Origin: Pelagibacteraceae bacterium AG-426-G02
Lineage (GTDB): Bacteria > Pseudomonadota > Alphaproteobacteria > Pelagibacterales > Pelagibacteraceae
Direction: 5' to 3'
Length of the DNA: 64,000 nt
NCBI GenBank assembly: GCA_003213155.1
Contig: QCNQ01000003.1
Coordinates: forward strand, 31,856 to 95,855
Shown: in pieces, positions 1 through 64,000 of the stretch
How positions within the stretch are numbered: the first letter of the stretch is position 1
How the letters are laid out: the number at the start of each line of letters is the position of its first letter
Notes under the pieces: model-generated
The model's input: only the letters and a program-made list of their open reading frames with translations
Database searches by the model: none
Told to the model about the DNA's origin: nothing
Made by a program: the position numbers and the translations under genes

Positions 1-1
1 A

Positions 2-1177
2 GCAGATTTACCTTTGGTTGTTGATCATTGGAGATATTTTGCTGGTGTAATAAGAGCAGAAGAGGGATCAATTGCAGAAATTAGCAATTCTCAATACTCT
101 TACAACATACCTGAACCTTTAGGAGTAGTTGGTCAAATAGTTCCTTGGAACTTCCCATTACTTATGGCAACATGGAAACTAGCACCAGCTCTTGCAGCAG
201 GTAACTGTTCAGTTTTAAAACCAGCCGAACAAACGCCAGCATCCATAATGGTGATGATGGAACTTATTGGGGATTTATTACCTCCAGGAGTTGTCAACAT
301 TGTTAGTGGTTTTGGTTTAGAGGCAGGTAAACCTTTAGCATCATCAAAAAGAGTTGCTAAAGTTGCATTTACTGGTGAAACAACAACAGGAAGATTGATA
401 ATGCAGTATGCTGCACAAAATATAATTCCAATAACTTTGGAATTAGGTGGAAAATCTCCAAACATTTTCTTTGAGGATATCATGGATAAAGATGATGATT
501 TCTTCGATAAATGTATTGAAGGTTTTGTTATGTTCAATCTTAACCAAGGTGAGGTTTGTACTTGTCCGAGTAGAGCTTTAGTTCAAGAGTCGATCTATGA
601 TAAATTCATGGAAAGAGCTATAGCTAGAACAAAAGCTGTTGTTCAAGACAACCCTTTAAAAATGGAAACTATGATTGGAGCACAGGCTTCCGTAGAACAA
701 ATGGAGAAGATTAAATCTTATCTTGATCTAGGGAAAAAAGAGGGTGCGAAAGTCCTAACAGGAGGAAGTGTTGCAAAACTTAACAGTGGATTAGAAAAAG
801 GTAATTACATTCAACCAACTGTTTTTGAAGCAAAAAATGATATGAGAATATCTCAAGAAGAAATCTTCGGACCTGTTGTGTCTGTAATTAAATTTAAAGA
901 TGAAGCAGAGGCATTAAAAATTGCCAATGATACTCTTTATGGTTTAGGAGCAGCTGTTTGGACTAGAAATGGTAATATTGCTTATAGAATGGGTAGAGCA
1001 ATACAAGCAGGGATAGTATGGACTAATTGTTATCATGCATACCCAGCTCACTCACCATTTGGTGGATACAAACAATCTGGAGTTGGCAGAGAAACTCACA
1101 AAATGATGCTTAATCATTACAGACAGAATAAGAATCTACATGTTTCTTACGCTGAGAAAAAATTAGGCTTCTTTTAA
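2..1177 (+). CDS. Aldehyde dehydrogenase, 5'-truncated by window edge
   Basis: NAD(P)-dependent aldehyde dehydrogenase that oxidises an aldehyde to the acid. The open frame runs in from the window edge (codons GCA GAT TTA CCT from base 2), so the TTG at 14 in the ORF track is not the start; roughly the first hundred residues are missing compared with the usual ~500. Visible motifs are the substrate/NAD segment VPWNFPL, the catalytic-Glu motif ELGGKSPN and the Cys region [11 protein letters not shown], then EEIFGPV and [10 protein letters not shown] near the end. The double-Cys CTCPSR form and the DUF779 gene directly downstream are typical of the acetaldehyde/chloroacetaldehyde (ExaC/AldB-like) branch. 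The exact substrate is inferred. Confidence 0.92.
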
Positions 1178-1191
1178 TCAAATAATATATA

Positions 1192-1220
1192 CTGGTCCAT
1201 GATTCGATATCATGGGCCAG
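1192..1220 (+). other. Intergenic hairpin between aldehyde dehydrogenase and DUF779 gene
   Basis: CTGGTCCATGAT and ATCATGGGCCAG form a 12-bp stem (one G-U pair) with a 5-nt loop TCGAT. No T-run follows on either strand, so it is not a clear terminator. It lies between two co-directional genes and contains the upstream ATG (1212) of the DUF779 frame; an mRNA-processing or stability element is a possible role. Confidence 0.5.
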
Positions 1221-1229
1221 AGAAAAAAT

Positions 1230-1583
1230 ATGAAAGTATCTGCAACAAATTCGGCACTTAGTTTATTATCTGAACTTAAAGAAAAATATGGTGAAAAGTT
1301 AATGTTTCATCAATCAGGTGGATGTTGTGATGGGAGTGCACCTATGTGTTTCCAAGAAGGTGAATTTCCATTGGGAGATAACGATATTAAACTTGGGGAA
1401 ATAGGTGGAGTTCCATTTTATATGAATGGTGATCAATATGAAAAATGGAAACATACTGATCTTACGATAGATGCTGTAAAAGGAATTGGTGGAATGTTTT
1501 CATTAGATAATGGAACTGGACGAAGATTTTTAACTAAATCTGAAATATGCCTCGTAGTGGATAACGATAATCCAAATCATTAA
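1230..1583 (+). CDS. DUF779 family protein
   Basis: Small conserved protein of the DUF779 family, whose genes often sit next to acetaldehyde-type aldehyde dehydrogenases, as here. The family signature is seen as FHQSGGCCDGSAPMC, with a Cys-Cys pair and a further Cys that could bind metal, followed by GDNDIKLGEIGGVPFYM. No signal peptide or membrane segment. The track starts at ATG 1212, but that codon lies in the 3' arm of a hairpin and has no Shine-Dalgarno; the ATG at 1230 (MKVSATNSALSLL) follows AGAGA and gives the usual N-terminus, so I prefer it. The biochemical role is unknown; it may assist the neighbouring dehydrogenase. Confidence 0.85.
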   Translation: MKVSATNSALSLLSELKEKYGEKLMFHQSGGCCDGSAPMCFQEGEFPLGDNDIKLGEIGGVPFYMNGDQYEKWKHTDLTIDAVKGIGGMFSLDNGTGRRFLTKSEICLVVDNDNPNH

Positions 1584-1595
1584 ATTTATTTAACA

Positions 1596-2066
1596 ATGCC
1601 GATTTTTTTAAGTTCACAAAAAATTGTGAAGGATTGGATTGATTATAACAATCATATGAATGTTTCTTATTATCTTTTGATCTTTGATAAATATGGGGCT
1701 GATATATTAAATGACACCTTTAAAATGGGTGAGCATTCAGCAAGGACTACCGGAAAAAGTACGATGATTGTTGAGTCTCATATTACATATAATCAAGAAC
1801 TAAAGATGAATGATGAGGTAGATGTAAATTTAGTTTTTTTTGATCACGATAAAAAAAGGTTGCAATATAAGATGGAAATGATCCATAAGCAAAAGCAATA
1901 TTTAGCATCTACGATTGAAGTCCTTGCATTATATGTTGATTTAAATAATCGAAAAGTCTCAGAATTCGAGGGAGATAAATTAGAAATTATGGATAATTAT
2001 ATTAAAAATAATATAGAAAAGTTTGATAATACTAACCTTAAGTTTTCCTCTAAATTGAAAAAGTAA
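1596..2066 (+). CDS. Hotdog-fold acyl-CoA thioesterase (4HBT type)
   Basis: Cytoplasmic thioesterase of the hotdog fold. The N-terminal active-site stretch VKDWIDYNNHMNVSYYL matches the DxNxHMN/xxY pattern of 4-hydroxybenzoyl-CoA thioesterase-like proteins, and the length (156 aa) is usual. This subgroup includes the thioesterases found with carnitine/betaine breakdown, but nothing else here points to that pathway, so the substrate is open. It starts 12 nt after the DUF779 stop and is probably co-transcribed with the dehydrogenase. The C-terminus is Lys/Asn-rich, in keeping with the AT-rich genome. Confidence 0.75.
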   Translation: MPIFLSSQKIVKDWIDYNNHMNVSYYLLIFDKYGADILNDTFKMGEHSARTTGKSTMIVESHITYNQELKMNDEVDVNLVFFDHDKKRLQYKMEMIHKQKQYLASTIEVLALYVDLNNRKVSEFEGDKLEIMDNYIKNNIEKFDNTNLKFSSKLKK

Positions 2067-2072
2067 ATAAAT

Positions 2073-2100
2073 TTACTTCCAGCCCGCGTACTGGAAGTAA
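2073..2100. terminator. Bidirectional hairpin between convergent genes
   Basis: TTACTTCCAG and CTGGAAGTAA make a perfect 10-bp stem around the loop CCCGCGTA. It lies between the converging stops at 2066 (+) and 2109 (-). Flanking sequence is AT-rich but without a long T-run, so termination is likely rather than certain. Confidence 0.7.
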
Positions 2101-2108
2101 TAATCTAT

Positions 2109-2435
2109 TTATTGTCCTGGCGCTTTGTATGCACCTGATGCAACTTCACTCGCTTTAACAGTAGCTTTATTAAAATCAATAGCTTCCAACATTGTTAAAT
2201 TTTTAACTGCTCCTGATGCTTCTACTACAAGTTTTACTGCTGCAAAGTCTTCAAATGTTGTAAGTTCATTAACAACAATAAAGTCATATGGACCTCTAAC
2301 TATATCCATACTATGCATTGTTCCACCCATAGCTTTTGTTAATTGTTCAACTACTGCTTTTCTATCACTTTTAGGATCTTTTAAAAAACCTTGAAAAGCT
2401 TTTTCAGTGTAGTTTCCCATTATATATGCTTTCAT
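2109..2435 (-). CDS. GYD domain protein
   Basis: 108-aa protein of the GYD family, a ferredoxin-like alpha/beta fold of unknown function. The family hallmark is seen in MDIVRGPYDFIVVNELTTFE, and the family's usual N-terminal MKAYIMGNYTEKAFQGFLKDP is present. It has no signal peptide or membrane segment. A strong Shine-Dalgarno (AAAGGGG on the minus strand) precedes the ATG, suggesting good expression. It lies downstream of the sugar ABC transporter genes on the same strand, with about 70 nt between, so it is upstream in transcription order and may have its own promoter. Confidence 0.8.
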   Translation of the reverse strand: MKAYIMGNYTEKAFQGFLKDPKSDRKAVVEQLTKAMGGTMHSMDIVRGPYDFIVVNELTTFEDFAAVKLVVEASGAVKNLTMLEAIDFNKATVKASEVASGAYKAPGQ

Positions 2436-2503
2436 ATGTTACCCCTTTCTTTATTTAAAAAATATTACAGCAAAATTTATGTATGTAGAAGTGGTATATT
2501 TGT

Positions 2504-3298
2504 CTAATTATTTTCTATTCGGTCCATTTCTTTAAGTTCGACTTCTAACTTATCTAATTCCTCACCACCTGCCATCATGCTTAAAAGTTTTTCTCTAGAT
2601 ATATCTTTTTTTTGAAATGTTCCCATACTTTTTCCTCGATTTAAAACTGTAAAACTATTTCCAACAGGATAAGCATGATGAACGTTGTGTGTTATTAAAA
2701 TTACAGCTAAACCTTGCGATGCTGCTTTAACAATATATTTCAGGACCATTGAAGCTTGATGCACACCTAATGCTGACGTTGGTTCATCTAATACTAAAAC
2801 TTTTGCTCCAAAATAAATTGCTCTAGAAATAGCGAGACATTGTCTTTCACCTCCAGACATCGTACCGACAGCTTGTGATGGGTCTCTCACATCGATACCT
2901 ATTTGTCCCATTCTTTCTGCAGCTATAGTGTTTGCTTTTTCAATATCAAAAGTTCTGAAAAAAGGTAAACCTTTTTGTGGCTCTCTACCCATAAAAAAAT
3001 TTCTAGTTACACTCATAAGAGAAACTAATGCTAAATCTTGATAAACAGTACCTATCCCAATATCCAAAGCATCTCTTGGTGAGTCAAAAACTATTTTTTG
3101 ATCCTCAAAAATAATTTCACCTTCATCAGGTTTATGAACGCCTGCTAAAGTTTTTATTAAAGTAGATTTTCCAGCTCCATTGTCACCAAGTAAGCACATT
3201 ATCTCGCCTTTTTTTAGTTTCATAGTGACATCTTTCAAAGCAATTACTTTACCAAAAAATTTACTTATATTATTGAATTGAACTAAATATTCAGACAT
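2504..3298 (-). CDS. Sugar ABC transporter ATP-binding protein (FrcA-like)
   Basis: Energises sugar import across the inner membrane with the permease encoded just upstream. Walker A is [10 protein letters not shown], the ABC signature [11 protein letters not shown], and Walker [15 protein letters not shown]2 ATPases are usually double-domain proteins (RbsA, ~500 aa); this ~265-aa single-domain form matches the FrcA subgroup. The tail after the switch His ([10 protein letters not shown]) is acidic. The permease stop and this ATG overlap (TGATG), so they are translationally coupled; a GTG three bases upstream (3301) is an alternative start. Substrate is unknown, but the inositol genes nearby make a cyclitol or related sugar plausible. 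Confidence 0.9.
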
Positions 3299-4425
3299 CA
3301 CTTAGTCTCCGTAACTTTTTTTCTAATATAATTATTGAATACTACTGCAATTAACATCATTGCGCCTAAAAAAACCTTAAACCAATCAGTATCCACATCT
3401 GTATAAAAAATTCCCATTGATACAGTGCCAAAAATAATAGCGCCCAATGCTGCTCCGATGGCAGAGCCATAACCTCCAGTCAAAAGACAACCGCCAACCA
3501 CAGCAGCTGCTATTGCTTCCAATTCTTTTAAAGTTCCTCTCATAGTATCTGCAGAACCTGCATCTAAAACTTGAATACAAGCAAATATTGTCGATGCTAC
3601 AGCTGTTCCGATAAATAGACTTATTTTTACTCTTCCAACAGGTACACCAACATTTGTAGCACCAACTTTATCTCCACCTGATGCAAATATCCAATTTCCA
3701 TATCTAGTTTTCATAAGTATCCAAGTCGCAAATAATGTAAGAGCAATAAACCATATTACTGATGGTGGAATACCTGTAGCTAATGGTGTGCCGTCAGTTC
3801 TCAGTGCAATTAATTTCATCGATCCTAGCCATGTGAATAACCATTGAAAAGTATCTGTTGCAAACAACCAAGCGATTGGATCATCCTCTATCAAAACTCT
3901 TAATCCTGGTACTTGAGTTCTTCCTGTAATTAATCTGGTAATAGCCAAAGTTGCCCCTCTTAAAATGAACAACATTGCAAGAGTTACTATGAAGGATGGA
4001 AGACCAGTTTTTACTACCATTATACCATTGAAATACCCAATTAGTACTGCCATAGCAAAAGCAAAAATAATACTCGTCCATAAAGGCCAGCCCCAATAAA
4101 TTGCAGGTATAGCGATACAGATTCCTGCAAAACCAATCATTGATCCAATTGATAAATCAAACTCTCCACCAATCATTAACATTGCAGCAGCAATAGCAAT
4201 AATTCCTAAATTAGCTGAAACATCTAAAAAATTTAATGTCCCATAAGCGCTAAACATTCCAGTGTCACCAGCAACTATTCCAAAAAAAATAAAAACTAAA
4301 ATTGAGCCACCCAAAGCACCAAGCTCTGGTCTGTTTAATAAAACTCTAAGAGGAGAAATTTTTTTAAGTCTTTCATCTTGTCCACTATCTTTTTTAGATT
4401 GAATACTCTCTGATTTTACAGACAT
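3298..4425 (-). CDS. Sugar ABC transporter permease (RbsC/FrcC family)
   Basis: Inner-membrane permease of a CUT2 (ribose/fructose-type) importer, 375 aa with about ten hydrophobic segments. Family features are [16 protein letters not shown] near residue 95 and the [19 protein letters not shown] loop that docks on the ATPase. The N-terminal ~25 residues are hydrophilic and cytoplasmic. Its gene lies 72 nt after the binding-protein gene, beyond a strong hairpin terminator, and overlaps the ATPase gene. There is an unusually long loop around residues 180-215 ([20 protein letters not shown]) between membrane segments, also seen in FrcC-like permeases. Confidence 0.9.
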
Positions 4426-4456
4426 ATAAAAATTATAATTTAAAGATGATTAAAAA

Positions 4457-4486
4457 AAAGGCCTGACTAACATTAGTCAGGCCTTT
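4457..4486 (-). terminator. Intrinsic terminator after the sugar-binding protein gene
   Basis: A 13-bp perfect stem, AAAGGCCTGACTA with TAGTCAGGCCTTT and a 4-nt loop, followed on the minus strand by a run of eight T. It stands between the binding-protein gene (ends 4498) and the permease gene (begins 4425), and so should lower permease and ATPase expression relative to the binding protein. Confidence 0.88.
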
Positions 4487-4497
4487 AATTCATATTT

Positions 4498-5421
4498 TTA
4501 TCTATAACCTTGAGCTGCCCATTTAATTACTTTAGACGCATTGTCAGGAGTAACAAACCCAGGTCCAGTCATTACCACACCTGCTGGCATTGTTCCCCAT
4601 CTCATATATTGTCCAAAGATAGCTATTGGCAAATATCCTTGTAGATATTGCTGTTGGTCAATTAAAAACTCTACTTTTCCTGCAGCAGCAGCTTTTAACA
4701 TATTTGGAGACATATCAAATGTTCCTAATCTTACAGAACCAACTTTTCCAGCAGATTCGAGTGCTTTCAAAGCTGCTTCACCAGATAATCCAGCACCTAA
4801 AGTTAGAATAGTGTCATAGCCACCACCTAATTTTGCAGCAACAGCTTTTTGAATTTCTGTTGGGTCATTTGAAGTACCTAAAATATCAACAGATCCACCG
4901 AAACCTTTTTTGAAACCAGCACATCTTCTATCAAGTGCAACGTTTCCGACCTCATGGTTAACACATAATGCTTTTTTTCCACCAGCGGCTTTCATTTTTT
5001 GTCCACCACCTACACCTGCTTCAAACTCAGTTTGTCCAACGTGTGCACTAATTCCTAAAGATGCATAATCATCAGATCCAGAGTTCATTGATATTACAGG
5101 AATACCAGCAGCAATCGCAGCTTTAACTGATTTTCCTAAAGCAGCAGCATCTGGTAATGTGATCACAATACCTTTCGGTTTTTGTGATACAGCATTATCT
5201 ATTAATTTTGCCATTTCTACCATGTCAAAAGTAGCTGGTGCTGTGTATTTGCAAGACACTCCCATGTCTTTACATCCAGCATCAACTCCATTTTTAGCAA
5301 CTGACCAGAAAGGATCGTTTGCTTGACCATGAGAAACCACAATTATATCTACAGCTAAAGCAGATACAGACATCATTGCCCATGCAGCTAAAGCCAATAT
5401 AAAGTTTTTTATTGTTTTCAT
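4498..5421 (-). CDS. Sugar ABC transporter periplasmic binding protein
   Basis: Periplasmic substrate-binding protein of the type I (RbsB/FrcB) family. A signal peptide is clear (MKTIKNFILALAAWAMMSVSALA, cut before VDIIVVSHG). The mature protein begins with a typical beta strand and has QKPKGIVITLPD, ISMNSGSDD and LRLGTFD-like segments that line the sugar cleft. Length 307 aa is normal. AAGGGGAATAATG supplies a strong ribosome site, and the terminator downstream would keep this product in excess over the membrane parts. Ligand cannot be read from sequence; the nearby iolG/E/D genes suggest inositol or a related polyol. Confidence 0.9.
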   Translation of the reverse strand: MKTIKNFILALAAWAMMSVSALAVDIIVVSHGQANDPFWSVAKNGVDAGCKDMGVSCKYTAPATFDMVEMAKLIDNAVSQKPKGIVITLPDAAALGKSVKAAIAAGIPVISMNSGSDDYASLGISAHVGQTEFEAGVGGGQKMKAAGGKKALCVNHEVGNVALDRRCAGFKKGFGGSVDILGTSNDPTEIQKAVAAKLGGGYDTILTLGAGLSGEAALKALESAGKVGSVRLGTFDMSPNMLKAAAAGKVEFLIDQQQYLQGYLPIAIFGQYMRWGTMPAGVVMTGPGFVTPDNASKVIKWAAQGYR

Positions 5422-5521
5422 TATTCCCCTTTAATTAAAGTTAACTTTTAAAAGTAAATCTAATCAAAATATCATTTAGTTGTAAAGCAGACAGGTTGTA
5501 TTCTACTAAGGGTTGATTCAA

Positions 5522-6523
5522 TTAAAGATTAAGTTTTTCAAACTTTTTTGATCTTAAAGATTTTTGAGCTGCATTCGCAATTATCAGAGCTTTTCTTCCC
5601 TCTTCAAATCCTGCAAGAGGTTGAATTTTCTTTCTAATAAATTTTGCAAAATCCTTTAATTGATTTTTATAAGCATCTTTATACCTATCAATAAAAAAAT
5701 TAAGCAGAGGAGATTTGTTTGAAGTTGATTGTGCAGAATATAAAGATGTCTCGTTTTGTCTTTTATTTTCTGAAATTAACATACCTTTTGATCCAAATAA
5801 TTCTATTCTTTGATCATAACCGAAACTACAATGTCTGGAATTAGTTATTATGCACTGAACACCAGCTTTAGATCTAATTATGGAAGATGTTAATTCAAAA
5901 TCTTTTATTTTATCAAATCTTTTGTCTGATATGTTGCTACCAGAGGCTATTATTTTTGCAGGCTCATCATTACCAAGGTAGAATCTAACAAGATCAAAAT
6001 CATGGATCATCATATCTCTAAAAATACCACCAGATTCTTTTAGATATTTCATAGTTGGCGGGGCAGGATCACGACTAGTGATAATAATTTTTTCTAATTT
6101 ACCTATTTTTCCACTAAGTAATTGTTTTTTTAAGCTATTGTGTGTTGGATCATATCGTCTATTAAAACCTAATTGTATTTTTGGATTTAATTTATTAATT
6201 TTTTTTTTGCAGGTTTCAATTTTTTTAATACTTAAATCCAGTGGTTTTTCACAAAAGATAATTTTTCTATTTTTAACACCATCTAAAATAAATCTAATAT
6301 GTGTCGATGTTGTTGAGGCAATAAAAATAGCTTTTATATTTTTATCTTTATAAGCCACAGATGGTTTGTTTATAGCTTTTGTTTTTAATGTTTTTGAATA
6401 TTTTTTAGATAATTTTTGTTCAATGTCATAAATATATTTAAGATTAAAATCTTTACTACGCATTAAATTTTTTCCATGCATAATACCAATTCTACCAAGT
6501 CCAAATAAAGCTATATCAATCAT
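5522..6523 (-). CDS. iolG: Inositol 2-dehydrogenase
   Basis: Gfo/Idh/MocA oxidoreductase that oxidises myo-inositol to 2-keto-myo-inositol with NAD+, the first step of inositol breakdown. The N-terminal Rossmann motif is ALFGLGRIGIMHGKNL; the active-site Lys motif is FCEKPLD; NRRYDP, TSRDPAPP and GGIFRDMMIHDFDLVRF are characteristic of IolG. 333 aa is the normal size. It starts divergently from iolE with about 45 nt between the two ATGs, so a shared control region is likely. The C-terminal EEGRKALIIANAAQKSL is also typical of the family. Identification as IolG rests on motifs plus neighbours. Confidence 0.9.
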   Translation of the reverse strand: MIDIALFGLGRIGIMHGKNLMRSKDFNLKYIYDIEQKLSKKYSKTLKTKAINKPSVAYKDKNIKAIFIASTTSTHIRFILDGVKNRKIIFCEKPLDLSIKKIETCKKKINKLNPKIQLGFNRRYDPTHNSLKKQLLSGKIGKLEKIIITSRDPAPPTMKYLKESGGIFRDMMIHDFDLVRFYLGNDEPAKIIASGSNISDKRFDKIKDFELTSSIIRSKAGVQCIITNSRHCSFGYDQRIELFGSKGMLISENKRQNETSLYSAQSTSNKSPLLNFFIDRYKDAYKNQLKDFAKFIRKKIQPLAGFEEGRKALIIANAAQKSLRSKKFEKLNL

Positions 6524-6567
6524 TAAAAATTTGTATTAAAATAATAACTTAACTAAAAAAATTTCTT

Positions 6568-7470
6568 ATGTCAGTAAAATTAGGAGTTGCACCCATTGCA
6601 TGGAGTAATGATGACATGCCCGAGTTAGGCGGTGAAACTACATTAGAGCAATGTTTAAAAGAAGCCAATGAAGCAGGCTATATAGGCATAGAGTCTGGTG
6701 GAAAATTTCCAAAGAAATCTTCTGAATTAATTCCAAAATTAGATCAATTTAATCTTAAACTTTGCTCAGGATGGTATGGCGCAAATCTTAGAAAAAATTC
6801 TGTTGAGGAAGAAAAAAAATCCATTCAAGAACAACTAAATTTATTTAAAGATTGTGATGCACCTTGTATAGTTTTTGCAGAAGTTTCTGGCTCTATACAA
6901 GGAAATCCTAATAGAAAATTATCAACTCGGCCTCAAATGGAAAAAGATGAATGGCAGAAGTTTTGTGAAAAAATTTCTGAACTAGGAAAATATTTAGAGG
7001 ATGAAGGGATGCCTTTGGCATATCACCATCATATGGGAACAGTAATTGAAACTCAAAAAGATACTGAAAGACTTATAGAAAATACTCATGAAAGTGTAAA
7101 ATTAACATTAGATACAGGACATATGTTATTTGCAAAAGGAGACTCAAAATCTATATTACAAAATTATTATGAAAGAATTTTACACGTCCATTGTAAAGAT
7201 ATAAGAAAACAAGTTCTTGAAAAATCTTTAAAAGAGGATTTAAGTTTTAGAGGTGCTTTTTTAGAGGGCGCGTTTACAGTACCAGGAGATGGCTGTATTG
7301 ATTATCAACCTTTATTTAATGTATTAAAAAATAATAATTATTCAGGATGGCTAGTGGTTGAGGCAGAACAGGATCCGGCAAAAGCAAATCCGTTAGAGTA
7401 TGCAAAAATTGGTTATAAATATCTTACAGATACATTAAAAAAATCTGAAATTGAAATTTATAAAAATTGA
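6568..7470 (+). CDS. iolE: Inosose dehydratase
   Basis: Dehydrates 2-keto-myo-inositol (inosose) to 3D-trihydroxycyclohexane-1,2-dione, step two of inositol catabolism. TIM-barrel xylose-isomerase-like protein. The N-terminus VAPIAWSNDDMPELGGETT is nearly diagnostic for IolE, and metal-site stretches YHHHMGTVIE, LDTGHMLFAKGD and HCKDI are present; the C-terminal VVEAEQDPAKANPLEYAK also fits. 300 aa is standard. It is divergent from iolG and converges with the pilin-like gene, whose stop is only a base away. Its pathway partner iolD lies about 4 kb further on, separated by minus-strand genes. Confidence 0.93.
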   Translation: MSVKLGVAPIAWSNDDMPELGGETTLEQCLKEANEAGYIGIESGGKFPKKSSELIPKLDQFNLKLCSGWYGANLRKNSVEEEKKSIQEQLNLFKDCDAPCIVFAEVSGSIQGNPNRKLSTRPQMEKDEWQKFCEKISELGKYLEDEGMPLAYHHHMGTVIETQKDTERLIENTHESVKLTLDTGHMLFAKGDSKSILQNYYERILHVHCKDIRKQVLEKSLKEDLSFRGAFLEGAFTVPGDGCIDYQPLFNVLKNNNYSGWLVVEAEQDPAKANPLEYAKIGYKYLTDTLKKSEIEIYKN

Positions 7471-7971
7471 TTATCTATAGAGTGAAGTTAGTTCATTATT
7501 TCCAGCAGCAACACATGGAGATTTAAAACAAGTACCCACAACCCATTCAGATCCAGGATCAGGTAAAAAATTTGATGACATCACAAATATAACGCCCATC
7601 TCAACCGATTGCCCCGCCTTACCTTCAGCTTTAATTCTAGGATCAGGATCAGTTTTTACTTTAGTATCCTCTGAAAAAGGATTCTCTATATTAAGATTTT
7701 TGTTTATATAATTCACAACTTTGGATGAGGACCATTCGCCATTACAGGGATCACCCCAAATAGTGAATTTACCTTCATCATTATTCCCGCAATTATTTAT
7801 TTCTCCATTAATAAAATCGACTACTTTCTTATGATTTTCTTTGACTAAGTTAGCTTTTGCTTCAACTGCGGGCCTTGTACTTGCGGTCCAAATCAACATC
7901 CCAACCACATATACTAATGATAACAATACTAATGCTTCTAATAGTCCAAAATTTTTGAAATTTATTCGCAT
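7471..7971 (-). CDS. Pilin-like single-pass membrane protein
   Basis: I do not recognise a specific family. The N-terminus (KNFGLLEALVLLSLVYVVGML) resembles a type IV pilin or pseudopilin helix: short basic leader, Gly, a Glu within a long hydrophobic stretch, then an amphipathic region and a soluble domain. The Glu sits at +3 after the Gly rather than +5, so prepilin-peptidase processing is uncertain. Four cysteines occur as two pairs (NNCG/GDPCNG and GTCFKSPC), consistent with pilin-style disulfides. It is a few bases downstream of the D-2-hydroxyacid dehydrogenase gene but has no obvious metabolic link. No other pilus genes are in the window. Confidence 0.65.
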   Translation of the reverse strand: MRINFKNFGLLEALVLLSLVYVVGMLIWTASTRPAVEAKANLVKENHKKVVDFINGEINNCGNNDEGKFTIWGDPCNGEWSSSKVVNYINKNLNIENPFSEDTKVKTDPDPRIKAEGKAGQSVEMGVIFVMSSNFLPDPGSEWVVGTCFKSPCVAAGNNELTSLYR

Positions 7972-7973
7972 AA

Positions 7974-8939
7974 TTAAAGTTTAATAATTTTTGATTTGTC
8001 TAATTTTTTTTCAAAAAAATCAATTATATTTTGTATTGTTTCTTTTCCCATTCTTATCATGCATTCTTCAGTAAATGCAGCGGTATGAGGACTTAAAAAA
8101 ACTTTATTGTTTTTTAGCAAAGGATTATCCTCTTTAGGTGGTTCTGTTTCAAAAACATCTAAACCTGCACCGAATATAAGACTTTCATTTAATGCTTTGT
8201 CTAAGTCATTCTCATTAATCATTCCACCTCTTGCAGCATTAATAATTATACAATTTTTCCTCATTGTTTTAAGTAAGTCATAATTAATAATATTTTTCGT
8301 TTTTTCATTAAGAGGCATATGTAAAGAAATGGCATCCATAGATTTTACTGCTTCTGTAAGATCTTCAACTTTTTTTCCACCCAATTCTTCAATAATATCT
8401 TTTGAAACAAATGGATCATAAACAAAAACATTCATTTCAAATCCTTTGCATCTTCTAATTAAAGATTGACCAATTCTACCAAATCCAGCAATTAAAATAT
8501 TTTTTTTCCAAAGTTCAATTGTTTTTGGAAGTTTGTTTCTATTAGAAAAATTTCCTGTTTTAACAGCCTCATCATACATGTTTTTTCTCTTTGATATATT
8601 GAGCAACATAAACATAACATGTTCTGCCACCGCAACAGCATTTGCTGTAGCCGTAATTGCCAAGGTGATATTTTTTTCTTTAGAAGACTTGAGATCAATA
8701 TTGTCGTACCCAACGCCATGGCGAGATATAATCTTAAGTTTTTTTGATATATTGATTAATTCGCTAGATAAATTTGCTGTTCTAATTGATAGACCATCAC
8801 ACTCCAAAATTTTTTGTTTAATATCTTTGTCATCTATATTTTCAATAATCTCATAATCATAATTTGTGTTATTCTTTATGAGATCTATCCCCGCTTTATG
8901 AATAGGTTGAATTATCAAAATTTTTTTTTTATCTGACAC
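7974..8939 (-). CDS. D-2-hydroxyacid dehydrogenase
   Basis: NAD-dependent D-isomer 2-hydroxyacid dehydrogenase of the SerA/GyaR type, interconverting a 2-oxo acid and its D-hydroxy acid. The nucleotide-binding motif is LIAGFGRIGQSL near residue 150, followed by INAARGGMINENDL (catalytic Arg region), GAGLDVFETEPP and LSPHTAAFTEECMIRM (catalytic His). 321 aa and no C-terminal ACT domain, so it is not the long form of SerA. It starts with GTG (GTGTCAGAT). It sits in one run with the HpcH/HpaI aldolase gene (6 nt apart) and aldehyde dehydrogenase, suggesting a role in handling 2-oxo acid products. Confidence 0.88.
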   Translation of the reverse strand: MSDKKKILIIQPIHKAGIDLIKNNTNYDYEIIENIDDKDIKQKILECDGLSIRTANLSSELINISKKLKIISRHGVGYDNIDLKSSKEKNITLAITATANAVAVAEHVMFMLLNISKRKNMYDEAVKTGNFSNRNKLPKTIELWKKNILIAGFGRIGQSLIRRCKGFEMNVFVYDPFVSKDIIEELGGKKVEDLTEAVKSMDAISLHMPLNEKTKNIINYDLLKTMRKNCIIINAARGGMINENDLDKALNESLIFGAGLDVFETEPPKEDNPLLKNNKVFLSPHTAAFTEECMIRMGKETIQNIIDFFEKKLDKSKIIKL

Positions 8940-8945
8940 TTAAAT

Positions 8946-9737
8946 TTAGTAAGCTTTAGAGTCTTCTTTTGATTTGATTGATTTTAATTTAGATACAGCA
9001 TCTTTTGCACCTGCACTCATATACCTTTGATCGGATCCAATGGTTACCAAATTAAATCCTAAATTAAGCATTTTTTTTGCATACTCTGGACTAGCATTAT
9101 GAATACCTGCAAAAATTTTATTTTTTTTTGCATGTTCCAATATATTCAAAATCTTTTCATAAGTTGGACTTCCTTCAGGATTATCAAAAGCTGGTTTTTG
9201 ACCTATAGCCAGACTTAAATCAGCAGGTCCAATATAAATTCCATCTATTCCAGGCGTACTCATAATTTCATCTAATTTATCTAAGGCTTCTTTTGTCTCT
9301 ATCATTGCCATTTTTAAAATCTCATTATTTGCAAAATCTCCATAATCTGAACCTCCATAAATTAATCCTCTAATTGGTCCAAAACTTCTATACCCTTTAG
9401 GGGGATACATGCATGCTTGAACGAATTTTTCAGCTTCAAATTTGTTGCTCACCATTGGACAAATTACGCCGTAGCACCCTGCATCTAAAATTTTCATTAT
9501 TTGTCCTGGTTCATTCCAGTTTACTCTTGCTAAAGGAGTAACATCCGTAGATGAAATTGATTGCAGCATTTGTAATGCATTTGGATAATCTATAACACCA
9601 TGTTGCATATCAATTGTAAGCGAGTCCCAACCTTGATGAGACATTACTTCAGCTGAAAAAGAGCTAGGAATTTGTAACCAGCCATTAATTATTTGCTCAC
9701 CATCTCTCATCATCTTTTTTATTTTATTTGGCCTCAT
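8946..9737 (-). CDS. HpcH/HpaI family aldolase
   Basis: Class II (metal-dependent) aldolase that cleaves 2-keto-3-deoxy sugar acids or 4-hydroxy-2-oxo acids to pyruvate and an aldehyde. Visible features are LTIDMQHG near residue 40, LARVNW with the substrate Arg, the metal Glu in MIETKEAL and the metal Asp in IYIGPADLS. 263 aa is standard. Its stop and the next gene's start are separated by a few bases, and the aldehyde dehydrogenase gene ends one base upstream, so three minus-strand genes (dehydrogenase, aldolase, hydroxyacid dehydrogenase) look like one operon. The true substrate is unknown; the inositol setting raises the chance of a deoxy-sugar acid. Confidence 0.87.
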   Translation of the reverse strand: MRPNKIKKMMRDGEQIINGWLQIPSSFSAEVMSHQGWDSLTIDMQHGVIDYPNALQMLQSISSTDVTPLARVNWNEPGQIMKILDAGCYGVICPMVSNKFEAEKFVQACMYPPKGYRSFGPIRGLIYGGSDYGDFANNEILKMAMIETKEALDKLDEIMSTPGIDGIYIGPADLSLAIGQKPAFDNPEGSPTYEKILNILEHAKKNKIFAGIHNASPEYAKKMLNLGFNLVTIGSDQRYMSAGAKDAVSKLKSIKSKEDSKAY

Positions 9738-9738
9738 T

Positions 9739-11181
9739 TTAAGATTTCAAACCAAGGTGAGTGTACTTTATATTAAGATAATCTTTAATTGCCATTGAAC
9801 CACCTTCACGTCCATATCCAGTTTGTTTAATTCCGCCAAAAGGTGCCTCAGCTATCGCAACTGCAGGAGTATTAACCGCTACAGTACCAGTTTCCATTAA
9901 TTCTGAAGCTCTGTGAGCTTTGTCCATAGAATTTGTATAAATATAACTACATAACCCTAAGTCATTATCATTAGCTCTCTCAACTACTTCATCAAAAGTT
10001 TTAAATGACAACATTGGAACTAATGGACCAAATGGTTCTTGTTTCATTATTGTAAAATTGTCCTTTACATTGTCAAAAACTGTTGGCTCATAAAAATATC
10101 CTTTGTTAAAACCTTGAGGTCTTTTTCCACCCAATAAAACTTTTGCTCCTTCCTTTTTAGTTGTTTCAACTAATTCTTCAATTTCTCCTAATCTTTTTGC
10201 AGTTGTTAGAGGACCTAACTGAACTCCTTCATCTAAACCATTACCAATTTTTAATTTTTTTGTTCTTTCAATAAACGCATTAATGAATTCGTCTTTTTTA
10301 TTTTCTTGTATATAAAATCTGTTAGGTGAAATACAAACTTGACCATTATTTCTAAATTTTGCAGTAATTGCCATATCTGCAACTTTATTTATATCAACAT
10401 CATCAAAAACTATAAAAGGTGAGTGTCCACTAAGCTCCATAGTGACTCTTTGAACTTTGTCTGCGGCCTTTTTTAAGATTAATTTACCTACTCTTGTTGA
10501 TCCAGTAATAGAAACCTTTTTAATAATATCAGACTCTAACAACTCATTTGAAATACTTTCAGGGTCTCCTGATAATAAGTTTACAACTCCAGGAGGGACT
10601 CCCGCTTCTTTACAAATATCTACTAACTCCATTACTGTTCCTGGAGTAATTACATCAGGCTTACAAACTACTGAACATCCGGCAGCTAATGCTGTTGAAA
10701 TTTTTCTTGCTGCTAGAATTAAAGGAAAATTCCATGGCACTAAAGCTGCTACAACTCCAACTGGCTGATAATAAACATGAACTCTGGTATCTGGAAATCG
10801 ACTTTCGACTGTTTGTCCATAAATTCTTTTTGTTTCTTCAGCATTCCACTCAAAAATATCAGCAGCCCCACCAGTTTCGCCAATTCCCTCTGCTAAAGGT
10901 TTTCCAACTTCAATTGTTAACCATTTTGCTAAAACATCTTGTTTTTTTCTTAAAAGATCAGCAATTTTTCTAATAATATATGATCTCTGCCAAGGTAAAG
11001 TGTTTTTCCAAACTTCCAAACCTTTCTCTGCAGATTTAAGAGCTTTTTGAACATCTGCTGAAGACGCTTTAGACGCTTGGCCAATAATTTCTTCCGTAGC
11101 AGGATTTATAACATCGTAAGTTTCTTTTTTTTCCGCTTGTTGCCACTTACCATCAATGAACTGCCCAAATTTACTATACAT
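9739..11181 (-). CDS. NAD-dependent aldehyde dehydrogenase (succinate-semialdehyde type)
   Basis: Full-length aldehyde dehydrogenase (480 aa from MYSKFGQFIDGKW). Motifs: VPWNFPLILAARK, the catalytic Glu in MELSGHSPF, the catalytic Cys in NNGQVCISPNR, and KQEPFGPLVP. SGHSPF and CISPNR suit the semialdehyde dehydrogenase branch rather than the CoA-acylating IolA/MmsA branch. I start at 11181; the track's start (11292) would run 57 nt into divergent iolD, and the extra N-terminus is unlike the family. It is the first gene of the minus-strand run with the aldolase and hydroxyacid dehydrogenase, and shares a 54-nt divergent promoter region with iolD. Confidence 0.9.
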   Translation of the reverse strand: MYSKFGQFIDGKWQQAEKKETYDVINPATEEIIGQASKASSADVQKALKSAEKGLEVWKNTLPWQRSYIIRKIADLLRKKQDVLAKWLTIEVGKPLAEGIGETGGAADIFEWNAEETKRIYGQTVESRFPDTRVHVYYQPVGVVAALVPWNFPLILAARKISTALAAGCSVVCKPDVITPGTVMELVDICKEAGVPPGVVNLLSGDPESISNELLESDIIKKVSITGSTRVGKLILKKAADKVQRVTMELSGHSPFIVFDDVDINKVADMAITAKFRNNGQVCISPNRFYIQENKKDEFINAFIERTKKLKIGNGLDEGVQLGPLTTAKRLGEIEELVETTKKEGAKVLLGGKRPQGFNKGYFYEPTVFDNVKDNFTIMKQEPFGPLVPMLSFKTFDEVVERANDNDLGLCSYIYTNSMDKAHRASELMETGTVAVNTPAVAIAEAPFGGIKQTGYGREGGSMAIKDYLNIKYTHLGLKS

Positions 11182-11235
11182 AATTTTTATTTTATGGTTA
11201 ATTAAGCGAAATTTTAAGAGAATATATCTACAATT

Positions 11236-13080
11236 ATGAAAAAAATAAAGCTTACATGTGCTCATGCAATTGTAAAGTTCCTGACTTCTCAAAAAATTCT
11301 TATCGATGGTAAAAAAGAACCTTTATTCGCTGGTGCTTTTGGAATATTTGGTCATGGTAATGTAGCTTGTTTAGGACAAGCTTTAGAGGAAAATAAAGAT
11401 AAACTTCCAACTTATAGAGGTCATCATGAGCAAAACATGGCTTTAACAGGAATTGCTTACGCTAGAGCAAAAAGAAGAAAACAAGTATTTGTAGCAACAA
11501 GTTCTGTAGGTCCTGGTTCTACAAATATGGTAACAGCCGCAGCAGTTGCGATGAGTAATAGACTGCCAATTTTATTTCTTCCGGGTGATACTTACGCAAA
11601 CAGGATGCCTGATCCAGTTTTACAACAAGTAGAACATTTTAATAATCCAGGGATTACTCAAAATGATGCTTTTAAACCAGTTACAAAATATTTTGATAGA
11701 ATAACTAGACCAGAACAAATTTTACAAACATTTCCCCAAGCTGTACAAGTTTTATTAGACCCAGCTGATTGTGGCCCGGTATGCATATCTTTATGTCAGG
11801 ATATACAAGGAGAAATTTTTGATTATCCTGAGGATTTTTTTAAAGAAAAAATCCATAATATACGAAGACCAAGACCTGATGATTTTCAAATTAAAGAGGC
11901 AGCTGAAAAAATCAAAAAATCAAAAAATCCAATCATAATTTCTGGTGGAGGTGTTTTTTACTCCGATGCAATGGAGGAACTTTCTACTTTTGCAGTTAAA
12001 CACAATATACCTGTAACACAAACTGTAATGGGTTATTCTTCTATGAAAAGAGATCATTCTCATTTTTTAGGACCTATTGGAGGTTTAGGAGGAAAAGCAG
12101 CAAACAACTTTGCAAAAAAAACTGATTTAGCGATTGCTATTGGAACTAAGTTAGGAGATTTCACAACAGGGTCATGGTCCAATTTTGAAAATCCAAATTT
12201 TTCATTAGTATCAATCAATGTTGCAAGATTTGATGCCAGTAAGCATATGGCACAATCAATTATCGGAGATGCAAAAGTTTCTCTAAATGAACTATCACAA
12301 GCTTTAGGTGATTGGAAAGCATCCAAGGAATGGCATAAAAAATCCAGAGATGAACTTAAATCTTGGAATGAATATGTTGATAAAGAAAGCGGACCAACTA
12401 ATCAAAAACTCCCAAGTTATGCTCACGCAGTTGGTGCAATTTATAGAAATTCTGATCCAAGTGATATTGCTGTCACTGCAGCTGGAGGTTTGGTAGGTGA
12501 AGTTGTTCAAATTTGGAGACCAAGAGAACTTAATACTCATGAAACAGAGTGGGGCTTTAGTTGTATGAGTTATGAAATTTCTGGAGCTTTAGGAATTAAA
12601 ATGGCCAACCCAAATAAAGAAGTTATCACATTTGTAGGTGATGGATCATATTTACTTTATAATTCAGATATATATTCATCTGTAATAACTAATAATAAAT
12701 TAATAGTGATAGTCTGTGATAATGGTGGTCACGCTGTCATTAATAGACTTCAATTATTTAAAGGTGGAAAAGAATTCAATTGTTTGTTTGAGAGTTCAAA
12801 TGTATCAAATTTAGTAAAAGTAAATTTTGCAAAACATGCAGAAAGTATGGGCGCAAAGTCTGAAGAGGTAAGTTCTATCAGTGAATTAGAGGAAGCTTTC
12901 AAAAGAGCGAAGAAATCAAAAGTGACTTACGTTATTTCAATCAAAACTCATTCGTATCAATGGCTTGAAGGATCGGCTTATTGGGAAAGTCCAACTTTAG
13001 AAATTCCCAAAACCAAAGAAAATGAAAAAGCTCTAAAATTACATAAAGAAGGTAAAGCAAAACAAAGACAGGGAGTATAA
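11236..13080 (+). CDS. iolD: 3D-trihydroxycyclohexane-1,2-dione hydrolase
   Basis: TPP-dependent ring-opening hydrolase of inositol catabolism, giving 5-deoxy-glucuronate. The N-terminal signature LTCAHAIVKFL, the IolD-specific FGIFGHGNVACLGQAL and the catalytic-Glu region YRGHHEQNMALTG are clear; the TPP/Mg motif is VGDGSYLLYNSDIYS followed by CDNGGHAVINRLQ. 614 aa is the normal length. It begins a plus-strand run with a Gfo/Idh oxidoreductase (5 nt on) and a ROK kinase (3 nt on). Of the inositol pathway, IolG, IolE and IolD are here while IolB and IolC are not. Confidence 0.94.
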   Translation: MKKIKLTCAHAIVKFLTSQKILIDGKKEPLFAGAFGIFGHGNVACLGQALEENKDKLPTYRGHHEQNMALTGIAYARAKRRKQVFVATSSVGPGSTNMVTAAAVAMSNRLPILFLPGDTYANRMPDPVLQQVEHFNNPGITQNDAFKPVTKYFDRITRPEQILQTFPQAVQVLLDPADCGPVCISLCQDIQGEIFDYPEDFFKEKIHNIRRPRPDDFQIKEAAEKIKKSKNPIIISGGGVFYSDAMEELSTFAVKHNIPVTQTVMGYSSMKRDHSHFLGPIGGLGGKAANNFAKKTDLAIAIGTKLGDFTTGSWSNFENPNFSLVSINVARFDASKHMAQSIIGDAKVSLNELSQALGDWKASKEWHKKSRDELKSWNEYVDKESGPTNQKLPSYAHAVGAIYRNSDPSDIAVTAAGGLVGEVVQIWRPRELNTHETEWGFSCMSYEISGALGIKMANPNKEVITFVGDGSYLLYNSDIYSSVITNNKLIVIVCDNGGHAVINRLQLFKGGKEFNCLFESSNVSNLVKVNFAKHAESMGAKSEEVSSISELEEAFKRAKKSKVTYVISIKTHSYQWLEGSAYWESPTLEIPKTKENEKALKLHKEGKAKQRQGV

Positions 13081-13085
13081 CTCTA

Positions 13086-14246
13086 ATGAGCAAAGTATTT
13101 AAAGTTGGCTTAATTGGTTGTGGTCATATTGCAGAAACATATTTCAGGGCTCACAAATATTTCAAAAATTTTAAAATCATTAAATGTGCAGATGTTAAAG
13201 AAAAAGCAGCTAAGAAATGTGCTAAAATTTATAAAATTAAAGCAGTTTCGGTAAGTAATTTACTTAAAGATAAACAGGTTGAAATAATATTAAATCTAAC
13301 CCCTCCAAAAGTTCATTACCAAATTGCAAAAAAGTCTTTGTTAAATGGAAAACATGTATACTCAGAAAAACCATTAGCAATTAATTTAAAAGACGGAAAA
13401 GAATTACTAAAGCTCTCAAAAAAAAAGAAATTATACTTAGGAAATGCTCCAGATACTTTTCTCGGAGGAGGCAATCAAAAATCGAAAGAATTATTAGAAG
13501 GTAAAAGTATCGGTAAAGTAAATTTAGGTAATGCGATTTTTGCTTTCCCAGGGGTTCAATCTTATCATCCAGATCCAGAACCATGGTTTGCAAAAAAAGA
13601 AGGTGGTCCAGTAATTGATATGGGGCCTTATTACCTCACAGCATTAGTAAATTTATTGGGTCCAGCAAAAGAGGTAAAAGCAGCAAGTTTAATGAAAGGT
13701 TCACGATTTAGAACAATTGGTATTGGACCTAAAAAGGGGAAAAGAATTAAGGTAGAATGTCCAACGACATATTTTACAACAATCATATTTAAAAATAGAA
13801 GCATAATCAGACTTACCTTATCTTTTGATGTTATAGCTCATCAAAGAAATCATATTGAACTTTATGGAACCAAAGGTTCAATGATTGTGCCAGATCCTAA
13901 TATGTTTGGCGGTTCAGTATATTTATGTAAAAAATTAGGAAGCCCATGGAAAGAATTTAAAACAAATCGCATGCCACTTGGAAAAATTAATATTAGAACG
14001 CAAAGTTCTAGAGCAAATGAGTCACCTACTAATGCTAATTACAGAGGAGTTGGTCTTGCAGAAATGGCTTATTGTATTGATAAAAAAAAGATACATAGAT
14101 GCAATGGAGAAGTATCTCTGCATGTTCTTGACTTGATACAATCAACTATGCAATCTGCTAAAACAAATAAACCAATTAGACTTAGTACAACATGTAAAAT
14201 CCCAAAACTTTTTATTAATAAAGAAATAAATAAATTAATGAGATAA
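13086..14246 (+). CDS. Gfo/Idh/MocA family oxidoreductase
   Basis: NAD(P)-dependent sugar or cyclitol oxidoreductase. Rossmann motif VGLIGCGHIAETYFRAH at the N-terminus; active-site Lys in YSEKPLAIN near residue 100; HPDPEPWFAKKEGGPVIDMGPYYL around residue 165 carries the catalytic Asp/Tyr segment. 386 aa, slightly longer than IolG and clearly of another subgroup. Directly between iolD and the ROK kinase gene with very short gaps, so it is co-transcribed. It may be a scyllo-inositol or other inositol-isomer dehydrogenase feeding IolE, but that is inferred from context only. Confidence 0.87.
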   Translation: MSKVFKVGLIGCGHIAETYFRAHKYFKNFKIIKCADVKEKAAKKCAKIYKIKAVSVSNLLKDKQVEIILNLTPPKVHYQIAKKSLLNGKHVYSEKPLAINLKDGKELLKLSKKKKLYLGNAPDTFLGGGNQKSKELLEGKSIGKVNLGNAIFAFPGVQSYHPDPEPWFAKKEGGPVIDMGPYYLTALVNLLGPAKEVKAASLMKGSRFRTIGIGPKKGKRIKVECPTTYFTTIIFKNRSIIRLTLSFDVIAHQRNHIELYGTKGSMIVPDPNMFGGSVYLCKKLGSPWKEFKTNRMPLGKINIRTQSSRANESPTNANYRGVGLAEMAYCIDKKKIHRCNGEVSLHVLDLIQSTMQSAKTNKPIRLSTTCKIPKLFINKEINKLMR

Positions 14247-14249
14247 AAT

Positions 14250-15152
14250 ATGCAGATTGGTATTGATCTTGGGGCAAGTAAAATAGAGTATGTGTTATTA
14301 GATGATGTTGGCAATGAGCATCATAGAGAAAGAACTGAAGTTCCAAAAAATTATAAAGATACATTATCCATAATTAAAAAAATAGTTATCGAACTTGAGC
14401 GTAAAGCTGGTAAAGAATTACCAGTGGGTGTATGTCATCCAGGGATTCATTCTATTCAAACAGGACTAGTTAAAAATGCACCTAATTCTTTTTGGATAAA
14501 TGGCAAACCTTTACAAAGAGATTTACGGAGTGAGATTGGTAAAGAAATTTATTGTGAAAATGATGCAAACTGTTTTGCTTTATCAGAAGCAATAGATGGT
14601 TCTGGAAAACATTACAAAATAGTTTTTGGGGTAATTCTTGGATCAGGTGTTGGAGGCGGTTTAGTTATAGATAAACGAATTGTCAATGGACCTAATGGGA
14701 TTACTGGAGAATGGGGGCATAATCAAATACCGAGCGCTTGTATTGAAGGTGTTCAAATAAAAAAAACCAATTTAAGAGCTGGGGAAATAGAAAACTTTGT
14801 TGCGGGTATAGGTATTTCTAAAGCGTTCAAAAACGAGTTTAAAAAGGATTTATCTGCCCAAAAGATATTTGAGATGCATAGAAAACTTGATTTAGATGCA
14901 GAAAAATTAATTGATAAATATAAAGATCAACTCGCTATGTCTTTAGCCACTGTTGTTAATATTATTGATCCAGATGTGTTTGTTTTCGGGGGTGGGGTAT
15001 CCAACGAAATAAATTTTTTAGATGAAATTAAACAAAAAATGAAAAAATTTGTAGCAGGGGGTGAATTTGAGGGGACTTTTTTAAAACCCAAATTTGGTGA
15101 TGCAAGCGGTGTTCGGGGTGCAGCTCGATTAGCAAGAACCACTAATTATTGA
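14250..15152 (+). CDS. ROK family sugar kinase lacking zinc-binding cysteines
   Basis: ATP-dependent sugar kinase of the ROK family, closest in look to fructokinase Mak. IGIDLGASKIEY is the phosphate-binding motif, ENDANCFALSEA holds the catalytic Asp, and GVILGSGVGGGLVIDKRIV plus GITGEWGHNQIP match the ROK signature. Where family members have CxCGxxGCxE, this protein reads TNLRAGEIENFVAG, so the three zinc Cys are gone while the His and Glu remain. Third gene of the iolD run; IolC, the usual kinase of the pathway, is absent from the window, so this could be a substitute or may phosphorylate a different sugar. Confidence 0.82.
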   Translation: MQIGIDLGASKIEYVLLDDVGNEHHRERTEVPKNYKDTLSIIKKIVIELERKAGKELPVGVCHPGIHSIQTGLVKNAPNSFWINGKPLQRDLRSEIGKEIYCENDANCFALSEAIDGSGKHYKIVFGVILGSGVGGGLVIDKRIVNGPNGITGEWGHNQIPSACIEGVQIKKTNLRAGEIENFVAGIGISKAFKNEFKKDLSAQKIFEMHRKLDLDAEKLIDKYKDQLAMSLATVVNIIDPDVFVFGGGVSNEINFLDEIKQKMKKFVAGGEFEGTFLKPKFGDASGVRGAARLARTTNY

Positions 15153-15213
15153 CTAGTGAATAAAATTCATTTACTACAAAAGGAGCTAATTATTTAAGTC
15201 CAGGAAGATAAAT

Positions 15214-16062
15214 ATGAAATTATGTAGAATAGGTAGTGTTGGAGAAGAAAAACCAGCAATCATAGATAGTGAAAACAATTACCGAGATTTGTCATCAATT
15301 ATTAATGATTTAAACCCTGACACTTTGAATTTTGATACATTAGAGAAAATAAAAAAAACTGATATTTCAAGTTTACCAAAGCTTGATTCAAGTTCTAGAA
15401 TAGGTGCATGCGTTTCTAACCCATCAAAATTTATTGGTATTGGTTTAAATTTCAAAGATCATGCCGAAGAACAAAATTTGCCGATACCAGAAGAACCGAT
15501 TATTTTCTCAAAATTTACTAGTTGTATTACTGGACCAAACGATCCTATCATTGTTCCTAAGGGATCTAACCATACTGATTGGGAAGTTGAAATTGGTTTT
15601 GTGATTGGAAAAAAAGCTACAAATGTTAGTATTGAAAATGCCCTAGACCATGTTCTTGGTTTTTTTCTAGTTAATGATATTAGTGAAAGAGATTTTCAAA
15701 AGAATAGAGGTCTAACTTGGGACAAAGGAAAGGGTTTTGATACTTTCGGTCCAATAGGCCCATTTATAGTTACTACAGATGAATTACCAGACTATCAAAA
15801 TTTAAATATGTTTTTAGATGTAAATGGGAAAAGGATGCAAACTGGAAATACAAGTAAAATGATTTTTGATGTTAAAACTTTAGTTTCTTATATGAGCTCG
15901 TGTATGAGTTTACATCCTGGTGATATTTGTTGCACCGGGACACCTCCAGGTGTTGGAGAGAACATGAAACCACCTCATTTTTTAAAAGGTGGGGAGGAAG
16001 TAGTTCTAGGCATAGATAAACTTGGTACTCAAAAACACCAGGTTGTTCCTTATAAGGAATAA
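15214..16062 (+). CDS. Fumarylacetoacetate hydrolase family protein
   Basis: Metal-dependent hydrolase/hydratase of the FAH family (relatives: ureidoglycolate lyase, 2-keto-3-deoxy-fuconate hydrolase, acylpyruvase). N-terminal domain of ~65 residues, then the catalytic core starting FIGIGLNFKDHAEEQ; the metal ligands are seen in DWEVEIGFVIGK (Glu) and FFLVNDISERDFQ (Asp), followed by TWDKGKGFDTFGPIGP and the C-terminal GDICCTGTPPGVG. 282 aa is normal. A good Shine-Dalgarno (AGGAAG) lies upstream, and the 61-nt gap from the ROK gene allows a separate or shared transcript. Likely handles a 2-keto acid in the sugar or inositol route; exact reaction not determined. Confidence 0.87.
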   Translation: MKLCRIGSVGEEKPAIIDSENNYRDLSSIINDLNPDTLNFDTLEKIKKTDISSLPKLDSSSRIGACVSNPSKFIGIGLNFKDHAEEQNLPIPEEPIIFSKFTSCITGPNDPIIVPKGSNHTDWEVEIGFVIGKKATNVSIENALDHVLGFFLVNDISERDFQKNRGLTWDKGKGFDTFGPIGPFIVTTDELPDYQNLNMFLDVNGKRMQTGNTSKMIFDVKTLVSYMSSCMSLHPGDICCTGTPPGVGENMKPPHFLKGGEEVVLGIDKLGTQKHQVVPYKE

Positions 16063-16081
16063 TATAAATTTTATTTATTAG

Positions 16082-16789
16082 ATGTTAGAAATTTTTATTG
16101 CTTTAGGTGCGGGTTTGATAAGTTTTTTATCCCCATGTGTATTACCATTAATACCTGGTTATATCTCTTATATTTCTGGTACTTCACTCAATGAATTAAT
16201 AGAAAAAAAAAATATAAACTTAATTCCTATCATTCTTTTCACAATTGGTTTTTCAATTGTCTTTATTATTTTTGGAGCTGCCTCAACTTTTTTAGGCCAA
16301 GTATTATTACAAAATTCAAATGAATTAAGAATTGGTGCTGGATTAGTAATCTGTATTTTGTCTTTACATTTAATTGGAATTATAAATTTAAAATTTTTGA
16401 ATTACGAAAAAAGGCTTCACACAAATAATAACACTAATTTTTTTAGTCCAATATTAATTGGTATGGCTTTTGCTTTTGGTTGGACACCATGTATAGGTCC
16501 TATTCTTGGATCAATCTTAGCACTAGCCTCAACAGAGGAGAGTATCAATAGAGGTATAATACTTTTATCATTTTATTCTTTAGGTCTTGCGTTACCATTT
16601 ATTTTATCGGGTTATTTAATTCAAAAATTTTTAATTTTTTCAAAAAATTTTAAAAAGAATATTAATTTAATTTCAAAAATTGGTGGTGTAATATTATTAA
16701 TTACCGGTATATTAATATTAACAAATCAGTTACAAGCATTAGGTTATTATTTACTTAATATATTTCCTTTTTTGCAAAATTTTGGATGA
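16082..16789 (+). CDS. ccdA: Cytochrome c biogenesis protein CcdA
   Basis: Inner-membrane thiol-disulfide transporter that passes electrons from cytoplasmic thioredoxin to the periplasm for haem attachment to c-type cytochromes. 235 aa with six membrane segments. The two redox cysteines sit in LISFLSPCVLPLIPGYIS near residue 20 and FGWTPCIGPILGS near residue 135, both characteristic proline-flanked motifs. It follows the FAH gene by 19 nt and precedes the azoreductase gene by 6 nt, but neither has an obvious functional link. Confidence 0.92.
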   Translation: MLEIFIALGAGLISFLSPCVLPLIPGYISYISGTSLNELIEKKNINLIPIILFTIGFSIVFIIFGAASTFLGQVLLQNSNELRIGAGLVICILSLHLIGIINLKFLNYEKRLHTNNNTNFFSPILIGMAFAFGWTPCIGPILGSILALASTEESINRGIILLSFYSLGLALPFILSGYLIQKFLIFSKNFKKNINLISKIGGVILLITGILILTNQLQALGYYLLNIFPFLQNFG

Positions 16790-16795
16790 TTATTT

Positions 16796-17380
16796 ATGAA
16801 GATTTATCAAATTGACTCAAGTGCTAGAAAAGAGGGTTCGACCTCAAGAGCTTTAGCTAAAAAGTTACTAGAAAAAATTAAAAAACCTCAAGATGAGGTT
16901 ATATATAGAGATCTAAATGAAGAAATGGTTTTTGTGAGTGGTTTAACAGAATCTGGAATGAATATTGATGAAAAAGATCAAAATGAAAATCACAAAAAAA
17001 TGTTTGAGCTCTCCAATCAACTCGTAAGAGAACTTAAAGAGAGTGATATTATAATTATTTCAGCACCAATTTATAATTATGGTCCTCCTGCAACTTTAAA
17101 AGCTTGGTCGGATTTGGCAGCAAGAATTGGAGAAACATTTAAATTTAAACCTAATGGTAGAAGAGAAGGTTTGTTAAAAAATAAAAAAGCTTATTTAGTA
17201 ATTACATCAGGAGGAACTAAGTTAAATAGTAATGAAGACTTTTTAACTCCTTGGTTGAAATTTATTTTGAATTTCTTTGGTATAGAAAAAGTTGAGACAA
17301 TCAGTGCGGATCAAATGGCTCTAGATTATGAAAAATCAATTAAAGAAGCTCACGCACAAATTGATAAAATAAAACTATAA
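16796..17380 (+). CDS. azoR: FMN-dependent NADH azoreductase/quinone reductase
   Basis: Flavodoxin-fold reductase that transfers electrons from NADH through FMN to quinones or azo dyes; in vivo probably a two-electron quinone detoxifier. The FMN phosphate loop is IDSSARKEGSTSRAL, and SAPIYNYGPPATLKAWSDLAARIGETFKF is diagnostic for the AzoR family, with TSGGTK near residue 142. 194 aa is usual. Its start is 6 nt after ccdA and its own transcript probably ends before the riboswitch, though I see no clear hairpin. Confidence 0.9.
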   Translation: MKIYQIDSSARKEGSTSRALAKKLLEKIKKPQDEVIYRDLNEEMVFVSGLTESGMNIDEKDQNENHKKMFELSNQLVRELKESDIIIISAPIYNYGPPATLKAWSDLAARIGETFKFKPNGRREGLLKNKKAYLVITSGGTKLNSNEDFLTPWLKFILNFFGIEKVETISADQMALDYEKSIKEAHAQIDKIKL

Positions 17381-17448
17381 TCAATCTAAATTAATTTCGA
17401 AATTTTAATTTGCTCTTTTCTAATTCAATTAAATAAATTAATATGTTT

Positions 17449-17511
17449 AAAGGGGTGTCTTAACAGACTGAGATTAAACCCTATGAACCTGTCCGGTAAT
17501 TCAGAAAGGGA
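17449..17511 (+). promoter_or_regulatory. TPP riboswitch (THI element)
   Basis: Matches the thiamin pyrophosphate aptamer: AGGGGTGTC, then GACTGAGATTAAACCCT (the CUGAGA core), ATGAACCTGTCCGG and the closing AGAAAGGGAA. P3 is very short, as in compact versions. The terminal GGGA of the aptamer is also the only plausible Shine-Dalgarno for the gene starting at 17515, so ligand binding should block ribosome access directly; there is no room for a terminator platform. It fits the known SAR11 arrangement in which a TPP switch controls the HMP transporter ThiV. Confidence 0.95.
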
Positions 17512-17514
17512 ACG

Positions 17515-18960
17515 ATGGATAAAACATACTTTTTAACACAATCAACCGCATTATCTTTAGTAATTGTTATATGTTTAATTTTTTTATCATTTGGAATTTA
17601 TTATTCTAAAAACTTTCAAGGATTAAAAAATTATTTAACTGCAAATAGAAATATTGGATTTCTTTCATTAACAACAAGTTTAACAGCGTCTGCGCTAGGA
17701 GCTTGGATTCTTTTTGGTCCTGCTTCAGCTGCAACTTGGGGCGGTTTAGGTGCAGTAATTGGATATTCCCTTGGGACAGCTTTTCCAATGTTTTTTTTTA
17801 TATATCTTGGAAAAAAAATTAGAAAAGAGTTTCCTCAAGGTTCCACGCTCATTGAATTTTTAAGAAAAAAATTTGGTAAAAGTTTATTTAAACTTATTTT
17901 GCTGATGACAATTTTTTATATGTTTATTTTCTTATGTGCTGAAGTTACAGCGGTTGCAGTTTTGATTAACTATATTTCAGGTACTGAACTTTGGTTCATT
18001 GCTTTAATTGTGCTATTGTGTACTTTAACTTATACTTTATATGGTGGATTAAAAGCTTCAATATTGACTGATAACATTCAAATGTTTGTCATTGGTTTAT
18101 TATTATTGATTTCTTTAATGTATATTTTGTCTTTCACAGGATCAAAATTTTCATTTGATTTTGTAAAAGAAAAAAACCCGCATCTTTTAAGTGGATCTTA
18201 TTTGCCTGGTTACACTTCTGGTTTAACTTTTTTTATTGCTGTTGCAGCAACAAATCTATTTCACCAAGGCAATTGGCAACGTATTTATGCAGCAAAAGAT
18301 TATAAAACTCTAAAAAAAAGTTTGATTATATCTTTTTTGATAATTGTCCCGATTATTTTTTTTATGGGTTTCACAGGACTTGTTGGTTTTTCACTCAATT
18401 CATCAATAAGGCCCGATCTAAGTTTTTTTTACTTATTACTAAATGAACAAGCAATATTTTTATCAATAGTAATTATTATTTTAGGTCTAGCATTAACTAT
18501 ATCAACCGTAGATACCTTAATTAATGCAATATCAAGTTTAATTATAGTTGATGGTAAAGCTACATTTGGATTTAAAAAAAAGACTAATTATTTAAATTTT
18601 TCAAAATATATAATTGTTTTTTTATCCATAATATCTTTTGTAATTGCATCTTATGGCTTCGATATTTTATATTTGTTTTTACTGGCAGACTTATTTTGTT
18701 GCGCGTTCGTGTTAACAGTTTTTTATAGTTTTTATAATAAGATTGATGAAAAAACGGCATATATATCAATCCTTATTGGGTTTTTAGCCGGATTTTTGTT
18801 ATTCCCTTCACCAGATTTCTCAAAAAGTTTGTTGGTTGGAATATTGTTATCAAAAGAAATATTTAGTCCCTTTATATCCCAATCATTATTATTTTTGTCT
18901 TTTATCATCGCAACTTTCTTACCTTTTTTGGTTCTTAAAGTTAAAAAGATCAAATTTTAG
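17515..18960 (+). CDS. thiV: Sodium:solute symporter, HMP transporter ThiV
   Basis: Sodium:solute symporter (SSS) family carrier, 481 aa with about 13 membrane segments. Family features: YYSKNFQGLKNYLTANRNIG after the first helix, SLTASALGAWILFGPAS in the second, and QGNWQRIYAAKDYKTLKKS around residue 260. In SAR11 a riboswitch-controlled SSS carrier imports the thiamin pyrimidine precursor HMP (4-amino-5-hydroxymethyl-2-methylpyrimidine), which these cells cannot make; the TPP aptamer directly upstream makes that assignment strong here. Start is ATG 4 nt after the aptamer-borne Shine-Dalgarno. Transport itself is inferred from family and context. Confidence 0.9.
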   Translation: MDKTYFLTQSTALSLVIVICLIFLSFGIYYSKNFQGLKNYLTANRNIGFLSLTTSLTASALGAWILFGPASAATWGGLGAVIGYSLGTAFPMFFFIYLGKKIRKEFPQGSTLIEFLRKKFGKSLFKLILLMTIFYMFIFLCAEVTAVAVLINYISGTELWFIALIVLLCTLTYTLYGGLKASILTDNIQMFVIGLLLLISLMYILSFTGSKFSFDFVKEKNPHLLSGSYLPGYTSGLTFFIAVAATNLFHQGNWQRIYAAKDYKTLKKSLIISFLIIVPIIFFMGFTGLVGFSLNSSIRPDLSFFYLLLNEQAIFLSIVIIILGLALTISTVDTLINAISSLIIVDGKATFGFKKKTNYLNFSKYIIVFLSIISFVIASYGFDILYLFLLADLFCCAFVLTVFYSFYNKIDEKTAYISILIGFLAGFLLFPSPDFSKSLLVGILLSKEIFSPFISQSLLFLSFIIATFLPFLVLKVKKIKF

Positions 18961-19001
18961 TCGATTGTATTAAATGAATTAATAGTTATATAACTGACCG
19001 A

Positions 19002-19937
19002 ATGTCAGAAAACCAAATAGTAATTAATAATCTCTCAAAAGTTTATGATAATGGCTTTAATGCTTTAAAAAATATAAACCTCAATATCAAAAAAGGAGAA
19101 ATTTTTGCGATGCTTGGACCGAATGGTGCAGGTAAAACTACTTTGATTAGCATTATTTGTGGCATTGTAAAACCATCATCAGGAAAAGTTACAGTTGAAG
19201 AATTTGATATCATTGAAGATTATAGGGAAACAAGATCACGTATAGGACTCGTTCCTCAGGAATTAACTTTAGAGCAATTTGAAACCGTTTTTAATAACGT
19301 TTCTTATTCAAGAGGTTTGTATGGAAAAAAACCTGATCCAAAACATATTGAAAAAGTCTTGAAACAACTCAGTCTTTGGGACAAAAAAGATTTAATCTTG
19401 CGAAAATTATCAGGTGGAATGAAAAGAAGAGTTTTAATCGCTAAAGCATTATCTCATGAACCAAAAATTTTATTTTTAGATGAACCTACTGCTGGAGTAG
19501 ATGTTGAATTAAGACAAGAGATGTGGAAGGTGGTAAAATCATTAAGAGAAATAGGTGTTACAATTATTTTAACAACTCATTATATCGAAGAGGCTGAAGC
19601 GATTGCTGATCGAGTGGGAGTTATTAATCAAGGTGAAATTATCATTGTAGAACAAAAGAAAGAACTTATAAAAAAAATGGGTCGAAAAGTTTTATCTGTT
19701 GAATTACAGGAGGAAATTCAAGATATTCCAGAATCATTAAAAAAATATAATTTAATTATTGGAAATAACAAAATGTCTCTGGTTTACACTTATAATCTCG
19801 AAGAAAAACAGACAGGGATTACAAATCTTTTACAAGATATAAAAGACTCAGGATTAAAATTGAGGGATTTAAAAACAGAACAAAGTAATTTAGAAAAAAT
19901 ATTTGTAACTTTAGTTAGGGAAAATAATGAAAATTAA
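19002..19937 (+). CDS. ABC-2 type exporter ATP-binding protein
   Basis: ATPase of an ABC-2 type exporter, closest in style to YadG. Walker [13 protein letters not shown]-loop GLVPQEL, signature [16 protein letters not shown], Walker [13 protein letters not shown] and switch His in [10 protein letters not shown]. 311 aa with a ~75-residue C-terminal extension after the catalytic domain. The next gene, its permease, overlaps the stop by 11 nt, so the two are co-translated. The exported substrate is unknown; a neighbouring set of surface-glycan genes is on the other strand. Confidence 0.92.
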
Positions 19938-20694
19938 TTATTATGGATTTAAAGCTATTTACTTCCATGAAATGGATAGATTTAGACGAACTTTAGGTCA
20001 ATCTCTTTTATCACCAGTAATCTCAACATCGTTATATTTTATTGTTTTTGGTTCTGTGATTGGTGGTTACGTTCAAAAAATTGATGGTATCAGTTATGGA
20101 TCGTTTATAGTTCCAGGATTGCTGATGTTAACTCTATTAACTCAATCAATAAGTAATACTTCTTTTGGAATATTTTTTCCAAAATTTAATGGGACTATTT
20201 ATGAGATTTTAGCTGCACCTATATCCGCTTATGAAATTGTATTGGCATTTGTAAGTGCTGGAGCAACTAAAACACTGATTGTTGGTTTTGTAATTTTTTT
20301 GACAGCACAATTTTTTGCTGATGTACAAGTTCAATATCCATTGCTAATGATTTTTTTATTAGTTCTCGTTTCTTTTACATTTGCATTATTTGGATTTTTA
20401 GTTGGTTTAGTTAGCAAGGACTTTGAACAGATGTCAATAATCCCATCTTTTGTGATAACACCAATGGTATTTTTAGGTGGAAGTCTTTATTCATTAGATA
20501 TGTTACCTGAATTTTGGCAAGTGGTTACTTATTTTAATCCAGTTGTTTACCTAATTAGTAGCCTTAGATACTCTTTCTATGGCATATCAGATTTTAATAT
20601 TTGGATAAGTGTGGGTTTAATGGTGTTATTTTTGTCAGTTTGCGTGATTATTGTCTCTATATTACTTAAAAAGGGTTACAGCATTAAATCTTAA
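19927..20694 (+). CDS. ABC-2 type exporter permease
   Basis: Six-helix inner-membrane permease of the ABC-2 family (YadH-like), 255 aa. Typical sequence pieces are [37 protein letters not shown] and [19 protein letters not shown] before the last helices, with [14 protein letters not shown] near the end. Partner of the ATPase encoded directly upstream. It converges with the nucleotidyltransferase gene, the stops being 8 nt apart. Confidence 0.92.
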
Positions 20695-20701
20695 AAGAAA
20701 T

Positions 20702-21382
20702 TTATTTAAAAATTTTTTTGAGTTTTTTGAGGTTATCTAAATTGTCAACAGTGTACCATTTTTTTGGCATTACATCAGAAACATATAATTGTCTGATTTT
20801 AATTAGTTTTTTCCAGAGAATATTAAAGTCATCAGTTGGTTTTATTTTATCGTTTATCTTTTTTGGATTTAATATTTGAATACCGGTGCAGTAAATATCA
20901 GATTTTTGTGTTCTTGAGAGTTTTTTAACAATATTTTTTTTTTTAAAAATAAAATCTCCCGCTAATCCTTTAATTGGTTTTGTTGGAATTAACATGCACA
21001 AGGGCTGCCCTTTTTTATAATAATCTCTCTCAATTTTTTTAAAATCAATGTTAGTGACGTTGTCGCAAGTTAAGACGTAAATTGGAGAGTTAAATGATTT
21101 AAATATAGAGTTGAATATCCACCAAGAATTACCTTTTTTGTCTGTATTTATTATTGATGAAACTTTTTCCTCTATTAAATGTTTAGCTAAAATAGGCCCT
21201 TTGTAACCAACTGAAATATGAACAAAACTTATATATTTTTTCAGTCTTTTGATACCTCTTGCAATCAATGAGGTTTGTTTAAATTTAACTAAACCTTTAG
21301 GTATTTTTTTGGTAAGTGGCATTAATCTGGTTCCACGTCCAGCCGCCATTATAAAAGCATGATTTATTTTTCTATAAGTCAT
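20702..21382 (-). CDS. Sugar-phosphate nucleotidyltransferase
   Basis: NTP-transferase fold enzyme that makes an NDP-sugar. The nucleotide-binding motif AFIMAAGRGTRLMPLTKKIPKGLVKF is clear at the N-terminus and VLTCDNVTNIDF carries the metal Asp. 226 aa is short, with no left-handed beta-helix domain, in the class of MurNAc-1-P uridylyltransferase and related capsule or LPS enzymes. It overlaps the 3' end of the epimerase gene by 11 nt, so both work in the same pathway, probably surface glycan synthesis. Confidence 0.82.
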   Translation of the reverse strand: MTYRKINHAFIMAAGRGTRLMPLTKKIPKGLVKFKQTSLIARGIKRLKKYISFVHISVGYKGPILAKHLIEEKVSSIINTDKKGNSWWIFNSIFKSFNSPIYVLTCDNVTNIDFKKIERDYYKKGQPLCMLIPTKPIKGLAGDFIFKKKNIVKKLSRTQKSDIYCTGIQILNPKKINDKIKPTDDFNILWKKLIKIRQLYVSDVMPKKWYTVDNLDNLKKLKKIFK

Positions 21383-22325
21383 TAGATTTCAGACCAAACT
21401 TGATAATTTTTTCAATTTCAGACTGCGCTAATCTCTTTGCATTTTCAGAAGATACTATTTCTTTAAGTGGTTTTTTTAAAAGATTATTAAAATCGATTAC
21501 AAAATATTTTCTATTTTTAATTTTCATCTCTTTGGCATATTTTAACTCGTCCTCACCAATTAGATATTCATCTTGTCTATCACCTTTTCTAGATTGAATT
21601 ATTTTATATCTACCGCCAAATCTTTTTGTCCAGACTTTTAAGAAATCTATCATTTTTGCAGATTTCATTTCGGCTGAAAGAATTTTTCCATTTAATTTAT
21701 TTTTAAGTTTTAGAGCCTGATCAATTAAACTTACAGCTTCATTGACTGAGAAAAAAAATCGTCTCATATAAGGACCAGTAGTAAGAATAGTCTTATTTTT
21801 TTTATACATTTGCTTCCAAATTGGTAGAACAGATCCAGTAGACCATGTTACATTACCATACCTCACACAAATAAATTTAGTTTTACTATAAGATTTTATT
21901 GATGAAAAAAGTCTTTCCATACAAGATTTACTTAAACCATAAATATTTTTGATTGGTGGTGATGCTTTGTCGGTTGAAACACCTATAACTGTCGGAACTT
22001 TTTTGTTTATACAGGCTCGAACAATATTAGTAGATCCAAGTATATTTATATCAATACATTCAAATGGAAATTTTTCTGATAAGTCGACAAATTTTGTAGC
22101 TGCAGCATGAATTACGATATCGGGTTTAGTGTAATTTAAACAATCATGTACAGACTCAATATTTGAAACATCTAAAGGTACTACTTCACAATTCGTTAGA
22201 TTCTTTACCAAGAAATTTTGTTTATTATTACGAGCGCCAAGAAAAACTTTATATTTTTTCTTATAAAAATTAGCTAAATTTCTTCCTAGATAACCTGTAC
22301 CACCCGTTATTAGAATTTTTTTCAT
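21372..22325 (-). CDS. NAD-dependent sugar epimerase/dehydratase (polysaccharide biosynthesis)
   Basis: Extended short-chain dehydrogenase acting on NDP-sugars. GxxGxxG motif ILITGGTGYLGRNLANF at the N-terminus, VIGVSTDKASPPIKNIYGLSK with the catalytic Ser-Tyr-Lys set near residue 120-135, and a later VRYGNVTWSTGSVLPIW. STDKA and YGxSK resemble the CapD/PseB-like UDP-GlcNAc 4,6-dehydratases. 317 aa. Coupled to the nucleotidyltransferase; together they suggest a nucleotide-sugar modification for the cell surface. It is divergent from the next gene with 41 nt between starts. Confidence 0.85.
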   Translation of the reverse strand: MKKILITGGTGYLGRNLANFYKKKYKVFLGARNNKQNFLVKNLTNCEVVPLDVSNIESVHDCLNYTKPDIVIHAAATKFVDLSEKFPFECIDINILGSTNIVRACINKKVPTVIGVSTDKASPPIKNIYGLSKSCMERLFSSIKSYSKTKFICVRYGNVTWSTGSVLPIWKQMYKKNKTILTTGPYMRRFFFSVNEAVSLIDQALKLKNKLNGKILSAEMKSAKMIDFLKVWTKRFGGRYKIIQSRKGDRQDEYLIGEDELKYAKEMKIKNRKYFVIDFNNLLKKPLKEIVSSENAKRLAQSEIEKIIKFGLKSNDL

Positions 22326-22366
22326 TATTAAATGTTATAAATATGTTTATAATTTTAAAATAAATA

Positions 22367-23287
22367 ATGTCTATATCTATTCATATACCTTTTTACAATC
22401 CAAATCCTGAAAAAAAAGAAGGTTATAGAAATTTAAGACGTTTTGATTATCTTGAAGAAAATGTAATCAATCTAAAAACACTTTCAATTAAAAATGATAT
22501 TTTTATTCACACGCATAATGATTTTTTGGATGATAAAAATATAAATGCTAAAATTATCAAACATCAAATAAGTGATAGTGACCTAAACAAAGGGTATTTA
22601 ACATGGAAGTGTAGATCATTAATGGAAGAACAAAAAAATGACTATGAATACTTTACTTACTTAGAACACGACATTAAGTTCTCAGAAGTTAATTTACAAT
22701 ATTGGCTGAAATATCAAGATTTATTAGCAAATAAAGGGTTTCATTTAGGTTTTTTCATATATGAAATGAATAACAAAACTAACCAAAAGCATAGTATTCA
22801 CATTTCAAAAAAATTAGACAAATTTTTTGAAATTGAGGGTCAAAATTTCATCGTTAATGACTTAGAAAATTATTGTTGTTTCTGGATCTATACAAAAAAA
22901 CAATTTGAAACTTTTTTAAAATCCAAATGGTGGTCATTTGAAAAAAGAGCACATAACTTTAGACATAATTATGGTATTACAGAGAGATCATCAATTGGTT
23001 TCCACGCTCTTAGTATGAATTATTTCAAAGCAACTTTAATTCCTGAAAAAAATAATCAACCACATTCAGATTCTTTTATTGAACACATGACGAATAATTA
23101 TTATGAAAAATTTCCTGATTTAGACAAAAAAGATTACTTTGACATTAGAGGTGCCTGTAAGTTTCAAATTAATGAAATCATAATTGATAAAGAAAATAGA
23201 AAGAAAATGTCTGATAATTTCATTTTAAATAAATTAATTAAAAATCTTTTTTGGAAATTAAGATTTATCACTAGAAAATTTAACTGA
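22367..23287 (+). CDS. Hypothetical protein, possible glycosyltransferase
   Basis: 306-aa soluble protein without signal peptide that I do not recognise with confidence. DYEYFTYLEHDIKF around residue 95-105 looks like a GT-A type metal/nucleotide loop (acidic ExD after beta strands), and ISIHIPFYNPNPEKKEGYRN at the start resembles the opening strand of a glycosyltransferase. A basic aromatic C-terminus (LIKNLFWKLRFITRKFN) could touch the membrane. It lies beside NDP-sugar genes on the other strand, which supports a surface-glycan role. The stop overlaps the downstream hairpin. Confidence 0.5.
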   Translation: MSISIHIPFYNPNPEKKEGYRNLRRFDYLEENVINLKTLSIKNDIFIHTHNDFLDDKNINAKIIKHQISDSDLNKGYLTWKCRSLMEEQKNDYEYFTYLEHDIKFSEVNLQYWLKYQDLLANKGFHLGFFIYEMNNKTNQKHSIHISKKLDKFFEIEGQNFIVNDLENYCCFWIYTKKQFETFLKSKWWSFEKRAHNFRHNYGITERSSIGFHALSMNYFKATLIPEKNNQPHSDSFIEHMTNNYYEKFPDLDKKDYFDIRGACKFQINEIIIDKENRKKMSDNFILNKLIKNLFWKLRFITRKFN

Positions 23288-23306
23288 CCCATTTCTGGGC
23301 CAGTTA
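23281..23306. terminator. Hairpin between convergent gene and aceA
   Basis: TAACTGACCC and GGGCCAGTTA form a 10-bp stem (one G-U) with the loop ATTTCT. It overlaps the stop codon of the plus-strand gene and lies 32 nt past the aceA stop on the minus strand, so it can end both transcripts. The T-runs are short. Confidence 0.65.
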
Positions 23307-23337
23307 ATATACTAATATAATAAGAGGAGTTGTTTTA

Positions 23338-24612
23338 TTAGAATTGTTCAGACTCAGTTGAGCCATCCATTGCTGTGGTTGAGCTCTTTCCACTACTTAT
23401 TGTATTAGAAACAGCATCAAAATAAGATGTACCTACTTCTCTTTGGTGTTTTACACTTGTGTAACCATCTTTTTCACGAGCAAATTCTTGTTGTTGAATC
23501 TTAGAGTAAGCAGCCATACCTTCTTTTTTGTATTTTTCTGCTAATTCAAAAATTGCAATATTTTGTGTATGAAAACCAGCTAGTGTTATAAATTGAAATT
23601 TATAGCCCATTTTACTTATTTCTTTTTGAAATGAGGCAATTTCTTCGTCTGATAAATGCTTCTTCCAATTAAATGACGGAGAACAATTGTACGCTAAAAG
23701 CTTTCCAGGAAATTTTTCATGAATTGCATCTGCAAATTTTTTAGCCTCTTCAAGATTTGGTGTAGCTGTTTCACACCAAATTAAATCTGAATATGGTGCG
23801 TATGCTAATCCTCTTGAAATTGCTTGTTCAATTCCTGATTTTACATAATAAAATCCCTCTGGAGATCTTTCACCTGTTAGAAAAGGTTTATCATTTTCGT
23901 CAAAATCATTAGTGATTAGTTTTGCAGCATTTGCATCTGTTCTAGCCAAAATTATTAATTGCACATCAGCAATATCAGCTGCCAATCTTGCAGCTTTTAA
24001 ATTTTTAATCATAGTCCCTGTTGGTACAAGTACTTTGCCACCCATATGACCACATTTTTTTTCACTCGCTAATTGATCTTCAAAATGAACACCTGCTGCA
24101 CCAGCTTTAATAAACTTTTTTGTAAGTTCAAAAACATTTAATGGACCTCCAAAACCTGCTTCACCATCAGCAATGATTGGAAGCATATAATCAATTCTTT
24201 TCTCTTTTTTCATATCACCATCTTTTAGTTCCATATGTTGAATTTGGTCTGCTCTTAGCAAAGCGTTATTCATAGATTCAACAAGTTTTGGAGCACTATC
24301 ATATGGATATAATGATTGATCTGGGTACATTTCGCCAGCACTATTAGCATCTGCAGCCACTTGCCAACCACTTAGATAAATTGATTTTAGACCAGCTTTT
24401 GCATGTTGAACTGCTTGATTTCCAGATAAAGATCCTAAAGTACTAATATAATTTTCTGTATTAAGAAGCTTCCAAAGTTTAACTGATTGTTGTTTACATA
24501 GGGAATATTCTATTTTAATTGAGCCTCTTAATCTTTCAACTTCATCGGGGGTATAATCTCTTTTAATGCCTGCAAATCTTTTTAGTTCGTATGAGATGTT
24601 TTCTGCACTCAT
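23338..24612 (-). CDS. aceA: Isocitrate lyase
   Basis: Splits isocitrate into glyoxylate and succinate, the first step of the glyoxylate shunt. The catalytic loop [17 protein letters not shown] with the active Cys is seen around residue 195, with [24 protein letters not shown] near residue 80 and [16 protein letters not shown] metal-site residues. 424 aa is typical for the bacterial form. A good Shine-Dalgarno (GAGGTAACTACC) precedes the ATG. The upstream small gene is in the same direction (52 nt gap), and the TTTACAAA sites in front of that gene probably control both through the divergent XRE/IrrE-like regulator. Confidence 0.96.
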
Positions 24613-24664
24613 AATTGGTAGTTACCTCAGAAGTTAAAATTAAAATGAAAAAGTAAAATTTGAT

Positions 24665-24826
24665 TTAGTTAGAGTCGTTAAGAGTCTCAACTAAATCTTT
24701 CATTCCACTTGAACCCCAATCACAATGATCATCTCTCATGTAAATACCTCTACTATTATGTCTAGCAAGGTCCTCATTTTTTATGATTTGAGCCTCATTT
24801 TCTGTGTTTTTTTGTTTATCAGTCAT
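24665..24826 (-). CDS. Small conserved-looking protein upstream of aceA
   Basis: 53-aa soluble protein (MTDKQKNTENEAQIIK...), unrecognised. The first half is Asn/Glu/Lys-rich and probably disordered; the second has RGIYMRDDHCDWGSSGMKDL, where His-Cys-Asp-Trp stands out. The ORF track starts at 24862, but those extra 12 residues (MDFVNFVNYKIY) are just the translated operator repeats, so the ATG at 24826 is preferred. It is the first gene of the aceA transcript. Its position suggests a link to glyoxylate metabolism, but function cannot be told. Confidence 0.6.
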   Translation of the reverse strand: MTDKQKNTENEAQIIKNEDLARHNSRGIYMRDDHCDWGSSGMKDLVETLNDSN

Positions 24827-24839
24827 GTAAATCTTATAA

Positions 24840-24929
24840 TTTACAAAATTTACAAAATCCACAAAAAAGAATAAAAAGCTTGTAAATAAAGGAAAATAAT
24901 TGTAAATATAAATTTACAAAATTTACAAA
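24840..24929. promoter_or_regulatory. TTTACAAA operator repeats in the aceA/regulator divergent region
   Basis: The minus-strand side holds three tandem 9-mers, TTTACAAAA TTTACAAAA TCCACAAAA (24840-24866). The plus-strand side holds TTGTAAAT-ATAA-ATTTACAA followed by TTTACAAA (24900-24929), and TTGTAAA recurs at 24880. RamB/ScfR-type regulators are known to bind TTTGCAAA-like half-sites, so these are probable sites for the adjacent regulator, giving autoregulation and aceA control. Confidence 0.65.
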
Positions 24930-24937
24930 TAGAAAAT

Positions 24938-26368
24938 ATGAGTCAAAATGATTTAAAAATAGGACCAAAAATCAAGGCTTTTAGACGTCAACTTGGTCTT
25001 CAAGCTAATAAACTCGCGCAAGAAATAAATATTTCACCTAGTTATTTAAATTTAATCGAGGGAGGAAAAAGAAAAATTGATGGGGATCTACTTTTAAAAA
25101 TTTGCGAAAAGTTAAATATCGAACTTTCTCAATTAACATCAAAAGATGACGTAAATTTAGAAAATACATTATCAGAAATTTTAGATGATAAATTATTTGA
25201 GGATCTTGATATTTTGGGACCAGAAGTTAAAGATCTTGTGGGGACTAATCCAAAAATTGGAAAAGCAATTGTAAGATTAGGAGATATTTTAAAAAAAAAA
25301 GATCATGAATTAGTAAACAAGATTGAAAAAATTTCTGGAAAAATTGTTGATAATAGAAAGAACTCATTTCCAGGTGAAGTTATTTCTGACTTTCTTCAAG
25401 AAAATAAAAACTATTTTCCAAAATTAGAGGATTTTGCCAATAAAGTTTTTGAGAAGGTTCAAAAAAATAATCGTACAAGATATGTTGCTCTTTGTGATCA
25501 TTTAAAATCTGAATATGATATTATTGTCAAAGATGTTATTCCAGAGGAAAATAAACCTTTTTCTAAAATTTATAACAAAAGTAAAAAAGAGCTTCTGTTG
25601 AGTGATTATAGTTCTCTTGAAACAAAAAAACTTCATGCAGCTGCACAAATTGCACAAGAGGGTGCAATTAAAGAAATTGAGGATTATTTAATTAAATTTA
25701 CTTTTCCATCAGAAGAGTCTAAAAAATTAACTAAAATTGCTTTGCTTAATTATTGTGGTGCTGCAATATTAATGCCTTACAAACTTTTTCACTCAGAGTG
25801 TAAAAAACTTAAATACGATCTTGAATTATTACAAAATACTTTTGCAACATCCTTTGAACAAGTAGCTCATAGAGTAACCTGTTTGCAAGATCCAAAACTA
25901 CCTGGAATTCCATTTCATTTTTTAAGGGTAGATATGGCTGGAAATATTTCTAAAAGATTTTCTTTGTCTGGAATTGAAATTCCAAGATATGGAGGTGCGT
26001 GTCCAAGATGGAATGTTTATTCTGCATTTACAAGACCTGGAGTTATTCAAAGCGCTGTAAGTAAAATGACCAATGGAGAAAAATATGTTTGTATTGCAAG
26101 AACTGTTGAAAAAGGGATTGGAAGATTTGGAAGAGCAAAAAGTATTTTGTCTATCGGGTTAGGTTGCGAAGCTAAATATGCTAAAGATTTTGTATATACT
26201 GAAAATGTTAATTTGAGTGAAAAGTCATCAGAAATTCCAATAGGTGTGTCATGTAGAACCTGCGATAGATTAGATTGTTCTCAAAGAGCTTTTCCTCCTT
26301 TACACAAAAAATTTGATGTTGACATAAATCTGAGAGGCGTTTCAGTTTATGTAGGTGATAAAAATTAA
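24938..26368 (+). CDS. XRE/IrrE-like short-chain fatty-acid type regulator (RamB/ScfR family)
   Basis: 476-aa transcription factor. The N-terminal helix-turn-helix (IGPKIKAFRRQLGLQANKLAQEI then ISPSYLNLIEGGKR) occupies residues 8-60. A central ImmA/IrrE-like domain has HAAAQIAQEG in place of the usual HExxH zinc motif, so it is probably a ligand sensor rather than a protease. The C-terminal DUF2083-like part carries SCRTCDRLDCSQRAFPP, a Cys cluster. RamB, MccR and ScfR of this family control glyoxylate-shunt and propionate genes, and here the gene is divergent from the aceA operon with repeated sites between. Confidence 0.88.
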   Translation: MSQNDLKIGPKIKAFRRQLGLQANKLAQEINISPSYLNLIEGGKRKIDGDLLLKICEKLNIELSQLTSKDDVNLENTLSEILDDKLFEDLDILGPEVKDLVGTNPKIGKAIVRLGDILKKKDHELVNKIEKISGKIVDNRKNSFPGEVISDFLQENKNYFPKLEDFANKVFEKVQKNNRTRYVALCDHLKSEYDIIVKDVIPEENKPFSKIYNKSKKELLLSDYSSLETKKLHAAAQIAQEGAIKEIEDYLIKFTFPSEESKKLTKIALLNYCGAAILMPYKLFHSECKKLKYDLELLQNTFATSFEQVAHRVTCLQDPKLPGIPFHFLRVDMAGNISKRFSLSGIEIPRYGGACPRWNVYSAFTRPGVIQSAVSKMTNGEKYVCIARTVEKGIGRFGRAKSILSIGLGCEAKYAKDFVYTENVNLSEKSSEIPIGVSCRTCDRLDCSQRAFPPLHKKFDVDINLRGVSVYVGDKN

Positions 26369-26372
26369 AGAT

Positions 26373-26537
26373 ATGCTTAAGTTTATAATTCCTGCAGTCA
26401 TATTCTTTTTAATTGTTCTTTTTTGGGAAAAGATTAATGAGAAAATTTACCAAAAATTTAAGGTTAAAATTAATTTAGTTATTTTAACTGCAGCCTTATT
26501 ATTTGTCTTAGCAGTATTGATTTTGTTATACTTTTAG
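26373..26537 (+). CDS. Small two-helix membrane protein
   Basis: 54 aa (MLKFIIPAVIFFLIVLFW...) with two hydrophobic segments joined by a basic loop EKINEKIYQKFKVKIN. The track uses a GTG at 26355 inside the regulator's 3' end; the ATG at 26373, 4 nt past the regulator stop, gives a more natural N-terminus. It is flanked closely by the regulator and the TPR gene (5 nt), so it is probably translated from one message. Function unknown. Confidence 0.65.
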   Translation: MLKFIIPAVIFFLIVLFWEKINEKIYQKFKVKINLVILTAALLFVLAVLILLYF

Positions 26538-26542
26538 TTCTG

Positions 26543-27091
26543 ATGAAAAAAATTTTTATAATTTTTATAATTTTTTTTTCATATTTTAGTAATTCAATTG
26601 CAGATGAAAGAATTAAAAAACTTAATCAATTGTTTGATGATTTAAAAACTCAAAATTACTCAGCTGCTTATAAAATTGAACAAGAAATTTGGCAAATATG
26701 GAGCACACATCCAAATGATGAAAATTTGACAATGTTATTAAATAAAGGATCAAGTTTAGTAAATGAATTAAAGTATAATCAAGCAATAGATATATTTTCT
26801 AAAGCAATAAATTTGGATCCATTATGGGCTGAGGCATGGAATAAACGTGCAACTGTATTCTATTTATCTGGTAATTTTGAAAAGTCGCAAAAAGATATTG
26901 ATAAAGTTTTAGAATTAGAAAAAAGGCATTTCGGCGCTCTTGCTGGACAAGGTCTTGTAAATATTCAATTAAAAAATTATAATAAGGCAATAGAGAGTTA
27001 TGAAAAAGCTAAAGAAATATATCCCACAATGAAATCACCAGATATGATGATAAATCAAATTAAAGAACTGATTAAAAAACAATCCATCTAA
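26543..27091 (+). CDS. Exported TPR-repeat protein
   Basis: 182-aa periplasmic or membrane-tethered protein. Signal peptide MKKIFIIFIIFFSYFSNSIA precedes the mature DERIKKLNQLF. At least three tetratricopeptide-like helix pairs follow, for example LVNELKYNQAIDIFSKAINLDPLW and QLKNYNKAIESYEKAKEIYP in the second half. Such proteins act as scaffolds. The next gene (site-2 protease) starts 1 nt after the stop, indicating translational coupling. Confidence 0.82.
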   Translation: MKKIFIIFIIFFSYFSNSIADERIKKLNQLFDDLKTQNYSAAYKIEQEIWQIWSTHPNDENLTMLLNKGSSLVNELKYNQAIDIFSKAINLDPLWAEAWNKRATVFYLSGNFEKSQKDIDKVLELEKRHFGALAGQGLVNIQLKNYNKAIESYEKAKEIYPTMKSPDMMINQIKELIKKQSI

Positions 27092-27092
27092 G

Positions 27093-28205
27093 ATGATAGA
27101 TTATATATTACCATTTTTAATACTTATCATGATTGTGGTATTCATTCATGAATACGGCCATTATTATTTTGCAAAAAGATATGGTGTTGCAGTAACTGAT
27201 TTTTCAATTGGATTTGGAAAGGAAATATTTGGTTGGAATGATAAATCTGGAACCAGATGGAAAATTTGCTGGATACCTCTTGGTGGATATGTAAAATTCT
27301 TTGGAGATCGAAATGTTTTTTCACAAGCTGATCAAGAAAAATTAATAGAAAGATATAACGAAGAAGACAGGAAAAAATTATTTGTTTTAAAACCACTTTA
27401 TCAAAGAGCTTTGATTGTATTTGGTGGACCACTAGCAAACTTCTTACTCGCATTATTAATTTTCTTTTCTATTTATACTTTTGCAGGAAAAGATTTTACT
27501 CCTGCAATGATCAATGAGGTACAAAAAGATAGCCCTGCAATGATCGGTGGTTTGAAACAAAATGATATTATTTTAGAGATAGATGGAAATGAAGTTAAAA
27601 GCATTATGGATGTTTCTAAATTTATAACGTTATCAACAGATGACTTTATTAATTTTAAAGTTAAACGTTCATACGACGAAATATTATTAAAAGTAAAACC
27701 TAAAATGGTTTTAAGTGAAGATAACCTTGGAAATAAGATTAACAAAAGGATTGTTGGAATTAAATTAAGTGCTTACAACAACGAGATAAATCATGTAAAA
27801 TTAGGACCCGCACAAGCTATATACCACGCAGCAAACGAGGTATATTTCGTGAGTATATCCTCACTTAAATATATCGGTGCGATGATTTTTGGAAAAGCTG
27901 ATACTTCACAACTTGGTGGACCAATTAGAATTGCTAAAATTTCAGGTCAAGTAGCAGAGTTTGGTTTGTTAGCATTTATTAGCATGATGGCTTACATTTC
28001 TATAAGTTTAGGGTTAATTAATTTATTTCCAATACCAATGTTGGATGGAGGTCATTTAATGTTTTATGCTTTCGAAAAAGTGTTAGGACGTCCTTTATCA
28101 CAAAAAACGCAAGAAGGTTTTTTTCGAATCGGGATGTTTTTGCTCTTAACTTTGATGATATTCACAACATTTAATGATCTTAAAGATCTTGGCTTATTTA
28201 GTTAA
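27093..28205 (+). CDS. rseP: RseP-type site-2 intramembrane metalloprotease
   Basis: Inner-membrane zinc protease that cuts transmembrane substrates within the bilayer (RseP/MmpA family). The zinc motif HEYGH is in the first helix (VVFIHEYGHYYFAKRYGV), the third ligand lies in LFPIPMLDGGHLMFY near residue 315, and a PDZ domain follows the second helix (MIGGLKQNDIILEIDGNEV). 370 aa with four membrane segments is the standard form. In many proteobacteria it neighbours dxr and bamA; here it sits between a TPR gene and HU. Confidence 0.94.
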   Translation: MIDYILPFLILIMIVVFIHEYGHYYFAKRYGVAVTDFSIGFGKEIFGWNDKSGTRWKICWIPLGGYVKFFGDRNVFSQADQEKLIERYNEEDRKKLFVLKPLYQRALIVFGGPLANFLLALLIFFSIYTFAGKDFTPAMINEVQKDSPAMIGGLKQNDIILEIDGNEVKSIMDVSKFITLSTDDFINFKVKRSYDEILLKVKPKMVLSEDNLGNKINKRIVGIKLSAYNNEINHVKLGPAQAIYHAANEVYFVSISSLKYIGAMIFGKADTSQLGGPIRIAKISGQVAEFGLLAFISMMAYISISLGLINLFPIPMLDGGHLMFYAFEKVLGRPLSQKTQEGFFRIGMFLLLTLMIFTTFNDLKDLGLFS

Positions 28206-28303
28206 TATATTTAAAGCCTTCTAATAACCCTTTAAAATAGAGGTTTTTTCACTACACCAGATATTGTGTATAACTTTGAGCCAGATACTAAAAAAAGGCT
28301 TGA

Positions 28304-28324
28304 TTTATCAATACTTTTGATAAA
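28304..28324. promoter_or_regulatory. Inverted repeat upstream of HU gene
   Basis: TTTATCAA-TACTT-TTGATAAA is an 8-bp inverted repeat with a 5-nt spacer, about 35 bp before the HU start. It could be an operator or a promoter-proximal hairpin. A Shine-Dalgarno GGAG follows at about 28351. No protein partner can be named. Confidence 0.35.
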
Positions 28325-28357
28325 GATAGTAAATAACCTAATAAAACCGGAGCTAAA

Positions 28358-28633
28358 ATGAACAAAAAACAACTAGTTGTCAAATTATCAGGTGCTTTAA
28401 ACCTAAGTAAAGCTGATGCTGAGAGAACTTTTGACACGATTACCAACACTATTTTAGATGCACTAAAAGCTGATGATTCAGTTAAAATTGCAGGATTTGG
28501 TACATATAAAGTGGCTAAGAGAAAAGCGAGAGTTGGAAGAAACCCTAGAACTGGTGAGCAAATTCAAATTGCTGCATCGCAAAAGGTTAAATTCTTACCT
28601 GCCAAAGCTTTAAAAGAAGTATTCAATAAATAG
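28358..28633 (+). CDS. hup: DNA-binding protein HU
   Basis: Small histone-like protein that bends and compacts DNA, a homodimer in cells with one copy. The beta-arm sequence KVAKRKARVGRNPRTGEQIQI and the N-terminal MNKKQLVVKLSGALNLSKADAERTFD match HU/IHF; the arm's GRNPRTGE motif and the lack of IHF features favour HU. 91 aa is the usual length. Preceded by GGAG and followed by a strong terminator, so it is transcribed alone, as expected for a highly expressed gene. Confidence 0.95.
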   Translation: MNKKQLVVKLSGALNLSKADAERTFDTITNTILDALKADDSVKIAGFGTYKVAKRKARVGRNPRTGEQIQIAASQKVKFLPAKALKEVFNK

Positions 28634-28641
28634 TTAATTTT

Positions 28642-28673
28642 ACAGCCTTAACGTCAAAAAGCGTTAAGGCTGT
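28642..28673 (+). terminator. Intrinsic terminator of the HU gene
   Basis: ACAGCCTTAACG and CGTTAAGGCTGT form a perfect 12-bp stem with an 8-nt loop (TCAAAAAG), followed by TTCTATA. It lies 8 nt after the HU stop. The stem is GC-rich for this genome, so termination is very likely. Confidence 0.85.
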
Positions 28674-28746
28674 TTCTATATGCAAAATCTGCATACCCAA
28701 TTTTCATAATCAGCGTTAGTTTTTAGGAATTATTAAAATACAAGCT

Positions 28747-28764
28747 CTCTCTATAACAGGGAGG
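28747..28764 (+). promoter_or_regulatory. amtB leader hairpin sequestering the Shine-Dalgarno
   Basis: CTCTC (28747-28751) can pair with GGGAG (28759-28763) across the loop TATAACA, hiding the strong Shine-Dalgarno GGGAGG four bases before the ATG. The helix is only 5 bp with one G-U, so its effect depends on conditions. TGCAAAATCTGCA at 28681 further upstream is a small inverted repeat. Confidence 0.35.
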
Positions 28765-28768
28765 TCTT

Positions 28769-30070
28769 ATGACTAAATTAATAAAAAAAATAAGTGCGCC
28801 ACTTATTAGTTTAATTTTTTTATTGAACATGAGTAGTGCAGGTATGGCAGATACAACAGTTTCTGCTGAAGTAGGTTTTATTTTTAATACCTTATTATTT
28901 TTGATTTGTGGATTTCTAGTAATGTTCATGGCATGTGGTTTTGCTATGCTAGAGTCTGGAATGGTTACATCAAAAAGTGTATCCGTTATTTGTGCAAAAA
29001 ATATAGGGTTATTCTCAATTGCAGGTATAATGTTCTGGCTTGTAGGTTATAATTTAGCCTATGGTATCAGTCCAGGTGGATATATTGGAAAATTTATTCC
29101 ATGGGCAGATGGCAGTAAAATAGATACAGGTTATTCCGATGGTTCAGATTGGTATTTCCAAATGGTATTCTGTGCAACTACTGTTTCAATCGTATCAGGC
29201 ACAATGGCTGAAAGAATTAAATTATGGCCATTCTTTACATTTGCTGCGGTTCTATCAGGAATTATTTATCCAATCGTAATGGGTTGGCAGTGGGGTGGAG
29301 GCTGGTTAGCAGAGTTAGGATTTTCTGATTTTGCTGGTTCAACTTTAGTACACTCAACTGGTGGTGCAGCTGCTTTAGCTGGTGCAATGATAATTGGTCC
29401 AAGATTAGGAAGATTTACTAAATCTGGGGCTCCAGCGCCACTTAAACCGTTTGCAGCATCATCAATACCATTAGTAACAATTGGGGTATTTATTTTATGG
29501 CTAGGTTGGTTTGGATTTAATGGTGGTTCACAATTAGCATTGGGAACGGCTACAGATGCGATAGCTGTATCAAAAATATTTATTAACACATTCCTTGCTG
29601 GTGCGGGTGGTGTTATGGGTGCAGCAGTTATAACAAGATTGCATTTTGGTAAAACTGACGTAGTTCAAATGTTAAATGGATGTATCGGTGGTTTGGTTGC
29701 TGTAACTGCAGAACCATTATTACCATCACCATTTGCTGCAATTTTAATTGGTGCTGTTGGTGGATTAATCGTAGTGTATGGTACTAAACTATTATTTTCT
29801 CTAAAAATTGATGATGTAGTTGGTGCTATTCCTGCCCACTTATTTGCTGGAATTTGGGGTACGTTAATTGTACCTGCAACAAATTCTGGTGCAAATTTTA
29901 GTACCCAGTTGATCGGAGTATTATCAGTAAACATTTTTGTGTTTATTGTAGCTTACATAGTGTTTAGCGCTATCAAAGCAACAATTGGCCTAAGGTTAAG
30001 TAAAGAAGGTGAAACCAAAGGTACTGATGTCACTGAAACTGGCGTGATTGCATATGCAATACGTGACTAA
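28769..30070 (+). CDS. amtB: Ammonium transporter
   Basis: Trimeric inner-membrane ammonium channel of the Amt family. It has a cleavable N-terminal segment (MTKLIKKISAPLISLIFLLNMSSAGMA) before the first of eleven membrane helices. Signature stretches: CGFAMLESGMVTSKS, TTVSIVSGTMAERI, STGGAAALAGAMIIGPRLGR with the pore His, LWLGWFGFNGGS, and AGIWGTL. 433 aa is typical. No glnK gene adjoins it, unlike the usual glnK-amtB pair. The gene stands alone between the HU terminator and its own terminator, with a structured 3' region. Confidence 0.95.
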   Translation: MTKLIKKISAPLISLIFLLNMSSAGMADTTVSAEVGFIFNTLLFLICGFLVMFMACGFAMLESGMVTSKSVSVICAKNIGLFSIAGIMFWLVGYNLAYGISPGGYIGKFIPWADGSKIDTGYSDGSDWYFQMVFCATTVSIVSGTMAERIKLWPFFTFAAVLSGIIYPIVMGWQWGGGWLAELGFSDFAGSTLVHSTGGAAALAGAMIIGPRLGRFTKSGAPAPLKPFAASSIPLVTIGVFILWLGWFGFNGGSQLALGTATDAIAVSKIFINTFLAGAGGVMGAAVITRLHFGKTDVVQMLNGCIGGLVAVTAEPLLPSPFAAILIGAVGGLIVVYGTKLLFSLKIDDVVGAIPAHLFAGIWGTLIVPATNSGANFSTQLIGVLSVNIFVFIVAYIVFSAIKATIGLRLSKEGETKGTDVTETGVIAYAIRD

Positions 30071-30133
30071 TTGTTAACAATAAGGGACTCTTCGCTCTCT
30101 GTGTATCTCCGCGATTACTCATCGAAGGGTCCC
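30071..30133 (+). ncRNA. Structured GC-rich RNA element in the amtB 3' region
   Basis: Directly after the amtB stop comes the palindrome TTGTTAACAA (30071-30080), then GGGACTCTTCG and CGAAGGGTCCC (30084-30094 and 30123-30133), an 11-bp stem with one G-U closing a 28-nt loop. The segment is much richer in G and C than the flanking DNA. It is followed by an intrinsic terminator ending at 30194, so the whole could be a 3'-UTR-derived small RNA. No known family is recognised. Confidence 0.5.
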
Positions 30134-30164
30134 TAAAACTCTCTCTTAAAGTTAGTTAAACGAA

Positions 30165-30194
30165 AAAAAAGCCCCTCCCTCAAGGGGCTTTTTT
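30165..30194. terminator. Intrinsic terminator after amtB
   Basis: AAAAAAGCCCCT pairs with AGGGGCTTTTTT over a CCCTCA loop, and an all-T tail runs on to 30195. A-run and T-run on both sides make it usable in both directions, serving amtB and the convergent glycosyltransferase gene. Confidence 0.93.
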
Positions 30195-30216
30195 TATTTT
30201 CATAAAACTTAAATGA

Positions 30217-31203
30217 TTACAAATTTTCAATCACCTGATTAAACACTTCATCGGGCTTAAGATTTTTCATCCCATTTCTGTCCCTATGCCAAACATTATC
30301 CACATAATCCTTTGGAACTATTGGAATAATTTTACTATATTTTAGCTCACTCACTGGGTCATTGGCTATTAATCCAAATGATTTAATTCCAAGAGCTGCT
30401 GCAAGATTTAATGGACCTGAATTATTTCCAAGAAAAAAATCTGAATTTTTAATTGCTAATATTACTCCTTGTAGATCTTTATTAGAACAATCGATAAAAT
30501 AATCTTTATTAGACTCAGCAATTATTTTTTTTGCAATATGAGATTTTTCTGGGCTGCAAACGAGATATATATAATTGAATAATTTTTTTTCAAACAAAAG
30601 ATCGGCAAGTTTGATAAAATCTTCCTCATACCACATTTTGTAATCTTCAAAAGAATCAACCCCAAAAGCAATTTTCTTTCCATCCAAAATAAGGTCAGAA
30701 TTGTTTTTTTTGAGACTCTCAACATCAATTTCCAAATTTGGATACTTATTCTCTATAGTTATCGAATTAATCTTAAGTAGTTTTTGAGATCTTTCTGAAT
30801 AATTTAACTTCAAATCCTCCTCATTAAGAAAATTTTTAACAGTAAGCCATTTCTTTTGGTTTTTAAATCCCGGTCCAATAATATTCTTAATTTTTGCCAT
30901 TTTAGCTGCGATGGCAGGTTTATTGACCTTATCTAATATATATACAAAATCATATTTCTTAGATTTAAATAATTTTACTAATTTGAATACATCAACCCAA
31001 TAAAATAAACCCTTTCTAAAATCATTGTAAAAAATTTGATTAATATGTTTTATGTCTTTAAGAATATTTTGGGCTTGAGTTTTTTCTCTGACAACTAAAT
31101 CTATATTTGTTTGATGATGTTGACTGATAGCTTTTATGTAGGGTAATTGCCAGATTAAATCACCTAATTTATGATGAGTATAAACGATACAAATTTTATT
31201 CAT
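30217..31203 (-). CDS. Glycosyltransferase family 9 (heptosyltransferase-like)
   Basis: GT-B fold transferase resembling WaaF/WaaC heptosyltransferases, which add ADP-heptose to lipopolysaccharide core. Start IVYTHHKLGDLIWQLPYIKAI fits the GDxxxxxP motif; the donor site is represented by DFFLGNNSGPLNLAAALGIKSFGL near residue 255-285, the family's (N/D)xGPxHLA motif with N for H. 328 aa is normal. It is divergent from the rhodanese gene. Substrate assignment beyond LPS-type sugar is not possible. Confidence 0.83.
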   Translation of the reverse strand: MNKICIVYTHHKLGDLIWQLPYIKAISQHHQTNIDLVVREKTQAQNILKDIKHINQIFYNDFRKGLFYWVDVFKLVKLFKSKKYDFVYILDKVNKPAIAAKMAKIKNIIGPGFKNQKKWLTVKNFLNEEDLKLNYSERSQKLLKINSITIENKYPNLEIDVESLKKNNSDLILDGKKIAFGVDSFEDYKMWYEEDFIKLADLLFEKKLFNYIYLVCSPEKSHIAKKIIAESNKDYFIDCSNKDLQGVILAIKNSDFFLGNNSGPLNLAAALGIKSFGLIANDPVSELKYSKIIPIVPKDYVDNVWHRDRNGMKNLKPDEVFNQVIENL

Positions 31204-31250
31204 TTTTATTTATGTGATTTCAAAAAAAACTATATAATAAATTTAGTTCT

Positions 31251-31634
31251 ATGAATATAAAATCGTCAAAAACATTAGTCACAGAAGCTTTAAGCGAAAT
31301 TAAAACAATTTCACCAGACGAAGCATTATCAATGATGAATGAAGATAAATGTAATCTAATTGATATTAGAGATATAAGAGAACTTGAAAGAGATGGGCGA
31401 GTTGAAAATTCAAATCATATTCCGAGAGGAATGTTAGAATTTTGGTTAGATCCTGATAGTCCATATTTTAAAGATGGTAAATTAGATATGAATAAAGAAA
31501 TGGTTCTTTTCTGTGCTGGCGGTATGAGATCAGCATTGGCTGCAAAAACTCTTAAAGATATGGGGTTTGAAAAAGTTTCACACATTGATGGTGGGTTTGG
31601 AGCTATTAGAAATAGTAAATTTAAGATTGTTTAA
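31251..31634 (+). CDS. Rhodanese-domain sulfurtransferase
   Basis: Single rhodanese domain of 127 aa, moving sulfane sulfur or acting in redox. The active-site loop FCAGGMRSALAAK holds the catalytic Cys followed by GGMRS, and NLIDIRDIRELERDGRV is the early DxR motif. An extended form with IDGGFGAIRNS at the end is usual. No signal peptide, so it is cytoplasmic. Its 3' end overlaps the stop of the convergent DsbA-like gene by 4 nt. Confidence 0.88.
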   Translation: MNIKSSKTLVTEALSEIKTISPDEALSMMNEDKCNLIDIRDIRELERDGRVENSNHIPRGMLEFWLDPDSPYFKDGKLDMNKEMVLFCAGGMRSALAAKTLKDMGFEKVSHIDGGFGAIRNSKFKIV

Positions 31635-32215
31635 GAAACACACTCTTCTAAAGCATATTCAAGTCTATCTTGTCCCCAAAAAAGTTTATTGTTGACTATG
31701 AAGGTTGGGGCACCGAATACATCATTTTGAAAAGCTTTGTCAGTTAAACTTTTTAATTCGTCTTTTACTTTTTGATTACTTATATCTTCAAAAAATTTTT
31801 TTTTATCAATTTTACAATTATCTAAAATTTCGTTTACGTTAGCTTCGATTGATATATCTATATTATTTTTCCAATAGGCATCAAAACAAATATCAAAGTA
31901 TTCGCTTTTTTTATTTGAATCGATTGAAATAAATCCTCTCATTAAATAAAGGGTATTAATCGGAAATTTTTCGTTCCATTTAAAAGATATATTATTTTTG
32001 TTAGCTATAATTTCGCAATCATTTTTCATATTTTTCATTTTTCGTTCATTAAAAGCAGGAGCAGTTATGTTACCTAACTTATGTAAACCCCCAAGCAAAA
32101 TAGGTTTATAATTAAAATCGACCCCATTTTTATTCTGCATTGATTTAATTTTTTTATAGGCAATGTAAGAATATGGACTAATAAAATCGAAGTAAAAATC
32201 GATGATTTTACTCAT
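31631..32215 (-). CDS. DsbA-like 2-hydroxychromene-2-carboxylate isomerase family protein
   Basis: Thioredoxin-fold protein of the HCCA isomerase/GST-kappa group, 194 aa. The N-terminal FDFISPYSYIAYKKI has Ser in place of the DsbA CxxC, the usual catalytic Ser, and the C-terminal VFGAPTFIVNNKLFWGQDRLEYA is the conserved cis-Pro and substrate region. It probably performs glutathione-dependent isomerisation, real substrate unknown. Overlaps the ABA4-like gene start by 8 nt. Confidence 0.85.
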   Translation of the reverse strand: MSKIIDFYFDFISPYSYIAYKKIKSMQNKNGVDFNYKPILLGGLHKLGNITAPAFNERKMKNMKNDCEIIANKNNISFKWNEKFPINTLYLMRGFISIDSNKKSEYFDICFDAYWKNNIDISIEANVNEILDNCKIDKKKFFEDISNQKVKDELKSLTDKAFQNDVFGAPTFIVNNKLFWGQDRLEYALEECVS

Positions 32216-32681
32216 ATAGGTTAATACTTTTTGCGTAAAATATTCTAATCAGCCAATAAATAAAGATGCCTAAAGGACCAATTAAATAAGTGATTATTAA
32301 TGGGATGCCAACAAGAACCTTATTGATAAAAAACTTTTGTGAGTCTCTTACAATCCAGCCACCGACGAATAAATTAATTGATACAAAGTGGATCCAAAAT
32401 AACATTAAAAAAATATTACTTGAAAACAAACCTGATAAATTACTAATACTTAAATATAATTCAAAATTACTATCAAAATCATAAGCACTTAAATAAGCTT
32501 TATAAAGCACAAATATGTAAGCACCTCCTAATAATGTGATTGGAAAAATAGAAGTAACAAAATATTTTGTAAAGTTTGATTGTGGAAAAAATATTAATAC
32601 TAACCAAAAAGGCAAAACTCCTAAATTCACCCAGAAGTAGAGAATTTCAATTGTAAAGTAAGCATAAATTTGTTCGATCAT
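32208..32681 (-). CDS. ABA4-like family membrane protein
   Basis: 157-aa integral membrane protein with four helices, matching the ABA4-like family (plant ABA4 is needed for neoxanthin synthesis). Typical pieces are FWVNLGVLPFWLVLIFFPQSNFT near the N-terminus, MLFWIHFVSINLFVGGWIVRDS, and the C-terminal ITYLIGPLGIFIYWLIR. The bacterial role is unknown, though a carotenoid or light-related link has been proposed for the family. It is translationally coupled with the DsbA-like isomerase gene. Confidence 0.78.
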   Translation of the reverse strand: MIEQIYAYFTIEILYFWVNLGVLPFWLVLIFFPQSNFTKYFVTSIFPITLLGGAYIFVLYKAYLSAYDFDSNFELYLSISNLSGLFSSNIFLMLFWIHFVSINLFVGGWIVRDSQKFFINKVLVGIPLIITYLIGPLGIFIYWLIRIFYAKSINLYE

Positions 32682-32709
32682 TTTAAATTATATTATATTA
32701 GATCTTACA

Positions 32710-33273
32710 ATGATTCCTATAAGAAATAAGAGAAAAACATTACAGGTGACTGTAGATGAAATGAGAAATTTTGCTTTAGCATATGTTGAAAAATATGCCC
32801 CATCTAAACAACAATTAAGAACATATTTACTAAAAAAATATCTTAAATTATCTGTTCCAAATGTAAAAAAACAGGATGTGACAAATTTAATTGATATTGT
32901 TTTATCTGATTTAGAAAAAAATAAATTTATAAATGATAAATTTTATTCTGAAAGTAAAGCCAAAAGTATGATCAGAAGAGGAAGTTCGATTAATAAAATC
33001 AGAAACTTCTTAATTGGCAAAGGTGTTAATGATGAATTTATAAAAGATACAGTTAATAAAATTAATGAAGATAATTCAGATCAAGATTTTTTTTCAGCAA
33101 TTAAAATTTGTAAAAAGAAAAGAATTGGACCAGCTAGGATAGATGATAATAGACCACTTTTTTATAAAAAAGATATCTCTTTATTGGCAAGAAATGGCTT
33201 CGATTTTGAGACATCAAAAAAAGTTATGGAATTAAAAAAAGATGATTATTTAAAAATAATAAAACTACTTTGA
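32710..33273 (+). CDS. recX: RecX family regulator
   Basis: Small protein that binds and limits RecA filaments. All-helical repeats typical of RecX: FALAYVEKYAPSKQQLRTYLLKK in the first repeat, LEKNKFINDKFYSESKAKSMIRRG in the second, and LARNGFDFETSKKVME in the third. 187 aa is usual. It overlaps the 3' end of a minus-strand mini-gene (33265) by 9 nt. recA is not in the window. Confidence 0.83.
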   Translation: MIPIRNKRKTLQVTVDEMRNFALAYVEKYAPSKQQLRTYLLKKYLKLSVPNVKKQDVTNLIDIVLSDLEKNKFINDKFYSESKAKSMIRRGSSINKIRNFLIGKGVNDEFIKDTVNKINEDNSDQDFFSAIKICKKKRIGPARIDDNRPLFYKKDISLLARNGFDFETSKKVMELKKDDYLKIIKLL

Positions 33274-33408
33274 TTTTTTTTTCTTTTCTTCTTCAACTAA
33301 TTGATTGATTTTATTTCTAATATAATTTTTAACATATACAAATACCAATAAACCAAAAATAGATACTGATACAATAATTATAAGTATTATTCTTAATTGC
33401 TCATCCAT
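33265..33408 (-). CDS. 47-aa single-pass membrane miniprotein
   Basis: Below the ORF-track cutoff. ATG at 33408 gives MDEQLRIILIIIVSVSIFGLLVFVYVKN followed by a basic/acidic tail ending VEEEKKKKSK. One membrane helix with a charged C-terminus. It follows the CysQ gene with a 1-nt gap (stop 33410, start 33408), which supports it as a third gene of that operon. Function unknown. Confidence 0.6.
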   Translation of the reverse strand: MDEQLRIILIIIVSVSIFGLLVFVYVKNYIRNKINQLVEEEKKKKSK

Positions 33409-33409
33409 A

Positions 33410-34180
33410 CTAAATATTTTTATTTTTTAAGATTAAACTTGGATTTTTAAAATTTTTCTTTCCATATTTAATTTCTTTGCCTTCAAAATCTGAAATTATT
33501 CCTCCAGCATGTTGTAAAATTGCATGACCAGCCGCTATATCCCATTCACAAGCTCTAGGCTCAGCCACATATCCATCATATTCACCAGCAGCAATGACAC
33601 AAAATTTAAGAGAACTTTTCATTCTTACATATTTTTTTACATTAAATTTCTTATGTAATTTTTCTATTTCAGGTTTAATATTGTTTGAATAGGATACAAA
33701 TTTCACATCATTTTTATCAAAATTTTCTGAACAATTTAAATTCTTGGTTTCACCATTTGTAAACTCATAGGCATTATTTGGACCATAAGAGTAAAACATT
33801 CTTTTTTTTGAAGGGGCATAAATTAATCCAGCTACTGGATTTTTGTTAATTATTAATCCAGCATTAATTGTAAATTCCTCTAGATTATTTATGTAGTCGT
33901 AGGTGCCATCTATAGGGTCAATTAGCCAAAAGTTTTCAAGATTGTTTATTGATTTATTATCAGAGGTTTCTTCTGAAATGATGGGAAGTTCAGGTGTTAG
34001 TTCTTTAATTTTTTGAGTGACAATTTTATTAACTTCTAAATCTCCATTGCTAACAGGAGTATTATCAGCTTTAATTTTTTTTATAAGTCCTTGTTTTCTT
34101 AAATCTAAAGAAATTTTTCCTGCATGAATAAATGTATCAATTAGATTTTCGACAATCTCTTTTAAATTCAAATTATTCAT
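33410..34180 (-). CDS. cysQ: 3'(2'),5'-bisphosphate nucleotidase (CysQ-type inositol monophosphatase family)
   Basis: Mg-dependent phosphatase that removes the 3'-phosphate from PAP, a by-product of sulfur assimilation. ISEETSDN contributes the first metal Glu, WLIDPIDGTYDYINN is the DPxDGT motif around residue 85, and CEWDIAAGHAILQHAGG holds the third metal Asp. 256 aa is right. CysQ rather than a true inositol phosphatase is favoured by the overall form, but the two are hard to separate by eye. The ATG overlaps the stop of the DUF3553 gene. Confidence 0.83.
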   Translation of the reverse strand: MNNLNLKEIVENLIDTFIHAGKISLDLRKQGLIKKIKADNTPVSNGDLEVNKIVTQKIKELTPELPIISEETSDNKSINNLENFWLIDPIDGTYDYINNLEEFTINAGLIINKNPVAGLIYAPSKKRMFYSYGPNNAYEFTNGETKNLNCSENFDKNDVKFVSYSNNIKPEIEKLHKKFNVKKYVRMKSSLKFCVIAAGEYDGYVAEPRACEWDIAAGHAILQHAGGIISDFEGKEIKYGKKNFKNPSLILKNKNI

Positions 34181-34343
34181 TGATTTTTATTAATTCTATA
34201 TTTTTAGTATTTATTACTTTTTTTCCAACATTTTCAAAATTAACTGTCACTTTTTCTTTTATAATTGATTGAACTTGACCTATACCCCAGTTTTTATTAG
34301 AGGGATTGATAACTTTGTCTCCTGGTTCAAAATCTAATATCAT
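34173..34343 (-). CDS. DUF3553 domain protein
   Basis: 56-aa protein too short for the track. Sequence [25 protein letters not shown]..., then [20 protein letters not shown], matches the DUF3553 small beta-barrel family common in alphaproteobacteria. The stop overlaps the cysQ start by 8 nt, so they are translationally coupled. The fold resembles CarD/KOW-like barrels, but the role is not known. Confidence 0.8.
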
Positions 34344-34384
34344 TTAATTTAACTTATATTAGAAATAAGTATAAATACCATCAA

Positions 34385-35503
34385 ATGAATAAAGAATTAA
34401 ATTCAATAGGATTAAACAAGAAACCATCAGACACAAAAGTAGTTGTTGCAATGTCTGGAGGTGTAGATTCATCTACTGTTGCAGGTATGATGAAAAAAGA
34501 AGGATATGACGTAATTGGTATTACTTTAAAACTTTATGACGATGCAAAGCAGGTCGCGGAGTCAAAGCAATGTTGTTCTGGTCAAGATATCATGGATGCA
34601 AAAAGAGTTGCTCAAAAATTAGATATAGAACATAAAATTTTATATTATCAAAATAAATTTAAGCAAGGAGTGATAGATAATTTTGTTGATAGCTACTTAA
34701 AAGGTGAAACTCCAATACCTTGTGTTCAATGTAATCAAACAGTAAAATTTAAGGATTTATTTGAAGTTTCTAAAGATTTAAATGCTGATGCTTTAATCAC
34801 TGGGCATTATGTGAAAAGTGTTACTTCAAATAATTATACAAATATGTACAGAGCTATCGACGAAAATAGAGATCAAAGTTATTTTCTTTTCAATACTACT
34901 AGAGAACAACTTGATTATTTAAGATTTCCATTAGGCGGTCTCCATAAAAGTGAAACACGTGAAATTGCCAAAAAACTAGACCTTAATGTTGCTGATAAAC
35001 CAGACAGCCAGGATATATGTTTTGTACCTGGTGGAGATTATGCATCAGTAATTCAAAAATTCAGACCAGACTCATTTAAAAAAGGAAACATAAAAGATCT
35101 TAAAGGTAATGTAATTGGTGTTCACGATGGAATTATAAATTTTACTATTGGTCAAAGAAAAGGAATAAAAGTTTCTGACAAAGAAGCTTTATACGTTATT
35201 AAAATTAATTCTGAAAAAAATGAAATAATTGTTGGACCAAAAGAATATTTAGGAAAGAAAGATATTTTATTAAAAAATGTTAATTTATTAGCAAATGAAC
35301 AAGAATTTAAATCTAGCATTTTTGTAAAAGTTAGATCTACTGGTAAGTTGCTTAAAGCAAACGTTAACCTAAGTGATCAAAATGGTGCGAATGTAAACCT
35401 TGAAAGCCCTGAAGATGGAATATCACCAGGCCAGGCATGTGTTTTCTACAATAAAGATGCTTTAGGTTATAAAGTATTAGGAGGTGGCTGGATAAAGGAA
35501 TAA
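34385..35503 (+). CDS. mnmA: tRNA-specific 2-thiouridylase
   Basis: Thiolates U34 of tRNA-Lys, -Glu and -Gln wobble positions with ATP and sulfur from a persulfide relay. PP-loop [16 protein letters not shown] at residue 22, first catalytic Cys in [11 protein letters not shown] around 117, second in [15 protein letters not shown] around 214, with VGPKEYLG and PGQACVFYN in the C-terminal domain. 372 aa is standard. Divergent from the DUF3553-cysQ operon with 41 nt between starts. Confidence 0.95.
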
Positions 35504-35504
35504 G

Positions 35505-35588
35505 CTATTTTTTCTTATTTTTTTTTCTAGCTCTTCTTTTTTTCGACCCCATTTTTCTTCGGCCTCTATGTTTCTTTGGGTAACTCAT
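35505..35588 (-). CDS. 27-aa very basic miniprotein
   Basis: A short minus-strand frame not in the track: MSYPKKHRGRRKMGSKKRRARKKNKKK, over half Lys or Arg. Its stop is one base past the convergent mnmA stop. Such composition resembles small ribosome-associated basic proteins, but no family is recognised and coding status is uncertain. The absence of a clear Shine-Dalgarno argues for caution. Confidence 0.4.
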   Translation of the reverse strand: MSYPKKHRGRRKMGSKKRRARKKNKKK

Positions 35589-35661
35589 TAAATCCTTTTC
35601 ATTAATTTATTGAATTTTTGATATGGATATAGCATTGTCCTTTAATCATATCAATTTTTTT

Positions 35662-36837
35662 ATGGGTAAATCTTTTAAAACATTTTTAAAACACACTGCA
35701 AAAGATTTTCATAACCAATCAGTAAATCCACCAGTGGTTAGAGCATCGACAATTATTTTTAAGTCTATGCAACATATAAGAAAAACTCAAAAAAAAGCTC
35801 TACGAAATCCAATAGGTGGACATTTTGATTATGGCAGACAAGGGACCTCTACTACTTATATATTACAAAAAATTTTAACAAAACTTGAGGAAAGTTATCA
35901 TGTTTTTACGACACCAACAGGTTTTGGCTCCGTTTTTTTAGCAATATTCAGCGTTGTTAGACCTGGAGATGAAATGTTAGTTGCAGATCCAGTTTACAGC
36001 CCTACACGAATTTTAACTGAAGATTATCTAAAAGATTTTAATATAAAGACAGTTTTTTATAATCCGCATAACCTCAATACATTAAAAAACAATATTACAA
36101 AGAAAACAAAATTGATTTTTGTAGAGAATCCTGGGAGCAATACATTTGATTTTCAAGACTTGGGTAAAATTATTTCGATTGCAAAAAAGTATAAGCTATA
36201 TACTGCAATTGATAATACTTGGGGTACTCCTTATTACTTAAAACCAATTAAACTTGGTTTTGATATGTCAATTGTCTCTGCAACTAAATATTATTCTGGA
36301 CATTCAGATGTTATGGGTGGGAGTTTGGCAGTAAATAAAAGAGTATTTTCTAAAGTTAAAGCAGCAGAAAAAATTACAGGTCTTAGATTAGGACCTGATG
36401 ATGCTTATTTAATAACTAGGGGATTAAGAACGTTAGACGTGAGATTAGACAGACATAGAGAAAATGCTAAAAAAGTTGCAGCATTTTTATCAAAAAATAA
36501 AAGAATTAAATTATTATATCCTTTCAAAAAAAATTCACAAAATTTTAGAATGTGGAAAAAATATTATTCTGGAGCGTCAGGTCTAATGGGATTAAAGATA
36601 AAAGCTAAGAATATTAATTCTGTTCGAAAGTTTGTTAATTCATTAAAATTGTTTGGCTATGGCTATAGTTGGGGTGGATTTGAGAGTTTAGCGCTTCATC
36701 AAGAATTTAGAGAAACCGGTAAAAGAAAATATATGAACTTACCAAAAGATGAACATTTAGTAAGATTACATATAGGTCTTGAAGATCCTAATGATTTGAT
36801 TGCTGATATCAAACAAGCTTTAAGACATTTAAGATGA
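35662..36837 (+). CDS. metC: Cystathionine beta-lyase-type PLP enzyme
   Basis: PLP-dependent trans-sulfuration enzyme (Cys/Met metabolism family), cleaving cystathionine to homocysteine, pyruvate and ammonia. PLP-Lys motif IVSATKYYSGHSDVMGG around residue 215, substrate/PLP segments FDYGRQGTSTTYILQ and IDNTWGTPY are present. The track begins at 35623, but family members begin near MGKSFKTFLKHTAKDFHNQ, so ATG 35662 (391 aa) is preferred. The MFS gene overlaps its 3' end (ATGA). The C-terminal GLEDPNDLIADIKQAL is typical. Confidence 0.88.
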   Translation: MGKSFKTFLKHTAKDFHNQSVNPPVVRASTIIFKSMQHIRKTQKKALRNPIGGHFDYGRQGTSTTYILQKILTKLEESYHVFTTPTGFGSVFLAIFSVVRPGDEMLVADPVYSPTRILTEDYLKDFNIKTVFYNPHNLNTLKNNITKKTKLIFVENPGSNTFDFQDLGKIISIAKKYKLYTAIDNTWGTPYYLKPIKLGFDMSIVSATKYYSGHSDVMGGSLAVNKRVFSKVKAAEKITGLRLGPDDAYLITRGLRTLDVRLDRHRENAKKVAAFLSKNKRIKLLYPFKKNSQNFRMWKKYYSGASGLMGLKIKAKNINSVRKFVNSLKLFGYGYSWGGFESLALHQEFRETGKRKYMNLPKDEHLVRLHIGLEDPNDLIADIKQALRHLR

Positions 36838-38054
36838 GTTCTGAAAAATTTTTTCGTTCAAAAACAGCGATAGTAACTTTATTTTCTGCATGCTTTGTTG
36901 TTTTGATTTCTTTGGGTGTCAGACAAACATTTGGTTTGTTCTTTATGGACTTCAACGAGAGTTTAAAGATAAGTAACACCGCATTTGGTTTTGCTATTGG
37001 GATGCAGATGTTGATGTGGGGTATAACAGGTCCTATCTTCGGAGCTATAGCAGATAAATACGGAGGACATATAGCTATAATTGGAGCATTTATTTTTTAT
37101 ACTTTAGGCGTTTATTTTTTATACACGGGTCCAAATACTGGAATATTTTTTCAAATCCATATGGGTTTATTAATCGGAATAGGTCTTGGTGGAACAGCAA
37201 TAAGTATTCCTATGTCAGTTGTAGGAAAACATTTTCCATTATCTACAAGAACGATTGCAATGAGTTTTGTTACTGCTGTTGGATCATTTGGTTACTTTCT
37301 TTCACCAATTTTTACTAATTTTTCTCTCACAGAGTTTGGTTGGAACTACACATTATTTGTTTTTTGCTTATTTTTGTTATCTGGTTTAGTTGCAGCATAT
37401 TTTGTCAGATCTCCATCTAAAACGGAAAGTATCGAAAAAACTTCAGATCAATCTTTTAAGGAAGCTCTCTCAGAAGCTTTTAAAACTAAAAGTTATATTT
37501 TACTTGTATCAGGGTTTTTTGTATGCGGTTTTCATATAACTTTGGTTGGAACGCATGTACCTAAATATGTAATAGATAGAGGACTTGAGGATTGGACTGC
37601 AGCAGCAATTTTATCTTTGATCGGTTTATTTAATATTTTTGGTTCACTATTAAGTGGCTACCTCTCTGCAAAAATGAGTAAGAAAATTATCCTTAGTGCA
37701 ATTTATTTTTTAAGAGGTGTTTCTATAATTTTTTTTATATTTATGCCCGCAAGTAATATTAATGCGTTTTTATTTGGTGCAAGTTTTGGTTTTTTATGGC
37801 TATCAACAGTGCCTGCAACAAGTGGAATTGTAGCTCACCTGTTTGGGACAAAGTATTTAGGTCTTCTGTATGGAATTGTTTTTTTAAGTCACCAAGTTGG
37901 ATCTTTTTTTGGCGCTTATCTAGGGGGTTTATTTTATGATCTATATGGGTCATATGATTATGCGTGGTATTTAGCAATTGCATTGTCAGTTTTTGCAGCA
38001 ATAATTCATCTGCCAATTAGAGAAGAACCAGTTTTAAGACTAAAAACAGAATAA
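36834..38054 (+). CDS. MFS transporter
   Basis: Major facilitator superfamily carrier, 406 aa and 12 helices. The start resembles oxalate:formate antiporter and monocarboxylate types (VRQTFGLFFMDFNESL), with the A-motif GAIADKYGGHIAI in the loop between helices 2 and 3. The start codon overlaps the MetC-like gene stop (ATGA), implying joint translation; a sulfur amino acid or organic anion may be the substrate. Substrate unknown. Confidence 0.87.
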   Translation: MSSEKFFRSKTAIVTLFSACFVVLISLGVRQTFGLFFMDFNESLKISNTAFGFAIGMQMLMWGITGPIFGAIADKYGGHIAIIGAFIFYTLGVYFLYTGPNTGIFFQIHMGLLIGIGLGGTAISIPMSVVGKHFPLSTRTIAMSFVTAVGSFGYFLSPIFTNFSLTEFGWNYTLFVFCLFLLSGLVAAYFVRSPSKTESIEKTSDQSFKEALSEAFKTKSYILLVSGFFVCGFHITLVGTHVPKYVIDRGLEDWTAAAILSLIGLFNIFGSLLSGYLSAKMSKKIILSAIYFLRGVSIIFFIFMPASNINAFLFGASFGFLWLSTVPATSGIVAHLFGTKYLGLLYGIVFLSHQVGSFFGAYLGGLFYDLYGSYDYAWYLAIALSVFAAIIHLPIREEPVLRLKTE

Positions 38055-38055
38055 T

Positions 38056-39207
38056 TTGAACAGATTAAATCAATTAACAGAGATACATCAGTCAGGAAAA
38101 CCCTACATTATTTATAAATCTAAAAAAGGATTTAATCTTTATACTAATTTTTCAAAAAAAATTATTTTAAATAATAAAAATATTAAAAGTTTTTTAACTA
38201 AAAAAAATAAAAAGAAATCAAAAGATACCGACCTTTTTATTGGTTTCTTTGGATATGAGTTATTGAATAATCTGATTGATGTTAAAATCCCAAAACAAAA
38301 GAATTTAAATTTTCCCAAAGGTATTTTCTATAAACCAGAAAAAAAAATCAAACTAAACAACAAGTTAAATTATGATTTTGAAAATTTTAAATCAGGTAAT
38401 TTTAAAATAAATATTAATAGAAAAAATTATACAAAAATATTCAATAAATTTAAAAAAAAAATAAAAAGTGGGGAAACATATCAAATTAAAATTTGCACTA
38501 AATATAAAACAAAGTCAAAAATTAATCCGTTAGATTTTTTTTCGAGGTTATCCAATACTAACCTAGCTCCTGAGGCTTTTATGGTTAAAGATCATAATTA
38601 TTCAATAATTAGCTGTTCCCCAGAAACTTTAATTACAAAAAAGGGGAGTGATATATCTACAAAACCAATAGCTGGAACTGTAAAAAAAACGAAACATTTA
38701 AATAAATTGAAGGCATTAAATTATTTTAGAAAAAATTTAAAAGAAACCAAAGAGCACAATATGATTGTTGATATGGAAAGAAATGATTTATCAAGAATTT
38801 GCAAAGTGGGCACTGTAAAATTATCTAAACAAAAAATCGTAGAGGAATATAAAGACCTTTTTCATTATGTCAGCCTCATCAAGGGTAAATTAAAAAAAAA
38901 TATAAATAATTTTGAAATCATTAAAGCAATGATGCCTGGTGGTTCAGTTATTGGGTGTCCAAAGATAAACACACTTAATCTTTTAAATAATCAGGAAAAA
39001 GAAAACAGGAATATTTATACAGGTAGTTTTGGCTACATAAAATTCAATGGTGATATGAGATTTAACATAATTATACGTTCAATTTTAAATTTTAAAAATA
39101 TATCTGAAATTTCAGTTGCTTCAGGTGTTGTGGTCGATAGTAATGCCAATCATGAGTTTAATGAAAATTTTCTTAAAGCTAAAGCGTTAATAGATTTATT
39201 TAAATGA
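38056..39207 (+). CDS. pabB: Chorismate-binding enzyme, aminodeoxychorismate synthase component I-like
   Basis: Chorismate-utilising enzyme that, with the amidotransferase downstream, makes 4-amino-4-deoxychorismate for folate. The catalytic core begins after ~125 residues; SGETYQIKICTKYKT, MERNDLSRICKVG, MMPGGSVIGCPKI and YTGSFGYIKFNGDMRFNI are family motifs. The PabB-specific Lys of PIKGT is Ala here (PIAGT), as in TrpE. 383 aa is short, with a reduced N-terminal domain. Start is TTG, two bases after the MFS stop; no near ATG exists. Assigned to Pab because the class IV aminotransferase follows. Confidence 0.8.
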   Translation: MNRLNQLTEIHQSGKPYIIYKSKKGFNLYTNFSKKIILNNKNIKSFLTKKNKKKSKDTDLFIGFFGYELLNNLIDVKIPKQKNLNFPKGIFYKPEKKIKLNNKLNYDFENFKSGNFKININRKNYTKIFNKFKKKIKSGETYQIKICTKYKTKSKINPLDFFSRLSNTNLAPEAFMVKDHNYSIISCSPETLITKKGSDISTKPIAGTVKKTKHLNKLKALNYFRKNLKETKEHNMIVDMERNDLSRICKVGTVKLSKQKIVEEYKDLFHYVSLIKGKLKKNINNFEIIKAMMPGGSVIGCPKINTLNLLNNQEKENRNIYTGSFGYIKFNGDMRFNIIIRSILNFKNISEISVASGVVVDSNANHEFNENFLKAKALIDLFK

Positions 39208-39761
39208 TTTATGTAATTGATCATAACGACTCCTTTACTCATAATGTAGTTCATCAATTTGCTTTGTTTGATAAAGTTGAGTGCGATAACTATGATAAAA
39301 TTAATGAAAATAAAATTAAGCAAGCATCTACAATAATTTTTTCACCTGGACCAGGTAATCCAAAAAATTATCCAATCACCTCAAAAATTTATAAAAAATA
39401 TAAAGGTAAAAAGAAAATCATAGGGATTTGTCTAGGATTTCAACATATTTTATTTTGTGAAGGCGCAAAAATTGTTGAACAAAAAAAAATTTATCATGGA
39501 TTTCAATCAAATATAAAAGTAATCACTAATAAATCTTTATTCAAAAAAGAAAAAATATTTAAAGTTGGTAGGTATCATTCTTTAAAATTAAAAGAGCCTT
39601 TCAAATCTAATAATTTTGAGATAACTATGAGATGTTTAAATTCAAAAGTTGCAATGGCATTTGAAAATCAAAAGGAAAAAATTTATGGATTTCAATTTCA
39701 CCCAGAATCTTTTTTAACTATCAATGGTAACCTACTTATTAAAAAAATCTTATCAGCTTAA
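39204..39761 (+). CDS. pabA: Glutamine amidotransferase, aminodeoxychorismate synthase component II
   Basis: Class I glutamine amidotransferase giving ammonia to PabB. The nucleophile lies in IGICLGFQHIL near residue 78, SPGPGNPKN precedes it, and the His-Glu pair is in YGFQFHPESFL near the end. 185 aa is usual. ATGA overlap with pabB. Its 3' end also hosts the probable start codon of pabC (39724). TrpG identity is possible because the two are alike, but position favours PabA. Confidence 0.87.
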   Translation: MIYVIDHNDSFTHNVVHQFALFDKVECDNYDKINENKIKQASTIIFSPGPGNPKNYPITSKIYKKYKGKKKIIGICLGFQHILFCEGAKIVEQKKIYHGFQSNIKVITNKSLFKKEKIFKVGRYHSLKLKEPFKSNNFEITMRCLNSKVAMAFENQKEKIYGFQFHPESFLTINGNLLIKKILSA

Positions 39762-39793
39762 AGACTTAAAACAGATAGAATTCCAAGATCTTT

Positions 39794-39800
39794 GGGGGGG
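39794..39800 (+). other. Seven-G run breaking the pabC reading frame
   Basis: A run of GGGGGGG in a roughly 30% GC genome. Upstream frame ATG 39724 encodes MVTYLLKKSYQLKDLKQIEF... and enters the run. The conserved GDHGIFTTM lies in the frame of the downstream ORF (39821), one base away. Removing one G joins the two into a full PabC start. Confidence 0.75.
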
Positions 39801-39820
39801 ATCATGGAATTTTTACAACG

Positions 39821-40498
39821 ATGTGGATTTTTGGCAAACCAGCAAAAATCTTATTTTTTGATAATCATTTAAAAAACTTAATTTTATCATTAAAAAAATA
39901 TCAAATTAAAAAGAAATCATTAAGGTCGGATATTTTACAAATAATAAATAAAAATCTATCCAAAAAGAGGAAATATAATCACCTATTGAGAATTGCTATA
40001 AATAAAAAAGTTATTTCAATATCTTTAAGGAAAAGAGTTAAACCAAAATTAAATTTTAATTTGAAGTTAGTAAAATTAAAAAGAGAAAAACCAGAGTTTA
40101 AAAATCTTAAATACAAAAAGATCTTATCTTATTTATCTAAAATGGATAACTCCCAATCAGATATTGCATTGGTATCTAATAAGAAATTATTAGAAACTGG
40201 AACCTCAAATTTATTATTTGTTAAAAATCAAAAATTTTTTACTCCCAAAAAGGATTATTATGAGGGAAATACTTATAAATTTTTCAAAACAAAAATAACA
40301 AAGATTTTTAAGAAAGATATTTTGCTTAAAGAGATAAAAAATTACGATGAAATTTTATTGATAGGATCTGGAAAAGGGGTTGCTTCAGTTAGAACTATAA
40401 ATGAGCTTAAATGGAAAAGAAAAAACCTAAAAAAATTTAAGTTTTTATCAAAACAATATGATGCAGTCATAAATAAATGCAATTCTTATAGATTTTAA
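39821..40498 (+). CDS. pabC: Aminodeoxychorismate lyase-like protein, N-terminus frameshifted
   Basis: Class IV PLP aminotransferase fold; should release pyruvate from aminodeoxychorismate to give p-aminobenzoate. The PLP-Lys is in YKKILSYLSKMD near residue 107 and LLETGTSNLLFVKN carries the PLP-anchoring Glu. The annotated ATG (39821) leaves out the strictly conserved GDxGxFTTM motif, which is read in the same frame just upstream as GGDHGIFTT, with no canonical start codon before an in-frame stop at 39776. An ATG at 39724 in the +1-related frame supplies the expected N-terminus if one G of the seven-G run is lost. It is therefore a frameshifted gene, a programmed slip or a sequencing error. 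The gene ends 3 nt before the HIT gene. Confidence 0.72.
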   Translation: MWIFGKPAKILFFDNHLKNLILSLKKYQIKKKSLRSDILQIINKNLSKKRKYNHLLRIAINKKVISISLRKRVKPKLNFNLKLVKLKREKPEFKNLKYKKILSYLSKMDNSQSDIALVSNKKLLETGTSNLLFVKNQKFFTPKKDYYEGNTYKFFKTKITKIFKKDILLKEIKNYDEILLIGSGKGVASVRTINELKWKRKNLKKFKFLSKQYDAVINKCNSYRF

Positions 40499-40501
40499 TA
40501 G

Positions 40502-40900
40502 ATGAAAGATCCAAACAACCCTTGTTTATTTTGTGACGTTAAAAAAAGTGGATGCGCTCATGAAAATGATTTGGCATATGCAAGTTATGACTCTTATCCA
40601 GTTTCAGAACATCATTGTTTGATTATACCCAAAAGACACATAAAGGATTATTTTGACCTATCTAATGATGAATTGGTTGCATGTAATGATCTTATAAAAA
40701 TTGTTAAAAAAGAAATAATTAATAAAGATCCGTTAGTTAAAGGATTTAATCTAGGTACAAATATAGGAATTGTATCTGGTCAATCTATTTTACATTGTCA
40801 TTTTCATCTGATTCCCCGAAGAGAAGGAGATGTTGACAATCCTCAGGGTGGAGTACGATCAGTCATTCCAAACAAACAACATTATAAAAGAAATAATTAG
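40502..40900 (+). CDS. HIT family nucleotide hydrolase
   Basis: Histidine-triad protein of 132 aa hydrolysing or transferring nucleotidyl groups. The triad is in LHCHFHLIPRREGD around residue 100, with NPCLFCDVKKSGCAH (a possible zinc Cys set) at the N-terminus and HCLIIPKRHIKDYF. Homologues include AMP-lysine hydrolases and Ap4A hydrolases. Its own promoter lies upstream in the pab operon; the next gene, aprM, has a separate promoter. Confidence 0.9.
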   Translation: MKDPNNPCLFCDVKKSGCAHENDLAYASYDSYPVSEHHCLIIPKRHIKDYFDLSNDELVACNDLIKIVKKEIINKDPLVKGFNLGTNIGIVSGQSILHCHFHLIPRREGDVDNPQGGVRSVIPNKQHYKRNN

Positions 40901-40918
40901 CCTGTTATAAAAGACAAA

Positions 40919-40947
40919 TTGACCCCAGTTTGAGGTTGAACTATAAA
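40919..40947 (+). promoter_or_regulatory. Promoter of the aprM-aprB-aprA operon
   Basis: TTGACC (40919-40924) and TATAAA (40942-40947) with an exact 17-bp spacer match a housekeeping sigma-70 promoter. It stands 53 nt before the aprM start and after the HIT stop. Shine-Dalgarno AAAGGCGG follows. Confidence 0.7.
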
Positions 40948-41000
40948 TTCAACTAGATATAAAACTTTAATACTAATTCAAAATTTAACAAAAGGCGGAA

Positions 41001-41795
41001 ATGTTAAGTAACAATCCATTTTCAATTTTATCAGAAACGATTTCACCCTTTGCAATGCAATCTTTTATCATTGCAATGGTTTTGTTAATTGCAATTGGAA
41101 CTATTATTCAAATGATACATCATAAAAATTTGACTTATTTTTTTAACAACGCAAAAAAAGCAAAGCTGTCAGCAACAAAAAAATTAGGGGTTGGAGAAAA
41201 AGTTTCTGTCATTGCTAAAACAACAGTAGTTGATATTGGCACAACGTCTGAATTAGGGTTTGGTAAAAGAAGACTTGCTCATGTTCTAGGAATGTATGGC
41301 ACAATTTTATTTTGGGTGTCTTCAGCTATTTTAGTTTTTTGTTACACAGGTGCTGATAAACCAAGTTCTCAAACTTGGTCAATGATTTGGCATGCAGGAG
41401 CAATATTAACATGTTTAGGAGGATATTGGTTTTGGTTTTTTTTAAGAGTTGATGTTTCAGCAGAAGCCCATCCTTGGTATAGAATTATAAAAGCTGATTT
41501 ATTTGTTTTAGCATTACTTGCATGTTCAACTTTTGGGTTAGCTTGGTCATTCACACAATTTAATGGGCAAATAGGTTTGTCTTATTTATTTTTAATTTTA
41601 TTTGTTGCATCCAACTTAATTTTATTCGGTGGTGTTTATTGGTCGAAATTCGCTCACATGTTTTATAAACCTGGAGCAGCTATTCAAAAAAATTTAGCAG
41701 AGGCAGATGGATCTAGGGATAATTTACCTCCACCAGCTGATGCCCCAGAACAATTTGGCCTGGGTATAAAAAGAGAAGAGCCAAAACATTATTAA
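41001..41795 (+). CDS. aprM: AprM membrane anchor of adenylylsulfate reductase
   Basis: 264-aa integral membrane protein, first gene of the apr operon. Five or six hydrophobic segments, for example FIIAMVLLIAIGTIIQM and MYGTILFWVSSAILVFCY. AprM has been described as the membrane anchor and electron link to the quinone pool in SAR11-type and Chlorobi-like apr clusters, and this gene occupies that position. Histidines in the helices (MIWHAG) are candidate haem or quinone ligands. The identification leans on the cluster. Confidence 0.82.
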   Translation: MLSNNPFSILSETISPFAMQSFIIAMVLLIAIGTIIQMIHHKNLTYFFNNAKKAKLSATKKLGVGEKVSVIAKTTVVDIGTTSELGFGKRRLAHVLGMYGTILFWVSSAILVFCYTGADKPSSQTWSMIWHAGAILTCLGGYWFWFFLRVDVSAEAHPWYRIIKADLFVLALLACSTFGLAWSFTQFNGQIGLSYLFLILFVASNLILFGGVYWSKFAHMFYKPGAAIQKNLAEADGSRDNLPPPADAPEQFGLGIKREEPKHY

Positions 41796-41828
41796 TATGT
41801 TAATAGGAAAGGGAGAAAAATAAAAATT

Positions 41829-42299
41829 ATGTCAACTTTTGTATACATGACAAGATGCGATGGCTGTGGTCATTGCGTAGATATATGTCCTTCAGATATC
41901 ATGCACATTGACGAAAATATAAGAAGAGCAAAAAATATTGAACCAAACTTTTGTTGGGAATGTTATTCGTGTGTTAAAGCATGTCCTAATCATGCAATTG
42001 ATGTGAGAGGGTATGCTGATTTTGCTCCAATGGGTCACAGCGTCAGAGTTAGAAGAGAAGAAGAAAAAGGAACTATCTCTTGGAAAATTAAATTTAGAAA
42101 CGGAACAGAGAAAAACTTCGTTTCACCTATAACAACAAAACCTTGGGGAAAATTTATTCCTAAACTTGCTGAAGGTGATACTCCTAATCAAGGAGAAATT
42201 AATTCACAAAGATTATATAGTGAGCCAGAAGGATTAAATACCAATAAAGAATTACCATCGGTTCCAAAAGAGTCTTTTAAAAAAGGTGTTTATTATTAA
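41829..42299 (+). CDS. aprB: Adenylylsulfate reductase beta subunit
   Basis: Iron-sulfur subunit of the APS reductase, 156 aa. Two 4Fe-4S sets are visible: CDGCGHCVDICP near residue 10 and CWECYSCVKACP near residue 47. The C-terminal half wraps around AprA. Works in reverse here, oxidising sulfite and AMP to APS. The stop and the aprA start overlap (TAATG). Confidence 0.95.
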   Translation: MSTFVYMTRCDGCGHCVDICPSDIMHIDENIRRAKNIEPNFCWECYSCVKACPNHAIDVRGYADFAPMGHSVRVRREEEKGTISWKIKFRNGTEKNFVSPITTKPWGKFIPKLAEGDTPNQGEINSQRLYSEPEGLNTNKELPSVPKESFKKGVYY

Positions 42300-44158
42300 T
42301 GGCTAAGCACAAAACACATTATGAGGAGTGTGATGTATTAGTTGTTGGTGGTGGAATGGCCGGCACAGGAGCAACATTTGAGGCCAGACATTGGGGAAGA
42401 GATTTAAAGATTGTTTGTGTTGAAAAAGCAAACATTGATCGAAGTGGTGCAGTCGCACAAGGTTTATATGCAATCAATTGTTATATGGGTATGCAATGGG
42501 ATGAAAATCAACCTGAAGACCATGTAAGGTATGCGAGAAATGATTTAATGGGAATGGTTAGAGAAGATTTAGGTTATGACATGGCTCGTCATGTAGACTC
42601 AACTGTTCATATGTTTGATGAGTGGGGTCTTCCCATGATGAAAAATGAAAAAACTGGAAGATATTTAAGAGAAGGTAAATGGCAAATAATGATTCATGGC
42701 GAAAGTTATAAGCCAATTGTTGCTGAGGCAGCTAAAAAATCTGCAGATAAAATTTACAACAGAATAATGATTACTCATTTATTAATGGATGAGTCTCAAG
42801 AAAATAGAATTGGTGGCGCAGTTGGTTTTAATATGAGAACAGGTGATTTTCATGTGTTCAGAGCTAAGGCAGTTATAGTTTCAGCTGGTGGAGCATCACA
42901 TATTTTTAAACCAAGAGCGGTTGGAGAAGGTATGGGAAGAACTTGGTATGCACCATGGAGTAATGGATCTGCTTACGCTTTACCTATTGCAGCAGGTGCA
43001 AAGATGACTCAAATGGAAAACAGAATTGTATTGTGTAGATTTAAAGATGGTTATGGACCAGTTGGAGCATATTTTTTACATTTAAAAACATACACACAAA
43101 ATGCTAATGGTGAAAATTATGAGAAAAAATGGTACGAACAAACTAAAGAATTAGTTGGAGAATATATTGATCATCATCCAACTCCCACTTGTTTGAGAAA
43201 CCATGCCTTTATCCAGGAAGTTGCTGCAGGTGGTGGACCGATACATATGGTAACTAAAGAAGCTTTCCAAGATCCTCATTTAGAAACAGTAGGTTGGGAA
43301 AACTTTTTAGGTATGACAGTTGGTCAAGCAGTAGTTTGGGCATCTCAAAATATTGATCCCAAGTACACAAATCCTGAATTAACAACTTCTGAGCCTTACG
43401 TAATGGGATCACACGCAACATGCTCTGGAGCTTGGGTAAGTGGACCAGAAGATCTATCTCCACCAGAATATTTCTGGGGTTATAACAGAATGCTTACAAT
43501 CGATGGACTCTTTGGTGCTGGAGATACAGTAGGGGGTAGTGCTCATAAATTTTCATCAGGTTCTTTTACTGAAGGAAGATTAGCCGCAAAAGCAGCAGTT
43601 AAATATATAGAAGACAAAAAAGCAGAAGGAGTAAATGTTAGCGATAAACAATGTGATGATTTTAAAAAGGCAGTTTATAAACCTTTAGAGACTTACACAG
43701 TTGCTCAAAATGAGATCACCGGCGGGACTGTTTCACCAAGTTATATTTCTCCAATTCAAGGATTACAAAGACTTCAGAAAATTATGGATGAGTATGTTGG
43801 GGGGATTACCTCAAATTACATGACTAATGGCAATATGCTTAAGAGGGCTCTTGAACTTCTAGAGTGGTTGCAAGAAGATTTGGAAAACGTAGGGGCTGAG
43901 GATTATCACCAACTAATGAGAGCTTGGGAGCTTAAACACAGAGCTCTAACCTCACAATGTGTAACAGAGCATACATTATTTAGAGAAGAAACTCGTTGGC
44001 CAGGTTATTACTACAGAGGTGATCATATGAAGCTTGATGATGAAAATTGGCATTGTTTAACAGTTTCTAGAAGAGACCCTAAAACAGGAAAATTTACTCT
44101 AGAGAAAGTACCAGTTTATCATATCGTTGACGAAAAAGAGAAGAAGAAGGCTTCGTAA
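42299..44158 (+). CDS. aprA: Adenylylsulfate reductase alpha subunit
   Basis: FAD-containing catalytic subunit, 619 aa. The FAD motif is VLVVGGGMAGTGATFEARHWG and SGAVAQGLYAINCYMG follows. Later ones include GGASHIFKPRAVGEGMG, FSSGSFTEGRLAAKAA and HRALTSQCVTEHTLFREETRWPGYYYRGDH, all typical. Without dissimilatory sulfite reductase or sulfate-activation genes nearby, it probably oxidises sulfite to APS, as proposed for SAR11. The SuyAB and Xsc reactions in this window generate sulfite. Electrons would leave by AprB to AprM. Confidence 0.96.
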   Translation: MAKHKTHYEECDVLVVGGGMAGTGATFEARHWGRDLKIVCVEKANIDRSGAVAQGLYAINCYMGMQWDENQPEDHVRYARNDLMGMVREDLGYDMARHVDSTVHMFDEWGLPMMKNEKTGRYLREGKWQIMIHGESYKPIVAEAAKKSADKIYNRIMITHLLMDESQENRIGGAVGFNMRTGDFHVFRAKAVIVSAGGASHIFKPRAVGEGMGRTWYAPWSNGSAYALPIAAGAKMTQMENRIVLCRFKDGYGPVGAYFLHLKTYTQNANGENYEKKWYEQTKELVGEYIDHHPTPTCLRNHAFIQEVAAGGGPIHMVTKEAFQDPHLETVGWENFLGMTVGQAVVWASQNIDPKYTNPELTTSEPYVMGSHATCSGAWVSGPEDLSPPEYFWGYNRMLTIDGLFGAGDTVGGSAHKFSSGSFTEGRLAAKAAVKYIEDKKAEGVNVSDKQCDDFKKAVYKPLETYTVAQNEITGGTVSPSYISPIQGLQRLQKIMDEYVGGITSNYMTNGNMLKRALELLEWLQEDLENVGAEDYHQLMRAWELKHRALTSQCVTEHTLFREETRWPGYYYRGDHMKLDDENWHCLTVSRRDPKTGKFTLEKVPVYHIVDEKEKKKAS

Positions 44159-44179
44159 CATCATATTTCAAACTTCTTT

Positions 44180-44530
44180 ATGGACCTTTTGAAAAAATCT
44201 GACGAGGAGATATTCGCGATAGCAAAGCCTTTTTGGGAAAATCTAGTAAGAGCCTCAAATATGAAAGATTATGGTGGCTTTACTAGAGATTTCTCTACCC
44301 AAATGCTGTTTGGCGCCAACGAAGTAGAGCTTGGAAAGCAATGGGCTAACAACAAGATTATCACCAACTTAAATGAGACCTATGAACCGTTTGGAACATT
44401 AAGAAGAGGTGATCATATTACCGTATTAATTAAGCAGACTAACAAGGAGGTGCCTGGAGAATTTTTAGGAAGGCTGGTCCTTGGTGTTGAGGATGGAGAG
44501 GTAAAAATTTTTGGAGCCACAATTTATTAA
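44180..44530 (+). CDS. Unknown protein in the apr operon
   Basis: 116-aa soluble protein 21 nt after aprA, same direction, so probably co-transcribed. It has no signal or membrane segment. Sequence such as GDHITVLIKQTNKEVPGEFLGRLVLGVEDGEV suggests a beta-rich NTF2-like fold, though I do not recognise the family. Codon use looks richer in G and C than in the genes downstream. A role in sulfite or APS handling is inferred from position only. Confidence 0.6.
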   Translation: MDLLKKSDEEIFAIAKPFWENLVRASNMKDYGGFTRDFSTQMLFGANEVELGKQWANNKIITNLNETYEPFGTLRRGDHITVLIKQTNKEVPGEFLGRLVLGVEDGEVKIFGATIY

Positions 44531-44573
44531 TTAAAGTTTGACAATTTTTCTGCTGGTGCTATTGAGGATATAG

Positions 44574-44708
44574 ATGCACCTTTCAAATATAAAAATTCTA
44601 CAAAAAATCTTAAATTATAAAACAACTTTAATTAAAACAGGAATTTTTTCAGCAATATTAGCTTGCTGGGGTGTAATATTATTTGGAACTTTTTTAACTT
44701 TTAAATAA
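44574..44708 (+). CDS. 44-aa single-pass membrane miniprotein
   Basis: Not in the track. ATG 44574 follows a good Shine-Dalgarno (GAGGA 5 nt upstream) and encodes MHLSNIKILQKILNYKTTLIKTGIFSAILACWGVILFGTFLTFK, a basic N-terminus and one helix. The stop is 28 nt before the TauE/SafE start. Possibly a small partner of that exporter. Confidence 0.5.
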   Translation: MHLSNIKILQKILNYKTTLIKTGIFSAILACWGVILFGTFLTFK

Positions 44709-44736
44709 ATTTTTTTAAAAAAGTTAATTATTTTAA

Positions 44737-45822
44737 ATGGAAGTATTCTTACCAATAGCACAAGTACATGTTACTGCTATTGAAATCATTTTATTAAGTG
44801 CTTTAGTTGGAGTTTTATCAGGACTATTTGGAGTAGGAGGTGGTTTTTTAATGACACCTTTCTTAATTTTTTTAGGAGTCCCACCAGCTTATGCTGTTGC
44901 TAATGAAGCAAATAACATTTTAGCAACCTCTGTTTCTGGATCTACCACACACTATCTAAAAAATACATTGGATTACAAAATGGGTTTTATGATTGTTATT
45001 GGTGGTGCAATAGGAACTATAATTGGAATTTATACATTTACTTACTTTAAAGACATTGGCAAAATAGATACTGTTATTTCACTTGCTTACATGTATATCT
45101 TGGCAATTATTGGAACTTTAATGCTTGTTGAAAGTCTTGGTGAGATCGATAAAGCTAGAAAAAATACTATTGTAAAACGAAAATTACACGTTCATTATTG
45201 GATACATGGTCTTCCATTTAGGATGAGATTTCCTAAATCAAAATTATATGAGAGTGCATTCACGCCAATTATCATTGGTTTTTTTGTAGGTTTTATTGCT
45301 GCAATTATGGGTATTGGTGGAGCTTTCATACTAGTACCTGCAATGATTTATATAATTGGTATGCCAACAAAATTAGTTCCGGGAACTTCTTTGTTTGTAA
45401 CTATTTTTGTAAGTGTCATTGTTACGTTTTTACATGCATTCAATTATGGATCTATAGATTTAATTTTAGTTTTAATGTTGGTTATCGGTTCGATAATTGG
45501 AGTACAAACAGGTCAAAAAATTGGACAATCAATTGAAAGTTCAGGACTAAAAGCGCTATTAGCAGTTTTATTATTAATTGTTGGAATTGCAATTGCGTAT
45601 GATACTTTTTTTGTTGATCATACTATGAACGGCATCACTGAGGTTGCAGAAAAAGACTTAACACCATTATCAGTTTTAGTTCAGAAATTTTCTAAAGACA
45701 TGCCAATCGTGTATAGTTTATTTTCTATATTTTTTGCTATAGCGTTAGGTGTTGCTGCAGCATTTATTCGAAGATTTTTGTCTGATTTAAAAAAGAAGCA
45801 CTTTAGCAAACCAGCTAAGTAA
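44737..45822 (+). CDS. Sulfite exporter TauE/SafE family permease
   Basis: 361-aa membrane protein with eight or more helices and an insert between the two halves. The family repeats are VGVLSGLFGVGGGFLMTPFLIFLGVP and VGFIAAIMGIGGAFILVPAMIYIIGMPTKLVPGTS, one in each half. TauE/SafE proteins export sulfite or sulfoacetate anions; between apr and suy/xsc genes this fits well, providing an outlet for sulfite from sulfonate breakdown. The stop is 5 nt from the convergent suyB stop. Confidence 0.9.
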   Translation: MEVFLPIAQVHVTAIEIILLSALVGVLSGLFGVGGGFLMTPFLIFLGVPPAYAVANEANNILATSVSGSTTHYLKNTLDYKMGFMIVIGGAIGTIIGIYTFTYFKDIGKIDTVISLAYMYILAIIGTLMLVESLGEIDKARKNTIVKRKLHVHYWIHGLPFRMRFPKSKLYESAFTPIIIGFFVGFIAAIMGIGGAFILVPAMIYIIGMPTKLVPGTSLFVTIFVSVIVTFLHAFNYGSIDLILVLMLVIGSIIGVQTGQKIGQSIESSGLKALLAVLLLIVGIAIAYDTFFVDHTMNGITEVAEKDLTPLSVLVQKFSKDMPIVYSLFSIFFAIALGVAAAFIRRFLSDLKKKHFSKPAK

Positions 45823-45827
45823 AAATT

Positions 45828-46994
45828 TTAAGCACTTCGGTACAATTTGGTCATTACAAATTCTCTATGACCTAGAGCTTCAGCACAAGTGAGTCTACCA
45901 TTTGCAACTTTTAAAGTTGTTTTAATCAATTCATCTCCAGCTTCAGACAAATTCATTTCTCTCGAGAGAATTTTTGAAACATCACAATCAATATGCTCTC
46001 CCATAGATTTGACTGTTAATGGATTTGCAGTTAATTTTATAACTGGTTCAATTGGGTTACCAACGATATTACCCTGGCCCGTTGGGAATAAATGAATATT
46101 AAATCCTGCAGCTGCTTGCAGTGTTACACACTCTGCTGCAGCAGATGACGTATCCATAAAGTATAAACCTTTTCCTTTTTTTGGTTCTTCAGCCGGTTCT
46201 AAAACATCAATAAATTTACAATTTCCTATTTTTTGAAAATTTCCAAAAGCTTTTTCCTCAATAGTTGTTAAACCACCTGCTATATTACCAGCAGTTGGTT
46301 GACTTTCAGAAAGGTCATCAGTTGCCTCTTTTAAAATAAAATCATTATAGGCACTCCAAGTTTTCATAAATTTATCTGATGCTTCTTTTGTAGCACCTCT
46401 TGTAGCACAAACTTTTTCTGCTCCTGTAAGTTCTGATGTTTCTCCAAAACATAAATGAACTCCAAGTGGTTCAAGTTTATCCATTAAATTTCCGACAGTA
46501 GGATTGGAAGCTAATCCAGAAGTAGTATCAGACTCTCCACATTTTACTGAAATCCATAAATCACTTATCGGGCATTCCTCTCTTTGTTTTTCAGAGGCCC
46601 ACATAACGAATTCTTGAGCTTTTTTTGAGGCTTTCATTACAGTTCCAATATCCCCTGTACGTTCTATATGGAAACCTTCAACTGGTTTTCCAGTTTTTGC
46701 AATTCCATCTACAATTCTCTTAGTCCATTTAGGCTCAATACCAATCACAATTACCGCTGCAACATTTGGGTTGCTACCAGTTCCAATCATTGTTCTAAAA
46801 TGTAATTCTAAATCTGCTCCGAATTGTAATCTTCCATAAGAATGGGGCAGAGCTATTGTTCCTTTAATGTTATTTGCAACTGCTTCAGCACATGCGTTTG
46901 AAATATCATCAACAGGTAAAATGATTACATGATTTCTTGTTCCTGCTCTGCCATTTTCTCTTTTATAACCTAAAAAACTTTTTGGAATTTCCAT
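45828..46994 (-). CDS. suyB: (2R)-sulfolactate sulfo-lyase beta subunit-like (UxaA family)
   Basis: Catalytic, Fe-S containing part of an altronate/sulfolactate lyase, 388 aa. [39 protein letters not shown] and [27 protein letters not shown] closely resemble SuyB, which splits sulfolactate to pyruvate and sulfite; [26 protein letters not shown] carries Cys. Altronate or galactarate dehydratase is the main alternative, but xsc, tauE and apr genes beside it favour a sulfonate. Start is 5 nt from the suyA stop, so they are coupled. Confidence 0.85.
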
Positions 46995-46998
46995 CTAA

Positions 46999-47283
46999 TT
47001 ACCATTTTTTTGTTTTGACGTTATGAACGTGCACATGTTGACCTTTTTTAATTGCTTTGACTACTTTACCTATATCGTGACCATATTTTAAAATTGTATC
47101 TCCCTCTTTTAAGTCAATCATTGCAATTTTATGGCCTAGAGGGATTTCATCTGCAGATTGAATGTTAACCGAGCTATCGTTCTCCATTATCCAGCATTTA
47201 CAATCTTGTTTTGGAGTTATTTTTTCTATTACAACTACACCAACATTGTCTTTTTTGTCGTGAATTATAATATCTGTTGACAT
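46999..47283 (-). CDS. suyA: Sulfolactate sulfo-lyase alpha subunit-like (SAF domain)
   Basis: 94-aa small subunit with an SAF-type fold, N-terminal part of UxaA-like dehydratases, here a separate gene as in SuyA. Visible: IPLGHKIAMIDLKEGDTILKYGHDIGKVVKAI and HVHVHNVKTKKW. The track start (47340) adds 19 residues unlike the family (MRLIYKILENSN...), so ATG 47283 is chosen. Divergent from xsc with 115 nt between starts, which may hold shared control. Confidence 0.88.
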   Translation of the reverse strand: MSTDIIIHDKKDNVGVVVIEKITPKQDCKCWIMENDSSVNIQSADEIPLGHKIAMIDLKEGDTILKYGHDIGKVVKAIKKGQHVHVHNVKTKKW

Positions 47284-47398
47284 TAATATAGTGTCGATTT
47301 GTTTGTTTGAATTTTCTAAAATCTTATATATTAATCGCAAAAATTAACAATTAATTTTTAAAAAAATTGTTCTAAAGTAATTTAGAAAGGTTCTACAA

Positions 47399-49183
47399 AT
47401 GACTAAAATGACAACAGAAGAAGCTTTTGTAAAAGTTTTACAAATGCATGGTATTGAACACTCTTTTGGAATTATTGGTTCAGCGTTCATGCCTATATCT
47501 GATATTTTTCCAGATGCAGGAATTACCTTTTGGGATGTGGCACACGAAACAAATGGTGGTTTGATTGCAGATGGTTACACAAGAGCTACAGGAAAAATGT
47601 CAATGGTCATTGCACAAAATGGTCCAGGTATTACAGGATTAGTAACACCAATTAAAACTGCTTATTGGAACCACACACCTTTATTATTAGTAACACCACA
47701 AGCTGCAAATAAAACTATGGGGCAAGGTGGTTTTCAAGAAGTAGAACAAATGAATTTATTTAAAGATATGGTTTGTTATCAAGAAGAGGTAAGAGATCCT
47801 TCGAGAATGGCTGAAGTTTTAAATAGAGTAATAGAAAAAGCTATAAGAGGTTCAGCACCAGCACAAATAAACGTTCCAAGAGATTATTGGTGTCAAGTGA
47901 TTGATATAGACCTTCCTCCAATCGTCAGATTAGAAAGACAAGGTGGAGGTGCTGATGCAATTGCTAAGGCAGCAGATTTATTATCTAAAGCGAAATTTCC
48001 AGTGATTTTATCTGGAGCAGGTGTTGTTATTGGTGGTGCAATTGAGGAAACTAAAAAACTTGCTGAAAAACTTGATGCACCTGTTTGCTCAGGATATCAA
48101 CACAATGATAGTTTTCCTGGAAGTCATCCCTTAGCAGTTGGACCATTGGGATATAATGGATCAAAAGCTGCCATGGAATTAATTTCTAAGGCTGATGTAG
48201 TTTTGGCTTTAGGAACAAGACTAAATCCTTTTTCAACTCTGCCAGGTTATGGAATTGATTATTGGCCAAAAAAAGCAAGTATAATTCAAGTTGATATGAA
48301 TCCAGATAGAATTGGATTAACTAAAAAAGTTACAGTTGGAATTAGTGGTGATGCAAAACTAGTGGCAACGCAGATTTTAGAAAAGCTGTCTTCAAATGCA
48401 GGCGATACGGATAGACAAAAAAGAAAAGATTTAATTCACCAAACAAAATCAGCATGGTTACAAAAATTATCAAGTTTAGATCATGAAGATGATGATGAGG
48501 GAACAGTTTGGAATAAAGAAGCTAGAGAAAGAGACGCAGATAGAATGTCACCAAGACAAGCTTGGAGAGCTATTCAAGCTGGTATGCCCGAGGATGTAAT
48601 TATATCAAGTGATATTGGAAATAACTGCGCAATTGGAAATGCCTATCCAACATTTGAAAAGCCAAGAAAATATTTAGCGCCAGGTTTATTTGGTCCTTGT
48701 GGTTATGGTTTTCCATCGATCTTAGGTGCAAAGATAGGTTGCCCTGATACACCAGTCATTGGTTTTGCAGGTGATGGTGCATTTGGAATAAGTATGAACG
48801 AAATGAGTTCATGTGCTAGAGAAGAATGGCCAGCAATTACAATGGTAATTTTTAGAAACTACCAATGGGGTGCAGAAAAAAGAAACACAACTCTTTGGTT
48901 TGATAATAATTTTGTTGGTACAGAACTTGATCCAGAATTAAGTTTTGCAAAAGTAGCAGAGGCTTGCGGTTTAAAAGGTGTTACTGTTAAAACTATGGAA
49001 GAGACTACGGCTGCCATTAAACAATCTTGTGAGGATCAAAAGAAAGGTATTACAACATTTATTGAAGTGATATTAAATCAAGAGTTAGGTGAACCTTTTA
49101 GAAGAGATGCCATGAAAAAACCAGTGAGAGTAGCTGGTATTAAAAAAGAGGACATGAAGAAACAGCCTTCTTTAAATTCGTAA
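47399..49183 (+). CDS. xsc: Sulfoacetaldehyde acetyltransferase
   Basis: TPP-dependent enzyme converting sulfoacetaldehyde and phosphate to acetyl phosphate and sulfite, the last step of taurine and isethionate degradation. GIIGSAFMPISDIFPDAGITFWDVAHETNGG has the catalytic Glu; the TPP/Mg motif is GFAGDGAFGISMNEMSSCAREEWP, then FRNYQWGAEKRNTTLWFDNNFVG, which is distinctive for Xsc. 594 aa is standard. It is divergent from suyAB, and AAAGG serves as ribosome site. Acetolactate synthase was considered and rejected. Confidence 0.95.
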   Translation: MTKMTTEEAFVKVLQMHGIEHSFGIIGSAFMPISDIFPDAGITFWDVAHETNGGLIADGYTRATGKMSMVIAQNGPGITGLVTPIKTAYWNHTPLLLVTPQAANKTMGQGGFQEVEQMNLFKDMVCYQEEVRDPSRMAEVLNRVIEKAIRGSAPAQINVPRDYWCQVIDIDLPPIVRLERQGGGADAIAKAADLLSKAKFPVILSGAGVVIGGAIEETKKLAEKLDAPVCSGYQHNDSFPGSHPLAVGPLGYNGSKAAMELISKADVVLALGTRLNPFSTLPGYGIDYWPKKASIIQVDMNPDRIGLTKKVTVGISGDAKLVATQILEKLSSNAGDTDRQKRKDLIHQTKSAWLQKLSSLDHEDDDEGTVWNKEARERDADRMSPRQAWRAIQAGMPEDVIISSDIGNNCAIGNAYPTFEKPRKYLAPGLFGPCGYGFPSILGAKIGCPDTPVIGFAGDGAFGISMNEMSSCAREEWPAITMVIFRNYQWGAEKRNTTLWFDNNFVGTELDPELSFAKVAEACGLKGVTVKTMEETTAAIKQSCEDQKKGITTFIEVILNQELGEPFRRDAMKKPVRVAGIKKEDMKKQPSLNS

Positions 49184-49211
49184 GTTTTAATTATAAAAAA
49201 TTCCTAATAAT

Positions 49212-49592
49212 CTATTTATGAGCACCTTTTTTAGCAAAATCTTCTAATTCTTTATTTAATTTTTTCTTTGAAGATAAAAAACTACAATTATATTTTTCTC
49301 TACCTTTAGTATGGGTCAAGATTAAATTATTTTTATCTATTTCGCCCACATATCTTATCTTAAAAATGTTTGAGTTTACCTTTTTATAGTTCAAATTTAT
49401 AAACTTAATCTTGTCAGTTTTATCTATCCAGTAGCTTTGCACATTATCTAAATCCTCAAAAAAAAAGTAAAATGGATAACCCCTGATTGTCTCTTTTTTA
49501 GTTTCACATTTCATTGACTTTCCTACTATTTCATTAGCAAAAGAAGCGGAGGAAAACATTATAAAAACAAATATTAGAAAAAGTTTTATCAT
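49212..49592 (-). CDS. Hypothetical exported protein
   Basis: 126-aa protein with a signal peptide (MIKLFLIFVFIMFSSASFA, cut before NEIVG). Two cysteines (MKCETKK and YNCSFLS) could form a disulfide. The mature part is rich in beta-like segments, Lys and Tyr, and I do not recognise a family. A similarly organised exported protein is encoded at 62564. It is the last of a run of close minus-strand genes. Confidence 0.6.
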   Translation of the reverse strand: MIKLFLIFVFIMFSSASFANEIVGKSMKCETKKETIRGYPFYFFFEDLDNVQSYWIDKTDKIKFINLNYKKVNSNIFKIRYVGEIDKNNLILTHTKGREKYNCSFLSSKKKLNKELEDFAKKGAHK

Positions 49593-49593
49593 T

Positions 49594-49713
49594 CTATAAA
49601 TTCATATCAGGCCAGTCTTTATCATTATATCTATCCAGTTCTTTTTTTGTGATAGGTCTGAATAATATCCACCCAATCACAATAACTAAAGCTAATAGGA
49701 TTAATGTTTGCAT
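49594..49713 (-). CDS. 39-aa single-pass membrane miniprotein
   Basis: Missed by the track. ATG 49713 encodes MQTLILLALVIVIGWILFRPITKKELDRYNDKDWPDMNL, one helix then a polar tail. It lies between the M23 peptidase stop (4 nt) and the next start (2 nt), an arrangement typical of true small genes. Function unknown. Confidence 0.55.
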   Translation of the reverse strand: MQTLILLALVIVIGWILFRPITKKELDRYNDKDWPDMNL

Positions 49714-49716
49714 GAT

Positions 49717-50520
49717 TTAATTTATTACAGACATAGGATCTAGTCTAGTCTGAAACCAATTTACTCTAAAATCTAGATGTGGACCAGTTGATCTTCCTGT
49801 TGAACCTACAGTTCCAATGATGTCTCCTTGATTAATTTTATCACCAACAGACACCATTACATTTTCAAGATGTGAATAAATAGTTGAAATGCCATGACCG
49901 TGATCCATAACTATTGTTCCACCCGTATAATAAAGATCATCTTCTGCCATAGTGACAATCCCTGATCCAGATGATTTGATCATAGTTCCTTGTTTGGCAG
50001 CAATATCAATTCCATAATGAGGCCATTTAGGTTTTCCATTTAAAATTCTCTGGCTTCCATAAACACCACTAATGATCCCTTCAACTGGCATAATAAATTG
50101 ATTTTTGAAAAAGGGTAAATCTGAGTTAATTGCTCTTGCTTCACCAATTTTATTATTTTCTTCTTTTATTCTTTTGTAAACAGACTCTGGAGGTGTGACT
50201 TTACTTTCTTCTAAACCATCTATTCTTTGAATATTATATTTTCTTTTAAGAACTTTCTTTATTATTTTATCTTTTTTTCCATTAATAATTTTTGTAATTG
50301 TTAAATCAAATTTTCTGTCTCTATCTAGACCAAAAACAAAAAAACCATCTTCTGATACTTTAACTTGTTTTTTGTCTATTATAATTTTTGCTGTTGGATC
50401 AGTCTGCCCAATTATAAAGTGTCCTTGTAAAAATTTTCCGGTAAATTCTATTGCTATTGAATGCGATGGTAAAAAACAAAAAATTAAAAAAAATAATCTA
50501 GTTATTATCTTGCAGTCCAT
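49717..50520 (-). CDS. M23 family (LytM-type) peptidase
   Basis: Periplasmic peptidoglycan endopeptidase or divisome regulator, 267 aa with N-terminal signal (MDCKIITRLFFLIFCFLPSHSIA). The peptidase domain holds the zinc His-Asp in WPHYGIDIAAKQGTMIKSSGSG and the HxH pair in STGRSTGPHLDFRV; a beta-rich domain precedes it. It overlaps the SDR gene stop by 16 nt. Whether it cuts murein or only regulates cannot be told. Confidence 0.9.
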   Translation of the reverse strand: MDCKIITRLFFLIFCFLPSHSIAIEFTGKFLQGHFIIGQTDPTAKIIIDKKQVKVSEDGFFVFGLDRDRKFDLTITKIINGKKDKIIKKVLKRKYNIQRIDGLEESKVTPPESVYKRIKEENNKIGEARAINSDLPFFKNQFIMPVEGIISGVYGSQRILNGKPKWPHYGIDIAAKQGTMIKSSGSGIVTMAEDDLYYTGGTIVMDHGHGISTIYSHLENVMVSVGDKINQGDIIGTVGSTGRSTGPHLDFRVNWFQTRLDPMSVIN

Positions 50521-51272
50521 CCACCATCAACCAATAATGAAGTTCCTGTAATCATTGCTGCAGCATCAGAGGCAAGAAAAACAGCCGCACTTGAAACATC
50601 AGAAAGTTCAGCAAATTTTCCTAATGGAATATTTCCTAATACTTCTTTTTTAAATTTTTTACTTTTTAGAAATTTTTTTGTCATTGGAGTAACTACAAAT
50701 GTAGGACAAACTGTATTTACTCGTATGTTGTATTTTGCAAGATCAATAGACATACCTTTTGTTAATCCCTCTAAACCAAATTTTGTCATGTTGTATACGC
50801 TTCGAATAGGACCCCCAACATGACCCATTTGTGATGACATATTGACAATAGAACCACCAGTTTTTTTTCTATTTTTTGACTTTATCATCTTTAGAGCACA
50901 CAGCTGAGCAAGGTTAAAAGTTGCCATCGTATTTATCTTTACAAGATATTCCATATTTTTAGTCTTCACTTTTGTAAAATGTTCAGGAATATTATTGCCA
51001 GCATTATTAATTAAAATATCTATTTTTGGTTGTTTATTTATAATTTCTTTAATTTCATTATAATTTGTTATGTCACATACATAAGATTTACATTTTGACT
51101 TTAATTTTTTAATCTTTTTTGAAACTTCATCTAGATCTTTTTTGGTTCTACTAATTATAATTAAATTTGCTCCAGCTTCTGCAAGTGCTATTGCGCAAGC
51201 TCTTCCAAGCCCTTTGCCAGCACCAGTGACAACTGCCGTTTTATTTTTTAAGTTATAATCTTTTAAATACAT
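50505..51272 (-). CDS. Short-chain dehydrogenase/reductase
   Basis: 255-aa SDR with Rossmann motif TAVVTGAGKGLGRACA, NNAG at 91 in LINNAGNNIP, the Ser in NMSSQMGHVGG and YNMTKFG as catalytic Tyr-Lys near 158. Similar to gluconate 5-dehydrogenase and FabG-like enzymes; the substrate is unknown. The 3' end overlaps the peptidase gene and the 5' end meets the TerC gene, so it is part of a tight minus-strand run (GMC, TerC, SDR, M23). Confidence 0.9.
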   Translation of the reverse strand: MYLKDYNLKNKTAVVTGAGKGLGRACAIALAEAGANLIIISRTKKDLDEVSKKIKKLKSKCKSYVCDITNYNEIKEIINKQPKIDILINNAGNNIPEHFTKVKTKNMEYLVKINTMATFNLAQLCALKMIKSKNRKKTGGSIVNMSSQMGHVGGPIRSVYNMTKFGLEGLTKGMSIDLAKYNIRVNTVCPTFVVTPMTKKFLKSKKFKKEVLGNIPLGKFAELSDVSSAAVFLASDAAAMITGTSLLVDGGWTAR

Positions 51273-51868
51273 TATAAAAACAATATTTTAATATCTGTGT
51301 AAATCAATTCAATAGCAACAATTAATATTGCAATCAAACCTGCCCAAGCAATCCATTTATACTTCTTAATCAAATTTGATATTAAAGTTGCCGCAAATGC
51401 CATTAAGGCAATTGATAGAACCAAACCAAATACTAATAATCCATAATGATCTCCAGCTGCCCCTGCAACCCCTAAAACATTATCTAAGCTCATTGTAAAA
51501 TCTGCTAGGAGAATTGTCCAAATCGCTTTGAAAAAACTGGAATTATCAACTTTTATATCATCATGATGTTCAGAGCCTTTAATGACATCTACATATAATT
51601 TGTAGACAATATAGAGAAGAAGCAAACCTCCAAAAAGCCTTAGTCCAGTTATTTGAAGTAAATATGCAGTCAGTAAAGTTAAAATAATTCTTAAAACAAC
51701 TGCACCACCAATTCCAAAAATAATAATTTTTCTTCTTTGCTCTAAAGGAAATTTTGATGCAACCATACCAATTATTATTGCATTGTCTCCTGCAAGAACT
51801 AAATCGATTAAAATAATTTGAGTTAATATGGTTAATTGTTCTGGTGTAAATAATTCAGCAAACATCAA
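51272..51868 (-). CDS. TerC family membrane protein
   Basis: 198 aa, about seven helices. LVLAGDNAIIIGMVASKFP near residue 25 and DFTMSLDNVLGVAGAAGDHYG near 125 carry the conserved Asp residues of the TerC/YjbE family, which exports metal (manganese) or takes part in tellurite resistance. It overlaps the SDR start codon by a base and the GMC stop by 4 nt. Ion specificity is inferred. Confidence 0.9.
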   Translation of the reverse strand: MMFAELFTPEQLTILTQIILIDLVLAGDNAIIIGMVASKFPLEQRRKIIIFGIGGAVVLRIILTLLTAYLLQITGLRLFGGLLLLYIVYKLYVDVIKGSEHHDDIKVDNSSFFKAIWTILLADFTMSLDNVLGVAGAAGDHYGLLVFGLVLSIALMAFAATLISNLIKKYKWIAWAGLIAILIVAIELIYTDIKILFL

Positions 51869-53463
51869 TGGGTAAGTATCATATCAGCACCTTTTTCTGC
51901 AATCATTATTGTAGGTGCATTGGTATTACCTGATGTAATATTTGGCATTATAGAAGCATCAATTACTCTTAAATTCTCAATTCCTTTTACTTTTAGTTTT
52001 TCATCAACTACAGCCATATCATCTTGACCCATTTTACATGTGCCAACCGGATGAAAAATTGTTTGTGCAAAATCTGAACCTGCTTTTACAAGTTCCTCAT
52101 CATCATTAATGTCAATACCTGGTCTATATTCCTCAGGTTTATATTTTCTAAATGTTTCAGATTCCATGACAATTTTTCTTGTAAGTTTTAATCCTCTAGC
52201 TGCAATCATTCGGTCGTGATCGGTTGAGAGATAATTCATTTTTATTTTTGCATATGTTCTAGAGTCTTTATCTACAATACTCACATGGCCTCTACTTGTA
52301 GGTCTAATATTTGAAACAGTAGGTGTGAAAGCATGAAAATCATGATTTTTAGTTGCTCCTAGAGTGTCCATACTCATTGGTTGGACGTGCCATTGTAGAT
52401 CTGGTAATTCTAATGAGGGATCACTTTTAGCAAACATACACATTTGACTCGCTCCCATGGTCATTGGTCCACTTCGATTAAAAACATATTCCAGACCAAT
52501 CATTAATTTTCCAAATAAACTATTAACCTTTTTATTTAGCGATTTAAGTCCTTGAATTTTATATATAGGTCTAAACATCAAGTGGTCTTGTAAATTTTCA
52601 CCAACACCTTTTAATTCTTGTACTATATCTATACCTAATTCTTTTAATTTTTGAGAATTTCCTATTCCAGAAGTTTGCAATATCTGAGGCGAACCTATCG
52701 AACCAGATGATAAAATTATTTCTTTATTACAAGTTATTTTTTTAAGCTCATCACCTTGCCAGTATTCAATTCCTATAGCAGTTTTACCTTTGAAATTAAT
52801 TTGTTTTACATGAGCATTAGTTATGGTTTTTAAATTTTGTCTGTTCTTTATTGGATTTAAATATCCAACTGATGTACTACATCTAAAGCCATCTTTTTCG
52901 GTAACTTGAAAATAACCACATCCATGATTGTTGCCTGTGTTAAAATCTTTTGTTTTGGGGATACCAAACTCTTCGGCAGCATTTTGAAATTCATTCAATA
53001 ACGGTAATTGAATTCTTTGATCAGAAACTGATAGAGGCCCTCCAATACCATGAAATTCATCTTTTCCTCTCTCTTGGTTTTCTGCCTTTATAAAATACGG
53101 CAGAACATCATCCCAACCCCAACCAGTATTTCCTAATTGTCGCCAAATATCATAATCTCTGCTTTGTCCTCTAATATAAAGTAGTCCGTTGATGGAAGAG
53201 CTACCACCTAAAGTTTTGCCTCTTGGATAACGGATTGATCTATTATTCATTGAAACATCAGGCTCAGTTTTATAACACCAATCAACAGAGGGATTGTGCA
53301 TCGTTTTAAAATATCCAACAGGAATATGTATCCATGGATAATTATCTTTACCACCAGCTTCAATTAATACGACTTTGTTATTTGGATTTTCAGAAAGTCG
53401 GTTCGCAAGAACACATCCTGCAGATCCTGCTCCAATAATTATGTAATCAAAATTTTCCATCAA
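51865..53463 (-). CDS. GMC family FAD oxidoreductase (choline-dehydrogenase-like)
   Basis: 532-aa flavoenzyme oxidising an alcohol. FAD motif DYIIIGAGSAGCVLANRLSENPNN at the N-terminus, GKTLGGSSSINGLLYIRG around 85, a second GMC signature LSSGSIGSPQILQTSGIG near 255, and catalytic His-Asn in FHPVGTCKMG and the C-terminal SGNTNAPTIMIAEKGADMI. BetA-like, but not shown to use choline. Divergent from the TRAP operon with 131 nt between, so a common substrate or regulator is possible. Confidence 0.92.
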   Translation of the reverse strand: MMENFDYIIIGAGSAGCVLANRLSENPNNKVVLIEAGGKDNYPWIHIPVGYFKTMHNPSVDWCYKTEPDVSMNNRSIRYPRGKTLGGSSSINGLLYIRGQSRDYDIWRQLGNTGWGWDDVLPYFIKAENQERGKDEFHGIGGPLSVSDQRIQLPLLNEFQNAAEEFGIPKTKDFNTGNNHGCGYFQVTEKDGFRCSTSVGYLNPIKNRQNLKTITNAHVKQINFKGKTAIGIEYWQGDELKKITCNKEIILSSGSIGSPQILQTSGIGNSQKLKELGIDIVQELKGVGENLQDHLMFRPIYKIQGLKSLNKKVNSLFGKLMIGLEYVFNRSGPMTMGASQMCMFAKSDPSLELPDLQWHVQPMSMDTLGATKNHDFHAFTPTVSNIRPTSRGHVSIVDKDSRTYAKIKMNYLSTDHDRMIAARGLKLTRKIVMESETFRKYKPEEYRPGIDINDDEELVKAGSDFAQTIFHPVGTCKMGQDDMAVVDEKLKVKGIENLRVIDASIMPNITSGNTNAPTIMIAEKGADMILTH

Positions 53464-53564
53464 TAGTTGAATCGTTTTTTAGTTTAAGTTTTTCTATGCT
53501 TTTACACTTATATTTATCAATTGTCACTTGTGCCGGGTTTGTTTTTCTGATTGTATAAACCACT

Positions 53565-53570
53565 TATAAT
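53565..53570 (+). promoter_or_regulatory. Putative -10 element of the TRAP operon
   Basis: TATAAT at 53565, 25 nt before the ATG's Shine-Dalgarno region (GAGAGG). The corresponding -35 region (TTTTTC) is poor, so activator dependence is possible. Confidence 0.4.
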
Positions 53571-53594
53571 TAACTACAGAGAGGAAAAATAATA

Positions 53595-54689
53595 ATGAAA
53601 AAAATCATTTCAATGTTATTTGCAACAATTCTAGTGCTTGGTTTTACATCAAGTGCCAATGCTGCAAAAACATTAAAGTGTCAAACTGTTCTTAACACTA
53701 AGGCTGATGAAGTTAAAATGTTAAAGGACTTTACTGACACAGTAACTGAATTAACAAGTGGATCATTAAAATTTGAAATTTTACCAGCGGGTGCAGTTGT
53801 AGGAGTTAAAGAAACCCTAGATGCTGTTGACAAAGGTTTGATTGATTGTGGTTTTGCATGGACTCACTATTGGTCAGGTGATCACCCTGCGGCTATGTTA
53901 TTTGGTTCGCCAGTAGCTGGTGGTGGAGTAGGCATCGATAATATCGCATTCCTATCATGGTTCCAATATGGTGGTGGTAAAGAGTTATACGACCAACTTT
54001 GGAAAGAAATGGGAAGAGATATTAAAGGATTTATGATTCAACCAGTTGGTCCAGAAGCTTTAGGTTGGTTTCCAAAACCAATTAAAGATATGGCTGACTT
54101 TAGAAAATATAAGTTCAGAACTCCTCCAGGAATTCCAGGACAAACTTATAAAGACATTGGTATAGCGTCTGTTGCAATGGGTGGTGGAGATATTCTTCCA
54201 GCTCTTGAAGCAGGAACTATCGATGCTGCTGAGTGGTGTTGTCCAAAACCAGACTTAACATTTGGTTTTCAAAAAGTGTTAAAGCACTATTACTTACAAG
54301 GTTTACACCAAGTAGTCGTAAATGCTGACTTTTATATTACTGGAAAAACATACAATGCTATGAGTGCTCATGAGAAAAAGTCACTTGAAGTAGCTGCTAA
54401 TGCTTCATTAGCAAAATCTTTAAGTTACAGAATCTATGAGAATGGTAAAGCTTTAAGAGAGCTAACTACTAAACATGGAGTAATTCTAGAAGATACACCT
54501 TCAGATTATTTCACAGAATATATGGCTGCAGCAAAAGCATCTTTAAATAAGAATGCTAAAGATAATAAATTTTTTAATGAAGTTTACACTTCAATGAAAA
54601 ATTTTGCTGATGTTGCTGTTCCTTTTTGGAGTGGTGCTCAAATGTCTAATGCGAAGCTAGGAATGGCTCACGCAGCAACATTAAAGTAA
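53595..54689 (+). CDS. TRAP transporter solute-binding protein (TakP-like)
   Basis: Periplasmic binding protein of a TRAP transporter, 364 aa, with a signal peptide (MKKIISMLFATILVLGFTSSANA). PEALGWFPKPIKDMADFRKYKFRTPPGIPGQ around residue 155-190 contains the conserved Arg, and DAAEWCCPKPD resembles the TakP/mannitol-chloroaromatic subgroup that binds 2-oxo acids. A TakP-type ligand is inferred. Downstream terminator limits expression of the permeases. Confidence 0.9.
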   Translation: MKKIISMLFATILVLGFTSSANAAKTLKCQTVLNTKADEVKMLKDFTDTVTELTSGSLKFEILPAGAVVGVKETLDAVDKGLIDCGFAWTHYWSGDHPAAMLFGSPVAGGGVGIDNIAFLSWFQYGGGKELYDQLWKEMGRDIKGFMIQPVGPEALGWFPKPIKDMADFRKYKFRTPPGIPGQTYKDIGIASVAMGGGDILPALEAGTIDAAEWCCPKPDLTFGFQKVLKHYYLQGLHQVVVNADFYITGKTYNAMSAHEKKSLEVAANASLAKSLSYRIYENGKALRELTTKHGVILEDTPSDYFTEYMAAAKASLNKNAKDNKFFNEVYTSMKNFADVAVPFWSGAQMSNAKLGMAHAATLK

Positions 54690-54711
54690 TCAGTAATCAA
54701 TCTTGATTTTT

Positions 54712-54745
54712 TAGAGCGGACTTTTAAAGTCCGCTCTAATTTTTT
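54712..54745 (+). terminator. Intrinsic terminator between binding-protein and permease genes
   Basis: TAGAGCGGACTTT pairs with AAAGTCCGCTCTA (12-13 bp, tiny loop), followed by AATTTTTTT. It lies 22 nt after the binding-protein stop, so it should leave most transcripts with that gene alone, the permease genes receiving read-through. Confidence 0.88.
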
Positions 54746-54758
54746 TAACTAAAATTTT

Positions 54759-55373
54759 ATGGCAGACGAACCTGGTAAACTAGATATCTCTGATGAAATG
54801 ATTGCCGAAAGGCGAGGTGGATCAGGTAAAATGCCAACCGATATGCCATCATGGATGGCTAAATCTATTGTTAATATTGATAAATTTAGTAAGTGGATTG
54901 GTAGTATTGTTTGTTGGATACTGATGCCACTCATTTTTGCAATGACCTATGAAGTTCTTGCAAGAAAATTATTTTTAGCACCAACAATTTGGGCTTACGA
55001 CATAAGCCGTTTTCTTTATGGCGCATTATTTATGCTTGGTGCAGGATATGCTCTTTCTAGAGGAGTGCATATAAGAGCAGATTTTTTATACAGAAATTTT
55101 AAAACTAAAACACAAGGTCTTATTGATTTCTGGTTATATCTTTTATTTTATTTTCCAGGACTAATTGTTTTTCTTTATATGACTATAGGTTTTGTTGAAG
55201 AGTCAATTAGAAGAGGTGAGCGAGGGATGGATACTACTTGGATGCCTTATATGTGGCCTATTAAAACATGTTTGTTACTTGGAATTATTTTTTTATTAAT
55301 TCAAGGTTTCTCAGAATTACTAAAAAGTTATTGGGCAGCTAAAAAAGGTGAGTGGCCAGGAGAGAAAAAATGA
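54759..55373 (+). CDS. TRAP transporter small permease (DctQ)
   Basis: Four-helix small membrane component, 204 aa. Hydrophilic N-terminal ~40 residues (MADEPGKLDISDEMIAERRGG), then WIGSIVCWILMPLIFAMTYEVLARKLF as helix 1, and ALSRGVHIRADFLYRNF, the DctQ signature. Long for DctQ, as in the TakQ group. Stop overlaps the DctM start (ATGA). Confidence 0.9.
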   Translation: MADEPGKLDISDEMIAERRGGSGKMPTDMPSWMAKSIVNIDKFSKWIGSIVCWILMPLIFAMTYEVLARKLFLAPTIWAYDISRFLYGALFMLGAGYALSRGVHIRADFLYRNFKTKTQGLIDFWLYLLFYFPGLIVFLYMTIGFVEESIRRGERGMDTTWMPYMWPIKTCLLLGIIFLLIQGFSELLKSYWAAKKGEWPGEKK

Positions 55374-56704
55374 TAGCAGAATTCATTGATCCGGCTATTT
55401 TAGGTTTCATTTTAGTTGGCGTGATGCTATTTGCAATATTTATAGGGTTTCCCATTTCATTCACTTTAATATTTCTAGGATTTGTATTTGGTTATCTTGG
55501 ATTTGGAAAATTAGTTTTTTATTTAATGACCCTTCAATTTTCAATGGTCATGACCGAACAAACGCTCGCCGCCGTCCCACTCTTTGTTTTTATGGGTATC
55601 ATGATGGAACAAGCTGGATTAATGGAGAGATTGTTTTCAGCATTTCAAATGATGCTAGCGAAAGTTAAGGGTTCTTTATATTACGCAGTTTTATTCGTTT
55701 CAGTTATATTCGCGGCAGCAACAGGAATTGTTGGTGCATCAGTGACAATTCTTGGAATTATGGCTGCGAAGTCAATGAACAGATCAGGTTATGATGTAAA
55801 ACTTGCTGCTGGTACTATTACTGCTGGTGGTACTTTAGGAATTTTAATTCCACCAAGTATTATGCTTGTTGTAATGGGACCTATTATGGAAATTCCAGTT
55901 ATAGATTTATTTGCAGCTGCAATTTTACCAGGAATTCTTCTTGCAAGTTTGTATGCAGCTTACACAACAATCAGATGCATGATTAATCCAAAACTTGGAC
56001 CTGTATTACCTGATGACATGAGAGCTGCTAGCATGAAAGAAGTATGGATAGAATTTTTCTTAGGTTTAGTTCCTCCAGCAGCTTTAGTATTTGCTGCATT
56101 AGGTAGTATTTTATTTGGGTTTGCAACTCCAACAGAAGCAGCAGGTTGTGGAGCTATGGGTGCTTTATTACTTTCATTAGCTTACAAAAAATTAACTCTT
56201 TCAAAACTTCAAGAGGCATTAGTGAAAACATTAGAGATTACTGCTTTAATAATGGTTTTAGTTGCAGCATCAAATTTTTTTGGTGCAGTTTTTGCAAGAT
56301 TAGGAACTCCAACTCTTTTAACTGAGTTTTTATTAGGCTTAGAAATGAACAAGTATTTAATTCTAGCAATGATAATGGTTATGATTTTTTTATTGGGTTG
56401 GCCGTTAGAATGGGTACCGATTGTGATGATTATTATTCCAATAATTTTACCATTGGTAGAAGCGTTAGGATTTAATTTAACTTGGTTTGCAATTTTAGTT
56501 GCCGTTAATTTACAGACCGCCTGGCTCTCACCTCCAGTAGCACTCTCAGCTTATTTTTTAAAAGGAGTTGTCCCTGAATGGGATTTAAAAGATATTTACT
56601 ATGGAATGATGCAGTTTATGGTTCTTCAAGTAATTGGATTAGTTTTGATTATTATATTTCCTAAAATTGCACTTTGGTTACCAACTCTCTTATATGGACA
56701 GTAG
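55370..56704 (+). CDS. TRAP transporter large permease (DctM)
   Basis: Twelve-helix large permease, 444 aa, the main sodium-coupled transport subunit. FVFMGIMMEQAGLMERLF and ATGIVGASVTILGIMAAKSMNRSGYD near 120-150, and ITAGGTLGILIPPSIMLVVMGP are signatures. The track starts at a GTG (55352), but ATG 55370 overlaps the DctQ stop and follows GGAG, so it is preferred. Confidence 0.94.
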   Translation: MIAEFIDPAILGFILVGVMLFAIFIGFPISFTLIFLGFVFGYLGFGKLVFYLMTLQFSMVMTEQTLAAVPLFVFMGIMMEQAGLMERLFSAFQMMLAKVKGSLYYAVLFVSVIFAAATGIVGASVTILGIMAAKSMNRSGYDVKLAAGTITAGGTLGILIPPSIMLVVMGPIMEIPVIDLFAAAILPGILLASLYAAYTTIRCMINPKLGPVLPDDMRAASMKEVWIEFFLGLVPPAALVFAALGSILFGFATPTEAAGCGAMGALLLSLAYKKLTLSKLQEALVKTLEITALIMVLVAASNFFGAVFARLGTPTLLTEFLLGLEMNKYLILAMIMVMIFLLGWPLEWVPIVMIIIPIILPLVEALGFNLTWFAILVAVNLQTAWLSPPVALSAYFLKGVVPEWDLKDIYYGMMQFMVLQVIGLVLIIIFPKIALWLPTLLYGQ

Positions 56705-56729
56705 AATATTAAAGTTTTATATTGTCTAA

Positions 56730-58187
56730 GTGAGTCAGCAAAAAACAAAAAAAACTCTCATTAACTGGGATTTAGTAACTGTAAACCCTAATAATAAAAC
56801 TTGGGACTGGAAGGATTTATTTTGTTTTTGGGGAGTTAATATTCAAAGTGTTATTGGATTTTCACTAATTGCATCTTTGTACTTAATTTATAACTTAAAT
56901 ACTGCTGTAGTTCTTTTTGGAACAATTTTAGGAACTTTTTTGGTTTATATATTTTCTAACTTAATTGGAAAACCCTCACAGAAATTTGGATTACCATTTG
57001 TTGTCTTATTAAGATCATCATTAGGATTTAGAGGTGCCCAATTTTTTGGGCTGTTGAGAAGTATTGTTGGAATATTTATGTTTGGTATCCAAACATACTT
57101 TTTATCAAAAGCGATTGGTTTCTTAATTAGAGTTTTGATGTACTCAGTAGATAATTCAATTTTACAAAAAGAAATTTTATTAGTTTTTTTTATAGGGTTA
57201 AACATTATTGATTGGGCCGCTATATTGATTTCAATTACACTGCAAACTTACTTGTTTAGTGTTGGCATGAATTATAACAAAAAATTAATCAAATTTTCTG
57301 CATTAACGATTTATGCCGCAATGATAATGTTTTTCTTTATTGTTTTATTATCTGATGTGAAACTGACTGCAAAATCATTCATGGATGTTTTAGATTTTCA
57401 AAATATTTTTAATCCAAATAATATTGGTCCAATAATTACAGTTGCAGGGACTATATTTACCTTTTTTTCTATTATAATTTTATCATTTGGCGATTTTTCT
57501 AGATATGTTAAAAATGAACAAGAATTAAAAAAAGGCAATTTAAGCTTAATTTTTAATCTAATAATTTTTTCATTTTTTGCATTATTTATTGTTACAGGTG
57601 CTGATGCATTTCAGAATTTAAATCAACAAAATGTGGAGATGATTTTAACTAACCCAACAGATATAATTGGAAAATTAGATAATATTATTTTAGTTTCTTT
57701 AGCTTTAATTTTTATAATCATTGCCTCCGCATCAACAAATTTAATAGCAAACTTTATTCCTTCTCAATTTACTTTAATTAATTTTGATCCCTCATCTTTT
57801 TCTTTCAAAAGTGCCAGTTATGTAATTGCTATTTTTGGGTTTATTATAGGAGTTTTTTGGTTAACTTTTTTAAGCCAAGTTGGGGTCTTATCTTATATAG
57901 ATACGATCGGCGCTTTTTTTGGTCCTCTGTTCGGATTAATGATTACTGATTTTTACATGATTAAAAAAGGAAAAATAGAAAACAAAGACATATACTCACT
58001 TGAAACTAATGGTACTTATTATTATTCGGGAGGATGGCATCTTAAAGGAGTTTATTCCCTATTATTAGGATTTATTTTTTCTGCCTCAACAATTTGGAAT
58101 ACAAATCTAATGTTTTTACAATCTTACTCTTGGATTATTGGTGCTTTTGTTGCTGCTTTCGTTTATTACCTCCTAGCAAGAGAATAG
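56730..58187 (+). CDS. NCS1 family nucleobase:cation symporter-like permease
   Basis: 485-aa, twelve-helix permease of the NCS1 family (cytosine, allantoin, thiamin and related). Signatures include NWDLVTVNPNNKTWDWKDLF before helix 1, GKPSQKFGLPFVVLLRSSLGFRG after helix 2 and IILSFGDFSRYVKNEQELKKGN mid-protein. Start GTG (GTGAGTCAG), 25 nt after dctM. The C-terminus has DFYMIKKGKIENKDIYSLE, typical of the family. Substrate unknown. Confidence 0.9.
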   Translation: MSQQKTKKTLINWDLVTVNPNNKTWDWKDLFCFWGVNIQSVIGFSLIASLYLIYNLNTAVVLFGTILGTFLVYIFSNLIGKPSQKFGLPFVVLLRSSLGFRGAQFFGLLRSIVGIFMFGIQTYFLSKAIGFLIRVLMYSVDNSILQKEILLVFFIGLNIIDWAAILISITLQTYLFSVGMNYNKKLIKFSALTIYAAMIMFFFIVLLSDVKLTAKSFMDVLDFQNIFNPNNIGPIITVAGTIFTFFSIIILSFGDFSRYVKNEQELKKGNLSLIFNLIIFSFFALFIVTGADAFQNLNQQNVEMILTNPTDIIGKLDNIILVSLALIFIIIASASTNLIANFIPSQFTLINFDPSSFSFKSASYVIAIFGFIIGVFWLTFLSQVGVLSYIDTIGAFFGPLFGLMITDFYMIKKGKIENKDIYSLETNGTYYYSGGWHLKGVYSLLLGFIFSASTIWNTNLMFLQSYSWIIGAFVAAFVYYLLARE

Positions 58188-58191
58188 TTTT

Positions 58192-58944
58192 ATGGATAAA
58201 ATTTCTTTTGATTTTAAAGGCAGAACTGCAATTGTCACTGGAGGCGCACAAGGCTTTGGTTTAGACATCACAAAAAGATTAATAAGGTCAGGTGCCAGTG
58301 TAATTATTTGGGACAATGATCAGAAAATGGTCGAAAAAGCAATTGAAGATATTAAAAGCCCCAATCTAAGTTTTAATATTGTTGATATTTCAAATTATTC
58401 AAAAGTTGAAGAATGTGTCCAAGAAATCACTAATCAAAAAAATATTGATATATTGATTAATAATGCCGGTATTACTGGTCCTACAGCTACTTTATGGGAA
58501 TATGACATTGAGATGTGGAAAAAAGTTGTTGATATAAATTTAATGGGTACTTTTAATTGTTGTCGAACAATTGTGCCGAATATGATCAAAAATAATTATG
58601 GTAGGATAGTTAATGTAGCCTCAGTTGCAGGTAAAGATGGCAATGCTAACGCTAGTGCTTACAGCGTTGGAAAAGCTGGAGCAATTGGACTAACTAAATC
58701 ATTGGGTAAAGAGCTTGCAGATAAGAATATAGCAGTAAATGCCGTTACCCCTGCAGGTGCTAAAACCAGAATTTTGGACCAAATGACCAAAGAACACGTC
58801 CAAAGAATGTTATCAAAAGTGCCAAGAGGACGATTTCTTGAGGTTGAAGAGTTTACCTCTTTAGTCTGCTGGTTATCTTCTGAGGAAAATACATTCTCAA
58901 CCGCTGCAGTTTTTGATATCAGTGGTGGTCGCTCGACCTATTAA
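58192..58944 (+). CDS. Short-chain dehydrogenase/reductase (FabG-like)
   Basis: 250-aa SDR: GRTAIVTGGAQGFGLDITKRL, LINNAGITGPTATLWE, VASVAGKDGNANASAYSVGKAG with catalytic Ser, Tyr and Lys, and AVNAVTPAGAKT. Starts 4 nt after the NCS1 stop, suggesting that it acts on the imported compound or on the TRAP ligand. Exact substrate unknown. Confidence 0.9.
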   Translation: MDKISFDFKGRTAIVTGGAQGFGLDITKRLIRSGASVIIWDNDQKMVEKAIEDIKSPNLSFNIVDISNYSKVEECVQEITNQKNIDILINNAGITGPTATLWEYDIEMWKKVVDINLMGTFNCCRTIVPNMIKNNYGRIVNVASVAGKDGNANASAYSVGKAGAIGLTKSLGKELADKNIAVNAVTPAGAKTRILDQMTKEHVQRMLSKVPRGRFLEVEEFTSLVCWLSSEENTFSTAAVFDISGGRSTY

Positions 58945-59078
58945 CTTCTTGGTTTTATCTCTACTATTTTAGTTTGATTTAGTTTAGCCCTGCCAAATTT
59001 TACATCTTTTGACATCACTGGAGCAAAAATCATTATTGACCAGTAAATTAATAAAATAAAAATGGAAATTGTCTTCAT
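58941..59078 (-). CDS. 45-aa membrane or exported miniprotein
   Basis: MKTISIFILLIYWSIMIFAPVMSKDVKFGRAKLNQTKIVEIKPRS, one hydrophobic segment followed by a basic tail. The track start 59129 adds MTKFKQSKINFYSYILI, less likely; the ATG at 59078 is favoured. Converges with and overlaps the SDR stop by 4 nt. Unknown function. Confidence 0.45.
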   Translation of the reverse strand: MKTISIFILLIYWSIMIFAPVMSKDVKFGRAKLNQTKIVEIKPRS

Positions 59079-59161
59079 AATTAATATATACGAATAGAAA
59101 TTGATTTTTGATTGTTTAAATTTTGTCAAAATAATGTATTAACAATTTTTTTTAAAAATTT

Positions 59162-59812
59162 ATGAAAATAATTTTAAAACTTTTAATCAGTCTTTTTTTG
59201 TTAACTCAGATAGGTGTAGCTAGTGAAATAAAAGTTTTTGAATTTACCGAAGCTGAACTTTCTCAGCTTGAGGTTAGAAAGGTGAGAGGTGCGGATAATA
59301 AGACAAATTATTCGGTCGGATCAAATGAAAATGGTAATTTTTTAAAATCAGTTGCTGATAATGCTGCCTCTGGTTTAGGGAAAGAAGTAAAAATTGACCT
59401 TAATAAGACACCTTTTATTAACATTACATGGAAAGTTGAAAAAGATTTATCTGGTATAAAAGAAAACACAAAAAAAGGACATGATTTTGCAGCCAGAGTA
59501 TTTGCAGTAAAAAAGACTGGTGCAACACCACTTTCTAATAGAGCAATAAATTATGTCTTTTCAAGTAACAACGAAATTGGATTTAGTTCACTAAGCCCTT
59601 ATACCAAAAAGTCCATAGATAATGTTTTATCTACAACTAAAAATAATCTTAATCAGTGGGTTACTGTTAAAGCAAATGTCAAAGAAGACTTTAAAAAATT
59701 CCACGATTTAGATGTTAATGAATTAGATGGGTTAGCTATAATGTCTGATACCGATAATTCTAAAATGAAGGCTATAGCTTATTTTCAAAATATCTATTTT
59801 TCAGCAAATTAG
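59162..59812 (+). CDS. DUF3047 family exported protein
   Basis: 216-aa protein with signal peptide (MKIILKLLISLFLLTQIGVA). The DUF3047 core is seen in INITWKVEKDLSGIKENTKKGHDFAARVFAV and RAINYVFSSNNE, with later SDTDNSKMKAIAYFQNIYF. Probable periplasmic location, jelly-roll-like beta fold. Function not known. Transcribed with YbgC 24 nt on. Confidence 0.82.
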   Translation: MKIILKLLISLFLLTQIGVASEIKVFEFTEAELSQLEVRKVRGADNKTNYSVGSNENGNFLKSVADNAASGLGKEVKIDLNKTPFINITWKVEKDLSGIKENTKKGHDFAARVFAVKKTGATPLSNRAINYVFSSNNEIGFSSLSPYTKKSIDNVLSTTKNNLNQWVTVKANVKEDFKKFHDLDVNELDGLAIMSDTDNSKMKAIAYFQNIYFSAN

Positions 59813-59836
59813 TTAATTATTTGATATAATTTTTTC

Positions 59837-60259
59837 ATGCATGAAAATTTTTTTCATAAATTAAAAGTTTATTATGAAGATACAGATTCTGGTGGAGTGG
59901 TTTATTATGCTAATTATTTGAAGTATTTAGAGAGAGCAAGAACAGAGGCTCTTTTTTCAATAGGTTATAGTAATAAGAAAGTTTTGAAACAATTTGAATC
60001 GTTAATAATTGTTAAGTCTTGTAACATTGAATATAAAAAATCAGCTTTTTTAGAGGATGAATTAACTATTAGATCTTTTGTTAAATCTATAACCAAAACC
60101 TCTTTCTTTATGAACCAAATTATAACAAAAGGTGAAGATATTATAGTTGAAGCACAAGTTCATTTAGTTTTCATAAATAATGATGGTAAGCCAGTAAAAA
60201 TTCCTGAAGAGATATACTCAAAATTTAAACCTTACTTTTGTGACTCAATTAAAGTGTAG
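59837..60259 (+). CDS. ybgC: YbgC-type acyl-CoA thioesterase
   Basis: 140-aa hotdog thioesterase of the Tol-Pal associated group. VYYEDTDSGGVVYYANYLKYLERARTEAL has the active Asp and Tyr/His pattern. It hydrolyses short-chain or phospholipid-pathway acyl thioesters. tolQRAB are not adjacent here. 3' end overlaps the convergent glycosylase gene by 11 nt. Confidence 0.9.
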   Translation: MHENFFHKLKVYYEDTDSGGVVYYANYLKYLERARTEALFSIGYSNKKVLKQFESLIIVKSCNIEYKKSAFLEDELTIRSFVKSITKTSFFMNQIITKGEDIIVEAQVHLVFINNDGKPVKIPEEIYSKFKPYFCDSIKV

Positions 60260-60929
60260 AAAATTTTTTTGCTTTTTTAAACAAATTATTAATCATTAAA
60301 GGTGTTATAACTTTAGTATTAACATTTCTAGGACTAGGATGGTAACAAGCAATCAATATTCTATTATCAGGAAGTAAATATTTTCTTCCGTGCTTAAATT
60401 CAAACTTTTGATTTAAACTAAATTTCTTTTTGTAAATTTTAAGACAATTATCAAAAGCGACCTTACCTAACGCAACAATTACTTTAAGTTTTTTTAATTG
60501 TTCTAATTCACTAATAAAATAATCTGAACATTTGATTAACTCATTATTTTTAGGTTTATCTCCAGGAGGCACACATTTCAGTATATTTGTAATGTAAGTA
60601 GATTTTAGTTTTAATCCATCGTTTTTTTTTTCTGAGAAATTTTGATTTGATATATTTACCTTATGGAGACTTTTGAATAAGAAATCACCCGATTTATCTC
60701 CAGTAAAAGCTCTTCCCGTTCTAGTTCCTCCATGGGCCGCAGGTGCTAAACCTATGATCATTAATTTTGCATTGACGTCGCCAAAACCAGTTACGGGTTT
60801 TCCCCAATACTTTTCATTAATGCTTTGTTTTCTTTTTTCAGATGAGATTTTTTTGATAAATTTTGTTAATCGGGGACATTTCCTACAATTTATAATTGTT
60901 TTATTTAATTTTTTAAATTTAATATTCAT
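60249..60929 (-). CDS. Uracil-DNA glycosylase, family 5 (UDGb type)
   Basis: Removes uracil and other deaminated bases from DNA. Motif A, IIGLAPAAHGGTRTGRAFTGD, is the family 5 form without the usual Asp/Asn nucleophile; motif B is HPSPRNVNTKVITP. Cysteines in CRKCPRL at the N-terminus and CVPPGDKP would bind a 4Fe-4S cluster. 226 aa. Start is 2 nt from the start of the divergent phosphatase gene. Confidence 0.88.
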   Translation of the reverse strand: MNIKFKKLNKTIINCRKCPRLTKFIKKISSEKRKQSINEKYWGKPVTGFGDVNAKLMIIGLAPAAHGGTRTGRAFTGDKSGDFLFKSLHKVNISNQNFSEKKNDGLKLKSTYITNILKCVPPGDKPKNNELIKCSDYFISELEQLKKLKVIVALGKVAFDNCLKIYKKKFSLNQKFEFKHGRKYLLPDNRILIACYHPSPRNVNTKVITPLMINNLFKKAKKFSTL

Positions 60930-60931
60930 AA

Positions 60932-61489
60932 ATGAAATTTATAAAAATTTTACTTATCATTTTTATATCTTTAACTTCAACGATTAAAGCTGAATCAAAT
61001 AATAATTTAATCAATGAACTTAAAAATGGAGGTAAAATAATATTTATTAGACATGCACTTGCGCCAGGAGGTGGAGATCCAGAAAATTTTGATATTTTAA
61101 ATTGTAATACACAAAGAAATTTGAATGAAGTTGGAAGAGATCAAGCAAAACAAATTGGTAATTTTTTTAATAAAGAGAAAATTCCAATTAAAGAGGTGAT
61201 TTCTAGCGAGTGGTGTCGTTGCAAAGAAACTGCTTCAATTGCTTTTTCTGAATATAAAACTGAAAAATTTCTCAACTCTTTTTTTAGTGAAAAATTTAAA
61301 AAAAATAAGAATTTACAAATTAAAAATCTAAGATCTTACATAGATAAATGGGATAAAAAGAAAAATTTAATTTTTGTTACACATTATGTTGTCATTCTTG
61401 AAATTTTAGACTATGCACCATCGTCTGGCGAAATTGTAATCTCAGATACAAATTATAAATTGATTGGGAGTATATCTAATATAAAATAG
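60932..61489 (+). CDS. Exported histidine phosphatase family protein
   Basis: 185-aa protein with signal peptide (MKFIKILLIIFISLTSTIKA). Catalytic IIFIRHALAPGGGDPENFD has the RHA motif, with SEWCRCKETASIAF and VTHYVVILEIL supplying the second Arg and His. A periplasmic phosphatase or phosphoglycerate-mutase-like enzyme. The two cysteines in SEWCRC are close together. Substrate not known. Confidence 0.86.
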   Translation: MKFIKILLIIFISLTSTIKAESNNNLINELKNGGKIIFIRHALAPGGGDPENFDILNCNTQRNLNEVGRDQAKQIGNFFNKEKIPIKEVISSEWCRCKETASIAFSEYKTEKFLNSFFSEKFKKNKNLQIKNLRSYIDKWDKKKNLIFVTHYVVILEILDYAPSSGEIVISDTNYKLIGSISNIK

Positions 61490-61495
61490 CATTTT

Positions 61496-62428
61496 ATGAT
61501 TAAATTTTTAATGAAAACATTTCAAACCTTTCCATCAGAGAAAAATTTTGAAAATTGGGAGGTTTTTAATCACGATATTTATTTAAAAAATACCGAGACA
61601 AAACAGAAAGAGATAAGAAAAGCCACTTGCACGGCACGATATGATATTGAAAAAGATAAAAAATTTTCGTGGATGGAAAATTATTTTTTAAAAGATTTAG
61701 ATCCCGAAACGCTTAAAGGTAAAACTTTACTAGACTTAGGTTGTTTTACTGGTGGTAGATTATCAGCTTGGTATGAGAATTATGAATTAGAAAAAGCTTA
61801 TGGTATAGATATTAATCCAATCTTTAAAGTAGCAGCTGATGAGTTTGCATCAGAAAAAAAAATTAATGCAGATTTTAAAATTGGTATTGGAGAAAAATTA
61901 CCTTATCAAGACAATTTTTTTGACTTTGTTGTAAGTACAGACACTTTTGAACATGTTCAAAATTTAAAAATTACAATGGATGAATGCTTTAGAGTTTTGA
62001 AACCTGGTGGAAGTTTATTAGCTGTTTTTCCACAATTTCTTCAACCATTCGAGTCTCATTTAAATTTTGTCACAAACCTTCCATGTATTCATTGGTTTTT
62101 TAATTCTGATAAAGTTTCAAAAAATTACTATGAAATTTTAAAAGAACGAGGAGACTCTGCAAAGTGGTACAATGGAGAAAAATTTAACTTGGAAGAATGG
62201 GAAAAGCTTCCAACTTTAAATGGAACCTCTATTAGAAAATTTGAAAAAATATTGGAGAAAAATAATTGGTCAAATGTGAAATGGGTAAAAAGACCAATAT
62301 TAACAGATGGAAGAAGATCTAAAAAAATATTTTTTAGATTATTAAGTTTTTTATTTTATCCACTTGTTTTTATAAAATACCTGGATGAGTTATTTATGGG
62401 TAGAATTTGTGTTATCTGTAAAAAATAA
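61496..62428 (+). CDS. Class I SAM-dependent methyltransferase
   Basis: 310-aa enzyme with SAM motif I LLDLGCFTGGRLSAWYENY (residues ~78-95), DFVVSTDTFEHVQN as motif II and VLKPGGSLLAVFPQF as motif III. The C-terminus contains FFRLLSFLFYPLVFIKYLDEL, hydrophobic and possibly membrane-associated. Close to LPS-type methyltransferases by style; the target is unknown. It follows the phosphatase gene by 6 nt. Confidence 0.86.
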   Translation: MIKFLMKTFQTFPSEKNFENWEVFNHDIYLKNTETKQKEIRKATCTARYDIEKDKKFSWMENYFLKDLDPETLKGKTLLDLGCFTGGRLSAWYENYELEKAYGIDINPIFKVAADEFASEKKINADFKIGIGEKLPYQDNFFDFVVSTDTFEHVQNLKITMDECFRVLKPGGSLLAVFPQFLQPFESHLNFVTNLPCIHWFFNSDKVSKNYYEILKERGDSAKWYNGEKFNLEEWEKLPTLNGTSIRKFEKILEKNNWSNVKWVKRPILTDGRRSKKIFFRLLSFLFYPLVFIKYLDELFMGRICVICKK

Positions 62429-62441
62429 AATTAATTAATTT

Positions 62442-62567
62442 ATGTCATCAAAAAGAGCAATGAAACAAGCACAAAAACAAGGTTATGCTAGACACAGAAG
62501 TAACATTACTCAAAGTCGATTTGGTCAAAAAAAAAGAAACTTTACAAAAAAAGGTAAAAAGAATTAA
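62442..62567 (+). CDS. 41-aa basic miniprotein
   Basis: Missed by the track: MSSKRAMKQAQKQGYARHRSNITQSRFGQKKRNFTKKGKKN, rich in Lys, Arg and Gln, with no membrane segment. It lies between the methyltransferase and a convergent exported protein (4-nt overlap). Possibly a ribosome- or nucleic-acid-binding protein. No family recognised. Confidence 0.5.
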   Translation: MSSKRAMKQAQKQGYARHRSNITQSRFGQKKRNFTKKGKKN

Positions 62568-62986
62568 CTTTCACTATCAAATTTTTCAATTTTTTTACAT
62601 GTAGAAATTTTAGAAATTCCTTCTTCATCATTTAAAACAGTTTTCATGTAAACTTCTTGTTTGCCTTTTTCAAAAAGTATTTGAGTATAAAATTGTGGAT
62701 ATCCATGTTTGTGAGTTAAAATTTTTCCATTTTCCTCGTAAATATTTCTTACATATGTGTTAGATTTCTTTACACTTAGATCTGTTAATCTGTATTTTTG
62801 ATAAGTTTTTTCTTTGTACACATAGTTTCTGACCATGATTAATTCATTTAAATTAAGTATGTATTCATTCTTTAAAAACTCATCTTGTTTGTCGTCACAA
62901 GAACTCATTACTATGATCTCAGATTTTAAACTTTGGATGGGTAAAATGAATAATAAAAAAATGATAAAATATTTAACTTTTTTCAT
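62564..62986 (-). CDS. Hypothetical exported protein
   Basis: 140 aa with signal peptide (MKKVKYFIIFLLFILPIQSLKS, cut before EIIVMSSC). Two cysteines (SSCDDKQ, STCKKI). Its beta-rich repeats and Tyr/Lys content are like the protein at 49212. Its start is overlapped by the next upstream mini-gene. Function unknown. Confidence 0.6.
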   Translation of the reverse strand: MKKVKYFIIFLLFILPIQSLKSEIIVMSSCDDKQDEFLKNEYILNLNELIMVRNYVYKEKTYQKYRLTDLSVKKSNTYVRNIYEENGKILTHKHGYPQFYTQILFEKGKQEVYMKTVLNDEEGISKISTCKKIEKFDSES

Positions 62987-63146
62987 GTTTGTCAGCTAAA
63001 AATAAACTTATTAAAAATATAGCTGTCCAGCCAAGTCCTAAAAGACCTTTGTATACATTTGTGTCTGCACTCCATATTTTTAGAAACAAAGCTCCAAAGA
63101 TAAGGCCTATTATGTAAATTATTGATACAATTGTAGTTCTACTCAT
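62973..63146 (-). CDS. 57-aa two-helix membrane miniprotein
   Basis: ATG at 63146: MSRTTIVSIIYIIGLIFGALFLKIWSADTNVYKGLLGLGWTAIFLISLFLADKHEKS. Two membrane helices. Overlaps the DUF1289 gene end by 8 nt and the start of the next gene by 14 nt, so it lies in a chain of nested genes. Not in the track. Confidence 0.6.
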   Translation of the reverse strand: MSRTTIVSIIYIIGLIFGALFLKIWSADTNVYKGLLGLGWTAIFLISLFLADKHEKS

Positions 63147-63399
63147 TTTTTAAATTTTTTTTAAAAAGAGAAATACCATTTTCAATTTTATATGTATAGG
63201 ACTCTTCAAAACTTTCTAACTGCCATCCAGACAATCTAGCTTTAATTGTTTTAAGATTTTCTATTTTCCATTGATCTGAAGTATCCTCTTGTTTCCAAAT
63301 TTTTTTTTCATCATTATTTCTGCCACAACCATAACAATATCCAGTTTTAGGATCAGTTTTACAAATGCTTATACACGGCGAAACAATCATAATAATCAT
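63139..63399 (-). CDS. DUF1289 family protein
   Basis: Small protein with the DUF1289 Cys motif: SPCISICKTDPKTGYCYGCGRNNDEKKIW, four cysteines likely to bind iron-sulfur or zinc, then a helical tail. The track start (63444) adds MSNDICCKIYNFSSI; the ATGs at 63399 and 63390 fit the family better and 63399 is used. 86 aa. Divergent from the tRNA and tig genes. Confidence 0.82.
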   Translation of the reverse strand: MIIMIVSPCISICKTDPKTGYCYGCGRNNDEKKIWKQEDTSDQWKIENLKTIKARLSGWQLESFEESYTYKIENGISLFKKNLKNE

Positions 63400-63479
63400 T
63401 ATAGAGGAAAAATTATAAATTTTACAACAAATGTCGTTGGACAAATAGTTTCAATAATATATAAAACTTCAAGATTTGT

Positions 63480-63564
63480 GGGGCGATGGCGGAATTGGTA
63501 GACGCGTCGGTCTTAGGAACCGATAGAGCAATCTGTGAAGGTTCGAGTCCTTTTCGCCCTACCA
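63480..63564 (+). tRNA. tRNA-Leu (UAG)
   Basis: GGGGCGA pairs with TCGCCCT (first pair G-U) as the acceptor stem. The D-arm is GCGGAATTGGTAGACGC, the anticodon loop CTTAGGA (anticodon TAG), the long variable arm TAGAGCAATCTG is typical of Leu, and the T-arm is GAAGGTTCGAGTCCTTT. CCA is encoded (63562-63564). 85 nt. Confidence 0.96.
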
Positions 63565-63574
63565 TCAATAGACT

Positions 63575-64000
63575 ATGAAAGTAACAATAGAAAATAAAAA
63601 AGGTTTAAATAAAGATTTAAAAGTATTCATAGATAAAAAAACTATGAGTTCTCATATGGATCAAAGGTATGAGGAAATTAAAGGAACTGTAAACCTTAAA
63701 GGTTTTAGACCTGGAAAAGTACCAAAGGAAATCTTAAAAAGACAATTTGGAAAAGCAGTTTTTGGAGAAGTCTTAGATAAAGTTATAAAAGACTCTTCAA
63801 CTAAAGCATTGCAAGAAAATAATATCAAACCTGCGGGTCAACCTAAGTTAGATCTAAAAACTTATGGAGAAGATAAAGATCTTGAATATATTATTTCAGT
63901 AACGGAACTTCCAAAGGTTGAAGTTAAATCAATAGAAAATATTAAGTTTGATGAGTATTCAGTAAAAATAGATGATACTGAAGCAGATAAAAGAATTAAG
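63575..64000 (+). CDS. tig: Trigger factor, 3'-truncated by window end
   Basis: Ribosome-bound chaperone and prolyl isomerase. The frame from ATG 63575 runs open through the window end (142 codons seen) and is absent from the ORF track because it lacks a stop. MKVTIENKKGLNKDLKVFI at the start and KGFRPGKVPKEILKRQFG, the ribosome-binding GFRPGKVP motif near residue 47, identify it. It follows the tRNA by 10 nt. Confidence 0.93.
   Translation, partial: MKVTIENKKGLNKDLKVFIDKKTMSSHMDQRYEEIKGTVNLKGFRPGKVPKEILKRQFGKAVFGEVLDKVIKDSSTKALQENNIKPAGQPKLDLKTYGEDKDLEYIISVTELPKVEVKSIENIKFDEYSVKIDDTEADKRIK

Follow-up and report, generated by a model that had tools for sequence, protein, structure and literature searches.

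Poly-G phase-variable genes are familiar from Campylobacter and Neisseria. Such genes (PMC6321876, PMC5084427) share with the gene that we assign to pabC in a 64,000-nucleotide stretch of Pelagibacteraceae bacterium AG-426-G02 (the window) a coding G run at which one base shifts the frame, but the tract in the window's gene differs from theirs in that it is not kept in relatives and no length variation was seen, and the product is a housekeeping enzyme. A prokaryotic frameshift survey regards frameshifts confined to a single genome as likely errors or indel mutations and allows that clustered ones may be programmed (PMC3711429). The window's case resembles these singletons, being a homopolymer break in a conserved gene that is seen in one genome and shared by no relative, and we found no trait that distinguishes it from them. 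With pabC of other Pelagibacteraceae (PF01063) the copy in the window has in common its site after pabA and the overlapping ATG, and the encoded proteins are up to 99% identical; those genes, however, are unbroken, whereas the window's copy has one extra G. The window's ordinary pabC carries a private insertion of a single base, for which we consider technical error the most likely cause.

Three consecutive genes on the forward strand, pabB, pabA and pabC, make up the locus (Table 1). The highest NCBIfam match of pabB is TIGR01824, yet it falls under the cut-off of that model, while pabA scores 124.8 against TIGR00566, above the cut-off of 121.05, and begins with an ATGA that overlaps the end of pabB. 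The third gene would encode 4-amino-4-deoxychorismate lyase; the class IV aminotransferase domain that it codes for and its position behind pabB and pabA point to this. Its frame, read from stop to stop, covers PF01063 profile positions 1-223; against TIGR03461 it reaches 38.1 bits, below the cut-off of 176.85, in a scoring of the window's gene alone. A sequence search of solved structures returned only 3ceb_A, a weak match (E=1.3e-4) that leaves the N terminus uncovered. The start of pabC lies within pabA, giving a 38-base overlap (39724-39761). Given the constant distance of 24 codons from ATG to motif in the motif-matched relatives described below, this overlap is probably conserved, and it suggests translational coupling.

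Table 1 Features of the pab locus in the window and positions of pabC breaks in other genomes of the genus
Feature	Position	Strand	Remarks
pabB (chorismate-binding enzyme)	38056..39207	+	Intact, TTG start as listed; PF00425 E=7.1e-73
pabA (glutamine amidotransferase, TrpG/PabA type)	39204..39761	+	Intact; PF00117 E=2.8e-39
pabC, 5' part	39724..39793	+	First 23 codons (MVTYLLKKSYQLKDLKQIEFQDL) and first base of the next TGG; frame 1
GGGGGGG run, frame break	39794..39800	+	One G above the six-G form TGG GGG GAT
pabC, remaining frame, stop to stop	39779..40498	+	With GGDHGIFTTM and Aminotran_4; PF01063 E=3.8e-21
pabC break in G052	L124 1583-1593		Near an A11 run
pabC break in G440	L131 about 1575-1637		Near A9 runs
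pabC break in G364	L134 about 1957		Near an A6 run

The earlier note had proposed that a run of seven G separates the start of pabC from its conserved N-terminal motif, and the run and all the coordinates given there proved correct. The open reading frame at 39821-40498 lacks GDHGIFTTM, which is coded directly upstream in the same frame; followed further upstream, that frame reads NSKIFGGDHGIFTTM from the stop TAG at 39776-39778, and no ATG, GTG or TTG lies between this stop and the motif. In another frame, reading from an ATG that lies within pabA, at 39724, leads through MVTYLLKKSYQLKDLKQIEFQDLW into the seven G, and this frame, MVTYLLKKSYQLKDLKQIEFQDLWGGSWNF, is lost past the run. The stop-to-stop pabC frame amounts to 239 codons here, compared with 256-260 in the 29 nearest matches.

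Relatives were collected by protein search, which gave 30 loci from near genomes (29 besides the window's own) and 80 from named genomes, nearly all of the latter titled Pelagibacteraceae single-cell isolates or Candidatus Pelagibacter; the two sets partly overlap. Motif matching yielded 102 Pelagibacteraceae loci with 80 distinct pabC sequences. Every one of the 102 has a single open frame with an ATG exactly 72 bases (24 codons) upstream of the motif, and relatives read DLWGDHGIFTTMWIFG in one frame. The GDxGxFTT motif is preceded by an in-frame start codon in all 102, and by none in this assembly. The remaining seven loci, with variant motifs (GGHG, GHHG, GDRG, GNHG), were judged by eye to be open too. 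The Asp or the first Gly of GDHG is variable (GGHG, GHHG, GNHG, EDHG) in L053, L082, L084, L027, L107, L075 and L105, in which the gene is otherwise intact. The single frame of the relatives identifies the ATG at 39724 as the true pabC start, parted from GDHGIFTTM by one surplus G.

The frameshift would be irrelevant if PabC were made from 39821, or if a rare start codon, for instance the ATC at 39788, were used. The frame from 39821 is still recognised as Aminotran_4 (E=7e-20) and the ATC is in frame upstream of the motif, but the match from 39821 extends over profile positions 10-223, losing positions 1-9 together with the N-terminal stretch before them, and all relatives use the upstream ATG, with closely similar first 24 codons. 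We regard this explanation as the least credible of those considered here, and we reject a start at 39821 itself in view of the upstream ATG in every relative. Homologues starting intact at 39821 and managing without the motif, which the earlier note had envisaged, were not encountered; the upstream start and the region of the motif are retained in all of the relatives.

A slippage switch was one of the causes put forward earlier. It could take the form of phase variation of the G run, or of recoding at GGGGGGG (a +1 shift of the ribosome, or slippage in transcription) by which PabC would be made at a set level. The anatomy is right for it, as two frames overlap over a homopolymer. Such a switch, however, should retain its tract and show it in several lengths, and neither is seen in the relatives. 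Their site is TGG-GGN-GAT, in which the glycine codon is GGA in 45, GGG in 25 and GGT in 8 of the 80 distinct genes, the codon being GAA in the other two. Six G occur only where the codon is GGG, and in 55 of the 80 the tract does not exceed four G, owing to drift at the third position of the glycine codon or to a GAA codon. The six-G run is thus plain TGG GGG GAT, one of several synonymous spellings of the glycine. The seven-G pattern was found in one of 399 genus genomes (one per species), the window's own. All other pabC genes that were read are in frame at this site, and single-G length variation was seen in none of them. Nor was a conserved frame break, as expected of programmed frameshifting or transcriptional slippage, found in any relative. 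PabC is moreover a cytoplasmic metabolic enzyme, and the pabC frameshifts of other genomes fall at other sites. Since relatives are without the break and mostly without the tract, we reject programmed or phase-variable slippage, and we accord a switch or recoding at this site very little probability. Even less attaches to the extended proposal of an on/off switch of PabC at the population level, whereby some SAR11 cells of this lineage would stop making 4-aminobenzoate and use that of their neighbours.

The G run itself had been thought striking in so AT-rich a genome. When the window (GC content 30.7%) is modelled as a first-order Markov chain, about 0.9 runs of G7 or C7 are expected per 64 kb, and 60% of simulations contain one or more; since base composition predicts this number, a G7 run alone is not improbable. 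GGGGGG occurs three times in the window against 6.06 expected from shuffles, which is no excess. G7 runs are nevertheless few in the actual genome, which has two in 1.04 Mb. The second of these (L113 1501-1507; G000:C16:17492-17498) lies in frame in an intact 564-residue ABC-transporter open reading frame, between the Walker A region and the signature motif (VGEGGNRLSSGQ).

Selection on the gene bears on how old the insertion could be. Downstream of it, dN/dS of the frame is 0.02-0.09 against the nearest relatives, compared with a median of 0.063 between relatives, and only two codons are private, one of them silent. Purifying selection on pabC is undiminished and there is no sign of decay, on which ground we reject an old pseudogene. 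Because the gene has not drifted, the insertion is either very recent or absent from the organism. The first of these would be a real insertion, caused by slippage when the six-G run was replicated, leaving one cell or strain null for pabC and reliant on 4-aminobenzoate from outside or a different enzyme of class IV. A run of six G is a plausible site for slippage, and the second G7 run, being in frame, indicates that the assembly can render such runs unbroken. With a full-length relative as query, pabC was matched in 283 of the 399 genus genomes and in 47 of the 57 that are at least 90% complete; its absence from the matches in the other 10 may mean that it is dispensable in places, or may reflect replacement, assembly gaps or divergence. 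Against a fresh null stand the lack of relaxed selection and of other lesions in pabC, and the open state of pabB and pabA. Among randomly sampled cells, furthermore, few should be null for a folate gene, whereas the error rate considered next predicts about two indels per window. We therefore hold a real mutation of this kind to be unlikely, though it is a more serious contender than any form of switch.

Several of the nearest relatives carry AG- or AH- isolate names, which we take to denote single-cell genomes of the GORG-Tropics kind. Together with the state of the assembly (33 contigs, 82.67% completeness), this leads us to infer that the window's genome also came from a single-cell workflow. 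The GORG-Tropics workflow has been benchmarked at 3.0 indels per 100 kb (PMC11247762; PMC6122165), or about two when scaled to the 64-kb window. Long blocks aligned with the genomes of two close relatives (G104 and G105) show a single clear frame-shifting indel within a gene that is not compensated, namely the extra G, the other indels being compensating pairs of alignment gaps in divergent genes, mostly in open reading frames of similar length in both genomes. We reject a generally poor assembly for these blocks, in which no further clear net frameshift within genes was found.

Breaks of pabC within a contig occur in at least three other genomes of the genus, each at a different place (Table 1). 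With that of the window, the four breaks in 283 pabC genes of 0.77 kb correspond to about 1.8 per 100 kb, similar in magnitude to the benchmark error rate. This figure is a lower bound, as the inspection covered those matches that had a split or short appearance. Their scatter over different homopolymers fits sporadic errors or mutations and not a switch at one site.

We propose the following account of the locus. The gene would be an ordinary pabC starting at the ATG within the end of pabA, with an ancestral TGG GGG GAT that supplies six G and encodes Trp-Gly-Asp. A seventh G, present in one assembly, would put the start out of frame, and was most likely introduced by amplification, sequencing or assembly error in a draft of the single-cell type. 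The living cell would then probably have six G and an intact pabC. The insertion is private, as no other genome examined has the extra G; a technical cause is what the error rates point to, and a genuine insertion would give an identical picture in the assembly. The earlier note had offered three causes, and of these the slippage switch is unsupported because no relative has the frame break and most are without the G tract; sequencing error and private loss of function remain, with error the likelier.

By itself the finding carries little weight. Were the run a true switch, it would suggest that an abundant ocean bacterium hedges its bets in a vitamin pathway, an idea that nothing we found favours. 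The finding is rather a caution for metabolic reconstruction: a single homopolymer indel in a draft single-cell genome can mimic the loss or truncation of a folate gene.
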